From assembly GCA_016860845.1 (NCBI GenBank), contig BOKF01000011.1, positions 164,102 to 228,101 of the forward strand: DNA of 64,000 bases, written 5' to 3'. The DNA is from Chloroflexota bacterium. Lineage in GTDB: Bacteria; Chloroflexota; Anaerolineae; 4572-78; J111. Below the pieces are notes generated by a model, which saw only the letters and a list, made by a program, of their open reading frames with translations, was not told where the DNA came from and did not search any database. A program made the translations under genes and the position numbers. Each line of letters starts with the position of its first letter. The first letter of the stretch is position 1. This document shows, piece after piece, positions 1 through 64,000 of this stretch.

Positions 1-1253
1 GCTTTGGCCCGGTCAATTTTATTGAATTTCCCCAGGCCCTGACCGGCGTCGAGGCCCGGATTCTGGCCCCTGTCGGCAAGTGGTTTCCGACCGGCGCGCA
101 CAAAGTCGGCGCGGCCTTTGGCTGCCTCGTCCCGCGCCTGGTGACCGGCCAATTCGACCCGACCAGCCAAAAAGCAGTCTGGCCCTCGACCGGTAACTAC
201 TGCCGGGGCGGCGCGTACGATTCGGCCTTGCTGGCCTGCGAGTCCATCGCTATTCTGCCCGAAGGGATGAGCCAGGAGCGCTTCAACTGGCTGGCCTCGG
301 TAGCCGGGGAGATCATCAAAACGCCCGGCAGCGAAAGCAACGTCAAAGAGATTTTTGACAAGTGCTGGGAGCTGCGCCAATCCGGCCAGGATTTGATGAT
401 TTTCAACCAGTTCGAAGAGTTTGGCAACTACCTCTGGCACCACGAAGTAACCGGTCCGGCCCTGCTCGAAGTGCTGGAGCAGGTTATGGGTCCCAAAGAT
501 ACCTATCGTGGCTTCATGTCGGCGACCGGCTCCGCCGGAACCATCGCCAGCGGTGACTTTTTGAAAAGCCGCTTCCCGGCCAGCAAGATTGTCGCCAGTG
601 AGGCGCTGCAATGCCCCACCCTGCTCAATAACGGCTTTGGCGCGCACCGCATCGAGGGTATCGGCGATAAGCACGTCCCCTGGATTCACAATGTCAAAAA
701 CACCGATATGGTCGTGGCGATTGACGACGAGGCGACCATCAGCCTGATCCGCCTGTTCAATGAACCGGCGGGTAAAAAATATCTGGCCGGCCGGGGCGTC
801 GCCGAAAGTTTAATAGACAAGCTCTCCTGGGCCGGCATCTCCGGGGTCGGCAACCTGCTCTCGGCCATCAAGTTTGCCAAGTATTATGAGTTGGGCGAGC
901 ACGACATTGTTTTGACCGTTTTGACCGACTCGATGGAGATGTACGGGAGCCGCCTGCACGAACTGAGCCAGGAGCGCGGCGAATTTACCGAACTGGATGC
1001 CGCTGCCGCCTACCACCAATACCTGATGGGCGTGACCCTTGATTACATGCAAGAACTGACCTACTACGAGCGCAAGCGGGTCCACAACCTGAAGTACTAC
1101 ACCTGGGTGGAGCAGCAGGGTAAAACCTTCGAGGAAATCCAAGCCCAATGGTACGATGCCGACTATTGGAGCGACATCCCCACTCACGCCGAGCAGATTG
1201 ACGCCCTGATTGAAGAATTCAACGCCGAAACCGGATTACTCAAGGAACTGTAG
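1..1253 (+). CDS. PLP-dependent lyase (cysteine synthase/tryptophan synthase beta-like), 5' truncated
   Basis: The reading frame is open from base 3 and ends at TAG 1251-1253, giving 416 visible residues; the N-terminus lies outside the window. The stretch AHKVGAAFG (visible residue 34 is the Lys) fits the Schiff-base lysine of fold-type II PLP enzymes. TGSAGTIASGD fits the glycine-rich loop that holds the cofactor phosphate. The family makes or breaks amino-acid side chains (cysteine synthase, threonine synthase, diaminopropionate lyase and similar). The long C-terminal helical part rich in Tyr and Glu is not typical of CysK, so the substrate is unknown. No partner gene is adjacent; the next gene is a NUDIX hydrolase 170 bases on. 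The fold assignment is fairly sure, the reaction is not. Confidence 0.75.
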   Translation, partial: FGPVNFIEFPQALTGVEARILAPVGKWFPTGAHKVGAAFGCLVPRLVTGQFDPTSQKAVWPSTGNYCRGGAYDSALLACESIAILPEGMSQERFNWLASVAGEIIKTPGSESNVKEIFDKCWELRQSGQDLMIFNQFEEFGNYLWHHEVTGPALLEVLEQVMGPKDTYRGFMSATGSAGTIASGDFLKSRFPASKIVASEALQCPTLLNNGFGAHRIEGIGDKHVPWIHNVKNTDMVVAIDDEATISLIRLFNEPAGKKYLAGRGVAESLIDKLSWAGISGVGNLLSAIKFAKYYELGEHDIVLTVLTDSMEMYGSRLHELSQERGEFTELDAAAAYHQYLMGVTLDYMQELTYYERKRVHNLKYYTWVEQQGKTFEEIQAQWYDADYWSDIPTHAEQIDALIEEFNAETGLLKEL

Positions 1254-1303
1254 AGCTAAACTCTTTACCTTCCTGGGAACCTCACCATTTAGCCTCCACG
1301 AGA

Positions 1304-1363
1304 TTTGGAAGGTTGGAAGATTCATTCCTCTCCAGCCTTCCAATCTTCCATCCTTCCAACATA
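1304..1363. repeat. Imperfect inverted repeat, TTCCAATCTTCCA family
   Basis: GGAAGGTTGGAAGATT on the left faces CCTTCCAATCTTCC on the right. A second copy of the same simple motif lies at 36005-36078. It fills the gap between two genes and codes for nothing. Confidence 0.7.
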
Positions 1364-1427
1364 TCCCATGCATCTTTGTGTTTAAATGATTTGCGTGATT
1401 GGGCCAAGTATGGCAGAGTCACGCGTT

Positions 1428-1934
1428 ATGAAATATTCATTTTGCCCCAAATGTGGCGGTCGCCTGGCAGTTCGACTTCTTGATCAGCACGAACGGCTTG
1501 CCTGTGGTGACTGTGGCTTTGTCTTTTATCAAAATTCCAAACCATGCGCGGGGGTCTTGGTGGTGGATCAAAACAAGTTACTGCTGATCAGGCGCGCTAT
1601 AGAGCCATTTAAAGGCTGCTGGGACATCCCCGGCGGCTTTCTGGAACCGGGCGAACACCCGGAGATTGGGGCGGTGCGCGAAATTCTTGAAGAAACCGGT
1701 CTCCGGGTTCAACTCGGCGAATTGCTCGGCATTTTTATGGATGTCTACGAAACCACCGGCGATCCGACGCTTAATATCTTTTACACCGCTACTGTCGCCG
1801 GGGGTGAAGCCCGCGCCGGTAGCGATGCCGCGCATTTACATTGGTTCGATCTCGACGCCCTGCCGCAGCAGATTGCTTTTAAGTCAGCTCATAAAGTTCT
1901 GGCCCTGCTGCGGAATGGGCACCAGCAAACCTGA
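1428..1934 (+). CDS. NUDIX hydrolase with N-terminal zinc ribbon
   Basis: Hydrolyses a nucleoside diphosphate linked to another group, in the cytoplasm; substrate unknown. Residues 5-8 (CPKC) and 26-29 (CGDC) form a two-CxxC zinc ribbon, as in NudC-like and other zinc-ribbon NUDIX proteins. The NUDIX box GX5EX7REXXEEXG is intact, starting GGFLEPGEHPEIGAVRE and ending EETG. Three in-frame ATGs exist (1386, 1410, 1428). The last gives MKYSFCPKCGG, the usual start just before the zinc ribbon, and is chosen; no strong ribosome site decides it. The stop is 13 bases before the next start, so the two genes are probably co-transcribed. Confidence 0.85.
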   Translation: MKYSFCPKCGGRLAVRLLDQHERLACGDCGFVFYQNSKPCAGVLVVDQNKLLLIRRAIEPFKGCWDIPGGFLEPGEHPEIGAVREILEETGLRVQLGELLGIFMDVYETTGDPTLNIFYTATVAGGEARAGSDAAHLHWFDLDALPQQIAFKSAHKVLALLRNGHQQT

Positions 1935-1947
1935 AGGAGGTCAAACG

Positions 1948-2400
1948 ATGGCTTTTGAACTGACAAGCCCTGCTTTTGTTTCCGGACAGCCAATTCCGGC
2001 CAAATATACCTGCGACGGCCAGGACATCTCGCCGCCCTTGCAGTGGTACGACGCGCCCAAAGACACGCAAAGTTTTGCCCTCATCATGGATGATCCCGAC
2101 GCCCCGGCCGGCGACTGGGTCCATTGGCTGCTGTTCAACCTGCCCGCCGACTTGCAGGAAGTAGCGGAAAAGGCCGCCTTGCCCCAGGGAAGCGAGACAG
2201 GCAAAAACAGTTGGGGCCGGTTCAAGTATGGCGGTCCTTGCCCGCCGAGAGGTACGCATCGCTATTTCTTCAAACTTTACGCCCTAAACACAACCCTAGA
2301 CCGAGCCGCTGGAAATAGCAAAACACAACTGCTCAAAGCCATGGAGCGGCATACCCTGGCTCAAGCGGAGTTGATGGGAACATACAGCCGGCAAAAGTAG
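1948..2400 (+). CDS. YbhB/YbcL family Raf-kinase-inhibitor-like (PEBP) protein
   Basis: A 150-residue PEBP-fold protein. The family signature DPDAP and the following W-x-HW-LLFNLP are present at about residues 51-70, and GPCPPRGTHRYFF matches the second conserved block that lines the anion-binding pocket. Bacterial members bind small anions or phospholipid head groups; their role is not settled. The ATG at 1948 is preceded by AAGGAGG at 1934-1940 with a 7-base gap, which fixes the start against longer in-frame openings upstream. It overlaps no gene and sits between the NUDIX and SGNH genes, likely in one operon. Confidence 0.9.
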   Translation: MAFELTSPAFVSGQPIPAKYTCDGQDISPPLQWYDAPKDTQSFALIMDDPDAPAGDWVHWLLFNLPADLQEVAEKAALPQGSETGKNSWGRFKYGGPCPPRGTHRYFFKLYALNTTLDRAAGNSKTQLLKAMERHTLAQAELMGTYSRQK

Positions 2401-2404
2401 CGCC

Positions 2405-3631
2405 ATGCCGACAAATCGCCTGTACCACTCCATTGCTTCAATAGGAAGTAAAAGCGGCCTCATTTTATTAGGGCTGGTGCTGGCCCTGCTGCTGGCTGAG
2501 TTTGCGGCCAGGCAGTTACCGGGCCGTCCTTATATCGAGGACAATGGCAACCTGTGGGAGTGTGACCGGCTGCTAGGCTGGCGGGGTAAACGGAATGATA
2601 CGGCCATTGTCAACACAGAAGGGTATATCCACAAGGTTCGTAAAAATTCAGCCGGTATGCATGATGGGGAACATTCATTCGAGAAAGGGGATAACGTTTT
2701 TAGAATCCTGGTGATGGGCGACTCTTTTGTCGAGGCGCGCCAGGTTGAAGAAGCCGAGACAAGCCACCAGGTCCTTGAAGAACTTCTTAACCAAACCGCT
2801 CCGCCGCCCCTCAGATTCGAAGTGATCAGCGCCGGTTCAATTGCCTGGGGACCCGCCCAGGAATTTATGTATTTCCGCAGCGAGGGTAAATATTACAAAC
2901 CCGACCTCATTTTGGGTTACTGGTACCCGGCCAACGATTTGATGGATATTTTGCCGGATCATCGCATGACATTCGACGGTACCAACTGTTATGCGCCCTA
3001 TTTTACAATATGCCACGACGAGTTTGACCCCGAACCCTGGTTTTCAGCGCCGGGTCTGTCGCCCACACTGGGAAATTGTTCCCCCTTTAAAAAGGGATTT
3101 GCCAGCATGCTGAACTGGTTCTACTTCAACTCGCGGCTCTACCAGCGCCTGGAGCCTTTGCTGATGAAACGTCAGCCCAGGATAAAATATGCCCATAATT
3201 TCTCCCCCTGGCTCGAAGATTCCCCTGATCCGACGCTGGCTGCTGCTTATCGGATAACGGATGGGATCTATACCCATCTGGCCAATGAAGCGAATCAGGT
3301 CGGCGCAAAGTTTGCCCTGGTCATCGTCCCCCTAAAAGAAGCAATTTATGATGAGATAGACCCCGCTTTTCACCAAGAGCTTGAGACCAAATATCCAGAG
3401 TTGAAGAACGGTAATCCACAATTACCCAACCAAAAGTTGGCCGAGTTGATGCCTGCCAGAAACATTCCGCTGCTGGATTTGCAGCCCGCTTTTGTGGCCC
3501 ATTTGCAGGGCGGGGGTGGGGTGTTATACGGCCATATTGATAGTCACTGGAATGTACCCGGTAATCAACTGGCCGGAAAATTGATTGCGGAGTGGCTGAT
3601 AGCTAAACGCCTGGTTCCCGCAGAACCTTAA
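2405..3631 (+). CDS. Membrane-anchored SGNH/GDSL-type hydrolase-like protein
   Basis: A 408-residue protein. A hydrophobic segment at about residues 16-35 (LILLGLVLALLLAEFAA) would anchor it in the membrane with the body outside. The block GDSFVEARQV carries the nucleophile Ser of SGNH hydrolases. Near the C-terminus DSHWNVPGNQ gives the Asp and His in the spacing seen in AlgX/AlgJ-like O-acetyltransferases and other SGNH enzymes. This suggests an esterase or acetyltransferase acting on a surface polysaccharide. It starts 4 bases after the preceding stop, so translation is probably coupled. Family is likely; substrate is unknown. Confidence 0.7.
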   Translation: MPTNRLYHSIASIGSKSGLILLGLVLALLLAEFAARQLPGRPYIEDNGNLWECDRLLGWRGKRNDTAIVNTEGYIHKVRKNSAGMHDGEHSFEKGDNVFRILVMGDSFVEARQVEEAETSHQVLEELLNQTAPPPLRFEVISAGSIAWGPAQEFMYFRSEGKYYKPDLILGYWYPANDLMDILPDHRMTFDGTNCYAPYFTICHDEFDPEPWFSAPGLSPTLGNCSPFKKGFASMLNWFYFNSRLYQRLEPLLMKRQPRIKYAHNFSPWLEDSPDPTLAAAYRITDGIYTHLANEANQVGAKFALVIVPLKEAIYDEIDPAFHQELETKYPELKNGNPQLPNQKLAELMPARNIPLLDLQPAFVAHLQGGGGVLYGHIDSHWNVPGNQLAGKLIAEWLIAKRLVPAEP

Positions 3632-3679
3632 GATTCTCATTCGATCAACAATCGTGAGAGGAAAGATTATGACTTCCGG

Positions 3680-4309
3680 CTAAAGGACCGACCGGATTGT
3701 ATCTTGAAAATGTTGAATATGCTGCCGCATCAGCTCCTCCGCGCCATCGGCTGACCGATCCTTGATGGCCTGCAAAATCAGGAAATGCCGGTTCGTATCC
3801 AGGTCTATGGGTTTTATTTTGGCCAGTGACAGATGCCACAAACGCAGAGACAGATTATAAAAGTGTTCAATCTCGCCGATGATAAACCGATTGTTGGCTG
3901 CCCTGGCTAACAAATGATGGAAATAGCGGTCCATTAGAATGAGCGCCCGCGTTTCCAGCGTCTCCGGCTCAGCCATTTGCTGGCAAAAATTTTCCATTTC
4001 GGTAATCTGTTCAGCCGTGGCTCGTTCAGCCGCTAACCGGGCGCAAAGTCCTTCCAGATACCGCCTGATCTCATAAATTTGCTGCAAGTCGGTAATTTGC
4101 ACCTCGGCCACAAACGTCCCCCGGTGAGGCGCGGCAACCACCAGTCTGTCTGCTTCCAGTTGTTTGAGCGCCTCGCGAATCGGTGTCCGCCCCAGGTTAA
4201 GTTGGGCCATTAGTTGACTCTCTTGAATGAGGGAGCCAGGCGGCATCTCGACGGTGATTATTTTTTCTTTGATAAGTTGGTAAGCAACTTCGGCATTCGT
4301 TAAGGCCAT
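3680..4309 (-). CDS. GntR family transcriptional regulator (FCD type)
   Basis: A 209-residue regulator. Residues 8-70 form the GntR winged helix, with PGSLIQESQLMAQL and RTPIREALKQLE as the recognition region. Residues 78-205 are the all-helical FCD ligand domain, with conserved Arg, Asp and His residues that in relatives bind a metal and an organic acid. It is divergent from the mttB cluster. Its own promoter (-35 TTGTCA, -10 TAGAAT) overlaps the -35 box of the cluster's promoter, so it most likely controls both. The effector cannot be read from the sequence; a methylated amine or its product is an inference from context. Confidence 0.88.
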   Translation of the reverse strand: MALTNAEVAYQLIKEKIITVEMPPGSLIQESQLMAQLNLGRTPIREALKQLEADRLVVAAPHRGTFVAEVQITDLQQIYEIRRYLEGLCARLAAERATAEQITEMENFCQQMAEPETLETRALILMDRYFHHLLARAANNRFIIGEIEHFYNLSLRLWHLSLAKIKPIDLDTNRHFLILQAIKDRSADGAEELMRQHIQHFQDTIRSVL

Positions 4310-4338
4310 AATTTCTTTTTATCTTTCTCCGCAGAATC

Positions 4339-4367
4339 ATTCTATCACAGGTACCAAAGATTGACAA
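4339..4367 (-). promoter_or_regulatory. Promoter of the GntR gene
   Basis: On the minus strand TTGTCA (4367-4362) is followed after 17 bases by TAGAAT (4344-4339). The start codon at 4309 is about 25 bases downstream of the expected start point. The -35 box overlaps that of the divergent plus promoter. Confidence 0.65.
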
Positions 4368-4389
4368 TTTTTCCTGATTGTGATATATT
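4361..4389 (+). promoter_or_regulatory. Promoter of the mttB cluster
   Basis: TTGACA at 4361-4366, exactly 17 bases, then TATATT at 4384-4389. Transcription would begin near 4396, leaving a leader of about 290 nt before the first mttB. ATTGACAAT at 4360-4368 is a short odd palindrome and the sequence around the -10 box is an AT-only near-palindrome; either could be the GntR site. Confidence 0.7.
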
Positions 4390-4395
4390 AATAAT

Positions 4396-4688
4396 ATATT
4401 AAGGATATATAAATTCCTCGAAAGACGTTAAAGGGGGGCTTAAACGATCTGACTCGAGAAGAGAATTTATAGAGCGATCCATTTCACAGGTCTGCAATGG
4501 TGCAGTCAGACAAAGTCTATTGTGTTTTAGCATTCTATGACCCCCTTAATCGGTGTTGGAACACCAACATTGATTTGCCTTTGAATTTGGGAGAGTTCAG
4601 TGAATAAAAGCCGCCGAGGTTCTGGTGCGTTGATGCACCGGCCTCGGCGGCTTTATTTAATCCAAGTTGCTATCAGGGTGAATAAATA
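4396..4688 (+). promoter_or_regulatory. Structured leader, candidate attenuator of the mttB cluster
   Basis: This 380-base gap (4310-4688) holds no gene. Downstream of the promoter several helices can be drawn by eye. AAGGGGG (4431-4437) can pair with CCCCCTT (4541-4547), enclosing about 100 nt. CTGCA/TGCAG (4492-4496 with 4501-4505) closes an ATGG loop. GGTGT/ACACC (4552-4556 with 4561-4565) closes a TGGA loop. A long GC hairpin with a T-rich tail (separate entry) ends the leader 30 bases before the mttB start. The layout of closed domain followed by terminator is that of a riboswitch or attenuator. I do not recognise a known class; the B12-box sequence of cobalamin riboswitches is absent. 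Confidence 0.5.
4607..4658 (+). terminator. Intrinsic terminator-like hairpin in the mttB leader
   Basis: AAAGCCGCCGAGG (4607-4619) pairs perfectly with CCTCGGCGGCTTT (4642-4654). A second stem inside it, GGTGC with GCACC, closes a GTTGAT loop. The tail is TTTATTT. It lies between the promoter and the first mttB start at 4689, so read-through must be possible for the cluster to be expressed. Confidence 0.7.
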
Positions 4689-6164
4689 ATGACTATCCGT
4701 AGTAATGACTGCTTTTTTAACAGCACCCAATTTCGGCGGCTGTCGGATGAGCAGTGCCGCAAGCTGTATTGGGCCTGCCTGGAGATTTTGGAACGGACGG
4801 GAATACGTCTTTACAGCCAGGAAGCGCTGGATTTGCTCAAAAAGGCGGGGGTATCCGCCTCCGATGGGAACCGGGTCCGGCTTCCGGCTGGGCTGGTCGA
4901 AAAAGCTTTAACGACCGCCCCTCACCGGGTCACGCTGTGCGACCGGTATGGCCGCCGGGTGATGCCGGTAGAGGGCTACCGCACCTTTTTTGGCCCCGGC
5001 TCCGACTGTTTGAATATCATTGATCACCGCAGCAGTGAACGCCGCAAAGCAGTGCTCCAGGATATCGTCGAAGCCATGACCGTAGCCGATGCGTTACCCC
5101 ACATTGACTTCGTGATGTGCATGTTCCTGCCGGAGGACGTGCCGCAGGTTGTGGTAGACCGCTACCAGATGGAGGTGATGCTTAACATGACGACCAAGCC
5201 GATCATCTTTGTCACCACCGATTTTTCCGGCTGTGTGGATGCCGTGGAGATGGCCGAAACGGTCGTCGGCGGGCCTGAAGCGCTGCAGCGAAATCCCCTG
5301 GTCGCGCCCTACATCAACGTGACAACCGGGCTGGTCCATAACGAGGAAGCGGTGCAAAAATTGCTGTATATGGCCGGCAAGGGTCTGCCGGCCATCTATG
5401 TCCCCTCCACCCAGGGCGGGGCGACAGCCCCGGTCACACCTGCTGGCGCTTTGGCCATAGCCCAGGCGGGTGCGCTCGTCGGTGTCGTGTTGTCTCAGCT
5501 CAAGCGGGAGGGCGCGCCGATCATTATGCCCGGCTGGGGTGGAAACATGTTGGATATGCGAACGACCGTCCAGCCATATGCCGACCCCGACAAACGTACT
5601 CTGGCCGCTGATTATGTTCACTCCCTGGGACTGCCCATGTTTGCCCTGGCCGGTTGCAGTGAGTCAAAGGTGGTTGACCAGCAGGCCGGGATCGAGGCGG
5701 CGCTGACGCTGATGACCGACGCCCTGGCCGGGGCCAACATCGTCCACGACCTGGGGTACCTGGAGTCGGGCTTAACCGGCTCGCTGGCGCAACTGGTTAT
5801 TTGTGATGAGATTGTGGGCTGGCTGTCGCACTTTGTGGCCGGGGTCGAGATCAGCGACGAGACGCTGGCGCTGGATCTGATTGATGAGATCGGTCCCGAC
5901 GGTCATTTTCTCGACACGGATCACACCTTTAAGCATTTCCGCGAGCGCTGGTATCCCAGCCTGTTTGAGCGGGACAACTATGAAGGCTGGCTGGCGAGCG
6001 GCGGTCAAACCCTGGCTGAGCGGGCGGCCGCACGAGTAACCACGATCCTGGCCGAGCACAAGCCGGAGCCACTACCCGACGACGTCGCCCAAAAAATCCG
6101 GGCCATTGTTCGCCGGGCGGAAGTAGGACAAGCTGTTAGCTTGTCCCAGCCCCGGACAAACTAA
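4689..6164 (+). CDS. MttB-family (trimethylamine/betaine) methyltransferase, first copy
   Basis: A 491-residue COG5598 TIM-barrel methyltransferase. The family removes one methyl group from a methylated amine or quaternary amine and passes it to the cobalt of a partner corrinoid protein. Clear family blocks are GGATAPVTPAGALA, ALAGCSESKVVDQQAG, VHDLGYLESGLTGS and GPDGHFLDTDHT. The frame is open throughout with no in-frame UAG, so this is a pyrrolysine-independent member like glycine-betaine MtgB. The substrate could be glycine betaine, proline betaine, carnitine or something else. The last dozen codons are made by a dispersed palindromic repeat that runs on past the stop. A corrinoid protein follows 41 bases later. 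CAGGGTG about 9 bases before the ATG is the only ribosome-site candidate. Confidence 0.92.
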   Translation: MTIRSNDCFFNSTQFRRLSDEQCRKLYWACLEILERTGIRLYSQEALDLLKKAGVSASDGNRVRLPAGLVEKALTTAPHRVTLCDRYGRRVMPVEGYRTFFGPGSDCLNIIDHRSSERRKAVLQDIVEAMTVADALPHIDFVMCMFLPEDVPQVVVDRYQMEVMLNMTTKPIIFVTTDFSGCVDAVEMAETVVGGPEALQRNPLVAPYINVTTGLVHNEEAVQKLLYMAGKGLPAIYVPSTQGGATAPVTPAGALAIAQAGALVGVVLSQLKREGAPIIMPGWGGNMLDMRTTVQPYADPDKRTLAADYVHSLGLPMFALAGCSESKVVDQQAGIEAALTLMTDALAGANIVHDLGYLESGLTGSLAQLVICDEIVGWLSHFVAGVEISDETLALDLIDEIGPDGHFLDTDHTFKHFRERWYPSLFERDNYEGWLASGGQTLAERAAARVTTILAEHKPEPLPDDVAQKIRAIVRRAEVGQAVSLSQPRTN

Positions 6165-6180
6165 CAGTTTGTCCTACAAG
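6123..6180. repeat. Dispersed palindromic repeat (TAGGACAA family), overlaps the MttB1 C-terminus
   Basis: GTAGGACAAGCTGTTAGCTT begins a left palindrome, and CTAACAGTTTGTCCTAC ends a right arm that pairs back to it. The outer arms GTAGGACAA and TTGTCCTAC match perfectly. A single-unit relative lies at 62812-62838. Confidence 0.8.
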
Positions 6181-6205
6181 TTTATTTTCAAAGGAGAAAC
6201 CAACC

Positions 6206-6847
6206 ATGAGTGAAATATTATCAAAACTCTCCACTGCTGTCATTGAGGGCAATTTTAAGGATATGACAAAATTGACTCAAGAGGCCATAGACGGCGGCCT
6301 GGACGCCCAACAAATTCTCAACGAGGGTTTAATGCCCGGGATGGATCACATCGGGGTCCAATTCCGGGCCGGCAACGTCTTTGTGCCGGAAGTCTTGCGC
6401 TCGGCCCGGGCCATGCAAGCCTCGATGGACCTGCTCAAGCCGCTGCTGATCCAGAGCGGGGTTAAGATGCGGGGCAAAGTCCTGTTGGCCACGGTCAAGG
6501 GCGATCTGCATGACATTGGCAAAAATCTGGTCGGCATGATGTGTGAGGGCGCTGGCTTCGAGGTCAAAGACCTGGGCAAAGACATCGCGCCCGAGGACTT
6601 TGTCAAAGCGGTCAAGGAATTTGAGCCGGATGTGGTCGGGATGTCGGCCCTGCTCACCACGACGATGCGGTCCATGGAACAGACGATCAAGGCCCTGCAA
6701 GAAGCCGGCGTGCGCGACCGGGTGAAAATCATCATCGGCGGCGCGCCTGTAACCGGGTCATTTGCGGAGCAAATCGGGGCCGATGGCTATGCCTCGAACG
6801 CTGCCGCCGCTGTTGAGATGGTCAAGAAATTTGTGGGGGTAGCGTAG
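6206..6847 (+). CDS. MttC-like corrinoid methyl-carrier protein, first copy
   Basis: A 213-residue cobalamin carrier. Residues 1-90 are the helical cap (B12-binding 2). The rest is the Rossmann-like B12-binding domain with the cobalt-ligand motif DLHDIGKN (DxHxxG) at about residues 95-105. SALLTTTM and GGAPV are the other nucleotide-tail contacts. It would receive the methyl group from the adjacent MttB and hand it to a tetrahydrofolate methyltransferase that is not encoded in this window. AAGGAG lies 7-12 bases before the ATG. It sits between mttB copies one and two, all in one direction. Confidence 0.95.
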   Translation: MSEILSKLSTAVIEGNFKDMTKLTQEAIDGGLDAQQILNEGLMPGMDHIGVQFRAGNVFVPEVLRSARAMQASMDLLKPLLIQSGVKMRGKVLLATVKGDLHDIGKNLVGMMCEGAGFEVKDLGKDIAPEDFVKAVKEFEPDVVGMSALLTTTMRSMEQTIKALQEAGVRDRVKIIIGGAPVTGSFAEQIGADGYASNAAAAVEMVKKFVGVA

Positions 6848-6864
6848 CAGATAGCAGTAGCACA

Positions 6865-6950
6865 AACCTGGGAACTCGTAGGAACTCTAGGAACTCAGCT
6901 CATAAGTTCCCTTGAGTTCCCACAAGTTCCCACAAGTTCCTACGAGTTAT
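6865..6950. repeat. GAGTTCC-family repeat cluster
   Basis: Several units of GGGAACTC/GAACTC are followed by GAGTTCCC and CACAAGTTCC repeated in tandem, so the two halves can pair. A related copy lies at 55552-55622. It occupies the gap between the first mttC and the second mttB. Confidence 0.75.
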
Positions 6951-6966
6951 TTTTAGGAGGTTCTTG

Positions 6967-8430
6967 ATGAGGACGAACTATCGTATCAATTCCGGCGTGC
7001 GCTTTCAGATGCTGTCAAACGACCAGCTACAAGAGTTGTTCGAGGGGGTGCTTCACCTCCTGGAGTATACCGGCCTGGAAGTGCATCATGACGAAGCGCG
7101 CGACATTTTAAAGCAGGCCGGGGCCTGGGTAGACGGCTTGCGGGTGCAGCTCCCCTCCTACCTGGTCAAGCGCTCGCTGGCCCTGGCCCCACGCAGCTTT
7201 ACCCTCTTTGCCCGCGACGGCAACCCCAAACACAACATTCATATCGGCCCTGGACGGGCGCATTTTGGCCCCGGCCCCACCTGCCCCAACTTCATAGACG
7301 TCGAGACGATGGAACGGCGGCCCTACCTCAAGGCAGATGTACCTCTCGTGGCCAAGGTGGTAGATGCGCTGCCCAATATTGACTTTTGCGAGTCGCTGGG
7401 CACAGTCGGCGACGTGCATTACAGTTTGGGCGCTACGTACGAGTTTGCAGGGATGTTCCCCAATACCAGCAAACCGATTGTGGCCTGGTCTTATGACCGC
7501 TTCGATTCAGCGGACATTCACAAAATCGCCGTGACCGAAGCCGGGGGGCAGGCAGCCTTTGAAAAACGCCCCAATTATGTCCATTACTGCGAGCCGCTGT
7601 CGCCGCTGGTCAGCACCTTTGAGGCCATAGACAAGCTCATCTTCGCCGCCCGGCAGCGCGTCCCCCTGGTCTTTACCCCCTGCCCGATTGCCGGCGGCAC
7701 CGCGCCGGTAACCGCCGCCGGGATTATTACTCAGGCTGCTGCTGAGTCGTGGATGGGGCTGACCCTGGCCCAGGCGATCCAGCCCGGTCTCCCCTTTATC
7801 ATGGGCGGCGTCTTGTCCGTGCTGGATATGAGCGCCATGATCCTCGCCTATGGCGCGCCGGAACTGTCGCTCATGATGGCCGGCCTGACCGAGTTGGCCC
7901 ATTACGCCGGCCTGCCCCTGTGGCAAACGGGCGGCTGCACCGACTCCAAAACCTTCGACGAGCAGGCCGCTATCGAAGGCTCGCTGTCCTGCTTCTTCTC
8001 CGCCCTCAGTGGCGGCGACCTCTGCCACGATGTCGGCTACACCGAGAGCGCCATGACCGGCTCGGTCTTTCAATTGGCGCTGATGGACGAAGCCATCGGC
8101 TACTCGCGGCGCATCACCCGCGGCATCGAGGTTAACGAGGACACCCTGGCCGTGGACGTCATCCATCATGTCGGCCCTAACGGCCACTACCTGCGCGAGC
8201 CGCACACCCGCCGCTACTTCAAATCCGAATTCTGGTATCCCAAGCTGTGCGACCGGCGCAACTTTGAGGAATGGGATATGATGGGCCGGACGACCATGCG
8301 GGACCGCGCTATTGCCCGCGTCCACGATATTCTGGCCAGCCATCAACCCTCGCCTATCAAGCCGGAAACGGAAAGAGTCATCCGGGAAGTCCTGGCAGCG
8401 GCTGAGGAGCGGGTTCGAGAAAGCGCATAA
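6967..8430 (+). CDS. MttB-family methyltransferase, second copy
   Basis: A 487-residue pyrrolysine-independent MttB homologue with no in-frame UAG. Matching blocks are FTPCPIAGGTAPVTAAG, GGCTDSKTFDEQAA, CHDVGYTESAMTGS and VGPNGHYLREPHT. It differs from copy one over much of its length, so it probably acts on a different methylated amine rather than being a recent duplicate. TAGGAGG ends at 6960, 6 bases before the ATG at 6967; a TTG directly before it is less likely. The second corrinoid protein gene follows at 8533. The long open frame on the opposite strand here is only a shadow of the GC-rich coding. Confidence 0.92.
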   Translation: MRTNYRINSGVRFQMLSNDQLQELFEGVLHLLEYTGLEVHHDEARDILKQAGAWVDGLRVQLPSYLVKRSLALAPRSFTLFARDGNPKHNIHIGPGRAHFGPGPTCPNFIDVETMERRPYLKADVPLVAKVVDALPNIDFCESLGTVGDVHYSLGATYEFAGMFPNTSKPIVAWSYDRFDSADIHKIAVTEAGGQAAFEKRPNYVHYCEPLSPLVSTFEAIDKLIFAARQRVPLVFTPCPIAGGTAPVTAAGIITQAAAESWMGLTLAQAIQPGLPFIMGGVLSVLDMSAMILAYGAPELSLMMAGLTELAHYAGLPLWQTGGCTDSKTFDEQAAIEGSLSCFFSALSGGDLCHDVGYTESAMTGSVFQLALMDEAIGYSRRITRGIEVNEDTLAVDVIHHVGPNGHYLREPHTRRYFKSEFWYPKLCDRRNFEEWDMMGRTTMRDRAIARVHDILASHQPSPIKPETERVIREVLAAAEERVRESA

Positions 8431-8447
8431 ACCAGTTATCAGTGACA

Positions 8448-8515
8448 GCCCTCACCCCGTCGCTGGGGCGACTCCCCTCTCCCAGTGGGAAGAGGGGTTG
8501 GGGGAGAGGGTTATC
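8448..8515. repeat. CCCTCACCCC/GGGGGAGAGGG dispersed-type inverted repeat
   Basis: CCCCTCTCCCAGTGGGAAGA is followed by GGGGTTGGGGGAGAGGG. The C-rich and G-rich halves pair. It fills the gap before the second mttC and ends 5 bases before that gene's ribosome site. Confidence 0.6.
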
Positions 8516-8532
8516 TACGAAGGAGAAACACC

Positions 8533-9174
8533 ATGAGCGAGATATACGCCCAACTAGCCACCGCTGTTCTGGAAGGGAATAAAGAGCGCACCCCTCCCCT
8601 GGTTCAAAAAGCCCTGGACCAGGGGCTAGCCCCCAAAGACATCCTGGATAACGGCATGGTGGCGGGCATGAACGAAGTGGGTGCCCGCTTTAAGCGCGGT
8701 GACATGTTTGTGCCCGAAGTGCTGATGTCGGCGGAGGCGATGCAGGCCGGATTAAGCGTGCTGCGCCCGCATTTGACCGCCAGCGGGGCGAAACTTGTCG
8801 GCAAAATCGTCATCGCTACGGTCAAGGGCGACCTGCACGATATTGGCAAAAACTTGGTCGGGATGCTCTGTGAAGGCGCCGGCTTTGAAGTTATTGACCT
8901 GGGCTTTAACATTGAACCGGAGAAATTTGTGGCGGCAATTAAGGAGCACCAGCCGGATATTGTCGGCATGTCGGCCTTGCTCACGACCACAATGCGCTCG
9001 ATGGGCTACACGATCAAGGCCCTTGAAGAAGCCGGTTTGCGCGACAAGGTCAAGGTTATGGTCGGCGGCGCGCCGGTTGACGCAGAGTTTGCCAAACGCA
9101 TTGGCGCCGATGGCTATGGCTCCAACGCCCCTGCCGGCGCTGAATTAGCCAAGCGATTTGCCGGGACGGCGTAG
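8533..9174 (+). CDS. MttC-like corrinoid methyl-carrier protein, second copy
   Basis: A 213-residue paralogue of the 6206 gene with the same layout: helical cap, then a B12-binding domain with KGDLHDIGKNLVG carrying the cobalt-ligating His, SALLTTTM and GGAPVDAEF. The start ATG 8533 has AAGGAG 8 bases before it; an upstream in-frame ATG at 8485 lies inside the G-rich repeat and is rejected. It follows the second mttB, giving a repeated B-C, B-C order. Having two carriers for three methyltransferases suggests that the third methyltransferase shares one of them. Confidence 0.95.
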   Translation: MSEIYAQLATAVLEGNKERTPPLVQKALDQGLAPKDILDNGMVAGMNEVGARFKRGDMFVPEVLMSAEAMQAGLSVLRPHLTASGAKLVGKIVIATVKGDLHDIGKNLVGMLCEGAGFEVIDLGFNIEPEKFVAAIKEHQPDIVGMSALLTTTMRSMGYTIKALEEAGLRDKVKVMVGGAPVDAEFAKRIGADGYGSNAPAGAELAKRFAGTA

Positions 9175-9179
9175 TTCAG

Positions 9180-9272
9180 TCATTCTGAGGCCGAAGGCCG
9201 AAGAATCCCTGAGAACGTGTCTGGCAAGCAGCGCTTTTAGGGATTCTTCGCGCCCGCTGGTCGCTCAGAATG
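9180..9272. repeat. Inverted repeat, GAATCCCT/AGGGATTCTTCG family
   Basis: AGAATCCCT near the left end pairs with AGGGATTCTTCG on the right, and TCATTCTGA with TCAGAATGA at the outer ends. A second copy with the same design lies at 25386-25482. Confidence 0.8.
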
Positions 9273-9290
9273 ACCCAAAAGGAGGCACAG

Positions 9291-9989
9291 GTGTCGTCAC
9301 CCGAAAAACTGCCGGTTGTGGTCATCGCCTGCCGGGTGCTGCAGAGCATGCTGGAACAGCTCTTGCCCCCCAACCTGGCCAGCCAGGTGACTTTTTTAGA
9401 TTACGGCCTGCATCGCGTCCCCAGCAAGTTAACCTGGACCTTGCAGGAGGCGATTGACAGCATCGAGCAACCGAGTCTGGTGGTCCTGGGTTACGGGCTG
9501 TGTGGCAACGGCCTGAACGGGATCAAAGCGGGCCGGCACACGCTGTTAGTGCCGCGCACGGACGACTGCATCGCCATTTTGCTTGGCTCTCGCCGGGCCT
9601 ACATGCACGAGTTTGAGACTGAACCCGGCACCTACTACCTGACCAAGGGCTGGCTGGAGTCCGGCAGCAACCCGCTCAAGGAGTACGAGGAGTATGTCCC
9701 CAAGTATGGGGCCGAGGATGCCATGTGGATTATGGACCAACAATACCGGCATTACCAGCGCCTAGCGCTGGTCGCCCACAGCCAGGAGGACATAGAAAAG
9801 TATCGTCCTCAGGCCCAGGAGGTCGCCCGCTTTTGCGCCCGCTGGGGCATACGCTACGAAGAGATCCTCGGCTCCGATCATCTGGTGCGCCGGCTGGTTG
9901 AGGTAGCGGCGGCGCTGGACCAGACCGACGACGACTTTGTGCTGGTCCCCCCCGGCGGCGAAATCAGGCAGGAAATGTTTATGCGGTGA
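9291..9989 (+). CDS. DUF1638 family protein
   Basis: A 232-residue protein. VVVIACRVLQSML near the N-terminus, VVLGYGLCGNGLNGI, VPRTDDCIAILLGS and YYLTKGWLE are the conserved DUF1638 blocks. They include a Cys (ACRV) and the invariant DDC. The family is often found beside MttB genes in anaerobes, but no activity is known to me. The GTG at 9291 has AAAAGGAGG ending 5 bases before it. The ATG at 9270 belongs to the upstream repeat, so GTG is preferred. The conserved Cys and Asp residues would allow metal or cofactor binding; this is only inference. Confidence 0.85.
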   Translation: MSSPEKLPVVVIACRVLQSMLEQLLPPNLASQVTFLDYGLHRVPSKLTWTLQEAIDSIEQPSLVVLGYGLCGNGLNGIKAGRHTLLVPRTDDCIAILLGSRRAYMHEFETEPGTYYLTKGWLESGSNPLKEYEEYVPKYGAEDAMWIMDQQYRHYQRLALVAHSQEDIEKYRPQAQEVARFCARWGIRYEEILGSDHLVRRLVEVAAALDQTDDDFVLVPPGGEIRQEMFMR

Positions 9990-10024
9990 GGGAGTTGAGT
10001 ATCCGGGAAAGCTTGTTATGAATT

Positions 10025-10083
10025 CTCGTGGTGCGTGGTGTGTGGTCCGTCTCTTTACGCACCACGCAATACGCACCACGAAG
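10025..10083. repeat. Inverted repeat, CGTGGTGCG family
   Basis: CGTGGTGCGTGGTGTGTGG on the left pairs with ACGCACCACGCAATACGCAC on the right around a short loop. Nothing coding is seen. Confidence 0.65.
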
Positions 10084-10141
10084 TTATTCAAAAACATACT
10101 TCTCTTTAAAACGACTCGACCGTTATAATTAACAGGAGTCT

Positions 10142-11647
10142 ATGATGCAAGTTAGAAAAACTAATTATCAAGTCAATGCGACGCCGGCTTTGCAGGTGCT
10201 CAGCGAAGATGAAGTTGAAGCCATCTACTATGCTGCCCTGCGAGTGTTATCTGAGACCGGCGTCCGGGTGTACGACAAAGAAGGGGTAGAAGTAGCCTAC
10301 TCCGGCGGGGCTATCGTCGAAGGCGCCAGCGAGGACAGCAGCCTGGTGAAGATGCCACCCTGGATGGTAGATCGTGCCCGGGCCACCCTGCCCCGTAAGG
10401 TAGATGTGATTGGCCCCAACCGCAGCTATCGGATGGAACTCTACAAAAACCAGATTTACTTCGGGGCCGGCTCCGACACCCCTTTCACCCTCGACCCATA
10501 CACCGGTGAACGGCGGCGCTCGACTTACAAAGATGTCAAGAATTTCGCCCGCTTGGCCGAGGCGCTGCCTAACATTGATTTTCACATGTCCCTGGGCATC
10601 ACCCAGGATACCGCCGTTGGCACCTACGACCGCTGGCAGTACCTGGCCATGCTCGAAGGCACTAACAAGCCCATCAACATCACCGCCGTAGACCTGGAAG
10701 GCATCCGCGACCAACTGGAGATGGCCTACATCCGCCTGGGCGGCAAAGAAGAGTGGCGCAAAGGGCCGTGCTTCTCGCTTTACATCGAGCCGGTCTCACC
10801 CCTGAGTCACTCGGCCGAAGTGGTGCAGAAGCTCATCTTTGCCTCGGACCACGACATCCCCTTTGTCTACACCCCCTGCCCCATGGCCGGCGGCACCGCC
10901 CCGACCACGCTGGCCGGCTTGCTGGTCCAGGCCCTGACCGAGAGCCTGTTTGGCATCGTCCTGAGCCAGTTGCGCCGGCCCGGCGCGCAGCTTATCATCG
11001 GCGGGCTGCTGTCGAATATGGATATGGCCACCACGATTATGGCTTATGGCTCGCCGGAAATGGCCCTGCTCAGCGCCGGTTACACCGACATCACCAAATG
11101 GTTGGAAGTGCCGATGTATGAAACGGCCGGCTGTTCCGACGCCAAAATTTTTGACGAGCAAGCCGCCATGGAGGCCACCATCAACATTGCCACGGCTGCC
11201 CTCATCGGCGGCAATATGATCCACGACGTGGGCTACATCGAGTCCGGCCTGACCAGCTCGATGGAGATGATGGTCGCCTCCGACGAGATCATTGATATGG
11301 TCAAGCGCATCCTGCGCGGTATCTCTGTCACCGACGAGACGAAGGCCCTGGATGTGCTGGACGGCGTCGGCCCGGGCGGTCACTTCCTCGACCACGATCA
11401 CACCTACGAGCGCTTCAAGACCGAAATCTGGCGGCCCCGGCTGCTTGACCGCCAGAATTGGGAAAACTGGGTCTTAAGCGGCAGCAAACGCTTTAACGAG
11501 CGCGTCCACGAGCGGGTTATTGAGATTCTGGAAACCGAGACCGAACCGCTGTTGGACGAGGCAATGTATCGGGAACTTCGCCACGTCTGCGAGCTGGCCG
11601 ATGCCCGCCACAAGGACGAAGAATTGGATGTGAGAATGTTTGTGTAA
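10142..11647 (+). CDS. MttB-family methyltransferase, third copy
   Basis: A 501-residue member of the same family, also without in-frame UAG. Key blocks are YTPCPMAGGTAPTTLAG, TAGCSDAKIFDEQAAM, IHDVGYIESGLTSS and VGPGGHFLDHDHT. It has no corrinoid gene directly after it and probably uses one of the two upstream carriers. Two adjacent ATGs (10142, 10145) follow AGGAG at 10134-10138; the second has the better 6-base spacing, so the product may be one residue shorter. The DUF1638 gene lies upstream and the ASKHA protein downstream. Confidence 0.92.
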   Translation: MMQVRKTNYQVNATPALQVLSEDEVEAIYYAALRVLSETGVRVYDKEGVEVAYSGGAIVEGASEDSSLVKMPPWMVDRARATLPRKVDVIGPNRSYRMELYKNQIYFGAGSDTPFTLDPYTGERRRSTYKDVKNFARLAEALPNIDFHMSLGITQDTAVGTYDRWQYLAMLEGTNKPINITAVDLEGIRDQLEMAYIRLGGKEEWRKGPCFSLYIEPVSPLSHSAEVVQKLIFASDHDIPFVYTPCPMAGGTAPTTLAGLLVQALTESLFGIVLSQLRRPGAQLIIGGLLSNMDMATTIMAYGSPEMALLSAGYTDITKWLEVPMYETAGCSDAKIFDEQAAMEATINIATAALIGGNMIHDVGYIESGLTSSMEMMVASDEIIDMVKRILRGISVTDETKALDVLDGVGPGGHFLDHDHTYERFKTEIWRPRLLDRQNWENWVLSGSKRFNERVHERVIEILETETEPLLDEAMYRELRHVCELADARHKDEELDVRMFV

Positions 11648-11651
11648 AAAG

Positions 11652-11716
11652 GAGTAGCCAGTAGTCAGTAGTCAGAATTTGTCTTCCCCGTCTACTGTCT
11701 ACTGTCTGCCGTCTAC
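11652..11716. repeat. GTCTACTGTC/CAGTAGTCAG simple inverted repeat
   Basis: AGTAGCCAGTAGTCAGTAGT is followed by GTCTACTGTCTACTGTCTGC. The halves pair. A relative is at 51903-51992. It fills the gap between mttB copy three and the ASKHA gene. Confidence 0.7.
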
Positions 11717-11732
11717 CCTATGAGACTGCGCC

Positions 11733-13739
11733 TTGAATACAAACACCAATCCTCCACCCGCCCTGGTCCTCGGCATTGACACCGGCGGCACTTATACCGA
11801 TGGCGTGCTGCTGGAATATCACTCCCGGCAAGTCCTGGCTTCTCACAAAAGTCTGACCACCAAGCGCGATTTCTCCATCGGCATCGAAAAGGTCATCGAG
11901 GGCATCCGCATCGAGGATCCGGCGGCCATAAAAATGGTCTCCATCTCGACCACCCTGGCCACCAACGCCATCGCCGAAGGCAAAGGCAAGCGGGTGGCCC
12001 TCTTCCTGATCGGCTACGACCCCGAGCTGATTGCCTCCTTCAAAATGGAAAGCCGCTTTGCCACCCCAACCTACTATTACTTCGCCGGCGGGCATGATCT
12101 GTATGGCCGGGAACAAACTGCGCTCGACCTGCCGGGGCTCCTGGCTAAAGTCAACCAGGTCAAAGATCAGGTAGACGCTATCGCCATCTCCAGCTACTTT
12201 AGCCCCCTCAATCCGGAGCATGAAAACCGGGCCTATCAGGCTGTCTCCAGCATGTGCGACCTACCCCTCGTTTTGGGGCACCAGCTTTCGACCAAGCTTG
12301 GCTCGGTGGAGCGGGCCACGACCGCTGCGCTCAACGCCTCGCTGCTGGCCGTGCTGCAAGATTTTGTCATCGCCGTGCGGCAGGCAATGGAACGACGCGG
12401 GATTGACGCGCCGCTCATGGTCGTCCGAGGTGACGGCACGTTGATGAGCGACGAATTTGCCGCTCGGACTCCGGTCGAGACGATTCATTCCGGCCCGGCG
12501 GCCAGCGCCATCGGCGGGCGCTTTCTCTCCAATCTGGACGACGCCCTGGTGATCGATATCGGCGGCACGACGACCGACATCGCCCTGGTTGAGCATGGGC
12601 AGGTGGCAATCAGCGAAGATGGGGCCAGTGTGGGCAGTTACAAAACTGCGGTCAAGGCAGCCAACCTGCTCTCCATCGCCCTGGGCGGCGACAGTCACCT
12701 GGCCCTCAGCCGCGAAAAGGAGCTGGCGATTGGCCCGGAGCGGGTCGCACCGCTGGCTTACCTGGCCTGGCAGTATCCGCAAGTTAAGCAGCGACTCAAC
12801 GCCCTGTCGCGGCGAACCTGGGAACAGGCCAGCCCGGATTGGCTGGAATACTGGTATCTGCTGCGTGAGCCGCAGAACGAGGGCCTCGTCAAAACAACCC
12901 AGGAAAGAGAACTGGTTAATATTTTGCGCGACGGCCCCCAACCGCTGCCGGAAATTCTCAAGCATCTCAACCTGCTACACGTTGCCCAGCTTGGCGGCCG
13001 CGAACTGCTGCGCCAGGAAGTCATCGGTAAAGCGGGCCTGACTCCGACCGACCTGCTGCACCTCGAAGGGAAGTATGCACCCTGGGAGGTTGAAACGGCA
13101 GCGGTAGCGGCCAATATCTTTTGCCGTTTTCTCTTCCGTGACCTGGCTGAACTGCGCCGGCAGGTCTGGTCGCAGATGACCGAGATGATCGTCCAGGCCA
13201 TCGTCACCTTTCTCAGCGGCAAGACCCTGCACCCGCCAACCCTACCCAGGGATACTGACCTGGGCCGCTGGTTCTTTGACAATAGCCTGCGCCCGACCCA
13301 TCCTCACCTGGAGACGCAGTTTCGGCTGCGCCAGCCCATCATCGGCATCGGCGCGCCGGCCGATATTTTTTTGCCGGCGGTAGCCGAAGTCCTTCACACC
13401 GATCTAATTCTGCCCGAGTATCACCAGGTGGCCAACGCGGTCGGGGGTGTGGCCGGGAGCGTCATGGTCACGGAAGAGGCGCTGGTTTACCCGCGCCTGT
13501 CGCGTTCAGGGCTGGAGGTGATTGGCTATTACGTGCAAATGGGTGAGAGCCGGTCCAAGTTTGAGGAAGCCAGCACCGCCCTGGCCTACGCCCGCGCCTT
13601 GAGCCAGGAGCATGCCCTCGGCGCAGCCCTTCGCGCCGGGGCCGACAATCCCCAGGTTGTGATCGAAGAGCTGACTGACGGCCTGGACACTTACCGCATC
13701 CGGGCCAAAGCTATCGGTAATCCACGTTTGACGAGATAG
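11733..13739 (+). CDS. Hydantoinase/oxoprolinase-family ASKHA protein
   Basis: A 668-residue ATPase-fold protein. Residues 11-30 hold the first phosphate loop GIDTGGTYTDG. VETIHSGPAASAIGG and VIDIGGTTTDIALVE at about residues 248-290 are the second loop of hydantoinase A/oxoprolinase. A glycine-rich segment IIGIGAPADIF near residue 536 and an AVGGVAGSVMV segment follow. Known members hydrolyse cyclic imides with ATP. Here no B subunit is present and the neighbours are corrinoid methyltransferases. These normally need an ATP-dependent ASKHA activator (RamA) to re-reduce cobalt, and this protein could fill that job, but it lacks the N-terminal ferredoxin domain of RamA. The start is TTG 11733; an upstream in-frame stop at 11721 bounds it. 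Confidence 0.8.
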   Translation: MNTNTNPPPALVLGIDTGGTYTDGVLLEYHSRQVLASHKSLTTKRDFSIGIEKVIEGIRIEDPAAIKMVSISTTLATNAIAEGKGKRVALFLIGYDPELIASFKMESRFATPTYYYFAGGHDLYGREQTALDLPGLLAKVNQVKDQVDAIAISSYFSPLNPEHENRAYQAVSSMCDLPLVLGHQLSTKLGSVERATTAALNASLLAVLQDFVIAVRQAMERRGIDAPLMVVRGDGTLMSDEFAARTPVETIHSGPAASAIGGRFLSNLDDALVIDIGGTTTDIALVEHGQVAISEDGASVGSYKTAVKAANLLSIALGGDSHLALSREKELAIGPERVAPLAYLAWQYPQVKQRLNALSRRTWEQASPDWLEYWYLLREPQNEGLVKTTQERELVNILRDGPQPLPEILKHLNLLHVAQLGGRELLRQEVIGKAGLTPTDLLHLEGKYAPWEVETAAVAANIFCRFLFRDLAELRRQVWSQMTEMIVQAIVTFLSGKTLHPPTLPRDTDLGRWFFDNSLRPTHPHLETQFRLRQPIIGIGAPADIFLPAVAEVLHTDLILPEYHQVANAVGGVAGSVMVTEEALVYPRLSRSGLEVIGYYVQMGESRSKFEEASTALAYARALSQEHALGAALRAGADNPQVVIEELTDGLDTYRIRAKAIGNPRLTR

Positions 13740-13933
13740 AAGAGGAAACACCAGCAACTTTCCCCTTCTGGAAAAGTTGGACAAAAGATCCCATATTGCG
13801 CCCTTGTAGCGATGATGGTAGACTATGCCCTTATTGGTTTGCGTTTTCTTAACCGGCGGACCTAGCAAAAACAATTTCAGTACATAGTGTAAATTTAATC
13901 CAGATATACCCTGCTAACCCTTATAGAATAATT

Positions 13934-15265
13934 ATGAGTGATTATGCGAAATTTGATCCTGACAATCCTCCTCCCCCCTTGATGACCGGCGAACCTGGCT
14001 CATTTGCCAATCACACGATGACAACCCGCTTTCCGGTCATCATCCAAAATGTGTTGAACGACCATAACGGGCAGTATCCAGACAGCATTGTTCAAGCGAT
14101 TCAAAGCCTGTACAATGAACTTGTCTTCAATCATCTTGTTCGTCCCCTGGAAACGGTGGCCTCGGATGGTCCCAGTTGGACTGAGGCCTGGAGACCTTAT
14201 CAAGGCCGAACATGGCTGGATATTCCCTGGTACTTTGCCGAGGCCTTCATCTATCGCCGGTTAGTCGAAGCAGCGGGTTATTTTGGGGGAGGCGAGGAGA
14301 CGAAGAGGCGAGGAGGGGAGGATTTGAAAAGGTGGGTTGGTGTTGACCCCTTCCTGCCGCGTAAAGAAGCAGAGCTGCAAAATCGGGCCACGTGGCAGGT
14401 GTTGGCGGCCGCTCTTAACCACGCCCCCGACAACTCAACCGAGAGCTTCGGTGCACTGCTGCACCACTGCCTGTGGGGCAATCGCGCCGATTTGAGCTAT
14501 ACCAAAGTGGCCGAAGTGGCCGGCGGGCAGATTGTCATTGTCAGCGAGCAGGAGAATTTGTTGGTGGACGATACGGAGACAGTTCTGGAATACTTGCAGG
14601 GGAGCAGGGGAGCGGGGGAGCGGGGGCGAAATATTCAATCTCCCCTGCACCCCAGCCCCTCTGCCCCCCTGCCAAGAATTGATTTTATCTGTGACAACGC
14701 CGGGACCGAACTACTGATGGACCTGGCCCTGGTTGACTTTTTGCTGCGATTTGACTGGGCCGGGCAAATCACCCTGCACGTCAAGGCCCATCCCACCTTT
14801 GTCTCCGATACAACGCTGCCTGACGTCGAATTGACCCTGGCGGCGATCAAAGCTCAAGGTGTTTCCGAGTTCAGCGTCCTGGCCGAGCGTTTGGAAAGCT
14901 ATCAGGTCCAAGAGCGCCTGCACATGCGGCCCGATTTGTTCTGGAACAGCAGCCGCTTTTTCTGGGAAATCCCTGCAGAGCTGCAAGCTGAATTGAGTCG
15001 AGCCTGGCTGGTCATCATCAAAGGCGACGCCAACTACCGGCGGCTGCTGGGGGACAGCCGCTGGCCGACAACCGTGCCGGTAACGGCAGCGATTCCCTAC
15101 TTCCCCGCGCCGTTTGTGGCCCTGCGCACCCTCAAATCCGATCCCATCGTTGGCCTGCCGCCCGGCCTGGCCGAACAGTTGGATCGGGAGGACGCTGAAT
15201 GGCGAGTCAATGGCAAGCGGGGAATGATTCAAGCCATCCTGACAAAAAAACAGGGGCAGGTCTGA
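13934..15265 (+). CDS. DUF89/ARMT1-like metal-dependent phosphatase
   Basis: A 443-residue protein. The DUF89 family contains cobalt/manganese-dependent phosphatases that remove damaged or side-product sugar phosphates. FICDNAGTELLMDLAL (about residues 253-268) supplies the Asp-Asn and Glu metal ligands, and IIKGDANYRRLLG the conserved late Asp. Two low-complexity stretches, GGGEETKRRGG at about residues 117-128 and a Gly/Arg then Pro/Ser-rich stretch at about 222-247, look like intergenic repeats inserted in frame. The stop codon lies inside the hairpin that ends the convergent kinase operon. There is a 194-base gap upstream without a clear promoter, so co-transcription with the methyltransferase cluster is possible but unproven. 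Confidence 0.8.
   Translation: MSDYAKFDPDNPPPPLMTGEPGSFANHTMTTRFPVIIQNVLNDHNGQYPDSIVQAIQSLYNELVFNHLVRPLETVASDGPSWTEAWRPYQGRTWLDIPWYFAEAFIYRRLVEAAGYFGGGEETKRRGGEDLKRWVGVDPFLPRKEAELQNRATWQVLAAALNHAPDNSTESFGALLHHCLWGNRADLSYTKVAEVAGGQIVIVSEQENLLVDDTETVLEYLQGSRGAGERGRNIQSPLHPSPSAPLPRIDFICDNAGTELLMDLALVDFLLRFDWAGQITLHVKAHPTFVSDTTLPDVELTLAAIKAQGVSEFSVLAERLESYQVQERLHMRPDLFWNSSRFFWEIPAELQAELSRAWLVIIKGDANYRRLLGDSRWPTTVPVTAAIPYFPAPFVALRTLKSDPIVGLPPGLAEQLDREDAEWRVNGKRGMIQAILTKKQGQV
14282..14335. repeat. Purine-rich insertion inside the DUF89 gene
   Basis: GGGGGAGGCGAGGAGACGAA and the following bases read as Gly/Glu/Lys/Arg only. The sequence resembles the GAGGCGAAGAAACGAGG repeat seen between genes at 39226-39330. 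It keeps the frame. Confidence 0.45.
14596..14673. repeat. In-frame G-rich/C-rich inverted repeat inside the DUF89 gene
   Basis: GCAGGGGAGCAGGGGAGCGG and more on the left can pair with the C-rich arm ending CTCTGCCCCCCTGC on the right around CGAAATATTCAAT. The 78 bases add 26 codons without breaking the frame, just before the DNAG metal-site motif. Confidence 0.75.
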
Positions 15266-15277
15266 GGCCTGCCCCTG
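15243..15277 (-). terminator. Terminator of the FucI/kinase operon
   Basis: CAGGGGCAGG (15251-15260) pairs perfectly with CCTGCCCCTG (15268-15277) around a 7-base loop. On the minus strand the stem is followed by a run of T (A-tract 15244-15250 on plus). This is a standard intrinsic terminator 18 bases after the kinase stop codon. The DUF89 stop codon on the other strand lies in the loop. Confidence 0.85.
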
Positions 15278-15294
15278 CCAAACATCATTATCCT

Positions 15295-16785
15295 CTATTG
15301 GATTAAACTCAAAAACCGTTGGTAAGCATCGCTCCAGGCCGCTGTTTCCTGGGGTTGGTAAGTTTCGACCGGGAAAGATTTACGCACCAGCTCCCGGCCC
15401 TCGGCTAGCGAACCAATCTGCCCGACAGCCAGCATTTGCATCAAAATGTTGCCAATTGCCGTTGCCTCAACCGGCCCGGCGACGACAGGACGGCCGGTCG
15501 CATTAGCCGCAAACTGGTTGAGCAGCCGGTTCTGGCTGCCGCCCCCGACGATATGGACGGTCGTAATCGGCCGGCCGATCAACTCCTCAGCCCGGTCAAT
15601 GACCCAGCGATATTTGAGGGCCAGGCTTTCCAGGACGCAGCGCACCAAAGCGCCCTTACCGTCAGGTGGGGTCTGGCCGGTACGGATACAAAAGTCGCGA
15701 ATACGAGCCGGCATATCGCCGGGCGGGAGGAACAAGGGGTCATCGGCGTTAATCAGTGCGGCAAAAGGCGCAGCCTGCTCGGCCAGGCGGGTCAGGTCGG
15801 CATAGCTTATTTCCTCGCCGGCCTGCGCCCAGGTGCGGCGGCATTCCTGCACCGGCCACATGCCGGTCACGTTTTTCAGCAGCCGGATCGTGTTAGCCAC
15901 CCCGCCCTCGTTGGTGAAGTTGTAGGCCAAACTTTGGGCGTTGATGACCGGTTCGGTCGTTTCCACCCCAACCAGGGACCAGGTCCCGGAACTGATATAG
16001 GCCGAATTCAGTTCTGCCCCTTCAGCCATCGGCACCGCCGCCACCGCACTGGCGGTATCGTGACAGCCGGGAGCGATAACCGAAATCTTGGGGCTGACCC
16101 CCACTTCATCGGCCACATCGGGCAGCAGGTAGCCCAACTCGGTGCCGGGCTGGACGATAGCCGGGAAGATATGGGTGGGCAGGTTCAACTTTTCTAGCAG
16201 GGGGTAGGCCCAGTTGCCCCGGCGCGGGTCGAAGCACTGGCTGGTGGTGGCATCCGTATATTCACACACCCGCCGGCCGGTCAGCCAATAATTAAACAGG
16301 TCAGGCATCATCAGCAGGGTGGCCGCAACTTCCAATTTGGGTGACTTGTGCAGCGACATGGACAGCAGTTGATAAAGGCCGTTGATCTGCATAAACTGGA
16401 TGCCGGTCTGCTCAAAAATTTCCTCGCGGGGAACGATAGCAAAGGCTTTTTCAAGCATGCCATCGTTGCGGCTATCGCGGTAATGATGCGGGTTTCCAAT
16501 AAGATGGCCAGCCCGGTCGAGCAGGGCAAAGTCCACGCCCCAGGTATCCAAACCCAACGAGGCCAACTGCCCGCCGCTTTCAGTATACGTTTTAGCCAGG
16601 CCGCGTTTCATTTCGGTATATAAGCTCAACACATTCCAGTACAGGCCGGGCGGCAGCCGCACCGCCCCATTGGGGAAACGATGCGTTTCGCTCAGCGACA
16701 ACTGCCCTCCATCAAAACGACCTAACACGGCCCGGCCGCTCTCCGCCCCGAGATCAAAAGCCAGAAAATTTGTTGTTTCGGTCAT
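15295..16785 (-). CDS. FGGY carbohydrate kinase (rhamnulokinase/fuculokinase type)
   Basis: A 496-residue sugar kinase that phosphorylates a ketose with ATP. FLAFDLGAESGRAVLG at the N-terminus and LDTWGVDFALLD at about residue 78 are characteristic of the RhaB branch. PGCHDTASAVAAVP, YISSGTWSLVG and HIVGGGSQNRLLNQF complete the ATP and sugar sites. It follows L-fucose isomerase in the same direction (gap 83 bases, partly repeat), so L-fuculose is the likely substrate even though the sequence looks more like rhamnulokinase; such members are known to act on fuculose. A strong terminator follows it. The aldolase for the product may be the class II aldolase at 39324. Confidence 0.88.
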   Translation of the reverse strand: MTETTNFLAFDLGAESGRAVLGRFDGGQLSLSETHRFPNGAVRLPPGLYWNVLSLYTEMKRGLAKTYTESGGQLASLGLDTWGVDFALLDRAGHLIGNPHHYRDSRNDGMLEKAFAIVPREEIFEQTGIQFMQINGLYQLLSMSLHKSPKLEVAATLLMMPDLFNYWLTGRRVCEYTDATTSQCFDPRRGNWAYPLLEKLNLPTHIFPAIVQPGTELGYLLPDVADEVGVSPKISVIAPGCHDTASAVAAVPMAEGAELNSAYISSGTWSLVGVETTEPVINAQSLAYNFTNEGGVANTIRLLKNVTGMWPVQECRRTWAQAGEEISYADLTRLAEQAAPFAALINADDPLFLPPGDMPARIRDFCIRTGQTPPDGKGALVRCVLESLALKYRWVIDRAEELIGRPITTVHIVGGGSQNRLLNQFAANATGRPVVAGPVEATAIGNILMQMLAVGQIGSLAEGRELVRKSFPVETYQPQETAAWSDAYQRFLSLIQ

Positions 16786-16802
16786 TGCTCTATCCTTTCA
16801 CC

Positions 16803-16868
16803 TGGTGAATGGCGAATGAGCGAATGGCGAATAGTTTTTATTCGCCATTCGCCTATTCGTTTATTCGC
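16803..16868. repeat. Inverted repeat, GAATGGCGAATAG family
   Basis: GGCGAATGAGCGAATGGCGA on the left pairs with TCGCCATTCGCCTATTCGTT on the right around ATAGTTTTTAT. It sits between the kinase and FucI and could slow RNA decay or partly terminate. Confidence 0.7.
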
Positions 16869-18689
16869 TTAGTATTTTCCATACAGCGGCCCAAAATTGG
16901 CACAGGCCCGGAAATCAGCGCCTTCCAAATCCCGGGTTCCGAAAGCGGCCCAGGTGCTCGGTCTAAAAATACGCTCTTCGGCCACATTGTGCATATAGAC
17001 CGGGATACGCAGCATAGAGGCCAGGGTTATCAGGTCTGCCCCGATGTGGCCGTAGCTGATAGAGCCATGATTCGCACCCCAGTTATTCATGACCGTATAA
17101 ACATCTCGGAATGGCCCGCTGCCGGTGACAGTGGGGGCAAACCATGTCGTTGGCCAGGTGGGGTCGGTGCGCTCATTCAGCACCTCGTGAACTTGGGGCG
17201 GTAGATCAACAGTGTAGCCTTCGGCAATTTGCAGAGCCGGGCCAAGGCCCTTAATCAAATTGATCCGGCACATCGTGACCGGCATGTCGCCCCGGGTTAG
17301 AAAACGGGTAGACCAGCCGCCGCCCCGGAAATAACCCACATTCGAGGTATGCCATGTGGTTGCCTCAAGGCAGGCCGCCGCTTCCCCCGGTGTAATCTCC
17401 CAGAACGGTTTCATCACCGGTTGGCCGTCTCTCGACTGCTGGCCGGCGCCATCCAGCGCCGCCGGGCCGGAGTTAATCAGGTGGAGAATTCCGCCCGCTG
17501 CTCGACCAGTCAGGGTATGGCCGGTGACCCGCTTAACCGACTCTGCGCTCCAGTAGGTTCGCACATCGGCAAAAATTTGGGCGGTACCGCTGAGCAGGTG
17601 GCCCAAGAGCATGGAGACGCCGTTGAGGTGGTCGTTCTCGGTGGCCACAATGAAGGGCTGGCGAATCCCGTTCCAATCGAACGAAGAACACAGAATCGCT
17701 TCCATAAAGTCGCCGTTGGGGAAGTGGTCGGTCCACTGGCGCTGGCCCTGGAAGCCGCTGGCAATCGCGTTGTGGCCCAGGGCCTCCTCGCCAAAGCCCA
17801 GTTCGGCCAGGCGCGGGTTGCCAATCATCAGGTCACGAGCAATTAGAGCCATCTTGACCGAGGTTTCCCACGATTTATCCTTTTGCTCGCGGCTGTGCTG
17901 CTTTTCGGGCGGGTTGTAATCCTTACCTTCCCGGCAGTTCTCTTTGACCCAGGCCAGCGCCCGCTGATACTCTTCGGGGTCGTAGATGTTCTCTTCCATG
18001 CGGCGGGTGAACTCGCTCATGTCCACGCTCTCGGAGCGCATGCCCAGGTAGGCTTCCAGGAAGGCCGGGTCAACGATAGAGCCGGCAATGCCCATCGAGG
18101 TGCCGCCCATAGCCAGGTAGGATTTGCCGCGCATGGTCGCCACGGCCAGTCCGGCCCGGGCAAATTGGAGCAGTTTCTCGGCCACATCCGCCGGAATAGA
18201 GGTATCCCCCGCATCCTGCACGTCTCGCCCGTAGATGCTGAAGGCGGGCAGTCCCTTCTGGCTGTGCCCGGCCAGCACCGCCGCCAGGTAGACCGCACCG
18301 GGGCGCTCGGTCCCGTTGAAGCCCCAGACTGCCTTGGGTATAAGCGGGTCGGTGTCCATTGTTTCCGCGCCGTAGCACCAGCAGGGCGTTACGGTGATAG
18401 ACAGGCCGACGCCCTCTTTTTTGAATTTCTCGGCGCAGCGGGCCGCCTCGGCTACCCGGCCAATGGTGCTATCGGCGATGACACACTCGACCGGCAGACC
18501 GTTGGGATGGTGCAGATTCTCGCTGATGAGGCGGGCCACTCCCCTGGCCATGGCCATAGTCTGTTCTTCTAACGATTCGCGGACACCCCCCAACCGGCCA
18601 TCAATGGCCGGGCGGATGCCCACTTTGGGCATGTCGCCAACAAGGCGATTGGTGGGGAGAGTCATTTTGAGGTTTGATATGTTTGCCAT
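16869..18689 (-). CDS. fucI: L-fucose isomerase
   Basis: A 606-residue protein that interconverts L-fucose and L-fuculose (also D-arabinose/D-ribulose) with a divalent metal in the cytoplasm. [22 protein letters not shown] at the start and [20 protein letters not shown] are typical of Fuc[25 protein letters not shown] and the late histidine-rich WHTSNVG and [14 protein letters not shown] blocks contain conserved metal-site Glu, Asp and His residues. The length is normal for the family (about 590). AAGGAG lies 8 bases before the ATG. With the FGGY kinase downstream it makes L-fuculose-1-phosphate. Confidence 0.95.
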
Positions 18690-18717
18690 AGTATGCTCCT
18701 TGAAAATTGTGTAAATT

Positions 18718-18768
18718 GTCCGAGGCTGAAGCCGTCGGACTGAAAGGGCGAAGGACGTTAAAGCGCCC
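18718..18768. repeat. Partial REP-like element (third copy)
   Basis: GAGGCTGAAGCCGTCGGACT is the reverse complement of the right end of the two elements that flank the transposase at 20558-20980. It marks the left edge of the AT-rich islet. Confidence 0.65.
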
Positions 18769-18773
18769 TAAAA

Positions 18774-20411
18774 TTATAGCTTAGGTTCTAAACGTTTTTT
18801 GAGTTCTTTAAGGACACGTTGCCCTCGACATTCAATGAAAGTGTAGTAATCATCATTCCAGATACCGTAGGCATCTATATCGTCTATGAGATGGGTCTTC
18901 ATGGTGTTGGAAAGCTCTCTGTTCGTCGTCTTAAATGTCTTCATATACTTGCTTGGCGCACTCGCACGGATATCGCCTTTATTTAGCTGTTCATCAACAA
19001 TAGTAATATTGAGGATAGAGTTGGCTTTCCAATCCTCATACTCTTGCTTCTTTAAGTAACTTTTCGGGAAAAAGTGATGATAGTTTTTACTGTTAGAGCG
19101 AATCAGCCAAGAGTTGTCTATCGTAGTGGGGCTATTATATTTAAAGGACATTGGCCGAAAATAAGCATAGAGGCACAAAATTGCTTTACAAAAGGCGTCA
19201 CCAGTACTAAACCAATACCATCTCAAATCATCCATTGTTAGCTTTACTTCCTCACCTCGGTAACTAGGCGGCTTTTCTGCACGAATGTTATCCATTCGCT
19301 CCAAGTCCCGTGCAATTTTACTATCTGCGGCTGATGAGAAGCGCCCTGAAAGTGAGGCCCACCAAAAATATTGTCTCAGAAGCTTGTCTTGCAGAACAGA
19401 GGGAGCTTTACCACCATTACGGATGAAAAAGTATGTGAGTGGAACGAGTAGGGAATTGTAAGGCAGTAATTGAGAGACTGGAATACGTAAATGTGTACGG
19501 ATGTAATCTACGGCATGGAACAGACCGTTTTTAATGGTACTCCAATTATCTATAAAATCCGATTTATTTAGCTTTAGAATATCTTTGCCTCGTACTTGTT
19601 GGCATAGATACGCTGACATACACTGAAGAACAGTTGAGGAAGGAATAGTCTCAAAACCTACATCCTCCAAATCCTTTTCAGCCCCTTTTTTGTTATCTAT
19701 AAGCCGCTCATATTCCCTAGCCAAATCAAATTTACGCTTTTCATCGTAAGTTTTGGCCACCATAATTTCAAACAGGGTGAGTTCTGTCCCACCTTTGTTG
19801 ATGCGGGTAAATACTTCACAAGCAACGTCAATCGGATAATCAGCAATGACAATGGTTGAAAAATCGTAGCCAGTCAAACGTGTCCGATATATGTCTATTT
19901 TTTCGATAAGATCAACATCTTTACCATACTCTTTGGTTAATTCAGTTAGACTTCCATTTAGAAGTTTGTGAACAGAAATTGAAGGGGCATCCTCGGGTGG
20001 TTCTACAACCACTACTTGCTCATCAGCATCAGGATCAAGAGCCAAGTTAATTGAAACATCTTTGTAATTTATCTCGTAGCCATCTTCACGAGTCCAGAGT
20101 ACTCCTTTCCGCACCGCATAGAGAGAAGTTATTCGCTGCTGACCATCCAAAATGTAAGATACAATATGCCCTTTTAGAGTATCCGGCAAAGGAGCATTAC
20201 CTATATTCTTAATATAACGCAATTCGTCACGAGTTTCCCAATAAATGAAGGTTCCGATGGGAAAACCTTTGATAAGACTGTCAATAAGTTTGGCTGTTTG
20301 CTCCTTACTCCACACAAATTCTCGCTGAAATTTGGGAATTTTAATCAAACCTCTATCAACATCGGTGAACAAGTCGTTATACTTCTGATTACGGTTTTTC
20401 GGTTGTAACAT
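18774..20411 (-). CDS. GmrSD-like / DUF262-DUF1524 restriction-type nuclease
   Basis: A 545-residue protein. The N-terminal DUF262 (GmrS-like, ParB-related) domain has IPKFQREFVWSKEQ and DGQQRITSLYAVRKG, the latter being the DGQQR nucleotide motif. The C-terminal part has NYHHFFPKSYL and a following Asn-rich segment, an HNH-type His-Asn-His site like DUF1524/GmrD. Relatives cut modified phage DNA or act as stand-alone defence factors. The coding is clearly AT-richer than the sugar genes on either side, and REP-like repeats and a transposase border it, so it was probably acquired. No methylase accompanies it. Confidence 0.85.
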   Translation of the reverse strand: MLQPKNRNQKYNDLFTDVDRGLIKIPKFQREFVWSKEQTAKLIDSLIKGFPIGTFIYWETRDELRYIKNIGNAPLPDTLKGHIVSYILDGQQRITSLYAVRKGVLWTREDGYEINYKDVSINLALDPDADEQVVVVEPPEDAPSISVHKLLNGSLTELTKEYGKDVDLIEKIDIYRTRLTGYDFSTIVIADYPIDVACEVFTRINKGGTELTLFEIMVAKTYDEKRKFDLAREYERLIDNKKGAEKDLEDVGFETIPSSTVLQCMSAYLCQQVRGKDILKLNKSDFIDNWSTIKNGLFHAVDYIRTHLRIPVSQLLPYNSLLVPLTYFFIRNGGKAPSVLQDKLLRQYFWWASLSGRFSSAADSKIARDLERMDNIRAEKPPSYRGEEVKLTMDDLRWYWFSTGDAFCKAILCLYAYFRPMSFKYNSPTTIDNSWLIRSNSKNYHHFFPKSYLKKQEYEDWKANSILNITIVDEQLNKGDIRASAPSKYMKTFKTTNRELSNTMKTHLIDDIDAYGIWNDDYYTFIECRGQRVLKELKKRLEPKL

Positions 20412-20439
20412 CGGAATCCCTCCTAATCCTTACTACAAG

Positions 20440-20557
20440 AGAGGTGCGGGGCTGAAGCCACCGCACTCAGAAAGCAAAGCTCTTCGAGCTAAGATAGATT
20501 CAGCCCCCAGGGCTTCGCCCTTTCAGGCCGATGGCTTCAGCCTCGGCCATTATTGCT
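20440..20557. repeat. REP-like hairpin element downstream of the transposase
   Basis: GGGGCTGAAGCCACCGCACT begins the unit and GGCCGATGGCTTCAGCCTCG ends it, so the ends pair. AGCAAAGCTCTTCGAGCT is an inner hairpin. The unit at 21005-21115 is nearly the same sequence in the same orientation. Confidence 0.85.
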
Positions 20558-20980
20558 TCAGCCTCGCGCTTCCTTAGCCTCAACACATTCTAAAAACGGA
20601 ATAATTGTTCCTGCCAGATGATGTTGTCGTTGGTTCTTGACATACTTCACGACCACATCGAGTTGTTTGCCGCCAAATGAGACGATCCCATATTCTGCTT
20701 GCCAACTGAAATGATAGGGCAAGGATAGTTTATGGTTTACCCAATGCGAACTGTTACCCTTCACTTGACCGATAAAATCGGCCAAAGCAATTCGCGGTGG
20801 TACTGAAGCAGCCAGGTGAACGTGGTCTTCGATACCACCAACGGCATAAACAAATGCGCCCAACTCTTTTCCCTTGGCAACCATAACATTATGCAAAGAG
20901 TTCTCAAATTCAACTTGAATGAGAGGTTCACGGTTTTTAGTTCCCCAGATCATGTGATAAAAGAGCCGGTAGTAGGGCAT
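20558..20980 (-). CDS. REP-associated tyrosine transposase (IS200/Y1 HUH family)
   Basis: A 140-residue Y1 transposase. The HUH metal motif is EDHVHLAASVPP, and the nucleophile Tyr is in VVVKYVKNQRQHH. The early RLFYHMIWGTKNREP block is typical of the family. It is flanked on both sides by long hairpin repeats in direct orientation, as in RAYT systems, which move REP elements as single-stranded DNA. The ATG at 20980 gives MPYYRLFYH, the usual start. Longer versions would begin inside the repeat. It appears intact. Confidence 0.88.
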   Translation of the reverse strand: MPYYRLFYHMIWGTKNREPLIQVEFENSLHNVMVAKGKELGAFVYAVGGIEDHVHLAASVPPRIALADFIGQVKGNSSHWVNHKLSLPYHFSWQAEYGIVSFGGKQLDVVVKYVKNQRQHHLAGTIIPFLECVEAKEARG

Positions 20981-21004
20981 AAATTCGTTTCCCGTAAACA
21001 TGCG

Positions 21005-21115
21005 AGAGAGCGCGGGGCTGAAGCCGCCGCGCTCAGAGAGCAAAGCTCTTTGAGCTAAAAGTCCAGCCCGTTAGGGCTTCGATCTTTCAGACCGATGGCT
21101 TCAGCCTCGGTCTTC
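21005..21115. repeat. REP-like hairpin element upstream of the transposase
   Basis: GGGGCTGAAGCCGCCGCGCT at the left and GACCGATGGCTTCAGCCTCG at the right pair. AGCAAAGCTCTTTGAGCT is again an inner hairpin. It is a close copy of 20440-20557. Confidence 0.85.
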
Positions 21116-21161
21116 AAGGGTAGCTTGAGAAACTTACCAACAGATCTGAAGAAGCACGGCA

Positions 21162-21932
21162 CTAACTCGCCGTCCAGCCGCCATCAATCAACAGGGTTAC
21201 CCCGGTAATCAACGAGGCAGCAGGAGAGGCCAGAAACACCACCGCCCCGGCCACGTCCACCGGCTCACCGACGCGACCAAGCGGAATCCGGGCAATGACG
21301 CTGGCCCGAAAATCGGGATCGTCGAGCCATTTTTCTGTCCCCGGCGTTTTGATAAAGGTGGGAGCGACGGCATTGACGGTAATATTGTGCGGCGCCCATT
21401 CGAGAGCCAGGCACTTGGTCAGGTGGTTGATTGCGGCCTTGGTCATACAGTAGACCGACTCGGTTGGCAGGGCGACCAAGCCGGCCTGAGAACTCATGTT
21501 GATAATGCGCCCGTACTTTTGAGCGATCATCTGCCGGCCCACGGCCTGGCTGGCAAAGTATGTCCCCCTGAGGTTGACCCCGAGGGTAAAATCAAAATCC
21601 TCTTCACGGACCTGCTCCGCTGGGTTGGGCGGCCCAACCCCGGCGTTGTTGAGCAGAATATCAATCCGCCCAAAATGAGCCGCAGCCTGCTCCACCGCCC
21701 GGCGAATCTGGTCGAGGCGGGTCATGTCCATCTGCAGGCGCAGCACCCGTCGGCCCAGCGCCTCGATTTCAGCGGCCAAGTCAGCGGCGGTATTGACATC
21801 CCGCAGCCCCAAAGCAATATCGGCCCCGGCGTGAGCTAAAGCCAGGGCGCAGCCTCGGCCCAGTCCCCGGCCAGCGCCAGTGACCAGGGCAATCTGTCCA
21901 GCCAGGCTAAAATTTGGATAGTCGTTACTCAT
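21162..21932 (-). CDS. SDR family oxidoreductase
   Basis: A 256-residue classical short-chain dehydrogenase. Residues 13-20 (TGAGRGLG) bind NAD(P), NNAGVG follows, and the Ser-Tyr-Lys triad is in INMSSQAGL and VYCMTKAAIN. The C-terminus GVTLLIDGGWTAS is typical of sugar- or polyol-type SDRs related to gluconate 5-dehydrogenase and 2-keto-3-deoxy-L-fuconate dehydrogenase. The start ATG 21932 overlaps the stop of the upstream zinc dehydrogenase by 8 bases. GGAGG/GAAGG lies before it, so translation is coupled. It is the last gene of the LacI-headed operon. Confidence 0.9.
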   Translation of the reverse strand: MSNDYPNFSLAGQIALVTGAGRGLGRGCALALAHAGADIALGLRDVNTAADLAAEIEALGRRVLRLQMDMTRLDQIRRAVEQAAAHFGRIDILLNNAGVGPPNPAEQVREEDFDFTLGVNLRGTYFASQAVGRQMIAQKYGRIINMSSQAGLVALPTESVYCMTKAAINHLTKCLALEWAPHNITVNAVAPTFIKTPGTEKWLDDPDFRASVIARIPLGRVGEPVDVAGAVVFLASPAASLITGVTLLIDGGWTAS

Positions 21933-22977
21933 AGTGACCTTCCTCCAAATCAATCAATATTTTGGTAAATTGACCGGGCGCTGCATCCCAATCCTGAAAA
22001 GCGTGGGCTGCCTGGGAAAAAGGATAAACCCGGCTAATCAGGTCGTCAAAGGGAAATTGGCGCTTCTCCATCATTTTGATCACCGCCGGAAAAACATGCA
22101 GGGCATTGCGTGAGCCTAGCACGTCCAGCTCTTTGCGTACAAACAGGCTCGTATCGTAACTGACTTCCTTTTTGGCGTAGCCAATATAAACCACCCGACC
22201 GGCAAAAGCGGCGGCTTCCACCGCCAGGCGGAACGTGTCGGGTAAACCCACGGCTTCGATAGCCACATTTACGCCCTCGCCACCGGTCAGTTCGTGGACC
22301 GCGGCCAGCACGTCCTGTTGGGTCGAATTAACCGTAAATTGAGCGCCGAATTTCCGGGCGGTTGCCAGCTTGGCGTCGTCAATATCGGCCACGATGACGG
22401 CCGCGCCTTTACGAGCGGCCGCAGCAATCACGCCGATGCCGATCGCACCGCAGCCGATAACCAGCACCGTATCCACCTCGGATACCCTGCCGCGATTGGC
22501 GGCGTGATACCCCACGCTCAGCGGTTCAACCAACACCAGTTCCCGCAGGGAGAGGTCCTGGGTGGCAAAAACCTTGCTGTAATGGATGGCAAAGCGGCGA
22601 GTCAGCGCGCCATCTCGCTGGACGCCCAGGGTTTGGTTGAACTGGCAACAGTTAAAGCGTCCAACCCGGCAGGCGGGGCAGAGGCCGCAGTGGGTATAGG
22701 GCGACAGCATGACGATGTCGCCTTCACGGACAGCCGGGGGAACCTGCACTCCTTTAGCCACCACTGTCCCGCTAATTTCGTGGCCGGGAACGCGCGGATA
22801 TGTGACCAGGGGCATCAAGCCCCGGTAGCTGTTCAGGTCGGTACCGCAGAGACCCACATAACGGACCTCAATCATGACGTCCTCAAGGCCGAGTGAGGGG
22901 GAAGGAATATGCACCATTTCAATATGGCGAGGCGTAGTCAGGCAGGCGGCTGCCTGCTTGGACTTATTATGGGTCAC
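21925..22977 (-). CDS. Zinc-dependent alcohol dehydrogenase (MDR, sugar/polyol type)
   Basis: A 350-residue medium-chain dehydrogenase. VGLCGTDLNSYRG carries the catalytic zinc Cys, and PGHEISG the His and Glu. CGLCPACRVGRFNCC gives four Cys for the structural zinc. VIGCGAIGIGVIAAA is the NAD loop. The family includes sorbitol, threonine and L-galactonate dehydrogenases. The GTG at 22977 overlaps the TGA of the aldo/keto reductase by four bases, which fixes the start. A longer open frame upstream is the shadow of that gene. It likely oxidises a sugar acid or polyol of the operon's pathway. Confidence 0.9.
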   Translation of the reverse strand: MTHNKSKQAAACLTTPRHIEMVHIPSPSLGLEDVMIEVRYVGLCGTDLNSYRGLMPLVTYPRVPGHEISGTVVAKGVQVPPAVREGDIVMLSPYTHCGLCPACRVGRFNCCQFNQTLGVQRDGALTRRFAIHYSKVFATQDLSLRELVLVEPLSVGYHAANRGRVSEVDTVLVIGCGAIGIGVIAAAARKGAAVIVADIDDAKLATARKFGAQFTVNSTQQDVLAAVHELTGGEGVNVAIEAVGLPDTFRLAVEAAAFAGRVVYIGYAKKEVSYDTSLFVRKELDVLGSRNALHVFPAVIKMMEKRQFPFDDLISRVYPFSQAAHAFQDWDAAPGQFTKILIDLEEGHYE

Positions 22978-23948
22978 GATTGTTTCTCCATCGCGCCGGG
23001 ATCGTAGTTTTCCGGGCGACCTTCCTGCCAAGCGATGTTCGCCACCGGTTTGATCAGGGCCAGCACTTCGGCCAGCAGTTCTGGATCGGGCGTAACACCG
23101 ACCGTTTTGAGGTTTTGATCCACATGTTTGGTCTTGCTCATGCCGACCAGAGTCGTCGCCACAACGGGGTGCTGCAATACAAACTGCATAGCCAGGTCGG
23201 CAATGTCCACGCCCCGGCTGCGGCAAAAAGCCGCTGCCTGCCGGCCCGCTTCGACGACGCGCCTGGGGGCCGGATGCCATTCCGGCGCGCCCTGCTCGGT
23301 GAGGACGCGCATATGCAGCGGCGAGGCGTTGATCAGGCCAATCCTTTTTTCGCGGGCGAGTGGGGTCAGCACATCATCCATCGAAGTGTCCATGAGGTTG
23401 TAACGGCAGTACGAGAGGATGGTATCCACCTCGGCCACCTCGGCGATTTCTTTGAGGGGATAAACAGGATAACCGGTGATGCCGACAAAGCGGACTTTGC
23501 CGGTTTGCTTTAACTGCTGCATCGCCGGCAGCGTTTCATTGATGATCTGCTCGCGGGGGCCAAATTCAATATCGTGAATCTGGAACACGTCAATGTAATC
23601 GGTCTGCAAGCGGGCCAGGCTTTCATCCACCGATTTGAGAATACGCTGGGTAGAAAAATCGAAACCGGTGGCCAACTCTTTATCGTAACGGCCAGCCTTG
23701 GTCGCCAGGATGACCTTGTCCCGATAGCCAAGCAGGGCTTCACCCAGGCGGGTTTCGGCCAGAGTACGCCCGTAATAAGGCGCGACGTCAAAGTAATTGA
23801 TCCCGCGTTCAATGGCGTAATGCACCGCTCTTTTTCCTTCAGCCGGGTCAATGACGCCAAATTCCTGGCCCAGAGGGGAAGCCCCAAAGCCAATGATCGA
23901 AACTTTCAAACCGGTTTTACCCAAAACCCGGTACATCATCTCAGACAT
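22974..23948 (-). CDS. Aldo/keto reductase, L-fucose/L-galactose dehydrogenase-like
   Basis: A 324-residue TIM-barrel NAD(P) oxidoreductase. FGASPLGQEFG, NYFDVAPYYG (catalytic Asp and Tyr), ILATKAGRY (Lys) and VFQIHDIEF (His) give the full AKR tetrad. SPLHMRVLTEQG and the overall layout resemble L-galactose and L-fucose 1-dehydrogenases, which oxidise the sugar to its lactone. A lactonase candidate lies three genes upstream in the same operon, which supports an oxidative route. AAGGA lies 8 bases before the ATG. Sugar specificity is inferred from resemblance and context. Confidence 0.85.
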   Translation of the reverse strand: MSEMMYRVLGKTGLKVSIIGFGASPLGQEFGVIDPAEGKRAVHYAIERGINYFDVAPYYGRTLAETRLGEALLGYRDKVILATKAGRYDKELATGFDFSTQRILKSVDESLARLQTDYIDVFQIHDIEFGPREQIINETLPAMQQLKQTGKVRFVGITGYPVYPLKEIAEVAEVDTILSYCRYNLMDTSMDDVLTPLAREKRIGLINASPLHMRVLTEQGAPEWHPAPRRVVEAGRQAAAFCRSRGVDIADLAMQFVLQHPVVATTLVGMSKTKHVDQNLKTVGVTPDPELLAEVLALIKPVANIAWQEGRPENYDPGAMEKQS

Positions 23949-23971
23949 TTTGTTCGTCCTTTGTTGACGCT

Positions 23972-25063
23972 CTAATTCGTCACGATTTGGTTGATTTTTT
24001 GTTCCATTGCCTTGGCCTCATCCGGCCTCAAGGCCCCCACTTCCAGATCAAAGTGGAACTCGCCGCCGGGCGGCAGAACTTTGACATTACCTTTGAACTT
24101 CTCGGCGGTGTACCCTTCCGGCTCGGCGGTGGCAGGCAGGATAATCCCCAGGCAGTCCTGATCGGCGGTGCGGCTGATCCAGCGCACACCGTGATCCAAT
24201 TCGGCCGGGCGGTGGCTGATGAAGTCGGCGGAGCCATCGGGGTGGACCTGCATGCTGTGTGCCCAGCCGGCCGCGTCGGACAGGTAGTCAATAAAAAAGA
24301 CAACTTCCGGGTCAAAAGCCAGGTCCGGGCTGAGGAGGTTGTGCTTTTCGGGCTGGGCCTCCAGCTCCTGCAAAAACTCACGGTAGCCAGGGGCAGGGCG
24401 GATGTGGGAGGGAATACTGCTCCTCACCCGGACGTGCTGCGGGTCGCAAAACGCGCTGTAAACCAACCGGCCCTGATCTACCGGGCGGAAATTGACGTGC
24501 GCCAGATACATCAACTCCATCGGCGAGCGTTTCAGGTTTTTAATCGTCAACGAGATGGATATTTTGCTGGAGTCCGAGTACAGCTTGACCACCGGTTGGG
24601 CGACATAGTTGTGATTGAAAGCAACGGTGTACTGGTAAGTTCCGGTCAAGCCCAGGTAGGAGCCGCGCTCGTCCTGGCCGATGAGCAACTGGGCCGTTTG
24701 GTAGGGGGCATTGGGCAGCTCACCGTGCAGGGGATGGCTGTCGTTTTCCGTCGGCACGCCCATCGCCGTGGCCCCGCAATGGATCAAAAACCCACCGTAA
24801 GTATTCAGATAAACCTGGGTGGGGTAAGGCTGGTCAAACATGGATTTCATCGTCAGCGTGCGCCCGTAAAATTCAGCCTGCCAGATTTGCTGGCCCTGAA
24901 AAGGCAGCAGCGTAATTTGGCCCACTTGATTGACCAGGCGCAAGGCGCAAACGCCGCTCTCGTAAAGAAAAGTCGAGGTGGTAAGACCGGCAAATTCAGC
25001 CAGTTTTTTCTCGGCCTCGCGAAAAAAATAAGGTTGTAAATTGATTTGAGTTTCCCAGGACAT
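23972..25063 (-). CDS. DUF4432 family protein (aldose 1-epimerase fold)
   Basis: A 363-residue protein of the galactose-mutarotase-like fold. LRLVNQVGQITLLPFQGQQI at the start, GGFLIHCGATAMG, HPLHGELPNAPYQ and MYLAHVNFRP are the conserved DUF4432 blocks, with His residues in mutarotase-like positions (HGELPNA, AHVNF). It probably interconverts anomers of the sugar taken up by the operon's importer. It lies between the small membrane protein and the aldo/keto reductase in one direction with short gaps. Confidence 0.85.
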   Translation of the reverse strand: MSWETQINLQPYFFREAEKKLAEFAGLTTSTFLYESGVCALRLVNQVGQITLLPFQGQQIWQAEFYGRTLTMKSMFDQPYPTQVYLNTYGGFLIHCGATAMGVPTENDSHPLHGELPNAPYQTAQLLIGQDERGSYLGLTGTYQYTVAFNHNYVAQPVVKLYSDSSKISISLTIKNLKRSPMELMYLAHVNFRPVDQGRLVYSAFCDPQHVRVRSSIPSHIRPAPGYREFLQELEAQPEKHNLLSPDLAFDPEVVFFIDYLSDAAGWAHSMQVHPDGSADFISHRPAELDHGVRWISRTADQDCLGIILPATAEPEGYTAEKFKGNVKVLPPGGEFHFDLEVGALRPDEAKAMEQKINQIVTN

Positions 25064-25094
25064 GTTTCCTCACTTGGCGCTTTAGCCAAAGCCT

Positions 25095-25343
25095 TTATCT
25101 TCTAATTAAATTGAGCACAAACAACAGCACGAGGGCGCCGACAAAAGCAACGATAAACGGAGCTATCAGACTAAGTAAGGGGGCTAAGCGCAGGATATCG
25201 AATAACCAGCCGCCGATAAAGGCGCCAATGATACCAATAACTAAATTACCAATGAGTCCGAACCCTCGCCCGCGAAACACCCGCCCGGCCAACCAACCGG
25301 CAATCAGGCCGACGACTAAAAACCAGATCAGATTTTCGATCAT
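25095..25343 (-). CDS. GlsB/YeaQ/YmgE family small membrane protein
   Basis: An 82-residue protein with three hydrophobic segments and the family pattern GLIAGWLAGRVFRGRGFGLIGN. AGGAG lies 7 bases before the ATG. The family is linked to general stress; no enzymatic role is known. It seems to have slipped into the sugar operon between the lactonase-like gene and the epimerase-like gene. Confidence 0.9.
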   Translation of the reverse strand: MIENLIWFLVVGLIAGWLAGRVFRGRGFGLIGNLVIGIIGAFIGGWLFDILRLAPLLSLIAPFIVAFVGALVLLFVLNLIRR

Positions 25344-25385
25344 TTCCCGACTCCTTTCAGGTTACTTTATTTTCAGGACTTACGC

Positions 25386-25482
25386 ATGTCATTCTGAACG
25401 AAGTGAAGAATCCCTCAAAGGTTCGCTTGCAAAAACACGTATTCAGGGATTTTTCGCTCCTTCGTTGCTCAAAATGACATGG
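25386..25482. repeat. Inverted repeat, GAATCCCT family (second copy)
   Basis: GTCATTCTGAACGAAGTGAA with AGAATCCCTC on the left pairs with AGGGATTTTTCGCTCC and CAAAATGACAT on the right. The direct ends GGACTTACGCA and TGCGTAAGTCC also pair, giving a stem over 100 bases long overall. Confidence 0.8.
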
Positions 25483-25542
25483 TTTGCGTAAGTCCTGTTT
25501 TTAACTTTTCATGACAACTCGAGTACACGCCGAGCCTTTATG

Positions 25543-26478
25543 TCATCCCTCCCGCCCAACCAGAAACTCGGCCACATTTTGGCCAACCAGCCGGTCAATA
25601 ACAGCGTCGTCAATGCCTTCAGCCCGCATCCGGGGAATAAGTTGGTCGGCCAAGACAACCAGCCCCGGCTGGCCGCCATAGTGCCGCCACATCGAACTGG
25701 AAGACATATCCAACCCGACGGCCACGTGTCGCCCCAATCCCTGAACCGCCATCTCTTTGAGCAAAGGCCAAACACCACGCTCCGGCTTGTACTTGGGCCG
25801 GACAAAGGTGTCGTAGCCCAGCAGGATTCCGGCCTGGGCCAGTTCGCGGTGCAGGCCGAGGTCGGGCCGTTTATCCATATGGCAAAAGTACAGACGCCGG
25901 CAGGCCACCCCGCGATCCTCAAAAAAGAGCGGCAGAACCTCGACATTTTGGCCCTGTTCGGTGTGGAACAATAGGGGTGCGCCCGTCTGGCGGGCAGCTT
26001 CGGCGGCGGCTTCCAACAGCACCCGGTTCTGCTCCTTCATTATGCCATCATAACCAACCTTGATAGTTGTGGCCGGTACGGCCCCATCCGTCTCTCGCAT
26101 GCCGGTGGTCAGTTCTTCGACAAAATAGGCCGCAGCCTCTTCCTCGGTGGCGGACCAGAGCCAAAAGCCGGCGGGATAATAGCGGGGTAAATGAAAGCCG
26201 GTGGTGGCGGTGATGTATAACTGGGTTGCTTCGGCCAGTTTGACCAGCATGCGGGCGTCGCGCCCACAGCCGCCGGGCATGCAGTCCACAATCGTATCAC
26301 CGCCCGCCGAGCGAAAATCTTTCAACTCGGCTTCGATAAGCTTGGGATTATCCAAGTCCAGGCGAGCATCTGGGTGGACTCCCTCCGGCGGACTGATCCA
26401 GGCGTGACCATGCCCATCGGCAATTTTTATATTTTCAAGTGGAACCCGTCCTGTGACCGTTTGAATTTCCATACCCAT
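25543..26478 (-). CDS. Phosphotriesterase-family metal hydrolase, probable sugar lactonase
   Basis: A 311-residue amidohydrolase-fold protein. ADGHGHAW supplies the first His pair. TIKVGYDG contains a Lys in the place of the bridging carboxylated Lys. LLFHTEQGQN and FCHMDKRPD give the next metal His residues, and VGLDMSSS the final Asp. Many members of this family open sugar lactones. The gene stands in an operon with a sugar 1-dehydrogenase-like enzyme, so it may hydrolyse the lactone it makes. Phosphotriesterase activity is unlikely from context. Confidence 0.8.
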   Translation of the reverse strand: MGMEIQTVTGRVPLENIKIADGHGHAWISPPEGVHPDARLDLDNPKLIEAELKDFRSAGGDTIVDCMPGGCGRDARMLVKLAEATQLYITATTGFHLPRYYPAGFWLWSATEEEAAAYFVEELTTGMRETDGAVPATTIKVGYDGIMKEQNRVLLEAAAEAARQTGAPLLFHTEQGQNVEVLPLFFEDRGVACRRLYFCHMDKRPDLGLHRELAQAGILLGYDTFVRPKYKPERGVWPLLKEMAVQGLGRHVAVGLDMSSSSMWRHYGGQPGLVVLADQLIPRMRAEGIDDAVIDRLVGQNVAEFLVGREG

Positions 26479-26504
26479 ATGCAGATAAGCCGGAACCAGA
26501 TAGG

Positions 26505-26606
26505 AACACAGAGTTTCACAAAGGATACACGGAGATACACAAAGAGAATTCTAAAATTTCTCTGTGCGCTTCGCGTCTGCACTTCTCCGTGTAACTCTGT
26601 GTAAAT
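26505..26606. repeat. Inverted repeat, CACAGAGTT/ACACGGAG family
   Basis: ACACAGAGTTTCACAAAGGA and ACACGGAGATACACAAAGAG on the left pair with CTTCTCCGTGTAACTCTGTG on the right, with AGAATTCTAAAATTTCTCTG between them. No coding is seen. Confidence 0.75.
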
Positions 26607-26640
26607 TCTCTTATTCAAGATACCCACATCTTAATAAATA

Positions 26641-28179
26641 TTACACACCAGCCTCGGCCAGCATGTCGTAGATCGGGGTTAGAGCGTGATAAGTGGCTTC
26701 AAAAATAGGATAGAGCTTCTCATAAGTCAGCCGGGTCGTTGGGTCAGGCTCAATGACCTCGACCACCTCATTCATCGTTTTGGCCATTGAGAAATCCGGG
26801 TATAGACCAACGCCAACCCCACCCGCCAGCGCCGCGCCCATTGAAGTGGCTTCTTCTAAAATCGCCAGGCGATGGATGGGCAGGCCGTAGACATCGGCCA
26901 TAATTTTGTTCCAAAATCGCCCTCTCGCCCCGCCGCCAATAACCCGCATCGCCTCTATTTGAGCGCCCTGGGCGGTAAAGGCGTCGAGAATGACCCGCAG
27001 ATTCAGGGTGATGCCTTCCAGGGTAGCCCGGACCATATCCGCCCGGCTGTGGCGGACCGTCAAGCCAACAAAACCGCCGCGCGCGCGTGGATTCCAGCGC
27101 GGGCTTCGCTCGCCCAGCAGATAGGGCAGGAATAATAAACCCCTGGCCCCTGCCGGCGATTGTTGGGCGCTGAGATTCATCAACTCATAGGGGCTGAGAC
27201 CCAAAGCTACCGCTGCTTGCGTTTCAGCCGAGCAAAGTTGGTCGCGAGTCCATTGGTAGGAAGCACCCGCGGCCTGCATGGTCCCACACGGGCTGAACAT
27301 ACCGGGCACTAAATGGGCGAAACTGAAGGTTCTATATTCCGGGTCGTAGATGGGCTTTTGGGTGGCCAGGGCAATCCATGAAGAACTGCCAACATAATTA
27401 AAGGCGTCACCCTCGGCAACCACCCCAGCCCCGGCTGCAGCGCACAAACCATCGCCGGCCCCAATGACTACCGGCGTCCCGGCCACCACGCCCACTTCAT
27501 CAGCCACCTCAGCCCGGACGTGGCCGACCACGTCAATGGAACGGCGCAGGGCCGGCAACTGGCCTGGGTCAAGTTGGGCCGCTTCCAGAATTCGTCCCGA
27601 CCAATCACCCCCTTCCAAATGATAAAGGTTGGTACTGGAAGCATCGGAGTGATCGGTCACAAATTCGCCGGTCAGCCGGGCCACCAGGGCATCTTTAGCC
27701 TGGACAAATTTGTAGGTGTCTCGATAAATATCCGGTTGGTGGTCGCGCAGCCACAAAATTTTGCAAATCGTATAGGAGGCGCTGAGGCGATGGCCGGTAA
27801 TCCGGTACATTTCGGCGGGGGTAACCCGCTCGCTCAGCCAGCATTCCTGGGCTACGGCGCGCTGGTCGGCCCAGATGATGGCGTTACGCAAAGGCCGGGC
27901 CGACTTATCCAGCGGCACACAGCCCATCATTTGTCCGCTAAAAACAAGGCAAGCGATATCTGTGGGGCTGACTCGTGCTTGTTGGAGGAGCTTCTGGGTG
28001 GAGGCGCAGACCGCCTGCCACCAATCTTCGGGATTTTGTTCGGCCCAGCCGGGCTGAGCGTACTCAACCCCATAACCGACAAAGGCGCTGCTCAGCAGAC
28101 GCCCCTGAGCATTGTAGAGAGTAGCCTTGTTGCCGGTTGTACCCAGATCGTGGGCCAGAATGAATTGCTTTTGTGACAC
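26641..28179 (-). CDS. FGGY carbohydrate kinase (xylulokinase-like)
   Basis: A 512-residue sugar kinase. The N-terminal phosphate loop is LAHDLGTTGNKATLY. AEQNPEDWWQAV, IIWADQRA and GAGDGLCAAAGAG follow, and the C-terminal ATP site is RVIGGGARGRFWNKIMADV. The xylulokinase branch fits best; L-xylulose, D-xylulose or another ketose is possible. GTG 28179 follows GGGAG by 5 bases and is preferred to the GTG 12 bases upstream. It is separated from the binding-protein gene by a terminator hairpin, so its expression probably depends on read-through. Confidence 0.88.
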   Translation of the reverse strand: MSQKQFILAHDLGTTGNKATLYNAQGRLLSSAFVGYGVEYAQPGWAEQNPEDWWQAVCASTQKLLQQARVSPTDIACLVFSGQMMGCVPLDKSARPLRNAIIWADQRAVAQECWLSERVTPAEMYRITGHRLSASYTICKILWLRDHQPDIYRDTYKFVQAKDALVARLTGEFVTDHSDASSTNLYHLEGGDWSGRILEAAQLDPGQLPALRRSIDVVGHVRAEVADEVGVVAGTPVVIGAGDGLCAAAGAGVVAEGDAFNYVGSSSWIALATQKPIYDPEYRTFSFAHLVPGMFSPCGTMQAAGASYQWTRDQLCSAETQAAVALGLSPYELMNLSAQQSPAGARGLLFLPYLLGERSPRWNPRARGGFVGLTVRHSRADMVRATLEGITLNLRVILDAFTAQGAQIEAMRVIGGGARGRFWNKIMADVYGLPIHRLAILEEATSMGAALAGGVGVGLYPDFSMAKTMNEVVEVIEPDPTTRLTYEKLYPIFEATYHALTPIYDMLAEAGV

Positions 28180-28196
28180 ACGAGCTCCCACTTTAA

Positions 28197-28268
28197 AATT
28201 TGGATTTTAGATTTTAGATTTTGGACTGCCTCTCTGACGAGCGGGGACTAAAATCGCAAATCCAAAAT
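28197..28268. repeat. AT-rich inverted repeat, GATTTTAGATTTT family
   Basis: TTGGATTTTAGATTTTAGAT on the left pairs loosely with ACTAAAATCGCAAATCCAAA on the right. A related piece is at 41481-41540. Confidence 0.6.
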
Positions 28269-28286
28269 CAGTCGGGGATTTTATCC

Positions 28287-28320
28287 AAAAGGGGCTGCCC
28301 TCTTTTGATAGGACAGCCCC
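28287..28320 (-). terminator. Terminator after the sugar-binding protein gene
   Basis: GGGGCTG (28291-28297) pairs with CAGCCCC (28314-28320), with two more inner pairs. On the minus strand it is followed by TTTT. It lies 30 bases after the binding-protein stop, a place where importer operons often lower expression of later genes. Confidence 0.7.
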
Positions 28321-28349
28321 TCTTTGTCCCATGCTTGGACGATATTTGA

Positions 28350-29342
28350 TTAATCGTACAGGAGAGGTTTCATCTCTTCGGAGTCAACGTTGGATTTGTC
28401 ATACCATTTGAAGCCGGTGTCAATATTCTTCTCTACTTTTTCGCCCTTGATGGCCTTGACCGCGGCCTCAACACATTTGTAGCCAATGCCAACGGGGTCC
28501 TGGGTGATGGCCCCGGCGACGGTCCCGGCGCGGATTTCATCCTTCAACTGCTTGCCGGCGTCGTAGCCGATCATCACAATCTGGCCTTCTTTGCCCATCT
28601 CTTTGACGCCGTTCATGACACCCTTCATCGAGCCTTCGTTGGCCCCAAAGTAACCTTTGAGGTCCGGATTGGCGGCGATAACGGCCTTGACAATGTCAGT
28701 GGACTTTTGGGGGTCACCAGCGCCATACTGCGTGTCAACAATGGTGATCTTGGGATATTTGGCCTTGATCTGGTCGGTGAAGCCCTTAACCCGGTCAATC
28801 CCGGTGCGGCTGGTCTGGTCGTGGGCAATAATCGCCACTTTGCCTTCGCCGACCAACTCGGCCATCTTGTCGGCGGCATAAGCAGCAGCGGCAATGTTGT
28901 CCGTGGCGGCGGTAGCGACAGGAATATCGCTGTCTACGCCGGAGTCAAAACCGACCACCGGGATATTGGCCGCCTTGGCCTTCTCTAACAGGGGGACGGC
29001 TGCTTTACTGTCGAGCGCGGCAAAACAGATCGCAGCGGGTTTCTTGTCGAGCGCGGTTTGCAGCATTTCAATCTGCTTGTCAACCTCTGACTCGCTGCCA
29101 GGGCCTTCAAAGGTAATATCTACATTTAAGTCCTTGGCCGCCTGCTCCGAACCCTGCTTAACCGCTTGCCAGAATTGGTGCTGGAAGCCCTTGGAAATCA
29201 CCGGGATGTAGGGCTTGGCCCCCGCGGCACTTTCGCCGCCCGATGGCTGGGCAGGCGCGGCCGCCGGTTGAGCGCCACAGGCGGCGATCAGCGCTACCAC
29301 AAGCAGCAGTCCTAAAAGAACAAACAACTTTTTGGATTTCAT
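28350..29342 (-). CDS. Sugar ABC transporter substrate-binding lipoprotein
   Basis: A 330-residue periplasmic-binding-protein type I lipoprotein. The signal peptide ends with the lipobox LIAAC, so Cys22 is lipid-anchored. A Gly/Ala/Pro-rich spacer then leads into YIPVISKGFQHQFWQAVKQG, the ribose-type fold. VVGFDSGVDSD and VMIGYDAGKQLKDEI are hinge and ligand segments. GGAG lies 8 bases before the ATG at 29342. The permease and ATPase genes lie upstream in the same operon. The ligand is a pentose- or deoxyhexose-like sugar by context. Confidence 0.92.
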   Translation of the reverse strand: MKSKKLFVLLGLLLVVALIAACGAQPAAAPAQPSGGESAAGAKPYIPVISKGFQHQFWQAVKQGSEQAAKDLNVDITFEGPGSESEVDKQIEMLQTALDKKPAAICFAALDSKAAVPLLEKAKAANIPVVGFDSGVDSDIPVATAATDNIAAAAYAADKMAELVGEGKVAIIAHDQTSRTGIDRVKGFTDQIKAKYPKITIVDTQYGAGDPQKSTDIVKAVIAANPDLKGYFGANEGSMKGVMNGVKEMGKEGQIVMIGYDAGKQLKDEIRAGTVAGAITQDPVGIGYKCVEAAVKAIKGEKVEKNIDTGFKWYDKSNVDSEEMKPLLYD

Positions 29343-29427
29343 TACTAAATCTCCTCTTCTTAAAAAAATTGATTTTATTGTTAAGCTCCAAGTGGAGCGA
29401 TTAACCAAATCAGCTTTGATCTCGTTA

Positions 29428-29472
29428 ATCTCGTTCCCACGCAAAGCGTGACGCGAAGCGTGGGAACGAGAT
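29428..29472. repeat. Palindromic element in the operon, between permease and binding protein
   Basis: ATCTCGTTCCCACGC (29428-29442) pairs perfectly with GCGTGGGAACGAGAT (29458-29472). The stem would lie just upstream of the binding-protein mRNA and may stabilise it or allow separate expression. Confidence 0.85.
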
Positions 29473-29481
29473 TGAAACACG

Positions 29482-30459
29482 TTATTTTTGACGGCGACGG
29501 ATAATATCCAGGTACACAGCCAGGATCAGGATGACGCCGGTAATGACGATTTGCCACTCTTGCGGCACCGACAGGATACGCAGCCCGTTATTCAGGGTAC
29601 TGATGATAAACGCGCCAATGATCGTCCCCAGGATAGTGCCCTCCCCGCCGCTCAGAGAGGTGCCGCCAATGACTGCCGCCGCGATGGCATCCAACTCATA
29701 CCCCTGCCCTAGCGACGGCTGGGCCGAGTTAATGCGGGCCGAAACAACGACGCCGGCCAGGCCGGCAAACAGACCGCCGAGCGTGTAGACGATAATCTTC
29801 CAGGTGCCGGTATTAACCCCGGAGAGACGAGTCGCCTCCTCGTTACTACCCAGGGCAAAGGTATAACGGCCCAAAACTGTCTGGGTGAGAACCAGGCTGG
29901 CAATGATGGCAGCACCGAATAAAACTAGGACGGCATTCGGGATCTCAATACCGGGGACAATCGAACCCATAGCAATCATCCGGTAGGCAGGGGTCTCATC
30001 GAAATAGATGGGCTTTAGGCCGGAAATGACCAGGGAAAGTCCCTTGGCTACATACAACATACCCAGTGTGGCCACAAAGGGCGGCATATTCAGCTTGGCA
30101 ATAATCACCCCATTGATCAAACCGCACAGCGCGCCGGTAGCTAACCCGGCCAATACCCCCAGGGGCACCGGCAATCCCCAGAAGGTGATAAAGACCCCGG
30201 CCATAACCGAGGCCAGCGTCATCACCGTTCCGATGGACAAATCAATACCGCCGGTGATAATAACAAACGTGACCCCCAGGGCCAGCAGCCCGTTAACCGC
30301 CGTAGCCAGGAAGATACCAATGACGTTGTCGAAGGTAAAAAAGTATGGCGAAGCTATTGAAAACACAACGAACAAGAGAATTAAGGCTCCAAATGCCAGC
30401 AGCCGCTGCATCGCATCCGAGCGAAGCATAGATCTTTTTGGGGCGACAGTAGTTTCCAT
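29482..30459 (-). CDS. Sugar ABC transporter permease (RbsC-like)
   Basis: A 325-residue inner-membrane permease with about ten hydrophobic segments. GVTFVIITGGIDLSIGTVMTLA is the family signature. GSNEEATRLSGVN is the cytoplasmic loop that contacts the ATPase, and AVIGGTSLSGGEG is the conserved late loop. It starts 2 bases after the ATPase stop, so translation is coupled. It pairs with the binding protein at 28350 and the ATPase at 30462. Confidence 0.93.
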   Translation of the reverse strand: METTVAPKRSMLRSDAMQRLLAFGALILLFVVFSIASPYFFTFDNVIGIFLATAVNGLLALGVTFVIITGGIDLSIGTVMTLASVMAGVFITFWGLPVPLGVLAGLATGALCGLINGVIIAKLNMPPFVATLGMLYVAKGLSLVISGLKPIYFDETPAYRMIAMGSIVPGIEIPNAVLVLFGAAIIASLVLTQTVLGRYTFALGSNEEATRLSGVNTGTWKIIVYTLGGLFAGLAGVVVSARINSAQPSLGQGYELDAIAAAVIGGTSLSGGEGTILGTIIGAFIISTLNNGLRILSVPQEWQIVITGVILILAVYLDIIRRRQK

Positions 30460-30461
30460 AG

Positions 30462-31991
30462 TTAGGCACTCCCTGATGCCGTAATTAGCGTGGCTTCACC
30501 ACGTTGGGTGGCATAAGTCATAATTTTTTCTTGAGTGGCCTCAGCACTGCTTAGTTCACCGGTGATGCGGCCTTCGCACATCACAATAATCCGGTGACTC
30601 ATGCGCAGGATTTCCGGCAGTTCTGAAGAAATCATGATGACTGATTTGCCCTGCTGGGCCAGATCGTTGAGCAGCCGATAAATTTCGCTCTTGGCTCCTA
30701 CATCAATCCCGCGGGTCGGTTCATCAAAGATCAGGATGTTGCAGTCACGGGTCAACCACTTGCCAATAACCACTTTCTGCTGGTTGCCGCCGGAAAGGTT
30801 CTTGACCCGCTGCTGCAACCCCGGTGTTTTAATGGCGAGCGCGCTGACAAAATGCTCCGCCGTCGTGCGCGTCTCCCCTTGATTGACCCAACCCAGAAAT
30901 CCCAGGAACTTTTTCAGGGTCGCCAGTACGATATTGGTTTCCACATCCAAACCCAGGGCCAGACCGTAGCGCTTTCGATCCTCGGACAGATAGCCGATGC
31001 CGTGCTTTACTGCATCAGTCGGACTCTTAATCCGAACTTTTTGACCCTGGACATAGATTTCACCTGTATCAACGCTATCCGCCCCAAAAATGGCCCGCGC
31101 TACCTCAGTGCGCCCGGCTCCCACCAGTCCTGAAAAGCCGAGGATTTCACCCTTTTTCAGATTAAAGCTGACATTCTTGAGAACATTACCCCGGTTAAGA
31201 TTTTTTACCTCAAGCACAGCTTCCTGGCTGGGGTTTTCTGGGACTTCGGGCGCAGACTCGTAAATGGTTCGGCCAACCATCATACTGATGATCCGGTCAA
31301 TGGTGACCTCCTGAGTAGGCACAGTATCAATATAGCGGCCATCCCGCATGACCGTGATCCGGTCGGAAATTTGTTTGAGTTCTTCCAGGCGGTGGGAAAT
31401 ATGAATAATGCCCGCTCCCCGATCCCGCAGTTGGCGGATGATACGGAAGAGTTCGTCTATTTCCGTATCGGTCAATGCTGCTGTCGGCTCGTCCATAATC
31501 AGCACTTCGGCATTTAAAGACAGAGCCTTGGCGATTTCTACCATCTGCTGCATGGCTACGGTCAGATTTGCCACCTTACTGCGCGGATCCAACTTCAGGT
31601 GCATCATATTGAGCAACTGCTGCGTCTTTTCGTTGATGGCTTTTTCGTCTAACAAAAAATTGCCTTTGCGCGGCTCACGCCCGATGAAAATATTCTGGGC
31701 CACCGTGAGATGGGGCATCAGGTTAAGTTCCTGGTGGATCATGCTGATACCCAGGTTTAGGGATGCTCTGGGGTTGGGAACTTCGACTTCTGTGCCCTTA
31801 TAAAGGATACGGCCTGCATCTTTAGGGTAGATACCGGTGAGCACTTTCATCAATGTAGATTTGCCGGCCCCGTTTTCACCGACCAGGGCATGCACTTCGC
31901 CAGGGCGGAGATCAAAACGGCATTGGCTGAGCGCATGGACCCCGGGAAAACTCTTTTCTATCCCTTCCATCAAAACTAAGGTTTCAGGCAT
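30462..31991 (-). CDS. Sugar ABC transporter ATP-binding protein (RbsA-like, duplicated)
   Basis: A 509-residue protein with two ABC domains. The first has [12 protein letters not shown] as Walker A and [12 protein letters not shown] as Walker B. The second has the degenerate loop [32 protein letters not shown] as signature and [12 protein letters not shown] as Walker B. This is the RbsA/MglA pattern in which the second site is weakened. It follows the LacI regulator by 35 bases in the same direction and energises the permease at 29482. Confidence 0.95.
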
Positions 31992-32026
31992 AGGTTATCT
32001 TCCACCTCCTCAAGATAATTTACACT

Positions 32027-33124
32027 TCATGCGGCCACTTTTAAGGGAGCGTGAGCTGACAATTTAGCGCATGACTCTCTGATGATTAACTCGACCGGTA
32101 AGGGAGAAGGATTCTCAAATTCCTGGTGGTTGATCATTTTCAGCAATAGCTTGGCTGCCGTTTGGCCTAGTTGATAGGTTGGCTGACGGACCACCGTCAA
32201 GGGCGGCGCAAACAGAGGCGCCCAGTCGTGATCGTCAAAACTAACCAGCGAGATATCCTCAGGGCAATGAAGTTTTCTTTCTTTAAAGGCGTGCAACGTT
32301 CCCAGGGTCATTTGGTTGTTAGTGACAAACAGGGCGGTGGGCCGGTCCGGCAAATCCAGTAGTTTTTGCAGCGCCAGAAAGGCATTCGGCGTCATTTGCA
32401 AATTGGTGATAGACCCCCACAGGAGCGAGTCGCTTGGATAGAGCTGGTTTTTGTGAAAGCGAGGATCGGCCCGGATAATCAGGGCTTCATCAATCGAGAT
32501 ACCTGCCTCTTGTAAGGCACGCCTGTAGCCGCTGACCCGCATCCCTAAGGTAGAGATGGTTTCCATGCCGGTGAGAATACCGATGCGGCGATGACCCAAC
32601 TCAATGAGGTAGTGGGTGGCTTGATAAGCGCCCCCTTCGTTGTCCACATGAACCAGGGGAGCCGTAATACCCGGCGCGGCGCGGTCCAACAGGACAATGG
32701 GTATCTCAGCTTCAGCTATCTGTAAAAGACGATCTGAATGGACACCGGTAGGGGCAATAATTAAACCATCAATTTGGTGGGCAAAAAGTAGGCGGAGATA
32801 TTCATCCTCGCGGGCGGAGTCTTCGTCGGTGTTGCAGAAGATGGTGTGGTAGCCAAACTGGTTAAATTCATCCTCAACACCACGAGCCACCGCCGTAAAA
32901 AAAGGGTTCGTGATGTCTGAAATTATCAGGCCAATTGTTTGAGTGGTATTGGTGGCCAGCCCACGGGCAATGGTGCTGGGGTGGTAATTGAGGGCTTCAA
33001 CCGCTTCCAACACTTTTCGTCGTGTTTCTTCGCGGACGAAACGAGTCTGATTAATAACATGCGAGACAGTCGCCGTCGAAACCCCGGCCCGGTCGGCCAC
33101 ATCTCGAATATTTACTCTAGCCAT
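32027..33124 (-). CDS. LacI family transcriptional regulator
   Basis: A 365-residue repressor. Residues 3-50 hold the helix-turn-helix and hinge, NIRDVADRAGVSTATVSHVI. The rest is the sugar-binding core (IGLIISDITNPFFTAVARG, VSFDDHDWAPLF, TVVRQPTYQLG). It is the first gene of its own operon, upstream of the importer genes. A perfect palindrome next to its promoter is very likely its operator, so it probably represses itself and the importer until the sugar appears. Confidence 0.93.
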   Translation of the reverse strand: MARVNIRDVADRAGVSTATVSHVINQTRFVREETRRKVLEAVEALNYHPSTIARGLATNTTQTIGLIISDITNPFFTAVARGVEDEFNQFGYHTIFCNTDEDSAREDEYLRLLFAHQIDGLIIAPTGVHSDRLLQIAEAEIPIVLLDRAAPGITAPLVHVDNEGGAYQATHYLIELGHRRIGILTGMETISTLGMRVSGYRRALQEAGISIDEALIIRADPRFHKNQLYPSDSLLWGSITNLQMTPNAFLALQKLLDLPDRPTALFVTNNQMTLGTLHAFKERKLHCPEDISLVSFDDHDWAPLFAPPLTVVRQPTYQLGQTAAKLLLKMINHQEFENPSPLPVELIIRESCAKLSAHAPLKVAA

Positions 33125-33147
33125 TGAGAGACTACATCCTTGTAGTG

Positions 33148-33162
33148 TTTGCTTAAGCGTTT
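33148..33162. promoter_or_regulatory. Second LacI-type operator candidate
   Basis: TTTGCTTAAGCGTTT has a GCTTAAGC core, a typical LacI-family inverted repeat. It lies between the promoter and the LacI start codon, about 30 bases from the larger palindrome. Confidence 0.5.
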
Positions 33163-33186
33163 AATAGCGGGAGGAGGCCAGTTAAT

Positions 33187-33220
33187 ATTGCGCAACCGCT
33201 TACGTAAGCGGTTGCGCAAT
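33187..33220. promoter_or_regulatory. Perfect 34-bp palindrome, LacI operator
   Basis: Both halves ATTGCGCAACCGCTTAC and GTAAGCGGTTGCGCAAT match exactly around a central CG, the LacI-family operator layout. It directly abuts the -10 box of the operon promoter and would cover the transcription start. Confidence 0.85.
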
Positions 33221-33249
33221 AAGATAACACAAAAGCGGTAACTTGTCAA
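33221..33249 (-). promoter_or_regulatory. Promoter of the LacI-headed sugar operon
   Basis: On the minus strand TTGACA (33249-33244), 17 bases, TATCTT (33226-33221). The palindromic operator begins at the next base. The LacI start codon is at 33124. Confidence 0.8.
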
Positions 33250-33332
33250 AATTTCAAGGGCTAGTTGAATAAATGCAAATCCAAAAATCTCCTTGAATTA
33301 AAAGTGGCTACCACCACGCCAACCAGCAGTTG

Positions 33333-35090
33333 TCAGGGCAACATCAACCGCAAAAATTCCTGCTCCGCCTCCAGGGTCCATTCCCGGCCTTTATTCAATT
33401 TAGCATAAACGGTGGGCAGTCTATCATTCAACTGGGTTAAAGGAGTCAGCGGAAATTCTTTAATATGGGGAAAAATAACGACTTTCCCCGGAAATGTAGC
33501 CTCACGAACCGCCTCATACCCGGCCCGCGCCGCTTCGAGCGAGCCAACCGCCGCCACCGTGTGATTAGGCGATAACCGGCCGCTTTCTACATGTTCCAGC
33601 ATCAAACGCATATCGGGAATGGTTGAACCGGAGTGACCAATAACGCGAATATCGCGCTGGCAGACCAGGTTTAAATCAAGCGTGACCATTGTGCCCCGCT
33701 TGAGGCCGGCAAAAACATTCATGACCCCGCCTGGAGCCAAGTAGGCGGCGGCATCGGCCACGGCCTCAGCAGAGGGAGCCAGGACAATAATATCGTCAAA
33801 GCCGTCGCCGGCCACCTCGGCCAATCGCTCCCGGTAAGCGGGGTCGTCGGCGCTGAGACAGGTAAAATTTACATTCTCGGTCCTGGCTCTGGCCCAAAAT
33901 TCACTTTCGATGGTCTGCAAGCGGTGCCAGGTGAGGGCTGTACAGAGCAGGGCCGCCGGCGGCTGGTCCAATTGCAGCACCCACTGGACATGCATATGGC
34001 CCATCGGTCCCCCGGCGCCAACCAGCCAGGTCTTGCCGCCCGCTTTTAACTGGGAACGGACGGGCTGGCGGCGATAGACCTGGGCAATATCAGGGCCAGA
34101 ACCGCCGATATAAAGCGAGCGGTGATAGTGAACCTGGCCAATATCCACCTGCACCAACCGGGGCAGCGGTGTATCGGCCATGATGGCGACAATACCAAAG
34201 TGGGCCAGGTGCGGACTGGCCGCCTCGATGATATCGGGGTCGGGGCCGAGGATAATGATATCGTCAAAACCGGGCGGCAGTGGGTCAAAATGAATCGTCT
34301 CAGCTTTGTGGCGCAGCCGCTCATCGTAACTCTTTTGCCGTTCCAGCGGTAAGTCCACCACTTCGATGGACAGCCGGGCCGCCTGCTCGCGCAGATGGGC
34401 GGCAAAAGTGGGCGGCACATTGCTCAGGACCAGCCGGGCCGGGTGGTTCGCCTCGTCCAGGCCGGCGCTGAAAAAGTAGTCATCCCTGGCCTGCGGCGTG
34501 CCGATGATCCAGGTAACGCCGCCCGGCTTCAACCCGGTCCGATAGGTCTGGTTATAGGTTGCCACTACACACGCCCACGGCTCGACCAGGGCGCTTTCGG
34601 CATAACCGGTCTGCGGCTGCACCGGGATAAGGTAATTGCCCTCGTCGCCGTGCAGTACCCGCTCGCCAATTACACTATAGTGGGACATGCCGCCCTGAAT
34701 CATATAGCCGTAGGCATAGTTGATTCCGCCATAGTAAACATCAGCCTGGACAATAAAACGATCCCCGATCTTGTATTGACCGGCTAAATTTTCGCCCACG
34801 CCGACGATAGTCAGGGCCACTTCGTGACCCAGCACTACCGGCTCTTTTTTCATATCACGAAAGATACGCGGATGCTGCTCCCCGGCGTTAATAACTTTGA
34901 TATCGGAAAAGCAAATGCCACAGGCATCGTGCCGGACCAACAGTTCGTCCGGCCCGTAGCTGGGTATATCTACCGCAATCGGCCGGCCATTACGGCCCAG
35001 ATTTTCAAAACCGGCCCCATAGAGCGGCCATAAGCGATTCTCGCTGCTCTGGATTGTGGCCCGGCGGTACAGTTCTAATTTGTCAACCAT
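33333..35090 (-). CDS. Large MDR-family dehydrogenase with doubled Rossmann part, copy A
   Basis: A 585-residue protein. The N-terminal GroES-like domain has HDACGICFSDIKV (zinc Cys) and LGHEVALTIVG (His-Glu), as in L-sorbose-1-phosphate reductase-like enzymes. It is about 200 residues longer than usual MDRs (350-410). The segment GFDDIIILGPDPDIIEAASP at about residue 285 and GFDDIIVLAPSAEAVADAA at about 465 are similar to each other, so the nucleotide-binding part seems duplicated, with WLVGAGGPMGHMHVQ as the better Rossmann loop. The SDR upstream is sorbitol-6-phosphate dehydrogenase-like, so a hexitol or ketose phosphate is the likely substrate. ATG 35090 matches the start of copy B. It is the last gene of the DeoR-headed operon. 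Confidence 0.75.
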   Translation of the reverse strand: MVDKLELYRRATIQSSENRLWPLYGAGFENLGRNGRPIAVDIPSYGPDELLVRHDACGICFSDIKVINAGEQHPRIFRDMKKEPVVLGHEVALTIVGVGENLAGQYKIGDRFIVQADVYYGGINYAYGYMIQGGMSHYSVIGERVLHGDEGNYLIPVQPQTGYAESALVEPWACVVATYNQTYRTGLKPGGVTWIIGTPQARDDYFFSAGLDEANHPARLVLSNVPPTFAAHLREQAARLSIEVVDLPLERQKSYDERLRHKAETIHFDPLPPGFDDIIILGPDPDIIEAASPHLAHFGIVAIMADTPLPRLVQVDIGQVHYHRSLYIGGSGPDIAQVYRRQPVRSQLKAGGKTWLVGAGGPMGHMHVQWVLQLDQPPAALLCTALTWHRLQTIESEFWARARTENVNFTCLSADDPAYRERLAEVAGDGFDDIIVLAPSAEAVADAAAYLAPGGVMNVFAGLKRGTMVTLDLNLVCQRDIRVIGHSGSTIPDMRLMLEHVESGRLSPNHTVAAVGSLEAARAGYEAVREATFPGKVVIFPHIKEFPLTPLTQLNDRLPTVYAKLNKGREWTLEAEQEFLRLMLP

Positions 35091-35117
35091 ATTGGCAGAT
35101 TCCCCCACAGAGAAGGT

Positions 35118-35198
35118 TAAACAAGGACCACCGACCACCGCGACGGCCGACCGCCATTCAGTCCCGTCGGCGGTCGGTGGTCATCGGTCGGCGGTCGA
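35118..35198. repeat. Inverted repeat, GACCACCGACC family
   Basis: AAGGACCACCGACCACCGCG and GACGGCCGACCGCC on the left pair with GGCGGTCGGTGGTC on the right, twice. It fills the gap between the SDR and MDR copy A. Confidence 0.7.
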
Positions 35199-35199
35199 G

Positions 35200-35991
<792 letters not shown>

Positions 35992-36004
35992 AATTTCTCA
36001 AAGA

Positions 36005-36078
36005 AAGGCTGGAAGATTGGAAGACTGGAAGGATGCCATCCTCCCAATCTTCCAGCCCTCCAACCTTCCAATCCTCCT
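36005..36078. repeat. Inverted repeat, TTCCAATCTTCCA family (second copy)
   Basis: CTGGAAGATTGGAAGACTGG on the left pairs with CCCAATCTTCCAGCCC and CTTCCAATCC on the right. Same motif as 1304-1363. Confidence 0.75.
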
Positions 36079-36081
36079 TCC

Positions 36082-37809
36082 TTACGGCAGCATCAACTCC
36101 AAAAATTCTTTCTCCGCTTCAATCGTCCATTCATGGCCATCTTTTAGCTTGGCATAGACGGTCGGCAGTTTCTCTTTCAATTCCGGCAGGGCGGTCAAGG
36201 GAAATTCCTTGATGTGGGGGAAGATAACTATCTTGCCAGGGAATTTGGCATCGCGCACGGCCAGGTAGCCATCTTTCGCCGCTGAGAGCGACCCAATTGC
36301 AGCCACCGAGCGATTGGGCGAGAGGTGCCCTGTTTCGGTTTCACGCAGCATCAGGCGCAGATCTTCGATGGTTGAGGCGGTGTGGCCGATGAATCGCTTG
36401 TTTTGCAGGTACACAGCGCTCAAATCAAGCGTGACCATCGTGCCGCGTTTGACTCCGGCAAAAACGTTCATCACACCTTCCGGGGCCAGATAAGCCGCCG
36501 ACTCGCTGATCACCGGCGGGACCGGCACCAGGCCGATAATATCGTCAAAGCCGGCTCCGGCCAGCTCGGCCAGCCGCTGCTGATAGTCCGCCTCTTGGGC
36601 CGATAAACAGACAAACTCGATCCCTTTGGCGCGCGCCTCCGCCCCGAGCATGTCGTCCAGCGCCTGCAGCCGCTCCTGGACCAGATCGGTGCAGAGAATG
36701 AGAGCGGGCGGCTGCGACAGTTGAACGGCTCGCTGGGCATGCATCTGGCCCATCGGCCCGCCCGCGCCGACAAACCAGGTTTTACCACCCGGCTTCAGTT
36801 CCGCCCGGATGCGATGGTCGCTGTAGGCAAGGGCAATATCCGGCCCCGGCCCGCCGACGTAAGTCCAGCGGTTATAATGCACCCGGCCCATATCCACCTG
36901 GACCGGCCGAGGCAGGGGTTTATCGGCCACGAGAGTGACAATACCAAAATCAGCCAGGTAGGGGCTGGCGGCTTCGATTACTTCAGGGTCAGGGCCGAGA
37001 ATGATGATGTCGTCAAAGGATGAAGGGTCTGCTTCTCTGCTTTCCTTTAATCTTTCTAAAGGTATTTCGACAACCTCGACCTGCAGCCGAGCGGCCTGCT
37101 CCCGGAGGCGGGCAGCAAACGCTTGGGGGACATGGGTGAGAGCCAGTTGGCGGGGATGAGCTTTCTCGTCGAAACCGGCACCGAAAAAGTAATCGTCCCT
37201 GGCTGCGGCAGTACCAATGAGCCAGGTGACACCGTCCGGTTTGAGGCTGGTGCGGTAGCGGAGGTGGTAGGCCGCAATCACACAGGCCCACGGCTCGGCC
37301 AGAGCGCTTTCGGCATACCCGGTCTGCGGTTGGACGGGAATGAGATAATTTCCATCATCGCCATTAAGCACGCGCTGGTCAATGACGCCGTAGTGGGACA
37401 TACCGCCCTGGATCATATAGCCATAGGCGTAGTTGATCCCGCCCGACCAGACATCGGCCTGGATAATCAAACGGTCGCCAATTTTATACTGGCCGCGCAG
37501 CTTTTCACCCACGCCGACCACGGTCATGGCAACTTCGTGGCCCAGGACGACCGGCTCTTTCCGCATATCCCGAAAGATACGCGGATGCTGCTCGCCGGCG
37601 TTGATGACTTTGATATCGGAAAAGCAGATACCGCAGGCGTCGTGACGAACCAGTAATTCATCCGGGCCGTACAAGGGAAAGTCTACGGTAATCGGTTGGC
37701 CATCGCGGCCCAGATTTTCAAAGCCAGCGCCGTACAACGGCCACAGGCGGTTTTCTTTAGAGATCTCTTTAGCCTGGCGATAGCGGCTTAATTTGTCAGA
37801 CATGCTCAT
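36082..37809 (-). CDS. Large MDR-family dehydrogenase with doubled Rossmann part, copy B
   Basis: A 575-residue paralogue of the 33333 gene, alike along its whole length. It has HDACGICFSDIKV, LGHEVAMTVVG, FVGAGGPMGQMHAQ, and the duplicated FDDIIILGPDPEVIEAASP and FDDIIGLVPVPPVISESAA segments. Keeping two diverged copies around one SDR suggests two related substrates or a heteromer. AGGA lies 4 bases before the first ATG (37809) and 10 before the second (37803); either may start. It follows the PHP gene by 73 bases. Confidence 0.75.
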   Translation of the reverse strand: MSMSDKLSRYRQAKEISKENRLWPLYGAGFENLGRDGQPITVDFPLYGPDELLVRHDACGICFSDIKVINAGEQHPRIFRDMRKEPVVLGHEVAMTVVGVGEKLRGQYKIGDRLIIQADVWSGGINYAYGYMIQGGMSHYGVIDQRVLNGDDGNYLIPVQPQTGYAESALAEPWACVIAAYHLRYRTSLKPDGVTWLIGTAAARDDYFFGAGFDEKAHPRQLALTHVPQAFAARLREQAARLQVEVVEIPLERLKESREADPSSFDDIIILGPDPEVIEAASPYLADFGIVTLVADKPLPRPVQVDMGRVHYNRWTYVGGPGPDIALAYSDHRIRAELKPGGKTWFVGAGGPMGQMHAQRAVQLSQPPALILCTDLVQERLQALDDMLGAEARAKGIEFVCLSAQEADYQQRLAELAGAGFDDIIGLVPVPPVISESAAYLAPEGVMNVFAGVKRGTMVTLDLSAVYLQNKRFIGHTASTIEDLRLMLRETETGHLSPNRSVAAIGSLSAAKDGYLAVRDAKFPGKIVIFPHIKEFPLTALPELKEKLPTVYAKLKDGHEWTIEAEKEFLELMLP

Positions 37810-37882
37810 TCTATCCTTTGCAGCTCGGTCAGCTAAAACCTTTCACTGATTAAATTCCCCCTTTGAATTCTCGAGTCCATGA

Positions 37883-39217
37883 CTAATTTTCAATGTTCAA
37901 TGCGCTGATTATTTGCTTCAGCCGAGCCTGATCTGGCGTCCCCGGCTCGATTTTCCGGCCCAATTCGGTATAAAACGCGTTCCGCTCGCGGCGGCCGGGC
38001 AGGTGGGTTTTGGCCCACTCACTTTGATAACCCCACCCCAGCGCCCGCTGGGCCACGGTATGGCCGTAAATAAAGGTGGCTCCATCCATAAAGGCAGTTC
38101 GGACCGGAGCCAACTCCGGCGCGTCAAAGTCGTCCACCAGCTTTTGACCGTAAGCGTTCATCTCGGTCCCGACATTGAGCGGCAAATCCAGCTTTTGGGC
38201 CAGTTCAACGACCTCATAGAGTTTTTGCACTTTGAGCCGTTTTTGGTCGGGGTCGGCGATGTTCCAGTTGCGGTCAGGCACAATATTCAGAGCCACCACC
38301 CCCTTAGCGATCAAAAGCTCCAGCAGTTCCTCAATGGCCTGCTCGCCCGCTGACAGGCCATCCAGCCAGGTAGCGCAGGGCAGCGCGCCGCAGGCAATAA
38401 TTACACGGTGAAATTCCTCGACGGTCGGGAAGGTAGCCGGGCCGGGCTGGACATAGCCAACCCCACCTTTTTTCATCAGCTTGGCCCGCACCAGGTTTTG
38501 GAACCTGGGACCGTCGCCGATAAGGGCGGCTATCTGTGCCGGCTCTTGGCCTAACTTATCACTCCAAAAAGCCACGGGTTCTGAAGCCAGACGCTCGGCG
38601 GCCTGGACATAAGCTTGCAGCATATGCCGCTCGGTGGCGTTACTCCGAGGAGTCAAGGGCAAAACATCCCGCTCGTAATCAACCCTTACCGGGGCCAAGT
38701 AGTCATTGATACGGGCCAGCATATCCTGGTTGCGTTCGGAGGCCCGGCGGCGCATGTCGGCCAAGATAGAGACAACGTCAGCCGGAGCCTGGCTGGAGGT
38801 AAAGCCGATGCCCATGTGGTAATAAACGCCGGGTTCGCCGGGAGAGTTGATTTCGCGGGTGGCAAATTCCGGGATAAAGACACGCGTCTCAATCCCGGCG
38901 CTGGCCTTTACCCCAACCGCGTCACAAGCGGCCAGAAATTCGTCCACCGCATCCAGCACATCAAAGTCAACCATGCCGATCAGTTTGAAGCCGCGCCGCC
39001 GGGCCAGCCAGGCCAGCCCCGTAGGTGAATAACCATAGCCGTTGAAGGAGAAGAAGGTGTGGCAGTGCATGTTGGCTATGGCGGCGGCGGGCGGGAGATC
39101 TATGTGGCCCTCTTGAACTAAAGCCAGCAACGCTTGCAAGGCTTCCACACGGATAGCGGGATCGAAATCGTTTAAGCTTGCTTCAAGGGCCGTAACTTTT
39201 TGATTCGTCTGCATCAT
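37883..39217 (-). CDS. PHP-domain-like metal hydrolase
   Basis: A 444-residue protein. ANMHCHTFFSFNGYGYSP at about residue 49 is the first PHP metal motif (HxH). MVDFDVLDAVDEF, SAGIETRVF and a later GTEMNAYGQ hold Asp, Glu and Asn residues suited to the remaining metal sites. PHP proteins hydrolyse phosphate esters. The N-terminal 45 residues are helical and unlike the usual PHP start. Its place between aldolase and dehydrogenase suggests a phosphatase acting on a pathway intermediate, which is inference. Confidence 0.7.
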   Translation of the reverse strand: MMQTNQKVTALEASLNDFDPAIRVEALQALLALVQEGHIDLPPAAAIANMHCHTFFSFNGYGYSPTGLAWLARRRGFKLIGMVDFDVLDAVDEFLAACDAVGVKASAGIETRVFIPEFATREINSPGEPGVYYHMGIGFTSSQAPADVVSILADMRRRASERNQDMLARINDYLAPVRVDYERDVLPLTPRSNATERHMLQAYVQAAERLASEPVAFWSDKLGQEPAQIAALIGDGPRFQNLVRAKLMKKGGVGYVQPGPATFPTVEEFHRVIIACGALPCATWLDGLSAGEQAIEELLELLIAKGVVALNIVPDRNWNIADPDQKRLKVQKLYEVVELAQKLDLPLNVGTEMNAYGQKLVDDFDAPELAPVRTAFMDGATFIYGHTVAQRALGWGYQSEWAKTHLPGRRERNAFYTELGRKIEPGTPDQARLKQIISALNIEN

Positions 39218-39225
39218 TCATCATT

Positions 39226-39330
39226 ATGAGGTGAGGAATCGTCTCCAAGAGGAGCCTGGCACTGAGGCAAGAAGGCGAAAGGGATGATCATATTTCTTGT
39301 CCTCACGTCCTCGTTTCTTCGCCTCATCCT
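39226..39330. repeat. Inverted repeat, GAGGCGAAGAAACGAGG family
   Basis: ATGAGGTGAGGAATCG and AGGCAAGAAGGCGAAAGG on the left partly pair with CCTCACGTCCTCGTTTCTTC and GCCTCATCCTTTCCC on the right. It fills the gap between the PHP and aldolase genes. Confidence 0.6.
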
Positions 39331-40085
39331 TTCCCTATAACCCACTGCCGGTAATGTTCATCAGGGCGAGTGTGAATCCGGGCAACAGCCTGGGGAGTCA
39401 TAAAACAGGGGCCGCCGAGCGCATAAGCGCCGACCAAAATACGGGCCGCTTTGACCGCCATGGCCGTGATATTTTCAACCTGCTGGGCGGTGGGAGCCAG
39501 GGCAATAAAGCCGTGATTCTGCATGTAGATGGTTCTGGGCCGCTCACCGTGGGTATCAATGTAAGTTTTGATCCGGTGATAAACCTCACGGGCCAGAGGT
39601 AGACCGGGATCAACGTAGGGAATCACCACCGGAGCCGGGCCGCACAGCACAATTTCGTCGGGGAAAAGGCGGCCGCTCAAGGCCGTTTCAAAAGCGGTAG
39701 AACAGGTAATCATATTGATCGCAGAGGGGTGCGTGTGACCCACAAAGTTGACCCCGGCCAACTTGAGACACATGGCGTGCAGCGCCGTTTCAACCGAAGG
39801 ATGGCCCTTGGTTTGCGGGTCTACTTTGGCGGCAACGAGGGTTTGTTTGACCGCCTCATCGCTCAGATCAGAGCCGTGGAGCATCGCCAAAATTGGTTCA
39901 AAATAAACCTGTACAAACCCTTCGGGGCCAACAGTGCGTAATTCTGTCCCGCTGGCTTTGACCCAAAAAGTTTCATCGTCAACCTTAACGGAGGTATTAC
40001 CCTCCCCTAAAATTACATAATCGTTGGTAGGGTCACCAAGGTTATTGGACAGGGTAATAAGCTGGGTGAGTAGTTCATTTGTCAT
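39324..40085 (-). CDS. Class II aldolase/adducin family protein
   Basis: A 253-residue zinc aldolase-fold protein. GEGNTSVKVDDETFWVKASG is the substrate phosphate-binding region. VGHTHPSAIN gives the HxH zinc ligands, and YMQNHGFIA the third His. Relatives are L-fuculose-1-phosphate and L-rhamnulose-1-phosphate aldolases, which yield dihydroxyacetone phosphate and lactaldehyde. With FucI and an FGGY kinase 20 kb away it could complete L-fucose breakdown. It directly follows the importer genes of this operon. Confidence 0.88.
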   Translation of the reverse strand: MTNELLTQLITLSNNLGDPTNDYVILGEGNTSVKVDDETFWVKASGTELRTVGPEGFVQVYFEPILAMLHGSDLSDEAVKQTLVAAKVDPQTKGHPSVETALHAMCLKLAGVNFVGHTHPSAINMITCSTAFETALSGRLFPDEIVLCGPAPVVIPYVDPGLPLAREVYHRIKTYIDTHGERPRTIYMQNHGFIALAPTAQQVENITAMAVKAARILVGAYALGGPCFMTPQAVARIHTRPDEHYRQWVIGKG

Positions 40086-40132
40086 TTTTAGTGGTCAATT
40101 GTAATACAGCTAATTGTTTTTGCTTATAAGAG

Positions 40133-40165
40133 GGTGTGGCGCACAGATGAATTGTACGCCACACC
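40133..40165 (-). terminator. Hairpin after the LysM-type binding protein gene
   Basis: GGTGTGGCG (40133-40141) pairs perfectly with CGCCACACC (40157-40165). It lies 19 bases after the stop of the binding-protein gene. The T-tract on the minus side is weak, so it may be a processing or stability element rather than a full terminator. Confidence 0.6.
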
Positions 40166-40183
40166 ACATTTTAGATCGAAGAT

Positions 40184-41458
40184 TTAGAATTGGAAATTGT
40201 CAATGTTGCTAGGATCAAAGACGAAAGGCGGCCCAAGTAAGACTTCACCGTTTTCGTCAATAGTGTACGAGCCTAACTTGCCGGCATCAAAGGTGTCACC
40301 AGGCTTGCCTTCGATCTGGCCACTCGAAATTGCATTCAAGGTGTAGATGGCCAGGTAGCCCAGGTCTTCCGGATTCCACAGGGCGAAAGCCGGACAAGCG
40401 CCACTCTTGACATATTCACGCATCTGGCTGGGCAATCCCAAACCAGTCACCGCAACTTTGCCAACCATGCCTTGATCCTGAACCGCGCGAGCCGAAGCGG
40501 CGATACCGACGGTCGTCGGGGCGATAATAGCCTTCAGGTCAGGATAGGTTTTCATTAGGCCCAGGGCTTCATTATAGCTCTTCTCATCGTCGTCATCACC
40601 GTAGACCGTGGCGACCAATTTAACATCGGCATATTCAGGCTTGGTCAACTCGTCATTCATCCACTTGATCCACTCATTTTGGTTGGGCGCAGTGGAGGTA
40701 GCACTGAGGATAGCAATTTCGCCTGCGCCGTCAATGAGCTTGGAGACTAACTCAATCTGACCGCGGCCAATGCCTTCGGCGGTAGCTTGGTTGATGTGAA
40801 CGGTCCGGCCACCGGGAGCAATCGCTGCATCCCAACTAACCACAGGGATACCCGCTTCAATGGCGGATTTTCCCACCGGCACTAACGCATCGGAATCATT
40901 GGCCGAAACAGCCAGGCCATCCACTTTTTGGGCAATCAGCGAGTTGAGTAATTGAATCTCCTCGGTAGCATCAGCAGTAGCGGACCCTTGATAGGTCACG
41001 GTTACACCCAATTCCGCAGCAGCGGCCTGAGCGCCAACATTGGCTGCGTCAAAATAGGGGTTGCCCAGGTTTTTGGGAACCAAAACGTAGCTCTTGCCAC
41101 CACCAGCCGCCGGGGCCGCTGCCGGAGCTTCGGCAGGAGCTGCGCCGCCCATCATCACCTGAGCATCGTCCGCACTGGGAATGCAGAGCTTCCAGCCGGG
41201 TTCGATCAGGTCGGCATTGGCAATCGTCGCGTAGCTGCTGTCACTCTTGGCGGCAGCATTGGTGGCGTCGAAGATGGCCGGATAGGCCAGTACGTCGCCA
41301 TAGAATTTGTCGGCCAGCTTGCTCAGCCAGTCGTCGGCCTGGACGCTGTAATCCTGGTCACAAGCCACCGCTTCTTGGGCCAGCACGGCGGTTGCCGAGG
41401 GAACCAACAAAGCCAGCAAGAGGACAATGGCCATTACTTTGGTTAAACTTTTAAGCAT
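40184..41458 (-). CDS. Sugar ABC transporter binding protein with N-terminal LysM-like domain
   Basis: A 424-residue exported protein. A signal peptide covers about residues 1-28. Residues 36-98 (YSVQADDWLSKLADKFYG through IEPGWKLCIP) read as a LysM-like module, which normally binds peptidoglycan. An Ala/Pro-rich linker leads to the binding-protein domain from about residue 123 (YVLVPKNLGNPYFDAANVG), which resembles rhamnose (RhaS) and AI-2 (LsrB) binders. The LysM module would hold the protein near the cell wall in place of a lipid anchor. AGGAG lies 8 bases before the ATG. Genes for its permeases and ATPase lie just upstream. Confidence 0.88.
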   Translation of the reverse strand: MLKSLTKVMAIVLLLALLVPSATAVLAQEAVACDQDYSVQADDWLSKLADKFYGDVLAYPAIFDATNAAAKSDSSYATIANADLIEPGWKLCIPSADDAQVMMGGAAPAEAPAAAPAAGGGKSYVLVPKNLGNPYFDAANVGAQAAAAELGVTVTYQGSATADATEEIQLLNSLIAQKVDGLAVSANDSDALVPVGKSAIEAGIPVVSWDAAIAPGGRTVHINQATAEGIGRGQIELVSKLIDGAGEIAILSATSTAPNQNEWIKWMNDELTKPEYADVKLVATVYGDDDDEKSYNEALGLMKTYPDLKAIIAPTTVGIAASARAVQDQGMVGKVAVTGLGLPSQMREYVKSGACPAFALWNPEDLGYLAIYTLNAISSGQIEGKPGDTFDAGKLGSYTIDENGEVLLGPPFVFDPSNIDNFQF

Positions 41459-41480
41459 TTTAGATTCTCCTAAATTTCAT

Positions 41481-41540
41481 TCTGGATTTTGGATTTTAGA
41501 TTTTGGGCATTGCGCCCTTTGGGTATTTTGATTTTTCCAT
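41481..41540. repeat. AT-rich repeat, GATTTTAGATTTT family (second copy)
   Basis: TCTGGATTTTGGATTTTAGA followed by CATTGCGCCCTTTGGG. Related to 28197-28268. The remaining 41541-41653 shows no gene; GCCGGCCACC and GCCAGCAGCCGG there suggest a decayed inverted repeat. Confidence 0.5.
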
Positions 41541-41653
41541 AGACTCTCCTTAGCAATAGGCAATCCTCCTTGTTTCATACTTTTATAGATCGCCGGCCAC
41601 CAACCGTTGCGAGGGATCGCGCCGCGGCCAGCAGCCGGTCGTCAGCAGTGGTA

Positions 41654-43693
41654 CTACCTCACACAGCGGAAACCCAGATCATCGTTGGCCGAGTCGGGTG
41701 CTGCGGCAGAACGGTTAGCCGAGCGCACCTGCGGCTCCTCGTCAAACCAACCACCGCCGCGCGTTACTCGAAGCTGGTCACTGTAGAATTTATCCTGATA
41801 GGTGCTGTTAGGGTAAGGCTGATAAGGGTCAGCCGTCCATTCCCAAACGTTCCCGGCCATATCCTCAACTCCATAGGCGCTGGCCCCGCCGGGAAAGCTG
41901 CCGACCGCTACGGTCCCACGGATGCCACTGGCTTTCAAGTTGGCCTTGCTGGCATCAAAGGTGTTGCCCCAGGGGAAAAGATTGCCCTGATCGCCACGAG
42001 CCGCCTTCTCCCATTCTTGCTCAGTGGGCAGCCGCTTGCCCAGCCACTCACAGAAGGCCTGGGCATCATTCCAAGTGACCCTGACCACGGGATGATTGCC
42101 CTTACCTTCGACATCACTGCGCCACGTTTTCTTGGCCCCTTTCTTTTCGGCTTCAGTTTGGTAGCCCGTAGCGTTCACAAACAGCATAAAATCGTCATGG
42201 GTCACTTCAAAGTGATCAATCTGGTAGGCCGGTAAATTAATGGTCTGGGCCGGGCCTTCGTTGGGTTCCCCGGTGTCATCGCCAAAAGTGAAGGGGCCAG
42301 CCGGAATTCCGATCATATCCTCAACCGGTTTGGGCGGTTCGGTTGGGGTCGGAGTCGGGGTCGGCATGGAGGTGGCTGCTTCAACCTGTTTCTGTACTGC
42401 GGCAGCGGTGTTTGTGGGGGCAGGTGTCGGCGTTAAGGTTGGGGTAGGGCTGGGACGAGGAGTCGGGGTGGGCGGCAGCTTGACCGGGGTCGGCGTTGGT
42501 TTCAAAACCACGGCCGGCAGCGGCGTGGCCGTTGGCGGCCGTGGCGTCGGCTCCGGCGTCACCAGCACCAGGTTGCGGGACCAGGTAAAAAAGTTGCCAA
42601 ACAGGACAGCGACAAGGCCAACCACCACAACTCCCCCCATCGCGCTGCGAGTCAATTTGAGGCCGCCGCCCGATACCAACCGGCCCAGACGGGGCAGCAA
42701 AATCGCCAAAATCAGCAGCAGGCCGATAATGATACCCTGCACCTGGCCCTGGATGTTGACCAGGCTCATGCCAAAGCGCAGCACGCCGATGAGGATCAGC
42801 GACAAAACAGCGCCAACCATCGTGCCGGTGCCGCCGGCAATGTCCACCCCGCCCAGGACGGTGGCGGTGATGACATCCAATTCCAGGCCCAACCCAATAT
42901 CCGGGCGAGTGCTGCCAAAACGGGCCGCCAGCACAATACCGGCCAGGGCGGCCATGAAGCCGGACAGGGTAAAGATAACCAGCTTAATCCGGTCAACCGC
43001 TACCCCGGAGTAGCGGCATGCTTCTTCATTGCTGCCAATAGCGTACAACATGCGTCCGAAGGTGGTTTTGTGCAGGACCAGGCCAAAAATAAGGGCCATC
43101 ACCCCAAACAGCAGCATCGAGAAGGGAACCGGCGTATTGCCCAATTTGCCCTGCCCCAGATAGGTGAAAGCCTCAGGATAGCCCCGCGCCGCTTCATCGC
43201 CGAGCAGGACATAAGCAATGCCCCGGTAAAGAGCGTAAGTCGCCAGGGTCACTACCAGCACCGGCAGTTTAATCCGGGTAATGAGCAAGCCATTGGCTAG
43301 CCCCGCCAGCGATCCCAGCACCAAGGCGGCTGCGGCAGCCGCCCAGATATTCCAGCCGTTATTAAACAGCCAGCCCATAAATGAAGCGCACATGCCCAGG
43401 TTTGAAGCCACCCCCAGGTCAACGCTGCCCGTAGCGATGATGATAAAGGCCATGGGCAGCATCATCAACCCCAACTCCATAAAGTCCGAGGCGGTTCTAA
43501 ACAGGTTGTTAGCCTCCAGAAAAAAAGGAGAGAGCCGGGTATTGATCAGACTGGTCAGGATGATCAACAGGACCAGGAACCATTCCCAGCGCATAAAAAT
43601 TGAGGCCAGAGAGCGCGGCGGAGTAGACCAGACTCCTTCAGCTTTGGCTGCCCCGGTTGTAACCGATACGTTAGATTCGGATGGCATCGTCAT
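41654..43693 (-). CDS. Sugar ABC permease fused to an extracytoplasmic FGE-sulfatase domain
   Basis: A 679-residue fusion. Residues about 30-345 are a RhaP/RbsC-type permease with IIIATGSVDLGVASNLG, GSNEEACRYSGV and VLGGVDIAGGTG. Another membrane segment (about 350-370, GGVVVVGLVAVLFGNFF) brings the chain outside. Residues about 378-456 are a Pro/Thr repeat linker. From about 457 on is a formylglycine-generating-enzyme/SUMF1 domain: MIGIPAGPFTFGDDTGEPNE, HPVVRVTWNDAQAFCEWLG, RLPTEQEWEKAARG, MAGNVWEWT, RVTRGGGWFDEE and the ending LGFRCVR. The catalytic Cys pair of true FGE, expected shortly after RGG, is missing, so this is probably a binding module. Its ATG overlaps the stop of the second permease by four bases. 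Confidence 0.88.
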   Translation of the reverse strand: MTMPSESNVSVTTGAAKAEGVWSTPPRSLASIFMRWEWFLVLLIILTSLINTRLSPFFLEANNLFRTASDFMELGLMMLPMAFIIIATGSVDLGVASNLGMCASFMGWLFNNGWNIWAAAAAALVLGSLAGLANGLLITRIKLPVLVVTLATYALYRGIAYVLLGDEAARGYPEAFTYLGQGKLGNTPVPFSMLLFGVMALIFGLVLHKTTFGRMLYAIGSNEEACRYSGVAVDRIKLVIFTLSGFMAALAGIVLAARFGSTRPDIGLGLELDVITATVLGGVDIAGGTGTMVGAVLSLILIGVLRFGMSLVNIQGQVQGIIIGLLLILAILLPRLGRLVSGGGLKLTRSAMGGVVVVGLVAVLFGNFFTWSRNLVLVTPEPTPRPPTATPLPAVVLKPTPTPVKLPPTPTPRPSPTPTLTPTPAPTNTAAAVQKQVEAATSMPTPTPTPTEPPKPVEDMIGIPAGPFTFGDDTGEPNEGPAQTINLPAYQIDHFEVTHDDFMLFVNATGYQTEAEKKGAKKTWRSDVEGKGNHPVVRVTWNDAQAFCEWLGKRLPTEQEWEKAARGDQGNLFPWGNTFDASKANLKASGIRGTVAVGSFPGGASAYGVEDMAGNVWEWTADPYQPYPNSTYQDKFYSDQLRVTRGGGWFDEEPQVRSANRSAAAPDSANDDLGFRCVR

Positions 43694-44706
43694 GCTAGTT
43701 TCCTCACCGTCAGGGTTCGCTGTAAGCGGCGCAAAATCAAGGAGTCAACCACAACAGCCAGCAAAATCAACAACCCCTGGGCCGCCAACTGCCAGAAGGG
43801 TGAAATCCGCACCAGGGTTAAGGCATTGTTGATGATCCCCAGCAGGAAAGCTCCTAATAACACCCCGGTGACTGTCCCACTGCCGCCAAAAATATTGACT
43901 CCACCCACCACCGAGGCCGCCACGGTCTGTAATTCAAAGCCCAGGGCGGTATTCGTCTGGGCCGATTCAAAACGTGAGACCCACAGCACACCGGCCAGGC
44001 CGCACAACAGGCCGCATATTAAATAAACGCTAAAGATGATCCGTTGCACCCGGATACCGGCTACTTCGGCCGCGGCAGGGTTGCTGCCGACGGTATAAAT
44101 ATCCCGTCCCATACGGGTGTAGTTGAGAAAATAGTAGATAATGGCTGCCACAATCAGGGCAAAGATGACCAGATTAGGCAGCCCCAAGGGGGTGCCTTTA
44201 GCCAGCACTTTAATGCTCTGCGGCAGCTCAAAAGCATTAATCCAGGTGCCCTCGCTGTAAAGAAAAACGGCCCCACGGTAGATGCTCAACGTGCCTAACG
44301 TGGCAATAATCGGCGGCACCTTGCCGACCGTAATCAGCAGCCCATTGAAACTGCCCAGCACACAGCCCAGAGCCATCCCCAGCAGCAGCGCCAAAACCGG
44401 CGAAAGTTCGGGATTGGCCTTAATCACAAAGGCGACCATCATCGCCACCAGCCCGATCATCGAACTCACCGAGAGGTCAATACCCCGCGTGATAATGACC
44501 ATAGTCTGGCCCAGGGCTACAATCGCCAGGATCGAGATATTCAGCAAAATATCGCGAAAATTTTCCAGGCTTAAAAAGGCCGAGCCGCTGCGCAGACCGA
44601 CCAGGATAACCAGCAGAATAATAAAAACAATGATCCCGGTTTCACGCAGGGTAGCTAACGTAAATAGCACATTTTGTTTAGGCGCTTCTGCCGCTTTTAT
44701 GGTCAC
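43690..44706 (-). CDS. Sugar ABC transporter permease (RhaQ/RbsC-like)
   Basis: A 338-residue permease with about ten hydrophobic segments, without extra domains. VIITRGIDLSVSSMIGL, GSNPAAAEVAGIR and VVGGVNIFGGSG are the family marks. With the fused permease it forms a heterodimer, as RhaP/RhaQ do. It starts with GTG and ends in the ATGA overlap with the next gene. The ATPase gene lies 33 bases upstream. Confidence 0.93.
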   Translation of the reverse strand: MTIKAAEAPKQNVLFTLATLRETGIIVFIILLVILVGLRSGSAFLSLENFRDILLNISILAIVALGQTMVIITRGIDLSVSSMIGLVAMMVAFVIKANPELSPVLALLLGMALGCVLGSFNGLLITVGKVPPIIATLGTLSIYRGAVFLYSEGTWINAFELPQSIKVLAKGTPLGLPNLVIFALIVAAIIYYFLNYTRMGRDIYTVGSNPAAAEVAGIRVQRIIFSVYLICGLLCGLAGVLWVSRFESAQTNTALGFELQTVAASVVGGVNIFGGSGTVTGVLLGAFLLGIINNALTLVRISPFWQLAAQGLLILLAVVVDSLILRRLQRTLTVRKLA

Positions 44707-44739
44707 AACTTAACTTCCTTCTCCATGATATTTGGCAAG

Positions 44740-46233
44740 CTACATGGCCATTGTCGCGGCCAGCATCACTTTTTCCTGGGTGGCCTCACTCCGGCTGAGT
44801 TCACCGGTCAGCCGGCCTTCCCGCATCACCAAAATACGGTCGCTCATGCCTAGGACTTCCGGCAGTTCAGATGAAATCATGATGATGGCCATGCCTTGCG
44901 CCGCCAGTTGGCTCATCAGCCCATGCACGGCTGCCTTGGTTCCGACATCAATCCCGCGCGTTGGCTCGTCCAGAATGAGGATGCGCGGCTTGGTGGTCAG
45001 CCATTTGGCCAACACCACCTTCTGCTGGTTGCCCCCCGACAGCTCCCGCGCTTTCTGCCACAACCCGGCTGCCCTGACCTCCATCTGAGTCGCAGCCTGG
45101 CGGGCCGTCTGCTGCTCACCCTGGCCAATTAACCAACCCATCCGGGCAAATTCTGACAGGATAGGCAAGGTGATATTTTGCGAGATCGGCAGCGGCAGAA
45201 TCAAGCCGTGATGCTGCCGGTCTTCGGGGACGTAAGCCAGCCCCAGACGCATGGCCTGTTCCGGACTGGTAATTTTGACCGGCTGGCCATCAATCTTTAT
45301 CACCCCGCCGGTAGCGGGGTCTATGCCAAAGATAGCCCGGGCCACGTCGGTGCGGCCCGCTCCGACCAGGCCGGCCATCCCCAATATCTCACCCTGACGC
45401 AGTTCAAAGGAAACATCGCGGAACAAGCCCTCCCGGCTCAACCCCTCGACTTGCAGAACGACCTTGCCGGCCTCCACGTCGAGCTTGGGGAACATGTCGG
45501 CCAGGGTGCGGCCGACCATCATCTGGATCAGGCTGTCGGTTGTGACCTCGCCGATGGTTTTGGTGCCGACATAGGCCCCGTCGCGCAGGACGGTTACCCG
45601 GTCGGCCAGTTGGAAAAGTTCTTCCAAGCGGTGAGAGATAAAGACAATGGCCGTACCGGCCTCACGCAGTTGGCGAACGATACGAAACAGATCGTCTACC
45701 TCGGCCAGGGTCAGCGAAGAGGTCGGCTCATCCATAATCAAAATCTTGGCATGAACAGAGAGCGCGCGGGCAATCTCAACCATCTGCTGCTGGGCCACAC
45801 TCAGGTTGCGCGCCTTTGTTTTTGGCTCAAGCTCCACGCCCAGCGAGTCAAGCAAAGCAGCGGCATCCTGGTGCATCCGGCCCCAGGCAATCTGGCCAGC
45901 CCCGCGGGTCGGCTGGCGGCCCACAAAAATATTCTCAGCAATATCCAAATCCGGAAAGAGACTCGGCTCTTGATAAATGGCCGCAATCCCATGCTGGCGT
46001 GACTCCAGCGGGTTATGAAAGACTACGGGTTGGCCATAAAGCCGGATTTCACCGCCATCGGGCTGGTGGACGCCGGTGATTACTTTGATCAGGGTAGACT
46101 TGCCGGCCCCGTTCTCGCCCAGCAAGGCATGTACTTCGCCGGGCCGCAGGTCAAAGGAAACATCGCGCAGGGCATGAACCCCGGCAAAACTTTTGCTGAT
46201 ATGCTCCATTTCGAGAATGGTGTTGTTGGTCAT
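44740..46233 (-). CDS. Sugar ABC transporter ATP-binding protein (RhaT/RbsA-like, duplicated)
   Basis: A 497-residue twin ABC protein. The first half has [12 protein letters not shown] (Walker A), NLSVAQQQMVEIARAL and ILIMDEPTSSLT. The second has [31 protein letters not shown] and [12 protein letters not shown]. The second Walker A is degenerate, as usual in this group. It follows the DeoR regulator by 26 bases. It powers the two permeases downstream. Confidence 0.95.
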   Translation of the reverse strand: MTNNTILEMEHISKSFAGVHALRDVSFDLRPGEVHALLGENGAGKSTLIKVITGVHQPDGGEIRLYGQPVVFHNPLESRQHGIAAIYQEPSLFPDLDIAENIFVGRQPTRGAGQIAWGRMHQDAAALLDSLGVELEPKTKARNLSVAQQQMVEIARALSVHAKILIMDEPTSSLTLAEVDDLFRIVRQLREAGTAIVFISHRLEELFQLADRVTVLRDGAYVGTKTIGEVTTDSLIQMMVGRTLADMFPKLDVEAGKVVLQVEGLSREGLFRDVSFELRQGEILGMAGLVGAGRTDVARAIFGIDPATGGVIKIDGQPVKITSPEQAMRLGLAYVPEDRQHHGLILPLPISQNITLPILSEFARMGWLIGQGEQQTARQAATQMEVRAAGLWQKARELSGGNQQKVVLAKWLTTKPRILILDEPTRGIDVGTKAAVHGLMSQLAAQGMAIIMISSELPEVLGMSDRILVMREGRLTGELSRSEATQEKVMLAATMAM

Positions 46234-46259
46234 AGTTATCTATTACGCCTTTGACATCA

Positions 46260-47030
46260 TTAAACGAGCAAGACTTCAATCCCGCGCTGCCGCATTTCAT
46301 TAACCATCGCTATGGGCGCATCGGAGTCGGTAATAAGCAGGTGGATTTGCTCCGCCGCAGCGAAGGTGGCCGTTGCAACATTGCCCCATTTACGGGCATC
46401 AATGACTCCAACTACCCGACGGCAGCATTCAACCATAGCTCGTTTCATCGTCACTTCACTCAGGTTGACATCGGTCAGACCTTCACTGGCGGTCACTCCA
46501 CGCGCGCCAAAAAAACCAAGCTGGACGTTGATGCCTTCCAGGGAATTATCTGGCGGCTGGCCCACCACCGAAATGGACTCGCGCCGCAGTTGACCGCCCG
46601 GCAAAATTACGTGAATCTGGGGTGAGTCGAGCAGACTCAGCGCCGCTTTGAGGCTGTTGGTGATGACGGTCAATTCGGATAACGGTTTAAGATAGGGGAT
46701 CATGGCTTGAGCAGTGGTGCTGGCATCGAGGAAGATCGTGTCGCCATGAGTAACCAATGTGGCCGCAGCCTGGCCGATGCGCCGCTTTTGGGCGGCCTGC
46801 TGCTGCTGGCGCACATCAAAGGAAAATTCGGGCATAACGGTGGTGGCAAAAGCCCGGCCTCGCGTGCGCAGTAACAGGCCTTGATTGCTCAAAGCCTGCA
46901 AATCCTGGCGGATCGTCACTTCCGACACGTCGAAGCGAACGCTCATATCTTCTACAGAGAGTTCGCCGGCCTCTTCGAGGGCAGCCAGGATATTTTGCCT
47001 ACGTTCCACCAGGCGGTGTTCTTTGCCCAA
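46260..47030 (-). CDS. DeoR family transcriptional regulator
   Basis: A 256-residue repressor. Residues 7-60 are the DeoR helix-turn-helix (RRQNILAALEEAGELSVEDM, SEVTIRQDLQALSNQG). The DeoRC sensor domain follows, with ASTTAQAMIPYL, VITNSLKAA, LPGGQLRRE and FFGARGV, which bind a phosphorylated sugar. The start is TTG 47030, with GAGGTGG 4 bases before it. It heads its own operon behind an excellent promoter with an inverted repeat at the start point, so it very likely represses itself and the importer. Confidence 0.92.
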   Translation of the reverse strand: MGKEHRLVERRQNILAALEEAGELSVEDMSVRFDVSEVTIRQDLQALSNQGLLLRTRGRAFATTVMPEFSFDVRQQQQAAQKRRIGQAAATLVTHGDTIFLDASTTAQAMIPYLKPLSELTVITNSLKAALSLLDSPQIHVILPGGQLRRESISVVGQPPDNSLEGINVQLGFFGARGVTASEGLTDVNLSEVTMKRAMVECCRRVVGVIDARKWGNVATATFAAAEQIHLLITDSDAPIAMVNEMRQRGIEVLLV

Positions 47031-47075
47031 GCGGCCACCTCTTTGTAGCTTTCGGAATAAATCAGGAAGGGGATG

Positions 47076-47093
47076 TTTCGTAAGAAATCGAAA
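47076..47093. promoter_or_regulatory. DeoR operator candidate
   Basis: TTTCG (47076-47080) and CGAAA (47089-47093) form an inverted repeat 8 bases apart, lying on the expected transcription start just after the -10 box. Confidence 0.6.
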
Positions 47094-47095
47094 GT

Positions 47096-47124
47096 ATTAT
47101 AAGGCCAAAAAAATTAGTTGTCAA
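47096..47124 (-). promoter_or_regulatory. Promoter of the DeoR-headed sugar operon
   Basis: On the minus strand a consensus TTGACA (47124-47119), 17 bases, and a consensus TATAAT (47101-47096). The regulator's start codon is at 47030. Confidence 0.85.
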
Positions 47125-47132
47125 ATTAAATG

Positions 47133-47168
47133 GAAGAGCTGACAGGTTTTGAAAACCTGCCAGCTCTC
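47133..47168 (-). terminator. Palindrome after the orphan corrinoid gene, terminator-like
   Basis: AGAGCTGACAGGTTTTG at the left pairs with AAAACCTGCCAGCTCT at the right, 15 of 16 positions. It lies just after the corrinoid gene's stop and just before the DeoR promoter, so it probably separates the two units. It looks like a dispersed palindrome as much as a terminator. Confidence 0.6.
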
Positions 47169-47171
47169 AAA

Positions 47172-47840
47172 TTAGGCTACCTGCTTCTCCTTCAACTCCG
47201 CCAGCAATTGCTTAGCCAGCCGCACGCACGAACTGGCATCAGGGGCGTAGCCGTCTGCGCCGACCACCTCGCAGTACTCCTGCGTTACCGGCGCGCCGCC
47301 AACCATAATTTTGACCTTGTCGCGGAGACCGGCCTCTTTAAAGGCTTCGATATTCTTCTTGAACATAGGCATGGTTGTGGTCAAAAAGGCGCTCATGCCG
47401 ACCAGTTCGGCTTTGTGTTCTATCACCGCAGCCACATATTTCTCCGGCGGGCAGTTAACCCCCAGGTCTACCACTTTGAAACCCGCCCCTTCGAGCATGA
47501 TGTTACACAAATTTTTGCCGATGTCGTGAATATCGCCCTTCACCGTTGCCATCACATACGTCCCAATTTGAATATTGGCATTGGATAGCAGCAGCGGCTT
47601 GAGGATGTCCATCGCCCCCTGCATGGCGCGGGCAGCGATGAGCATCTCGGGTACAAAATATTCACCCTGCTCAAATAGGCGCCCAACTTCTTCCAGGGCC
47701 GGAATCAGCGCATCAAAGAGTATGCTGATCGGCTCGATACCGAGTTCCAGGCCCTCCTTGACCAGCGCCTTGACCGGCTCCGCTTCCCCATCCAGGGTAT
47801 GTTCATACAATCCATCTAAAATTTCTTCACGGCGACTCAT
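47172..47840 (-). CDS. Corrinoid protein (MtaC/MttC-like), orphan copy
   Basis: A 222-residue cobalamin carrier with a helical cap at residues 1-90 and a B12-binding domain with KGDIHDIGKNLCN (DxHxxG). SAFLTTTMPMFKKNI and MVGGAPVTQEYCEVVGADGYAPDA follow. It is only moderately like the two carriers at 6206 and 8533, and no methyltransferase is beside it. It may serve a methyltransferase elsewhere or exchange methyl groups with the mttB cluster. The ATG at 47840 is chosen; a TTG one codon earlier is possible. The zinc-ribbon and CinA-like genes lie upstream in the same direction. Confidence 0.92.
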   Translation of the reverse strand: MSRREEILDGLYEHTLDGEAEPVKALVKEGLELGIEPISILFDALIPALEEVGRLFEQGEYFVPEMLIAARAMQGAMDILKPLLLSNANIQIGTYVMATVKGDIHDIGKNLCNIMLEGAGFKVVDLGVNCPPEKYVAAVIEHKAELVGMSAFLTTTMPMFKKNIEAFKEAGLRDKVKIMVGGAPVTQEYCEVVGADGYAPDASSCVRLAKQLLAELKEKQVA

Positions 47841-47861
47841 CAAATGTTATTTGACTCCTTA

Positions 47862-47950
47862 AGAATTAAGAATGAAGAAACGAGAAATAAGAATTTGGGC
47901 ATCGGTAGGTGAGTAATTAATTTCTTATTTCTAATTTTTTTATTTCTTTT
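47862..47950. repeat. AT-rich inverted repeat, AGAAATAAGAA family
   Basis: AAGAATTAAGAATGAAGAAA and CGAGAAATAAGAATT pair with AATTTCTTATTTCTAATTTT. The right arm codes for the last residues of the CinA-like protein. Confidence 0.65.
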
Positions 47951-49098
47951 GAGTGTACCACATTTCCCTCACGAATAGCAGTTGACGAGATGTCCATGCG
48001 AAAACCCGGAATTTCTTCAAATAATCCGCGATACCTCTGTGGCAGGTCCAAATCTTGCAGGGTAAGAAAATGATTGCCGCGCAGCCGGCCTGCTACCAGA
48101 AAGCGACAGCCGGCCGTGCGAATAGTTTTGAACGAGGCCAGCATTTCGGCCGGATCGTTATGATAAAAGCGCGGCTGGATCAATCGTTCGACGGTATCAA
48201 TCCCCAGGACAAAAACGCTGTGCGGAAAAAGCTGGGCCTTCTGGCTAAACAGAGGGGCGCGAGTCAGAATGACCGTACCCAAACCGGCAAACTGGGCTGC
48301 CCGCCGCTGGGCTTCTTCCAGACTAATCGGCGCTTTATCGGCATTGACCAGGGCCAGCTCAAAGTAAACCTCCTGCCCCAGGATCTCCGCTGCTGCCTCG
48401 GCCAGCCGCCGATGGGCTTCGTGAAGCGGGTTGAAGGCGCCCGACAGCAGGGCAATATGGGGTAGAATCTCGCCGGCGCTCATCTGGCCATCCGAGGCTA
48501 CGGTAACCCACTCAACTTCCTGGGTCAGCAGGCGAGAGATCAAATTAACCGGCTCAAAATGCTCGACCAAAGCCTCGTCGCCGGATAGTATAGGCGCAGG
48601 CAGCCCCTTGACCCCGCAGACATCGGCCACCGCCCAGAGAATGAGCAAGCTGACCAGATTCTCTTCCTGCTGGCGCGTCCGCAAGCCCTTGGTCAGGGTC
48701 AAGGCGTAAGAGGTTATACCGCAGGCGTCACAGACCGCCACACAGCAGCGATGGTCGCCGCGCTTGGTCCGGTCGGTAGCAATGGTCGCCGTAGAACCAA
48801 TCCCGGCCACGGACATCCCTGGCTCGGCTAACTGCCGCGCCCGGATGAAGGCCTTGGTAGCCATGGTCCGGGCCACTTGCGGCGAGGTAAATTGAGCTGG
48901 CTCAGAGCCTAGCAAACTAATGAGCGAATTTGCCGCGTAGCGGTCGGTCGCTTCCAGCACTGTCCGTGATGAGCCGGGCACGCCGTGCAGCCAGGCCAGC
49001 GCCTGCGCTCCGGCCCCCGCAAATTCTATCACCACCATCGGTGAAGCCGCATGGATCGCTCGGATCGGTTTTTCCAGGTCTGCAAGAGAAATATCCAA
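47917..49098 (-). CDS. CinA-C-like domain fused to a nucleotidyltransferase (NadD-like)
   Basis: A 393-residue two-domain protein. Residues about 5-165 resemble the CinA C-terminal/PncC fold (VPGSSRTVLEATDRYA, GIGSTATIATD), which in active enzymes deamidates NMN. The usual AESCTGG nucleophile motif is replaced by VVIEFAGAGAQ, so it may be inactive. Residues about 210-380 are a cytidylyltransferase-like domain with LLSGAFNPLHEAHRRL (GxFxPxHxxH) and ISSTAIREG (the ISSTxxR motif), which adenylylates a nucleotide such as NMN. Together they point to NAD salvage or detection of damaged nucleotide. The start appears to be TTG 49098. It lies 9 bases after the zinc-ribbon gene. Confidence 0.8.
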   Translation of the reverse strand: MDISLADLEKPIRAIHAASPMVVIEFAGAGAQALAWLHGVPGSSRTVLEATDRYAANSLISLLGSEPAQFTSPQVARTMATKAFIRARQLAEPGMSVAGIGSTATIATDRTKRGDHRCCVAVCDACGITSYALTLTKGLRTRQQEENLVSLLILWAVADVCGVKGLPAPILSGDEALVEHFEPVNLISRLLTQEVEWVTVASDGQMSAGEILPHIALLSGAFNPLHEAHRRLAEAAAEILGQEVYFELALVNADKAPISLEEAQRRAAQFAGLGTVILTRAPLFSQKAQLFPHSVFVLGIDTVERLIQPRFYHNDPAEMLASFKTIRTAGCRFLVAGRLRGNHFLTLQDLDLPQRYRGLFEEIPGFRMDISSTAIREGNVVHSKEIKKLEIRN

Positions 49099-49107
49099 AA
49101 TCGAGGC

Positions 49108-49386
49108 TCACTTTTCCGACTTGGCTTCTTTCTCAGCCTGAACCTCAGCCTTGGCCTCGGCCTTCTTTTGTTCGTAGTCAGCCACCATCGCCTGGATTTC
49201 GTCGGCCACACTGTCCAGTTCAGCCTGCATCTGGCTGACCGAAACTTTATTGATAGCCCGGCAGGCCGGACAAACGGCCTGATAATAGCTGGGCTTTTTC
49301 TTGTTCAGCTTGCTTAGCTCAAACCCAACAAAGACAGGGTCTAATTCAAAGCGCCGTTTGCACTTGAAACAGGTATGATTGATCAA
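49108..49386 (-). CDS. Small zinc-ribbon protein with coiled-coil tail
   Basis: A 92-residue protein of unknown function. CFKC and CPAC, 39 residues apart, would bind one zinc. The rest from about residue 52 on is charged and helical with heptad character (Glu/Ala/Lys-rich). AGGAGG lies 5 bases before the TTG at 49386, which is a far better start than the TTG at 49419. It heads a three-gene unit with the CinA-like and corrinoid genes. A protein-protein or nucleic-acid contact is possible. Confidence 0.7.
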   Translation of the reverse strand: MINHTCFKCKRRFELDPVFVGFELSKLNKKKPSYYQAVCPACRAINKVSVSQMQAELDSVADEIQAMVADYEQKKAEAKAEVQAEKEAKSEK

Positions 49387-49445
49387 AGTAACCTCCTCAT
49401 TATTGACATGCACGTTCAAAGTAAAACGTTACACATCTGCGGAGG

Positions 49446-49474
49446 ATTGTACCGCACCCGTGCTATCTCGTCAA
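49446..49474 (-). promoter_or_regulatory. Promoter of the zinc-ribbon/CinA-like/corrinoid unit
   Basis: On the minus strand TTGACG (49474-49469), 17 bases, TACAAT (49451-49446). The TTG start at 49386 is about 55 bases downstream. Confidence 0.65.
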
Positions 49475-49494
49475 TTGCATTTTAATGCTTAATT

Positions 49495-49523
49495 TTGACA
49501 AGCCCCCAGGCCCTGTCTATAAT
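49495..49523 (+). promoter_or_regulatory. Promoter of superoxide dismutase
   Basis: Consensus TTGACA (49495-49500), 17 bases, consensus TATAAT (49518-49523). It gives a leader of about 140 nt before the gene at 49670. Confidence 0.85.
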
Positions 49524-49669
49524 AGCATTCCCTCCCCTTAAAAGGGCTGTCTTGGGGATTTCTCAACACAATACCTTTTGGGTATTCCTTCCAGTCGTCT
49601 CAATCAACACCTCAACCGCGTCAATTTTAGCTTAAAAACATTTTTACTATAAAAAGGAGAGTTTTAGCC

Positions 49670-50296
49670 ATGGCTTTTGAATTACCTGCTCTGCCCTATG
49701 CTTCTAATGCATTAGAACCGCATATTGATGCCCGGACGATGGAGATCCATCACGGTAAGCATCATCAGGCTTATGTCAATAATCTGAACACAGCCCTGGA
49801 AGGCCACGCCGATTTGCAAAGCAAAAGTATTGAGAATTTGATCAAAGGGTTAAGCGCTGTGCCCGAAAATATCCGCACGGCTGTCCGCAACAATGGCGGC
49901 GGGCATCTGAACCACTCGATGTTCTGGCTGCTGATGGGCCCCAACGGCGGCGGCGAGCCAAGCGGCAATTTGGCGGCGGACATCAATTCAACCTTCGGCT
50001 CCTTTGCCAGCTTCAAAGAGCAGTTTGCCAAAGCAGGCGTGGGTCGTTTCGGTAGCGGTTGGGCCTGGCTGGTAGTCAATGGGGGCAAGCTTGAAATCTG
50101 CTCCACGGCCAACCAGGATAACCCTCTCATGGGCAAGGCCATCGCCGGCTGTGAAGGTACACCGATCCTGGGGATTGATGTTTGGGAGCACGCTTATTAT
50201 CTCAACTATCAAAACCGGCGTCCCGACTACATCGCCGCCTGGTGGAATGTGGTCAACTGGGACCAGGTGGCTAAAAACTACGCTGCAGCTAAATAA
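49670..50296 (+). CDS. sodA: Superoxide dismutase (Mn/Fe family)
   Basis: A 208-residue enzyme that turns superoxide into oxygen and peroxide. The metal ligands are His28 region ([13 protein letters not shown]), GHLNHSMFW, and [18 protein letters not shown] (Asp and His). The family signature DVWEHAYY is intact. [14 protein letters not shown] fits the Mn type, although Fe use cannot be ruled out. AGGAG lies 9 bases before the ATG. It has its own consensus promoter and terminator, so it is a single-gene unit. No signal peptide, so it is cytoplasmic. Confidence 0.96.
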
Positions 50297-50326
50297 GCGG
50301 CTTTCCTAAGATAATAGATGGCATCA

Positions 50327-50358
50327 TAGCCGGATCAGCGCTGATCCGGCTATTTTTT
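50327..50358 (+). terminator. Terminator of superoxide dismutase
   Basis: TAGCCGGATCAGC (50327-50339) with its exact reverse complement up to 50352, followed by TTTTTT. This is a strong intrinsic terminator 30 bases after the stop. Confidence 0.92.
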
Positions 50359-50384
50359 GTCTCAAAAATTAGGCTTAAAGGCTG

Positions 50385-50413
50385 TTGACATTTTTTTTCG
50401 ATGGGACTACAAT
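50385..50413 (+). promoter_or_regulatory. Promoter of the Rieske/ferredoxin pair
   Basis: TTGACA (50385-50390), 17 bases, TACAAT (50408-50413), about 30 bases before the Rieske start codon. Confidence 0.75.
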
Positions 50414-50442
50414 GGCCTTGTGAAATTTGTACCCAATAAATT

Positions 50443-50754
50443 ATGAGCGAGCGCATTAAAGTTGCCCAAACCGACCAAATCCCTCCCGGCAAAAGCAGGT
50501 TGGTTAAAGCCAAAGGGCACGAAATCGCATTATTTAATGTGGATGGCTCGTTCTACGCTATCAGTAACGTTTGCCCGCACAGCACAGGCCCCCTGGCCGA
50601 AGGACGTTTGTACGGCAAAATTGTCATCTGTCCATGGCACGGCGCTCAATTTGATGTGACCACGGGGCAGTATTGTGGCGGCCAGGCAGTTAAGCCGGTC
50701 TCTACTTACCCGGTCCTTATTGAAGGTTACTCCATTTTTATCGAAATAAGTTAG
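50443..50754 (+). CDS. Rieske [2Fe-2S] ferredoxin-like protein
   Basis: A 103-residue soluble Rieske protein. NVCPHSTGPLAEG and ICPWHGAQFDVTTG give the CxH and CxxH cluster ligands. There is no membrane segment. Such proteins act as electron carriers for oxygenases or nitrite-reductase-like enzymes. No oxygenase is adjacent. The transcript leader is short, with no clear ribosome site before ATG 50443. The ferredoxin gene follows 45 bases later. Confidence 0.92.
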   Translation: MSERIKVAQTDQIPPGKSRLVKAKGHEIALFNVDGSFYAISNVCPHSTGPLAEGRLYGKIVICPWHGAQFDVTTGQYCGGQAVKPVSTYPVLIEGYSIFIEIS

Positions 50755-50799
50755 CTCCAACCCTTTAACAACTTTCAAATCAATTTTAGGAGGATTTTA

Positions 50800-51093
50800 A
50801 TGACCCACACAATCACTGCACTTTGCACTCGCGAGGGCGACTGCGTTGAAGTTTGCCCGGTAGATTGCATCATCCCCGGCCCCAAGGGTGATCCCACCTG
50901 GGGCGACCTCTTCTTTATTGACCCCGACACCTGCATTGACTGCGGTGCATGCGTCCCGGTCTGCCCCCCAGAAGCCATTTTCCCGGAGGAAGATGTCCCT
51001 GCCGAATATGAGGCCGACACTGCCCGCAACGCCGCTTATTTCTCTGAAGGTCCCGGCTACTGGGATTATGATTTGGACGAACAACGCCATTGA
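50800..51093 (+). CDS. Ferredoxin (7Fe or 2x[4Fe-4S] type)
   Basis: A 97-residue electron carrier. The first cluster region CTREGDCVEVCPVDCI and the second CIDCGACVPVCPPEAI each hold the Cys set. The Asp-Cys spacing of the first region is like seven-iron ferredoxins of the FdxA type. The tail is acidic, about 35 residues long. AGGAGG lies 7 bases before the ATG. It is co-transcribed with the Rieske gene and followed by a terminator. It could feed low-potential electrons to corrinoid reactivation; this is only speculation. Confidence 0.93.
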   Translation: MTHTITALCTREGDCVEVCPVDCIIPGPKGDPTWGDLFFIDPDTCIDCGACVPVCPPEAIFPEEDVPAEYEADTARNAAYFSEGPGYWDYDLDEQRH

Positions 51094-51123
51094 GAATTGC
51101 GCCATTCTAGCCTAATAGATAAC

Positions 51124-51168
51124 AAAAAGCGGACTGCGCTGCTTTAGAGAGCGAGCCGCTTTTTATTT
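51124..51168 (+). terminator. Terminator after the ferredoxin gene
   Basis: AAAAAGCGG (51124-51132) pairs with CCGCTTTTT (51156-51164), with a smaller GCT/AGC stem inside and a TTTTATTTC tail. Confidence 0.85.
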
Positions 51169-51190
51169 CTCTGGAACCGAGGTAATAACG

Positions 51191-51898
51191 TTGACTCCAC
51201 CTATTCCCGACCGGGTCATGGTTATCATGGCCCATCCTGATGACCCCGAATTTTTCAGCGGGGGGACTATTGCCCGGTGGTGCGCCGCGGGCGCGGAAAT
51301 TATTTATCTTATTTTGACCAACGGCAACAAGGGCAGCGATGACCCCGACATGACTCCCGAAAATTTGGTGGCGGTTCGCCGGGAGGAACAGCAGGCTGCG
51401 GCCCATGTGCTGGGGGTCAAGCAGGTCATCTTTTTTGACGAGCCGGACGGCGAACTGCAATCTACCCTCATTTTGCGTAAACGCGTGGTGGCCGAAATCC
51501 GCCGCTTTAAACCCGATGCAATTATCACCCTCGACCCCACCCGTTACTTTTACCAGGGCATGTATATTAATCACGCCGACCACCGCGCCGCTGGCGAGGT
51601 CGCCGTTGACGCCGTTTTCCCGGCCGCTCGCAACCGCATGTACCACCCCGAACTACTGTACGATGGCCTGGAGCCGCACGCCGTCAAAGATGTTTACCTG
51701 GCCGGCACCATGCAGGCGAATCGTTGGGTGGACATTACCGACATGTTAGAGACCAAACTCAACGCCATTCGCTGCCACGCCAGCCAGATCAAGGACGTGG
51801 AAGCCGTGACGAAACGAGTTATGGAGCGCAGCCAGGCGGTAGACATGTACGGCCGCCAGGTTTATCGCGAAGAGTTTTATGTGATTACGCTGGGGTGA
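51191..51898 (+). CDS. PIG-L family deacetylase
   Basis: A 235-residue zinc-dependent N-deacetylase of the LmbE/MshB type. [14 protein letters not shown] gives the His-Asp-Asp metal and base residues, and [15 protein letters not shown] the second metal His. Members remove acetyl from N-acetylglucosamine-linked small molecules. The start appears to be TTG 51191 with GAGG 8 bases before it. An in-frame ATG closer to the AHPDD motif would leave too short an N-terminal strand. No thiol-cofactor genes are nearby, so the substrate is unknown. Confidence 0.9.
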
Positions 51899-51902
51899 TG
51901 GA

Positions 51903-51992
51903 AAGGTAGCAAGTAGCAAGGTAGCAGGACCCCAAAGTCGAAGGTTCCCACAATCTTCCTGTCTACTGTCTACCGTCTACCGTCTACTATCT
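51903..51992. repeat. GTCTACCGTC simple repeat (second copy)
   Basis: GTAGCAAGTAGCAAGGTAGC on the left and CTGTCTACTGTCTACCGTCT on the right. Related to 11652-11716. Confidence 0.65.
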
Positions 51993-52007
51993 TTCAAGGG
52001 AGGTAAC

Positions 52008-53399
52008 ATGACAAACTACCGTATTGAAACCGATACTATGGGCGAAATTCAAGTGCCCACCGATAAGTACTACGGCGCGCAAACGGCCCGCTCGTTGATC
52101 CATTTCAAGATTGGACACGATCGCTTTCCGCGCGAAATGATTCGGGCGATGGGCATTCTCAAAAAAGCGGCGGCCCTGACCAACAAAGAGTTGTATCCTA
52201 ACTTCGCTGAAAAAGCCGACCTGATTATCCGGGCCGCCGATGAAGTCATCGCAGGCAAGCTGGACGAACATTTTCCGCTCTCGATCTGGCAAACCGGCAG
52301 CGGCACTCAGACCAATATGAACGCCAACGAGGTCATCTCCAACCGGGCCATCGCGCTGGCCGGGGGCGTCATGGGCAGCAAAAAACCGATCCATCCCAAC
52401 GACGACGTCAACAAAGCCCAATCCTCGAACGACACCTTTCCGACGGCCATGCACATCGCCGCCGCCGAGGAAATTAACCGCCGCTTGCTGCCGATGGTCA
52501 AACAGTTGCGCGAGACGCTGGCAGCCAAGTCAGAGGAGTTCAAAGACACCATCAAAATTGGGCGGACCCACCTGATGGACGCCGTCCCGCTGACCCTGGG
52601 CCAGGAGTTTTCCGGCTATGTCCAGCAGCTCGACAACGACCTGAAGCGAATTGAATTTGCCCTCGACGGCCTGTATGAACTGGCTTTAGGCGGCACCGCC
52701 GTTGGTACGGGGCTAAACACCCACCCCGACTTTGCAGTCAAAGCCGCCGCCCACATTGCCCAGATCACCGGCCTGCCCTTCCGCACCGCCCCCAACAAGT
52801 TCGAGTCGCTGGCCGGTCACGATGCCGTTGTTTTTGCCAGTGGGGCCATGAAAACGCTGGCTGCCTCGCTGAACAAAATCGCTAACGACGTGCGCTGGCT
52901 GGCTTCCGGCCCTCGCTGCGGCATTGGCGAACTAACCATCCCCGAAAACGAACCCGGCAGCTCGATTATGCCCGGCAAGGTCAACCCGACCCAATCCGAG
53001 GCCATGACCATGGTCTGCGCCCAGGTGATGGGCAACGATGTGGCCGTCAACATCGGCGGCATGTCCGGCAATTTCGAGTTGAACGTCTTCAAGCCGGTCA
53101 TGATTTTCAACCTGCTGAATTCCATCCGTCTGCTGGCCGATGCCTGCGAGTCGTTCAACGAACACTGCGCCGTTGGCATCGAGGCCAATACAACCGTGAT
53201 TCAGGGCTATCTCAATAACTCGCTCATGCTCGTGACTGCTCTCAATCCCCACATTGGCTATGACAACGCGGCCAAAGTGGCCAAAAAAGCCCACGCCGAG
53301 AACAAGACGCTGCGTGAGACGGCCATCGAGCTGGGCTTGTTGACCGGCGAAAAGTTCGATGAGGTGGTCCGCCCGGAAAAAATGCTGGGACCGAAGTAA
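52008..53399 (+). CDS. fumC: Class II fumarate hydratase
   Basis: A 463-residue enzyme that adds water to fumarate to make L-malate in the citric acid cycle. [35 protein letters not shown] and the signature [13 protein letters not shown] (catalytic Ser loop) are complete, and length fits FumC. It needs no iron-sulfur cluster, so it suits an aerotolerant cell together with superoxide dismutase. GGGAGG lies 5 bases before the ATG. Confidence 0.97.
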
Positions 53400-55482
53400 T
53401 AGCGGCCCAAGTAAGACTGGGCCAAAAGGGGGCCTTAACATTAATACCGCGCGAATTAAAACCGAATTTCCCTATAAAATCCGGGAAGTTGAAAATGCCT
53501 GGATTCCCCTGGCCGATGGCGCCCGGCTGGCGGCGCGCATCTGGCTGCCCCAGGATGCCGAGCGCCAGCCGGCGCCGGCGCTGCTGGAATACCTGCCCTA
53601 CCGCAAAAACGATCACACCTCCGTACGCGACGCCCTGCGCCATCCTTACCTGGCCGGGCACGGTTACGCCTGCCTGCGGGTAGATATCCGCGGCAGCGGC
53701 GACTCCGACGGCATTCTCTATGACGAGTATTTGGCCCAGGAACAGGATGATGCCCTGGAGGTCATCGCCTGGATCGCTGCTCAACCCTGGTGTAACGGCA
53801 ACGTCGGCATGTTCGGCATCTCCTGGGGAGGGTTCAACAGCTTGCAGGTGGCCGCACGCCGGCCGCCGGCGCTCAAGGCGGTCATTGCCGTGGACTTTAC
53901 CGACAACCGCTATGCCGACGACGTACACTATATGGGCGGCTGCATGCTGACCGCGACGATGCTGCCCTGGGCTGCCTTTATGTTTACTCTAAACCCCTCG
54001 CCGCCCGACCCGGCCCATGTGGGCGAACGCTGGCGGGAGATGTGGCTGGAACGGCTGGACAAAAACAGCCCCTGGGTGGAGCCATGGCTGCGCCACCAGC
54101 GGCGCGATGCCTACTGGCGACATGGCTCGGTCGGTGAGGATTACAGCGCCATCACCATCCCGGTCTATCTAGTTGGCGGCTGGGCCGACAGCTACAACAA
54201 TTCGATCCCCCGCATGCTGGCCGGTCTGTCCGGGCCGCGCAAGGGACTGATCGGCCCCTGGGCGCATACCTATCCTGAGCAGGGGATTCCCGGCCCGGCT
54301 ATTGGTTTTTTGCAGGAAAGCCTGCGCTGGTGGGATTTCTGGCTTAAGGGTATTGACACCGGCATTATGGCCGAGCCAATGCTGCGGAGCTGGATCCAGG
54401 ACAGCGCCCCTCCGGCCACCTGGTACGAGACGCGGCCGGGTCGCTGGGTAGCCGACCCGGCTTGGCCCTCCCCTTACGTGACCAGCCAGGACTATTACCT
54501 GAACAGCACCGGCGCAGCCCAGACCTTAGACACCACAGCCGGGCCGGAGCACGACCTGACCTTTAAAGGACTCCAAAGTCACGGCCTGAGGTGCGGCGAA
54601 TGGGGGTCGTATGGGGGGCGGGGTGAACTCGCGCCCGACCAGCGGCCGGCCGACGGGGAAGCCCTGACCTTTACCAGCGCGCCGCTGGCCGAAGCAGTAG
54701 AGATTTTGGGCCGGCCGGAGGTAGAGCTGACCGTGGCGGCCGACCAGCCCCTGGCCCTGCTCGGCGTGCGGCTGTGCGACGTGGCCCCAACCGGAGCCTC
54801 GACCCTGGTCACCTACGGCCTGTTGAATCTGGCTCATCGGGCTGGCTCCACCGAACCCGCGCCGCTGGAACCCGGCCGGCTTTACCGGGTCAGTGTGCCG
54901 CTGAACATGATCGGCTATCGTCTCCCGGCCGGCCATCGCTGGCGGGTAGCTGTTTCCCCTACCTATGCCCGCCATGCCTGGCCCTCGCCCCGGCCGATAA
55001 CACTGACCCTGCAGACGGGGGCCGGCAGCCGCCTCCGCCTACCGGTTCGTACCCCCCAGCCAGCCGATGCCAACCTGCCTCCCTTTGCACCCGCCGAAAC
55101 CTCGGCGCCCATGCCTATAGAGGAACTGCGCCCCGCTGGCCGCCGGCACACCCTCCAAACCGACCTGGTCAGTGGGACGACGCAGCTAACCATCGTCAGC
55201 GATGACGGCCATGTACGGCGGCCGGATAACGGGCTGGAATGGGAGGGCTTGACTACGGAAACATTTACCATCCGCGAGGACGACCCACTCTCTGCCGCCC
55301 AGCGGCTGCAAGGCCGCCTGGTCTACGGTCGGGCCGGCTGGCAGGTTTGCCTCGAAACCGACAGCCGGTTGACCTGCGACGCCGATACCTTTTACCTGGT
55401 TCATACCTTGACCGCTTACGAGGGCGAGAGCGAAGTGTTTAGCAGAAGTTGGCAGACAGTCATTCCTCGGGATCACCTGTAA
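53359..55482 (+). CDS. CocE/NonD family hydrolase (X-Pro dipeptidyl-peptidase S15-like)
   Basis: A serine hydrolase of up to 707 residues. [11 protein letters not shown] and [15 protein letters not shown] (nucleophile Ser in GxSxGG) lie in the alpha/beta-hydrolase domain. [11 protein letters not shown] may hold the catalytic His. From about residue 400 there is the beta-sandwich C-terminal domain of the family ([20 protein letters not shown]). It hydrolyses esters or amides of the cocaine-esterase or X-Pro peptidase type. The start is unsure: the only ATG lies 41 bases inside fumC. The next in-frame candidate is an unusual ATT at 53440 after AAAGGGGG, giving an N-terminus closer to the family. 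There is no signal peptide. Confidence 0.85.
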
Positions 55483-55551
55483 GAACAATTCTTTTCAATT
55501 AAGCGAAGGAGTACTCACGATCCGGGGCACGCCACCCATCAAGAAAAGATT

Positions 55552-55622
55552 TGGAACTCGTAAGATCTTATTGGAATGCACTCGGCGAGTTCCCTCAGTT
55601 CCTTTGAGTTCCCACGAGCTAT
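55552..55622. repeat. GAGTTCC-family repeat (second copy)
   Basis: GGAACTCGTAAGATC on the left; CGAGTTCCCTCAGTTCCTTT and GAGTTCCCACGAGCT on the right, which pair. Same family as 6865-6950, and again it ends just before a ribosome site. Confidence 0.75.
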
Positions 55623-55641
55623 TTTAGTAAGGAGACCGACC

Positions 55642-57093
55642 ATGATACTTCGTCCCAAAATATCCCTGCCCGAAGACCGTTTCTTTGGCCCGGAGGCCAG
55701 GCAAAAAGAAATTGCCCAACATTTATACGCCAGCGTGGCCCAGCTTCCCCTCATTTGCCCTCACGGTCACGTGGAGCCGCGCCTGCTCGGCGACCCTGAC
55801 TACTCCTTTGGCACCCCCACCGACCTGCTGCTCATCCCCGACCATTACGTGTTCAGGATGTTGTACTCACAGGGCATCCCGTTGGAACGCCTGGGTATCC
55901 CCCGCCGTGATGTTCGTGAATCTCAGTCGAACGCTGAGGCCCAGGTAGAGCAGGACCACCGCCACATTTGGCAAATTTTTGCCGAGAATTTTTACCTATT
56001 CCGGGGAACGCCGACCGGCATCTGGTTTACGCACGAACTTCATAATGTGTTTGGCGTGGAGGACAAGCTGACCGGCGAGTCGGCGCAGGACATTTACGAC
56101 CAGATTGCGTCCTGCCTGGCCCAGCCGGAGTTCCGCCCGCGTCGCCTCTACGAACGCTTTAATATCGAAGTTCTGACCACCACCGATGCGGCCACCGACA
56201 CGCTCGACTATCATCGCGCCATCCAGGAGTCAGGCTGGCCGGCCCGCATTTTGCCCACCTTTCGCCCTGATAGCGTGGTCAACCTCAATACACCCGGCTG
56301 GGGCAAGCATATTGAGACCCTGGGGGAGGTCAGCGGCATCGAGGTGGTTGGTTATCAAACCTTTATCCAGGCTCTGGAAAACCGCCGCACCTTCTTCAAA
56401 AAAATGGGGGCCACCGCCACCGACCACGCCGCTGTCACCCCCTACACCGCAGAATTATCGCCACAAGAGGCTGAAGTGATTTTTCAACGCGCCCTCAAAG
56501 GCCAGGCCACCGCTGAGGATGCCACCCGTTTTACCGGGCATATGCTCATGGAAAATGCCCGCATGAGTCTGGAGGATGGCCTGGTGATGCAGCTTCATCC
56601 CGGCTCTTATCGCGACCATAACAGCCAAATCTACGAACGGTTTGGGATTGCCATGGGAGCGGATATACCTGTTGCGACCGAGTACACCCAAAATCTCCAT
56701 CCTTTGCTGAACAAGTACGGCAACGATACCCGCCTGACCCTCATCCTGTTCACCCTCGATGAAACCACCTACTCGCGGGAATTAGCGCCGCTGGCAGGCC
56801 ACTACCCCGCTCTCAAACTAGGCCCGCCCTGGTGGTTTTACGACAGCCCCAACGGCATGGTCAGATTTTTGGAGCAGGTCGTCGAAACTGCCGGCATTTA
56901 CAATACCGCCGGCTTCAACGACGACACCCGCGCTTATCCGTCTATCCCGGCCCGGCACGACCTGTGGCGGCGGGTTACTTGCAACTGGGTGGCCGGTTTG
57001 GTGGCGCGTGGTCTTCTTGATATGGATGATGCCGGCGAAATGGTGCTGGATTTGGCCTACCGTTTAGCCAAACGGACCTATAAATTTGAATAG
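55642..57093 (+). CDS. uxaC: Glucuronate isomerase
   Basis: A 483-residue member of the amidohydrolase fold that converts D-glucuronate to D-fructuronate and D-galacturonate to D-tagaturonate. LICPHGHVEPRLL carries the HxH metal pair. FEVLTTTDAATDTLDYHR, TFRPDSVVNL, MQLHPGSYRDHN and GFNDDTRAYPSIPARHDLWRR are UxaC-specific blocks; I read each from the visible chain. AAGGAG lies 7 bases before the ATG, which decides for 55642 over an in-frame ATG in the upstream repeat. No other uronate genes are in the window. Confidence 0.94.
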   Translation: MILRPKISLPEDRFFGPEARQKEIAQHLYASVAQLPLICPHGHVEPRLLGDPDYSFGTPTDLLLIPDHYVFRMLYSQGIPLERLGIPRRDVRESQSNAEAQVEQDHRHIWQIFAENFYLFRGTPTGIWFTHELHNVFGVEDKLTGESAQDIYDQIASCLAQPEFRPRRLYERFNIEVLTTTDAATDTLDYHRAIQESGWPARILPTFRPDSVVNLNTPGWGKHIETLGEVSGIEVVGYQTFIQALENRRTFFKKMGATATDHAAVTPYTAELSPQEAEVIFQRALKGQATAEDATRFTGHMLMENARMSLEDGLVMQLHPGSYRDHNSQIYERFGIAMGADIPVATEYTQNLHPLLNKYGNDTRLTLILFTLDETTYSRELAPLAGHYPALKLGPPWWFYDSPNGMVRFLEQVVETAGIYNTAGFNDDTRAYPSIPARHDLWRRVTCNWVAGLVARGLLDMDDAGEMVLDLAYRLAKRTYKFE

Positions 57094-57212
57094 TAGAAGC
57101 AATTCGGTCAGGCAAATCTAAGCGACTTGCCTCACTTCGCTCTAATTCGCTTCCTTATCAGACCATGATATACTGAGGGAAGCATGTTAACACTGTGTTG
57201 AGGCAAGATAGG

Positions 57213-60200
57213 ATGACTGACCAAACCCCCTCATCAAAGACCCGGCTGTCGTGGCCCCTGGTCGTGGCAATAATAATATTGGTAGGAGCCTTGTTAGCCC
57301 TCGCTTATGCCTGGAACCAGGCCCGGCAGGCGGCGCTTCGGACGGAAATGGCTCTGGCCACTGCCACTGCCAACCTGGCCAATGCTGAGAGGTCTCAAGT
57401 AACCGCCTCAGCGAGCCAGACGGCTGCCGCGGCCACTGCTCAGGCTGAGATAACAGCAGCCCAGGTTACAGCCCAGGCTGATATGGCAGCGGCCCAGGCT
57501 ACCGCTCAAGCAGCTCTGGCCACTGCCACCGCCGTCGAGGCGGCTGCCCAGGCCCGCCAAACAGATGCTTTGTCGGCCGCAGCCGACGAAGCTGAGGCCC
57601 AGGCCCGTCAGGCTGAGATTTACCGCCAGGCCGCAGCCGCCATGGCCAACCTGCCCGGCAACCCGAACCAAAGCCTGCTTCTGGCGACGGAGGCTGTTTC
57701 AGCCAGCTTAGCCGCCGGCAACGGAGTTCCCCCGGAAATCATCGCGGCGCTGCGCCAGGCCGTCTGGGCGAATCGCCTGGACAGCCGGTTAGCGGCCGGC
57801 CATACCGGCCCGGTCAATGACGTGGCTCTCAGCCCTGATGGTGACCGCCTGGCTACCGTGGGCGACGATGGCACGGTTCGACTCTGGGATGCCGCTTCCG
57901 GCGGTGAGATCCTGACCCTGACCCACTCCCCTGCCGGACTTCCCGTCTACAGCGTCGCCTTTAGCCCGGCCGGCGACCGCTTGGCCACGGCCAGTTTCGA
58001 TCAAACAGCCAAAATCTGGGATGCCAAGACCGGCCAGGAGCTGCTGACGCTGACCGGCCACAAGGATTGGGTCGTCGGTGTAGCTTTTAGCCCGGCAGCG
58101 GTCCAAAACAGTGAGGGAATGATTGCGACCGGCAGCCAGGATGGTACGGCCATCATCTGGGACGTGGCCACTGGAAAGCTCTTGCTAACCCTGGACTCCT
58201 CCTCCGGCGGGACAATCGGCCATACTGCTGCCATTAATCGCCTGGCCTTTAACCCTGAAGGAGACCGCCTGGCCACAGCCAGCGACGACGGCCAGATCAC
58301 CATCTGGGACACGGCTTCGGGCCAGGCCCTCCTGGCGCTGGAGGGCCACGCTGGGGCGGTGTACGACGTGACCTTCAACCCCGACGGCGACCGTTTGGCC
58401 TCGGCCAGCATTGACGGGACCATCAAGCTCTGGGAGAGCGACTCAGGCCGGGAAGTGCGCACGCTTCGTCACAGCCGAACCGGCTGGGCAACCAGCGTGG
58501 CCTTTAGCTCAAGCGGAGCCTGGCTGGCCTCGGCTGGGGAAGACGGCCGGGTGGTCATCTGGGATGCAGCTACCGGCCGGGAGCGGTTTAATCTACCTGG
58601 ACATACCGGCGCGGTCAACGGCCTGGCGATTTCTTCCGTTGAGAGTGCCGGCAATACCAGAAGTGATCGCCTGGCCTCGGCCAGCGCCGATGGACAGGTC
58701 CGCTTGTGGCAAATCACTGGCAACGAAGCTTCGCTGATCCTGCCCTCCCTGGCCAACCATCGCGGATCGGTCTACGGCATTGCCGTAAACCCTTCCGGGA
58801 GCCAACTGGCTACCTCCGGCGGGGATGGCGTTATCAAACTCTGGGAGGTCGCCCCGGATAAAAACCGCCTGGTTCGCACCCTGATCCCCACCGACACCAC
58901 CGGAGCGCTCTACGCCGTAACCTTCAGCCCTGACGATGACAGCCTGGCCGCAGCCGGTGAAGATGGCATCGTGACGCTTTGGGAGACGACTTCACCGGCC
59001 ACTTCTGAAAGTGGGTCCACTGCTCGCCTCCGCCTGACCGGCCATACCGGCCCCATTTACGCCCTGGCCTTTAACCCCTCCGGCGACCGGCTGGCCAGCG
59101 CTGGCGAGGATGGCACGGTTCGGTTGTGGGATAGTACGAGCGGTGAGGACATCGCCGTCCTGCCCCCGTCCGCCGCAGAGGCAGGGGGGAATGCCGGGCC
59201 GATCTACGGCCTGGCCTTTAACCCCGCCAGCAATTTTCTGGCTACGGCCGACAGAAATGGCTCCGTCAAAATTTGGGATGTAGATTCGAGCGAACAGGTT
59301 TCTTCTCTGCCCAGCAGTGGGACGCCCGTGCGCGCCCTGGCCTTTCGCCCCGCCCTGCCCGACGACTCGGGAGGGGAGACAGGCGACATGCTGGCTATTG
59401 GCGGAGATGATGGAACGGTCCGGCTGTGGACTATCCGACAATCCCTGCGCCCGCTGCCGGGGGCCAGCGCCGCTATCCAGACCCTGGCTTTTAGCCCCGA
59501 TAATAACCGCCTGGCGGCCACTGCGGCTGATGGCACCGTGACAATCTGGAGCCTGGTTTCCGGCCAGGTCTTGCTGCGGCTGGCCTCTCCCTCTGGGATA
59601 ATGGCCGGCTATGGTCTGGCCTTCCTCCCCGGCGAGGAATTCCTGGTAACTGGCAGCCAGGCGATTTCCACTGAGAGTAAAGGCACTCCGGCTGAAAATG
59701 TGGGTGGAATGGCGCTGCGTTGGGACATCGGCGTGGGCGAACTGCTCGATCTGTACAGCCCGGCCCCAATCAAGGACTTGGCCCTGGCCCGCTTCTCTGG
59801 GAGTACAGGCGCTTCCATCAAAGGAGACCACCTGGCCACAGCCGGGGAAGATGGTGCAGTCCGGCTGTGGCAAATCGAGCCGGGGGCCAACCGGTGGTCG
59901 GCTGTATCTTCCGGCAGGAGAGACGGGACAGCCGGAGTGTTTCCGGCCGGCGAGAGGATCATTCTAACCAGCGTGACCGCGGCAGGGGATTACCTGGCCG
60001 GCGGAGACGACAGCGGCTCGGTCCGGCTGTGGTCGACCGAGTCGGGTGAATTGTTGGCCACACTGGCTGCTCATACCGGCCCGGTGAACAGCCTGGTCTT
60101 GGTCAGCTCCCCGGAAATTACCAGAGCGGATCGCTTGATCACGGCGGGCCAGGATGACACGGTGAAGGTCTGGGCGATTTCCCCCACAGGCACGCTTGAT

Positions 60201-60782
60201 GACCGGCCGCAGCTAACCCTGCGCAGCCATACCGGCGATGTCGTCGCGGTGGCATTCAATCCGGACGCCGGGGCAGCCGGGCTGCTGGCCACAGCCAGCC
60301 ACGATGGCACCGCCCGGCTGTGGGACTTGCAGGGGTCAGGCGGGGAACTTCTGACCCTGACCGGCCACATTGGCTGGTTGAATGATGTGGCCTTTAGCAC
60401 GAGGGGTGATCGCCTGGCCACAGCCGGGGAGGATGGCACGGTCCGGGTGTGGGATACGGCTTCGGGGCGGGAACTGCTTCGCCTGGCCGCTGCCGAGGGG
60501 CTGGACGGGCCAATCAAACGAGTGGCTTTTAGCGCCTCGAGCGCCGGGGTTGAACGGCTGGCTGCGCTGACCGGGGATGGTGCGGTACGGGTGTGGTCGT
60601 TGGAGCCGGGGCAGAATGGCGACCTTTCTGTTCAACCGCTGTTTCAGTTGGCTCCATCCTTCAACAGCAGACCGGGCAGTTTGGCCTTTGACTCTACCGG
60701 CCGCGCCTTAATTACTGCCGGGGACGATGGCGTGGTGCGGTTTTACGCGCTGGAAGTAGAGGATTTGTTGAGTCTGCGCTAG
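57213..60782 (+). CDS. Membrane-anchored protein with Ala-rich stalk and about 21 WD40 repeats
   Basis: A 1189-residue protein of unknown role. Residues 14-34 are one membrane segment (PLVVAIIILVGALLALAYAW). Residues about 37-140 are a heptad-like stalk of Ala, Thr, Gln and Glu, ending ANLPGNPNQSLLLATEAV, a motif common before WD40 arrays in signalling proteins. Then come about 21 WD40 repeats, each with a GDRLATAGEDGTVRLWD-like core, enough for three seven-bladed propellers. No kinase, protease or nucleotide-binding domain is present, so it is probably a scaffold. GAGG about 8 bases upstream favours ATG 57213 over GTG 57195. The DNA of the repeats is itself repetitive. Confidence 0.88.
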   Translation: MTDQTPSSKTRLSWPLVVAIIILVGALLALAYAWNQARQAALRTEMALATATANLANAERSQVTASASQTAAAATAQAEITAAQVTAQADMAAAQATAQAALATATAVEAAAQARQTDALSAAADEAEAQARQAEIYRQAAAAMANLPGNPNQSLLLATEAVSASLAAGNGVPPEIIAALRQAVWANRLDSRLAAGHTGPVNDVALSPDGDRLATVGDDGTVRLWDAASGGEILTLTHSPAGLPVYSVAFSPAGDRLATASFDQTAKIWDAKTGQELLTLTGHKDWVVGVAFSPAAVQNSEGMIATGSQDGTAIIWDVATGKLLLTLDSSSGGTIGHTAAINRLAFNPEGDRLATASDDGQITIWDTASGQALLALEGHAGAVYDVTFNPDGDRLASASIDGTIKLWESDSGREVRTLRHSRTGWATSVAFSSSGAWLASAGEDGRVVIWDAATGRERFNLPGHTGAVNGLAISSVESAGNTRSDRLASASADGQVRLWQITGNEASLILPSLANHRGSVYGIAVNPSGSQLATSGGDGVIKLWEVAPDKNRLVRTLIPTDTTGALYAVTFSPDDDSLAAAGEDGIVTLWETTSPATSESGSTARLRLTGHTGPIYALAFNPSGDRLASAGEDGTVRLWDSTSGEDIAVLPPSAAEAGGNAGPIYGLAFNPASNFLATADRNGSVKIWDVDSSEQVSSLPSSGTPVRALAFRPALPDDSGGETGDMLAIGGDDGTVRLWTIRQSLRPLPGASAAIQTLAFSPDNNRLAATAADGTVTIWSLVSGQVLLRLASPSGIMAGYGLAFLPGEEFLVTGSQAISTESKGTPAENVGGMALRWDIGVGELLDLYSPAPIKDLALARFSGSTGASIKGDHLATAGEDGAVRLWQIEPGANRWSAVSSGRRDGTAGVFPAGERIILTSVTAAGDYLAGGDDSGSVRLWSTESGELLATLAAHTGPVNSLVLVSSPEITRADRLITAGQDDTVKVWAISPTGTLDDRPQLTLRSHTGDVVAVAFNPDAGAAGLLATASHDGTARLWDLQGSGGELLTLTGHIGWLNDVAFSTRGDRLATAGEDGTVRVWDTASGRELLRLAAAEGLDGPIKRVAFSASSAGVERLAALTGDGAVRVWSLEPGQNGDLSVQPLFQLAPSFNSRPGSLAFDSTGRALITAGDDGVVRFYALEVEDLLSLR

Positions 60783-60784
60783 GG

Positions 60785-60930
60785 TCTGTTGACATTTCAC
60801 CTGGTTGGTCCAAAAACGCCGCTTCGATACGGCTGACGCCTACTCAGCATGCGTTTTTGGGCCGATTTCGCATGCTGAGTGCCCGTTAGGGCGTATCGAA
60901 GCAGCGAAATCAGCAAATGTCAACAGATGT
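60785..60930. repeat. Long imperfect inverted repeat, MITE-like
   Basis: TCTGTTGACATTT at the left end is matched by AAATGTCAACAGA at the right end. GCTTCGATACG is matched by CGTATCGAAGC, and CTCAGCATGCG by CGCATGCTGAG, so three nested arm pairs are visible over about 145 bases. It has no gene. The outer arms resemble terminal inverted repeats. Confidence 0.8.
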
Positions 60931-60953
60931 TAGTGATTACACGAATGATGACT

Positions 60954-61508
60954 ATGCAAACGTATCTTACCCAAATCTTAGCTGAACTACAGACAACCCT
61001 CCCCCAGGTATCCACCGAGTCAAGCGACCGCTTAATCGAGGCCATCATGGAGGCCGATAAAATCTTTGTAAGCGGAGCGGGCAGGTCGGGTTTGGTTCTC
61101 AAAGCCTTTGCCATGCGGCTGATGCATCTGGGTTTTCAAGTCCATGTGGTGGGAGAAACAACTGCGCCCAGCATCACCCCCAATGACCTGCTCTTGATCG
61201 GCTCCGGCTCCGGCACAACCAACACCCTGGTAGTGATTGCCAATGAAGCGCGGAGGGTCGGGGCGAAGGTGGCCCTCATTACCAGCCGGGCCGAGTCATC
61301 CCTTGGCCAGGTTGCCGATATTGTGCTCACTATACCCGCTTCAACTCCCAAGGTAGCCAACCCGATTTATCCTCAATCTATTCAGCCGATGGGTTCATTA
61401 TTTGAACAGGCGATGCTATTAACTTTAGATGCGCTCGTTCTAAGGTTAATGGCTAAAACAAATCGGGACTCTGAGGCTATGTTCATGAGACATGCCAATT
61501 TGGAGTAG
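60954..61508 (+). CDS. SIS-domain 6-phospho-3-hexuloisomerase-like protein (HxlB family)
   Basis: A 184-residue SIS-domain isomerase. FVSGAGRSGLVLKAFAMRLMHLGF and VVGETTAPSITPNDLLLIGSGSG are the HxlB pattern, and PMGSLFEQAMLLTLDALV with the final MRHANLE closely matches archaeal PHI enzymes. HxlB turns 3-hexulose-6-phosphate into fructose-6-phosphate in formaldehyde fixation or pentose synthesis. The partner synthase is not in this window. Several ATGs are possible (60927, 60945, 60948, 60954). The last fits the family length, and none has a strong ribosome site. Confidence 0.88.
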   Translation: MQTYLTQILAELQTTLPQVSTESSDRLIEAIMEADKIFVSGAGRSGLVLKAFAMRLMHLGFQVHVVGETTAPSITPNDLLLIGSGSGTTNTLVVIANEARRVGAKVALITSRAESSLGQVADIVLTIPASTPKVANPIYPQSIQPMGSLFEQAMLLTLDALVLRLMAKTNRDSEAMFMRHANLE

Positions 61509-61531
61509 CTTAACCTGTGCTCGCACTCCTG

Positions 61532-62740
61532 TCATTTAGCTGTCAAAAAAGTCCGGGCCTGAGTTAAAAGCCGCTCCACTTGTTCGGAGCTTGCATTGCC
61601 ACCCCCCTGAGCCAGCCGGTCATCACCACTACCGCGACCCCCTATCTCGGCCAGACAATGATCCAATAACTCTCGAGCATTGATCGCACTCCCTATGGCA
61701 CAACTGGTCACAACGGTCAATTTTTGACCATCGTACCCGGCTAATACAGCCACCAGGTTATCTTGCGCTTGCAACTGTTTGGCCAGTTCCCGCAGCTCGC
61801 CGATGACCCGGTTTGGATAGAGCTTTATCGCCAGACGGACTGTCCCGTGAGGTTCTGCCTGGGCGCTCAACTGCTGGGTTTCAAAAGAGAGCAGCTCGGC
61901 GCGCAGACCGCTGATCTCCCGCTGGGCCGCTGCCAGTTGCTCTGCCTGCCGGCTGACCACCCTCGCCACCTCCCCAGGATGGGTGCTTAGTTGACGGCAA
62001 AGATCCGTCACCACCTCGTGATCCTGTTGGAAAAAGGTCAAAGCCTGCTGCCCGGCAACAAAGTGGAGCCGCAGCTTTTTGTTCTTCCGCTCGGTTTTCA
62101 CGATTTTGATGAGTCCGATCATCCCTGTGGTTAGGCAATGCGTTCCCCCACAGGCCGAATAATCAAACTCAGCCACCTCCACCACGCGGATTTGCCCGCT
62201 CACCTTGGGGGGGCGGCGCAGCGGCACCGTGCCCAACTGGTCGGCGGTAATAAAATAGGTTTTGATCGGCCGGTTCTCGAAAACAAGCTGATTGACCAGA
62301 CCCTCGACCTGCTGGATGTCGGACCCACTCAGCTCGACGTCAGGCACATCAATGGTTGAGGGCGAGTCGGCGCTGATTTTGGCCGAGAGCGTCTCTAAAC
62401 CCAGGCGTTGTTCCAAAGCACGAGAGATGATGTGCTGGGCTGAATGGTGCTGCATGTGGCCCAGACGCCGGCTGCCGTCAATCCGAGCAGTGACCAGCGG
62501 GCCGGAAACATCGCCCTCAACCCGGTGGACAATCATGCCATCTTCATCGCGAAAAACATCAACCACCCGCGCTTGGCCCAAGATCCCGGTATCATGGAGC
62601 TGACCGCCTCCGGTGGGGTAAAAGTAACTTCTTTCAAGAATCACCTCAAATTGGCCATTTCCCAGCCTTGTTTTTTGGATGATCCTGGCTTCAAATTCCC
62701 AGGTGAGTGGCTCTGCCCAATAAACTGCTTGCGTTTCCAT
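61532..62740 (-). CDS. Alanyl-tRNA editing protein AlaX, long form with DHHA1 domain
   Basis: A 402-residue stand-alone editing protein that removes wrongly attached Ser or Gly from tRNA-Ala. Residues about 10-90 resemble the AlaRS beta-barrel (YFYPTGGGQLHDTG). HMQHHSAQHIISRAL and CGGTHC hold the zinc and editing His/Cys residues. A coiled coil (about 270-305) joins to a DHHA1-like domain ending SGDDRLAQGGG. Long AlaX forms with this tail are known. It is convergent with the isomerase gene (23 bases between stops). Confidence 0.93.
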   Translation of the reverse strand: METQAVYWAEPLTWEFEARIIQKTRLGNGQFEVILERSYFYPTGGGQLHDTGILGQARVVDVFRDEDGMIVHRVEGDVSGPLVTARIDGSRRLGHMQHHSAQHIISRALEQRLGLETLSAKISADSPSTIDVPDVELSGSDIQQVEGLVNQLVFENRPIKTYFITADQLGTVPLRRPPKVSGQIRVVEVAEFDYSACGGTHCLTTGMIGLIKIVKTERKNKKLRLHFVAGQQALTFFQQDHEVVTDLCRQLSTHPGEVARVVSRQAEQLAAAQREISGLRAELLSFETQQLSAQAEPHGTVRLAIKLYPNRVIGELRELAKQLQAQDNLVAVLAGYDGQKLTVVTSCAIGSAINARELLDHCLAEIGGRGSGDDRLAQGGGNASSEQVERLLTQARTFLTAK

Positions 62741-62811
62741 TATTCATTCTTCCTCAATTCCAGTTTATTTCGATTCAAATGATCGCGCAATTTTGCGGTG
62801 TTAGCGGGTTT

Positions 62812-62838
62812 GTAGGACAAGTTGACAACTTGTCCTAC
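62812..62838. repeat. TAGGACAA-family palindrome (single unit)
   Basis: GTAGGACAAGTTG and CAACTTGTCCTAC form a perfect 27-base palindrome with one central base. Same family as 6123-6180. The surrounding gap 62741-62970 shows no gene. Confidence 0.85.
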
Positions 62839-62970
62839 ACTGCCATAAAATTGGGACGCCCCGCTGTCAGCCGATTTCTTGACAAAAAAAGGGGGTTATA
62901 ATAGCATGAGCGTGGTGACGCCACATCCACATTTATATTAAAGAAGTATCACCACATATCAGGTAACGCA

Positions 62971-63858
62971 ATGACGCGACCTCAAGCAGCAAATGCCTCC
63001 CCGCTGAATCAAAACTCCTCACCCATAAACTCCCTGGCCCGTATCCGCAGCCAAATCCCAACCCTGGTCGCCTCTGAAGCCAGGGTAGCCAACTGGGTCT
63101 TGCGGCAGCCTGAGAAAGTTATGCATCTTTCGATGGCCCAAGTAGCGCGGGCCTGCGGGATCAGCGACACTACCGTTTTACGCTTCTGCCGCAACGCCGG
63201 CTTCCAGGGTTATCTGGACCTCAAACTCTCCATCGCCCGAGATTTGACCGGCCCAACTCAAATCATCCACGATGACATTGTCGAAGGGGATGAACCCGCC
63301 ACTATTGCCCGTAAAGTCTTTATGTCTAACATTCAGGCTTTGTACGACACGCTGGAAGTGCTGAATGAAGAGGCCCTTAACCAGGCGGTCAACCTGCTTG
63401 ATCAGGCTAAACAGATTCTGATCATTGGCGTGGGGACTTCAGGGCCTATTGTCCAGAGCATGTACAATATGTTCTTTCGTTTAGGTCTTAACTGTAAAGC
63501 CCAAACCGACTCCTACCTGCAACTCATGGAGGTGGCCCTGCTCGGTCCCGGCGATGTCGTTGTCGCTATTTCCCAAACCGGCAGTTCGACCGATCCGATT
63601 TTAACCCTGGCCGAAGCCAGACGAAACGGAGCCAGCACCATTTGCATTACCGGCAATGCCCAATCTCCCCTCACCCAACACGCCGACGTGACCCTGCTCA
63701 GCGTCGCTCGTGAAACTCGGGCCGAGACGATTGCCTCGCGGATTGCTCAACACACCATCGTTGACGCGCTCTATGTGATTGTTTCGTGGCGCAATATGGA
63801 AACGGTAGTTCAAAATGAACGGCGGATCTGGGATGCCGTCTTATCAAAGACATATTAA
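62971..63858 (+). CDS. MurR/RpiR family transcriptional regulator
   Basis: A 295-residue regulator. Residues 15-90 are the RpiR helix-turn-helix (MHLSMAQVARACGISDTTVL, RFCRNAGFQGYLDLK). Residues 135-265 form the SIS domain (ILIIGVGTSGPIVQ, AISQTGSSTDPIL), which senses a sugar phosphate. The location, pointing away from the other genes near the right edge, does not reveal its target. AlaX is divergent upstream with a 230-base gap holding a palindromic repeat. Confidence 0.93.
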   Translation: MTRPQAANASPLNQNSSPINSLARIRSQIPTLVASEARVANWVLRQPEKVMHLSMAQVARACGISDTTVLRFCRNAGFQGYLDLKLSIARDLTGPTQIIHDDIVEGDEPATIARKVFMSNIQALYDTLEVLNEEALNQAVNLLDQAKQILIIGVGTSGPIVQSMYNMFFRLGLNCKAQTDSYLQLMEVALLGPGDVVVAISQTGSSTDPILTLAEARRNGASTICITGNAQSPLTQHADVTLLSVARETRAETIASRIAQHTIVDALYVIVSWRNMETVVQNERRIWDAVLSKTY

Positions 63859-63875
63859 CAGCCAATCCATTAGTA

Positions 63876-64000
63876 TTACAGCGCAATGTTGACCACGGCT
63901 GAGAGACCAAGTTGAGCCAATTTGGATTTACGATGAGACAGATAAGCGACATGATTGCGTTTTTGATAGTAGCGCACCAAGTGCAGGGCGGCCGCGGCAT
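63876..64000 (-). CDS. C-terminal end of an unidentified gene, cut by the window edge
   Basis: A minus-strand frame is open from the window edge to TAA at 63878-63876, 40 residues. It contains [20 protein letters not shown] and ends VVNIAL. The basic/aromatic content is reminiscent of the ends of glycosyltransferases, but that is not enough to name it. Its stop is 17 bases from the convergent RpiR stop. Another frame over the same stretch is longer but runs through the RpiR coding region and is less likely. Confidence 0.4.

Follow-up and report, generated by a model that had tools for sequence, protein, structure and literature searches.

A sugar permease fused to a cysteine-less FGE-like domain in Chloroflexota and its proposed role as a dock for a LysM-tagged binding protein

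The FGE-like domain fused to a sugar ABC permease in an uncultured environmental Chloroflexota bacterium probably docks the LysM-tagged binding protein (SBP) of the same operon beside the pore, in place of a lipid anchor on the SBP. The fusion gene lies in a stretch of 64,000 nucleotides of contig BOKF01000011.1, hereafter the window, to which all coordinates refer. Bacteria without an outer membrane usually keep binding proteins near their importers via lipid anchors or direct fusion. In the arrangement proposed here, the fusion would supply half of the permease in a rhamnose-type ABC importer and bring its own docking arm: the permease part would end inside the cell, an extra helix would cross the membrane, and a Pro/Thr tether of 81 residues would hold the FGE-like domain outside. 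This catalytically dead domain would grip the N-terminal LysM of the operon's own SBP, and the gripped SBP, without the usual lipid anchor, would stay beside the pore. The contact between FGE domain and LysM would be direct, and SBP retention would be the purpose of the FGE domain. In relatives, the same dock would be a separate lipoprotein whose gene stands just upstream of LysM-tagged SBPs of several importer kinds. The linked importers have in common the LysM tag and the FGE domain, on whose side the anchor lies, but neither cargo nor SBP fold. A more general proposition, to which we give even chances, is that a Cys-less FGE-fold socket, either lipid-anchored or permease-fused, holds LysM-plugged SBPs of unrelated importers, as one adaptor pair for sugar, amino-acid and peptide uptake that has undergone fusion to permeases at least twice.

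The fusion gene (41654..43693, minus strand) is a single open frame of 679 aa. The Pfam family BPD_transp_2 (PF02653) matches residues 64-330 at 143.8 bits against a cutoff of 26.8, as expected of a CUT2-type permease, and FGE-sulfatase matches residues 457-679 at 213.7 bits against a cutoff of 23.3, as expected of the FGE fold. Between them lie an additional hydrophobic helix, at about residues 345-373 by hydropathy and at 349-373 in the AlphaFold model, and the Pro/Thr linker at residues 376-456 (81 aa, with 27 Pro and 19 Thr). Pfam, hydropathy and AlphaFold thus bear out the anatomy given in a preliminary description of this DNA, that is, a permease, an extra membrane segment, a Pro/Thr linker and an FGE fold. 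A search with fusion residues 370-679 retrieved 1132 proteins, and the combination of permease and FGE-sulfatase, for which a domain-architecture search had been proposed, was found in 97 of the best 120 of the 1132. This recurrence rules out an assembly artefact or two misjoined genes, as does the presence of the same fusion at 98% identity in genome G011. In total, five of 25 genomes of one order (G011, G012, G014, G017 and G025) gave a full-length match, and the suspicion that the fusion occurs in this assembly only did not hold.

The proposed dock, the FGE-like domain, is encoded at 41654..42325 on the minus strand (residues 457-679 plus the stop). Its top PDB sequence match is human SUMF2 (1y4j, E 4e-39), FGE itself being next, and Foldseek searches with the domain found FGE structures. 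The domain contains only two cysteines, Cys548 and Cys677, each at a frequency of 1.0 in an alignment of 97 fusions; the two correspond to a structural disulfide of human FGE, as would suit an exported domain. In alignments to human FGE, whose catalytic pair is presumably 336 and 341 (to judge from the C336S/C341S entries), Asp651 stands at the first catalytic Cys, and the second falls inside an insertion that is absent here. The first position is Asp in this domain and Glu in the RbsC-type rows shown. With Asp651 at one catalytic position and a gap at the other, the domain has the fold of active FGE (SUMF1) without its catalytic Cys pair and was rejected as such an enzyme; the missing pair had been claimed previously, together with the view of the domain as a binder and not a catalyst, which holds up.

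The old active site nevertheless appears, from residue conservation, to have been remodelled and retained. Across 77 family rows and 17 other FGE rows, the latter including one protein (P0110) that looks like a family member, conservation is 92% versus 18% for G648, 99% versus 12% for F650, 99% versus 18% for D671 and 94% versus 12% for D672. The conserved stretch with G648 and F650, and the fact that the FGE-fold proteins EgtB, SenA and PvdO are enzymes, would suit a domain that is still an enzyme of other chemistry and modifies the SBP. We regard this as very improbable, given that the catalytic Cys pair is absent and that the NCBIfam scores for SenA, EgtB and PvdO (117, 114 and 77 bits) are far under the cutoffs of 420, 360 and 500. 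Membership in PorK/GldK was also rejected (TIGR03525, 80.2 bits against a cutoff of 350), as was a DGR-diversified lectin, since the window holds no second copy of the FGE DNA and short chance matches only.

The fusion gene belongs to a minus-strand operon in the order DeoR-type regulator, double ATPase, permease, permease-FGE fusion, SBP, aldolase and more catabolic genes. The regulator (46260..47030) is an AgaR-like member of the DeoR family and is followed by the double ATPase of the importer (44740..46233, 497 aa) and the second permease (43690..44706, 338 aa), which is RhaQ-like, unfused and overlaps the fusion gene by 4 bp. After a gap of 195 bp downstream of the fusion gene comes the proposed dock partner, a RhaS-type SBP of 424 aa (40184..41458) with a signal peptide and an N-terminal LysM, and then a class II aldolase (39324..40085). 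The SBP scores 429.5 bits against the RhaS model TIGR02637 (cutoff 342.25), and rhamnose-binding proteins are its closest solved structures; rhamnose would be the cargo of the importer. The window contains one FGE frame and one LysM frame. A second sugar ABC importer at 28350-31991 is of the ordinary kind and combines an unfused permease with an SBP (28350-29480) that shows a lipobox-like signal and lacks LysM. The aldolase and a short-chain dehydrogenase (35200-35991) are separate genes, and each resembles one half of the RhaEW-type enzymes, bifunctional proteins that have been described in Chloroflexi (PMC3870299). The same gene run includes two related large zinc-type dehydrogenase-like proteins, encoded at 36082-37809 (575 aa) and 33333-35138 (601 aa), which are 67% identical.

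The preliminary description had ascribed an unusual wall-binding module to the SBP; profile matches to PF01476 and the AlphaFold fold identify this module as LysM. It occupies residues 33-98 (41165..41362, minus strand). In an alignment of LysM segments, 12 of 12 rows match PF01476 at E<=0.1, the window segment with 20.9 bits at a cutoff of 20.9, and the AlphaFold model of residues 33-94 has the beta-alpha-alpha-beta order of a LysM fold. In a Pfam scan of the full-length SBP at E<=0.01, LysM was not listed, and the NCBIfam LysM protein model matches weakly (24.8 bits, cutoff 134). The best-known ligands of LysM are glycans, normally peptidoglycan or chitin, which counts against the dock.

By pattern and by eye, the window SBP has no clear lipobox, and its sole Cys adjoins the LysM, after the normal end of a signal peptide. 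No clear lipobox was seen in any of 81 LysM proteins: 71 lack a candidate altogether, and in the other 10 a Cys lies a few residues before the LysM, past the normal signal-peptide end. For 32 SBPs without LysM, the strict lipobox pattern was found in 20, and the remaining 12 have, by eye, a well-placed Cys with a different preceding residue. The LysM-tagged SBPs span five Pfam families (Peripla_BP_4, Peripla_BP_6, SBP_bac_1, SBP_bac_3 and SBP_bac_5), and the LysM tag is therefore the element shared among them. The same LysM type is also carried by two proteins with 5'-nucleotidase domains (P0213 and P0224), so the tag is not restricted to SBPs.

Permeases bearing the FGE domain are of two different kinds. 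The 38 fusions compared include 22 whose permease shares 53-87% identity with that of the window (RhaP type) and 16 with an RbsC-type permease that is 26-29% identical to it. Fused permeases do not form one clade in the permease tree, in which one locus (L220) is labelled unfused solely because the contig stops at that point. The FGE tree places the domains of RhaP-type fusions in one clade (support 96) and those of RbsC-type fusions in another (support 85), and a single clade of both is rejected (p-AU 0.0146). The two fusion types therefore most likely arose separately; in the RhaP type, the fusion may have been gained repeatedly or lost later. A scan of the genome contigs with an FGE pattern gave, among the matches listed, mainly other FGE proteins.

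In both permease kinds, the fusion goes together with a change in the SBP. All 11 unfused RhaP-type loci (L248-L257 and L261) encode a lipobox SBP without LysM, against an SBP with LysM and without a clear lipobox in all seven fused ones (the window, L115-L119 and L217); this comparison left out L260, where the SBP start is missing, and L219 and L220, which lie at contig ends. One of the seven, L217, was inferred to be a fusion split across two contigs, genomes of a single order supplied five of the fused loci other than the window, and L115 hardly differs from the window. For the RbsC type, the SBP is a lipoprotein (lipobox judged by eye) and lacks LysM in 9 of 9 readable unfused loci, L300, L305, L306 and L307 not being readable, and the single fused locus (L259) has a LysM SBP without a clear lipobox. 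The Fisher value for the comparison of loci is 3e-5, which overstates the case because the loci are related. Given this joint switch of fusion, LysM and lipobox, the SBP seems to have given up the membrane anchor to the FGE protein and, in the window, to the permease.

Close relatives of the FGE domain also occur unfused, as separate proteins composed of a lipoprotein signal, a similar Pro/Thr linker and the FGE domain. The lipobox pattern was found in 45 of 52 stand-alone FGE proteins; four of the misses are cut at the N-terminus, and three have a fitting Cys by eye. In three loci (L258, L268 and L276), the order ATPase, permease, FGE lipoprotein and LysM-SBP is that of the window in unfused form. 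For the neighbourhood tally, ORFs below 230 bits and copies sharing the last 60 residues were left out, which gave 61 non-redundant FGE genes, seven of them cut by contig ends (L128, L210, L212, L213, L277, L285 and L287). A LysM-SBP gene lies downstream on the same strand in 41 of the 54 resolvable cases, at a distance of <=800 bp in 39; one locus (L171) came from the LysM side, and the tally without it is 40 of 53. In L281 and L211 the LysM gene is 1.1 and 1.4 kb off, with other ORFs between. The 13 FGE genes without a LysM neighbour comprise nine near an untagged SBP and four with no SBP seen; loose cases among the nine are L265 (by eye) and L279 and L280 (about 1.5 and 0.8 kb off), and L130 was counted as untagged with a LysM-SBP 2.6 kb downstream. 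Six additional FGE genes include four with a LysM-SBP, one without and one that is cut.

Since the close FGE relatives stand beside SBPs of five families, what unites them is not the cargo but, in 41 of 54 resolvable cases, the LysM tag. The earlier suggestion that the FGE domain binds the sugar and delivers it to the transporter is thus not supported. A lectin-like fold and the sugar importer in the window would agree with a domain that captures the sugar or glycan to be imported and passes it on, but close FGE relatives also accompany amino-acid and peptide SBPs (SBP_bac_3, SBP_bac_5 and Peripla_BP_6), and we consider such a role extremely improbable.

A few FGE genes adjoin receptor-like or unrelated genes. 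In L205 and L206, an FGE lipoprotein gene is directly upstream of a gene for a large protein that is receptor-like by sequence only. Another recurring cluster has three members, namely a PBP6-type gene, a gene for an FGE lipoprotein from a single subclade, and an SBP3-type gene that lacks LysM; it was seen in L120, L121, L123, L130, L133, L207, L209 and L213, with parts missing in some contigs. Both neighbourhoods would suit FGE proteins that are signalling adaptors, reading SBP occupancy and informing receptors or regulators, the transporter link being secondary; next to the subclade with untagged PBP6- and SBP3-type genes (L120, L123, L130, L133, L207, L209 and L213) no permease of the probed types was called. 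Most FGE cases, however, adjoin LysM-SBPs, and the domain is itself part of two kinds of permease, which makes a signalling role improbable.

Seen from the other side, LysM genes far outnumber FGE genes. Three genomes contain 68 LysM family matches (28 in G011, 27 in G014 and 13 in G023), and of the 44 genes examined, seven have a neighbouring FGE gene and 37 have none; the seven are four of 41 examined together plus L115, L117 and L122, and in one of the 41 ORFs (L193) the LysM is close to the C-terminus. A strict one-to-one pairing of FGE and LysM is ruled out by the 37 of 44, a figure that, like the 13 FGE genes without a LysM neighbour, counts against the dock; the other LysM genes must be served by a dock encoded elsewhere or by plain wall binding. 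In this order, a genome encodes dozens of LysM-tagged exported proteins; the tag is broader than the FGE link. At the level of genomes, 199 of the class were compared at thresholds of E<=1e-75 for the FGE match and E<=1e-15 for the LysM family: the LysM family is present in all 23 genomes that have a close FGE match versus 16 of 176 others, where five candidates per genome were scored and FGE absence is a minimum call (G172 and G192 were scored negative yet have an FGE gene). The Fisher value of 5e-20 is overstated, as the number of candidates in each genome was capped and related genomes are not independent. Distances between FGE domains and between LysM segments in 38 pairs are correlated (r=0.58, Mantel p 0.0002; 0.36 between SBP families); this correlation was not used as evidence of contact because related organisms alone could give it.

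The width of the LysM family bears on an explanation with two wall-binders, in which the SBP is fixed in the wall by its LysM and a wall glycan is bound separately by the FGE domain; permease and SBP would thereby come together with no contact between these two domains. Peptidoglycan or chitin would be the normal LysM ligand, and since most of the examined LysM genes (37 of 44) have no FGE neighbour, LysM alone can presumably serve. A cell-wall partner for the FGE domain is possible, the FGE fold being a C-type-lectin-like fold used in ligand binding (PMC10907252). By itself, this explanation accounts neither for the lipid anchor or permease on the FGE side nor for LysM in 23 of 23 FGE-bearing genomes, and we judge it rather unlikely.

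If docking of LysM-tagged SBPs by the FGE domain is true, it would be a third way to hold SBPs, with a modular adaptor pair common to unrelated importers, and would account for some of the many FGE-sulfatase proteins in Chloroflexota. LysM would gain a protein partner, and the pair of tag and dock would be ready for use. Among the top matches listed from the open-access literature, no title or opening of an abstract describes the permease-FGE architecture or the pairing of FGE with LysM-SBPs.

Several known systems share parts of this design. SUMF2 (pFGE), the paralogue of human FGE and top PDB sequence match of the window domain, also lacks the Cys pair; unlike the window fusion, it is eukaryotic, not membrane-fused and without a link to transport. 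PorK and GldK, ring lipoproteins of type IX secretion, likewise have an FGE-like fold with no Cys pair and resemble the stand-alone proteins in being lipoproteins. PorK provides a solved precedent, in which groove regions of the Cys-less, FGE-like protein dock PorN (PMC12421860), and by analogy a PorK-like docking of the partner via the old groove is predicted here. Unlike PorK/GldK, the domain described here would have LysM-tagged SBPs as partners, and it also occurs in fusion with permeases. The importer GlnPQ, with its SBP fused to the permease (PMC8025302), is similar in effect, as the binding protein would also be kept at the pore here, whereas the window SBP is a separate gene product that would be held by a dock and not by a peptide bond. 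The window importer also resembles the RhaSTPQ-type rhamnose importer, with an SBP over the RhaS cutoff, two permeases, a double ATPase and an aldolase nearby; it differs from that type in the FGE domain on one permease and in an SBP with LysM instead of a lipobox.
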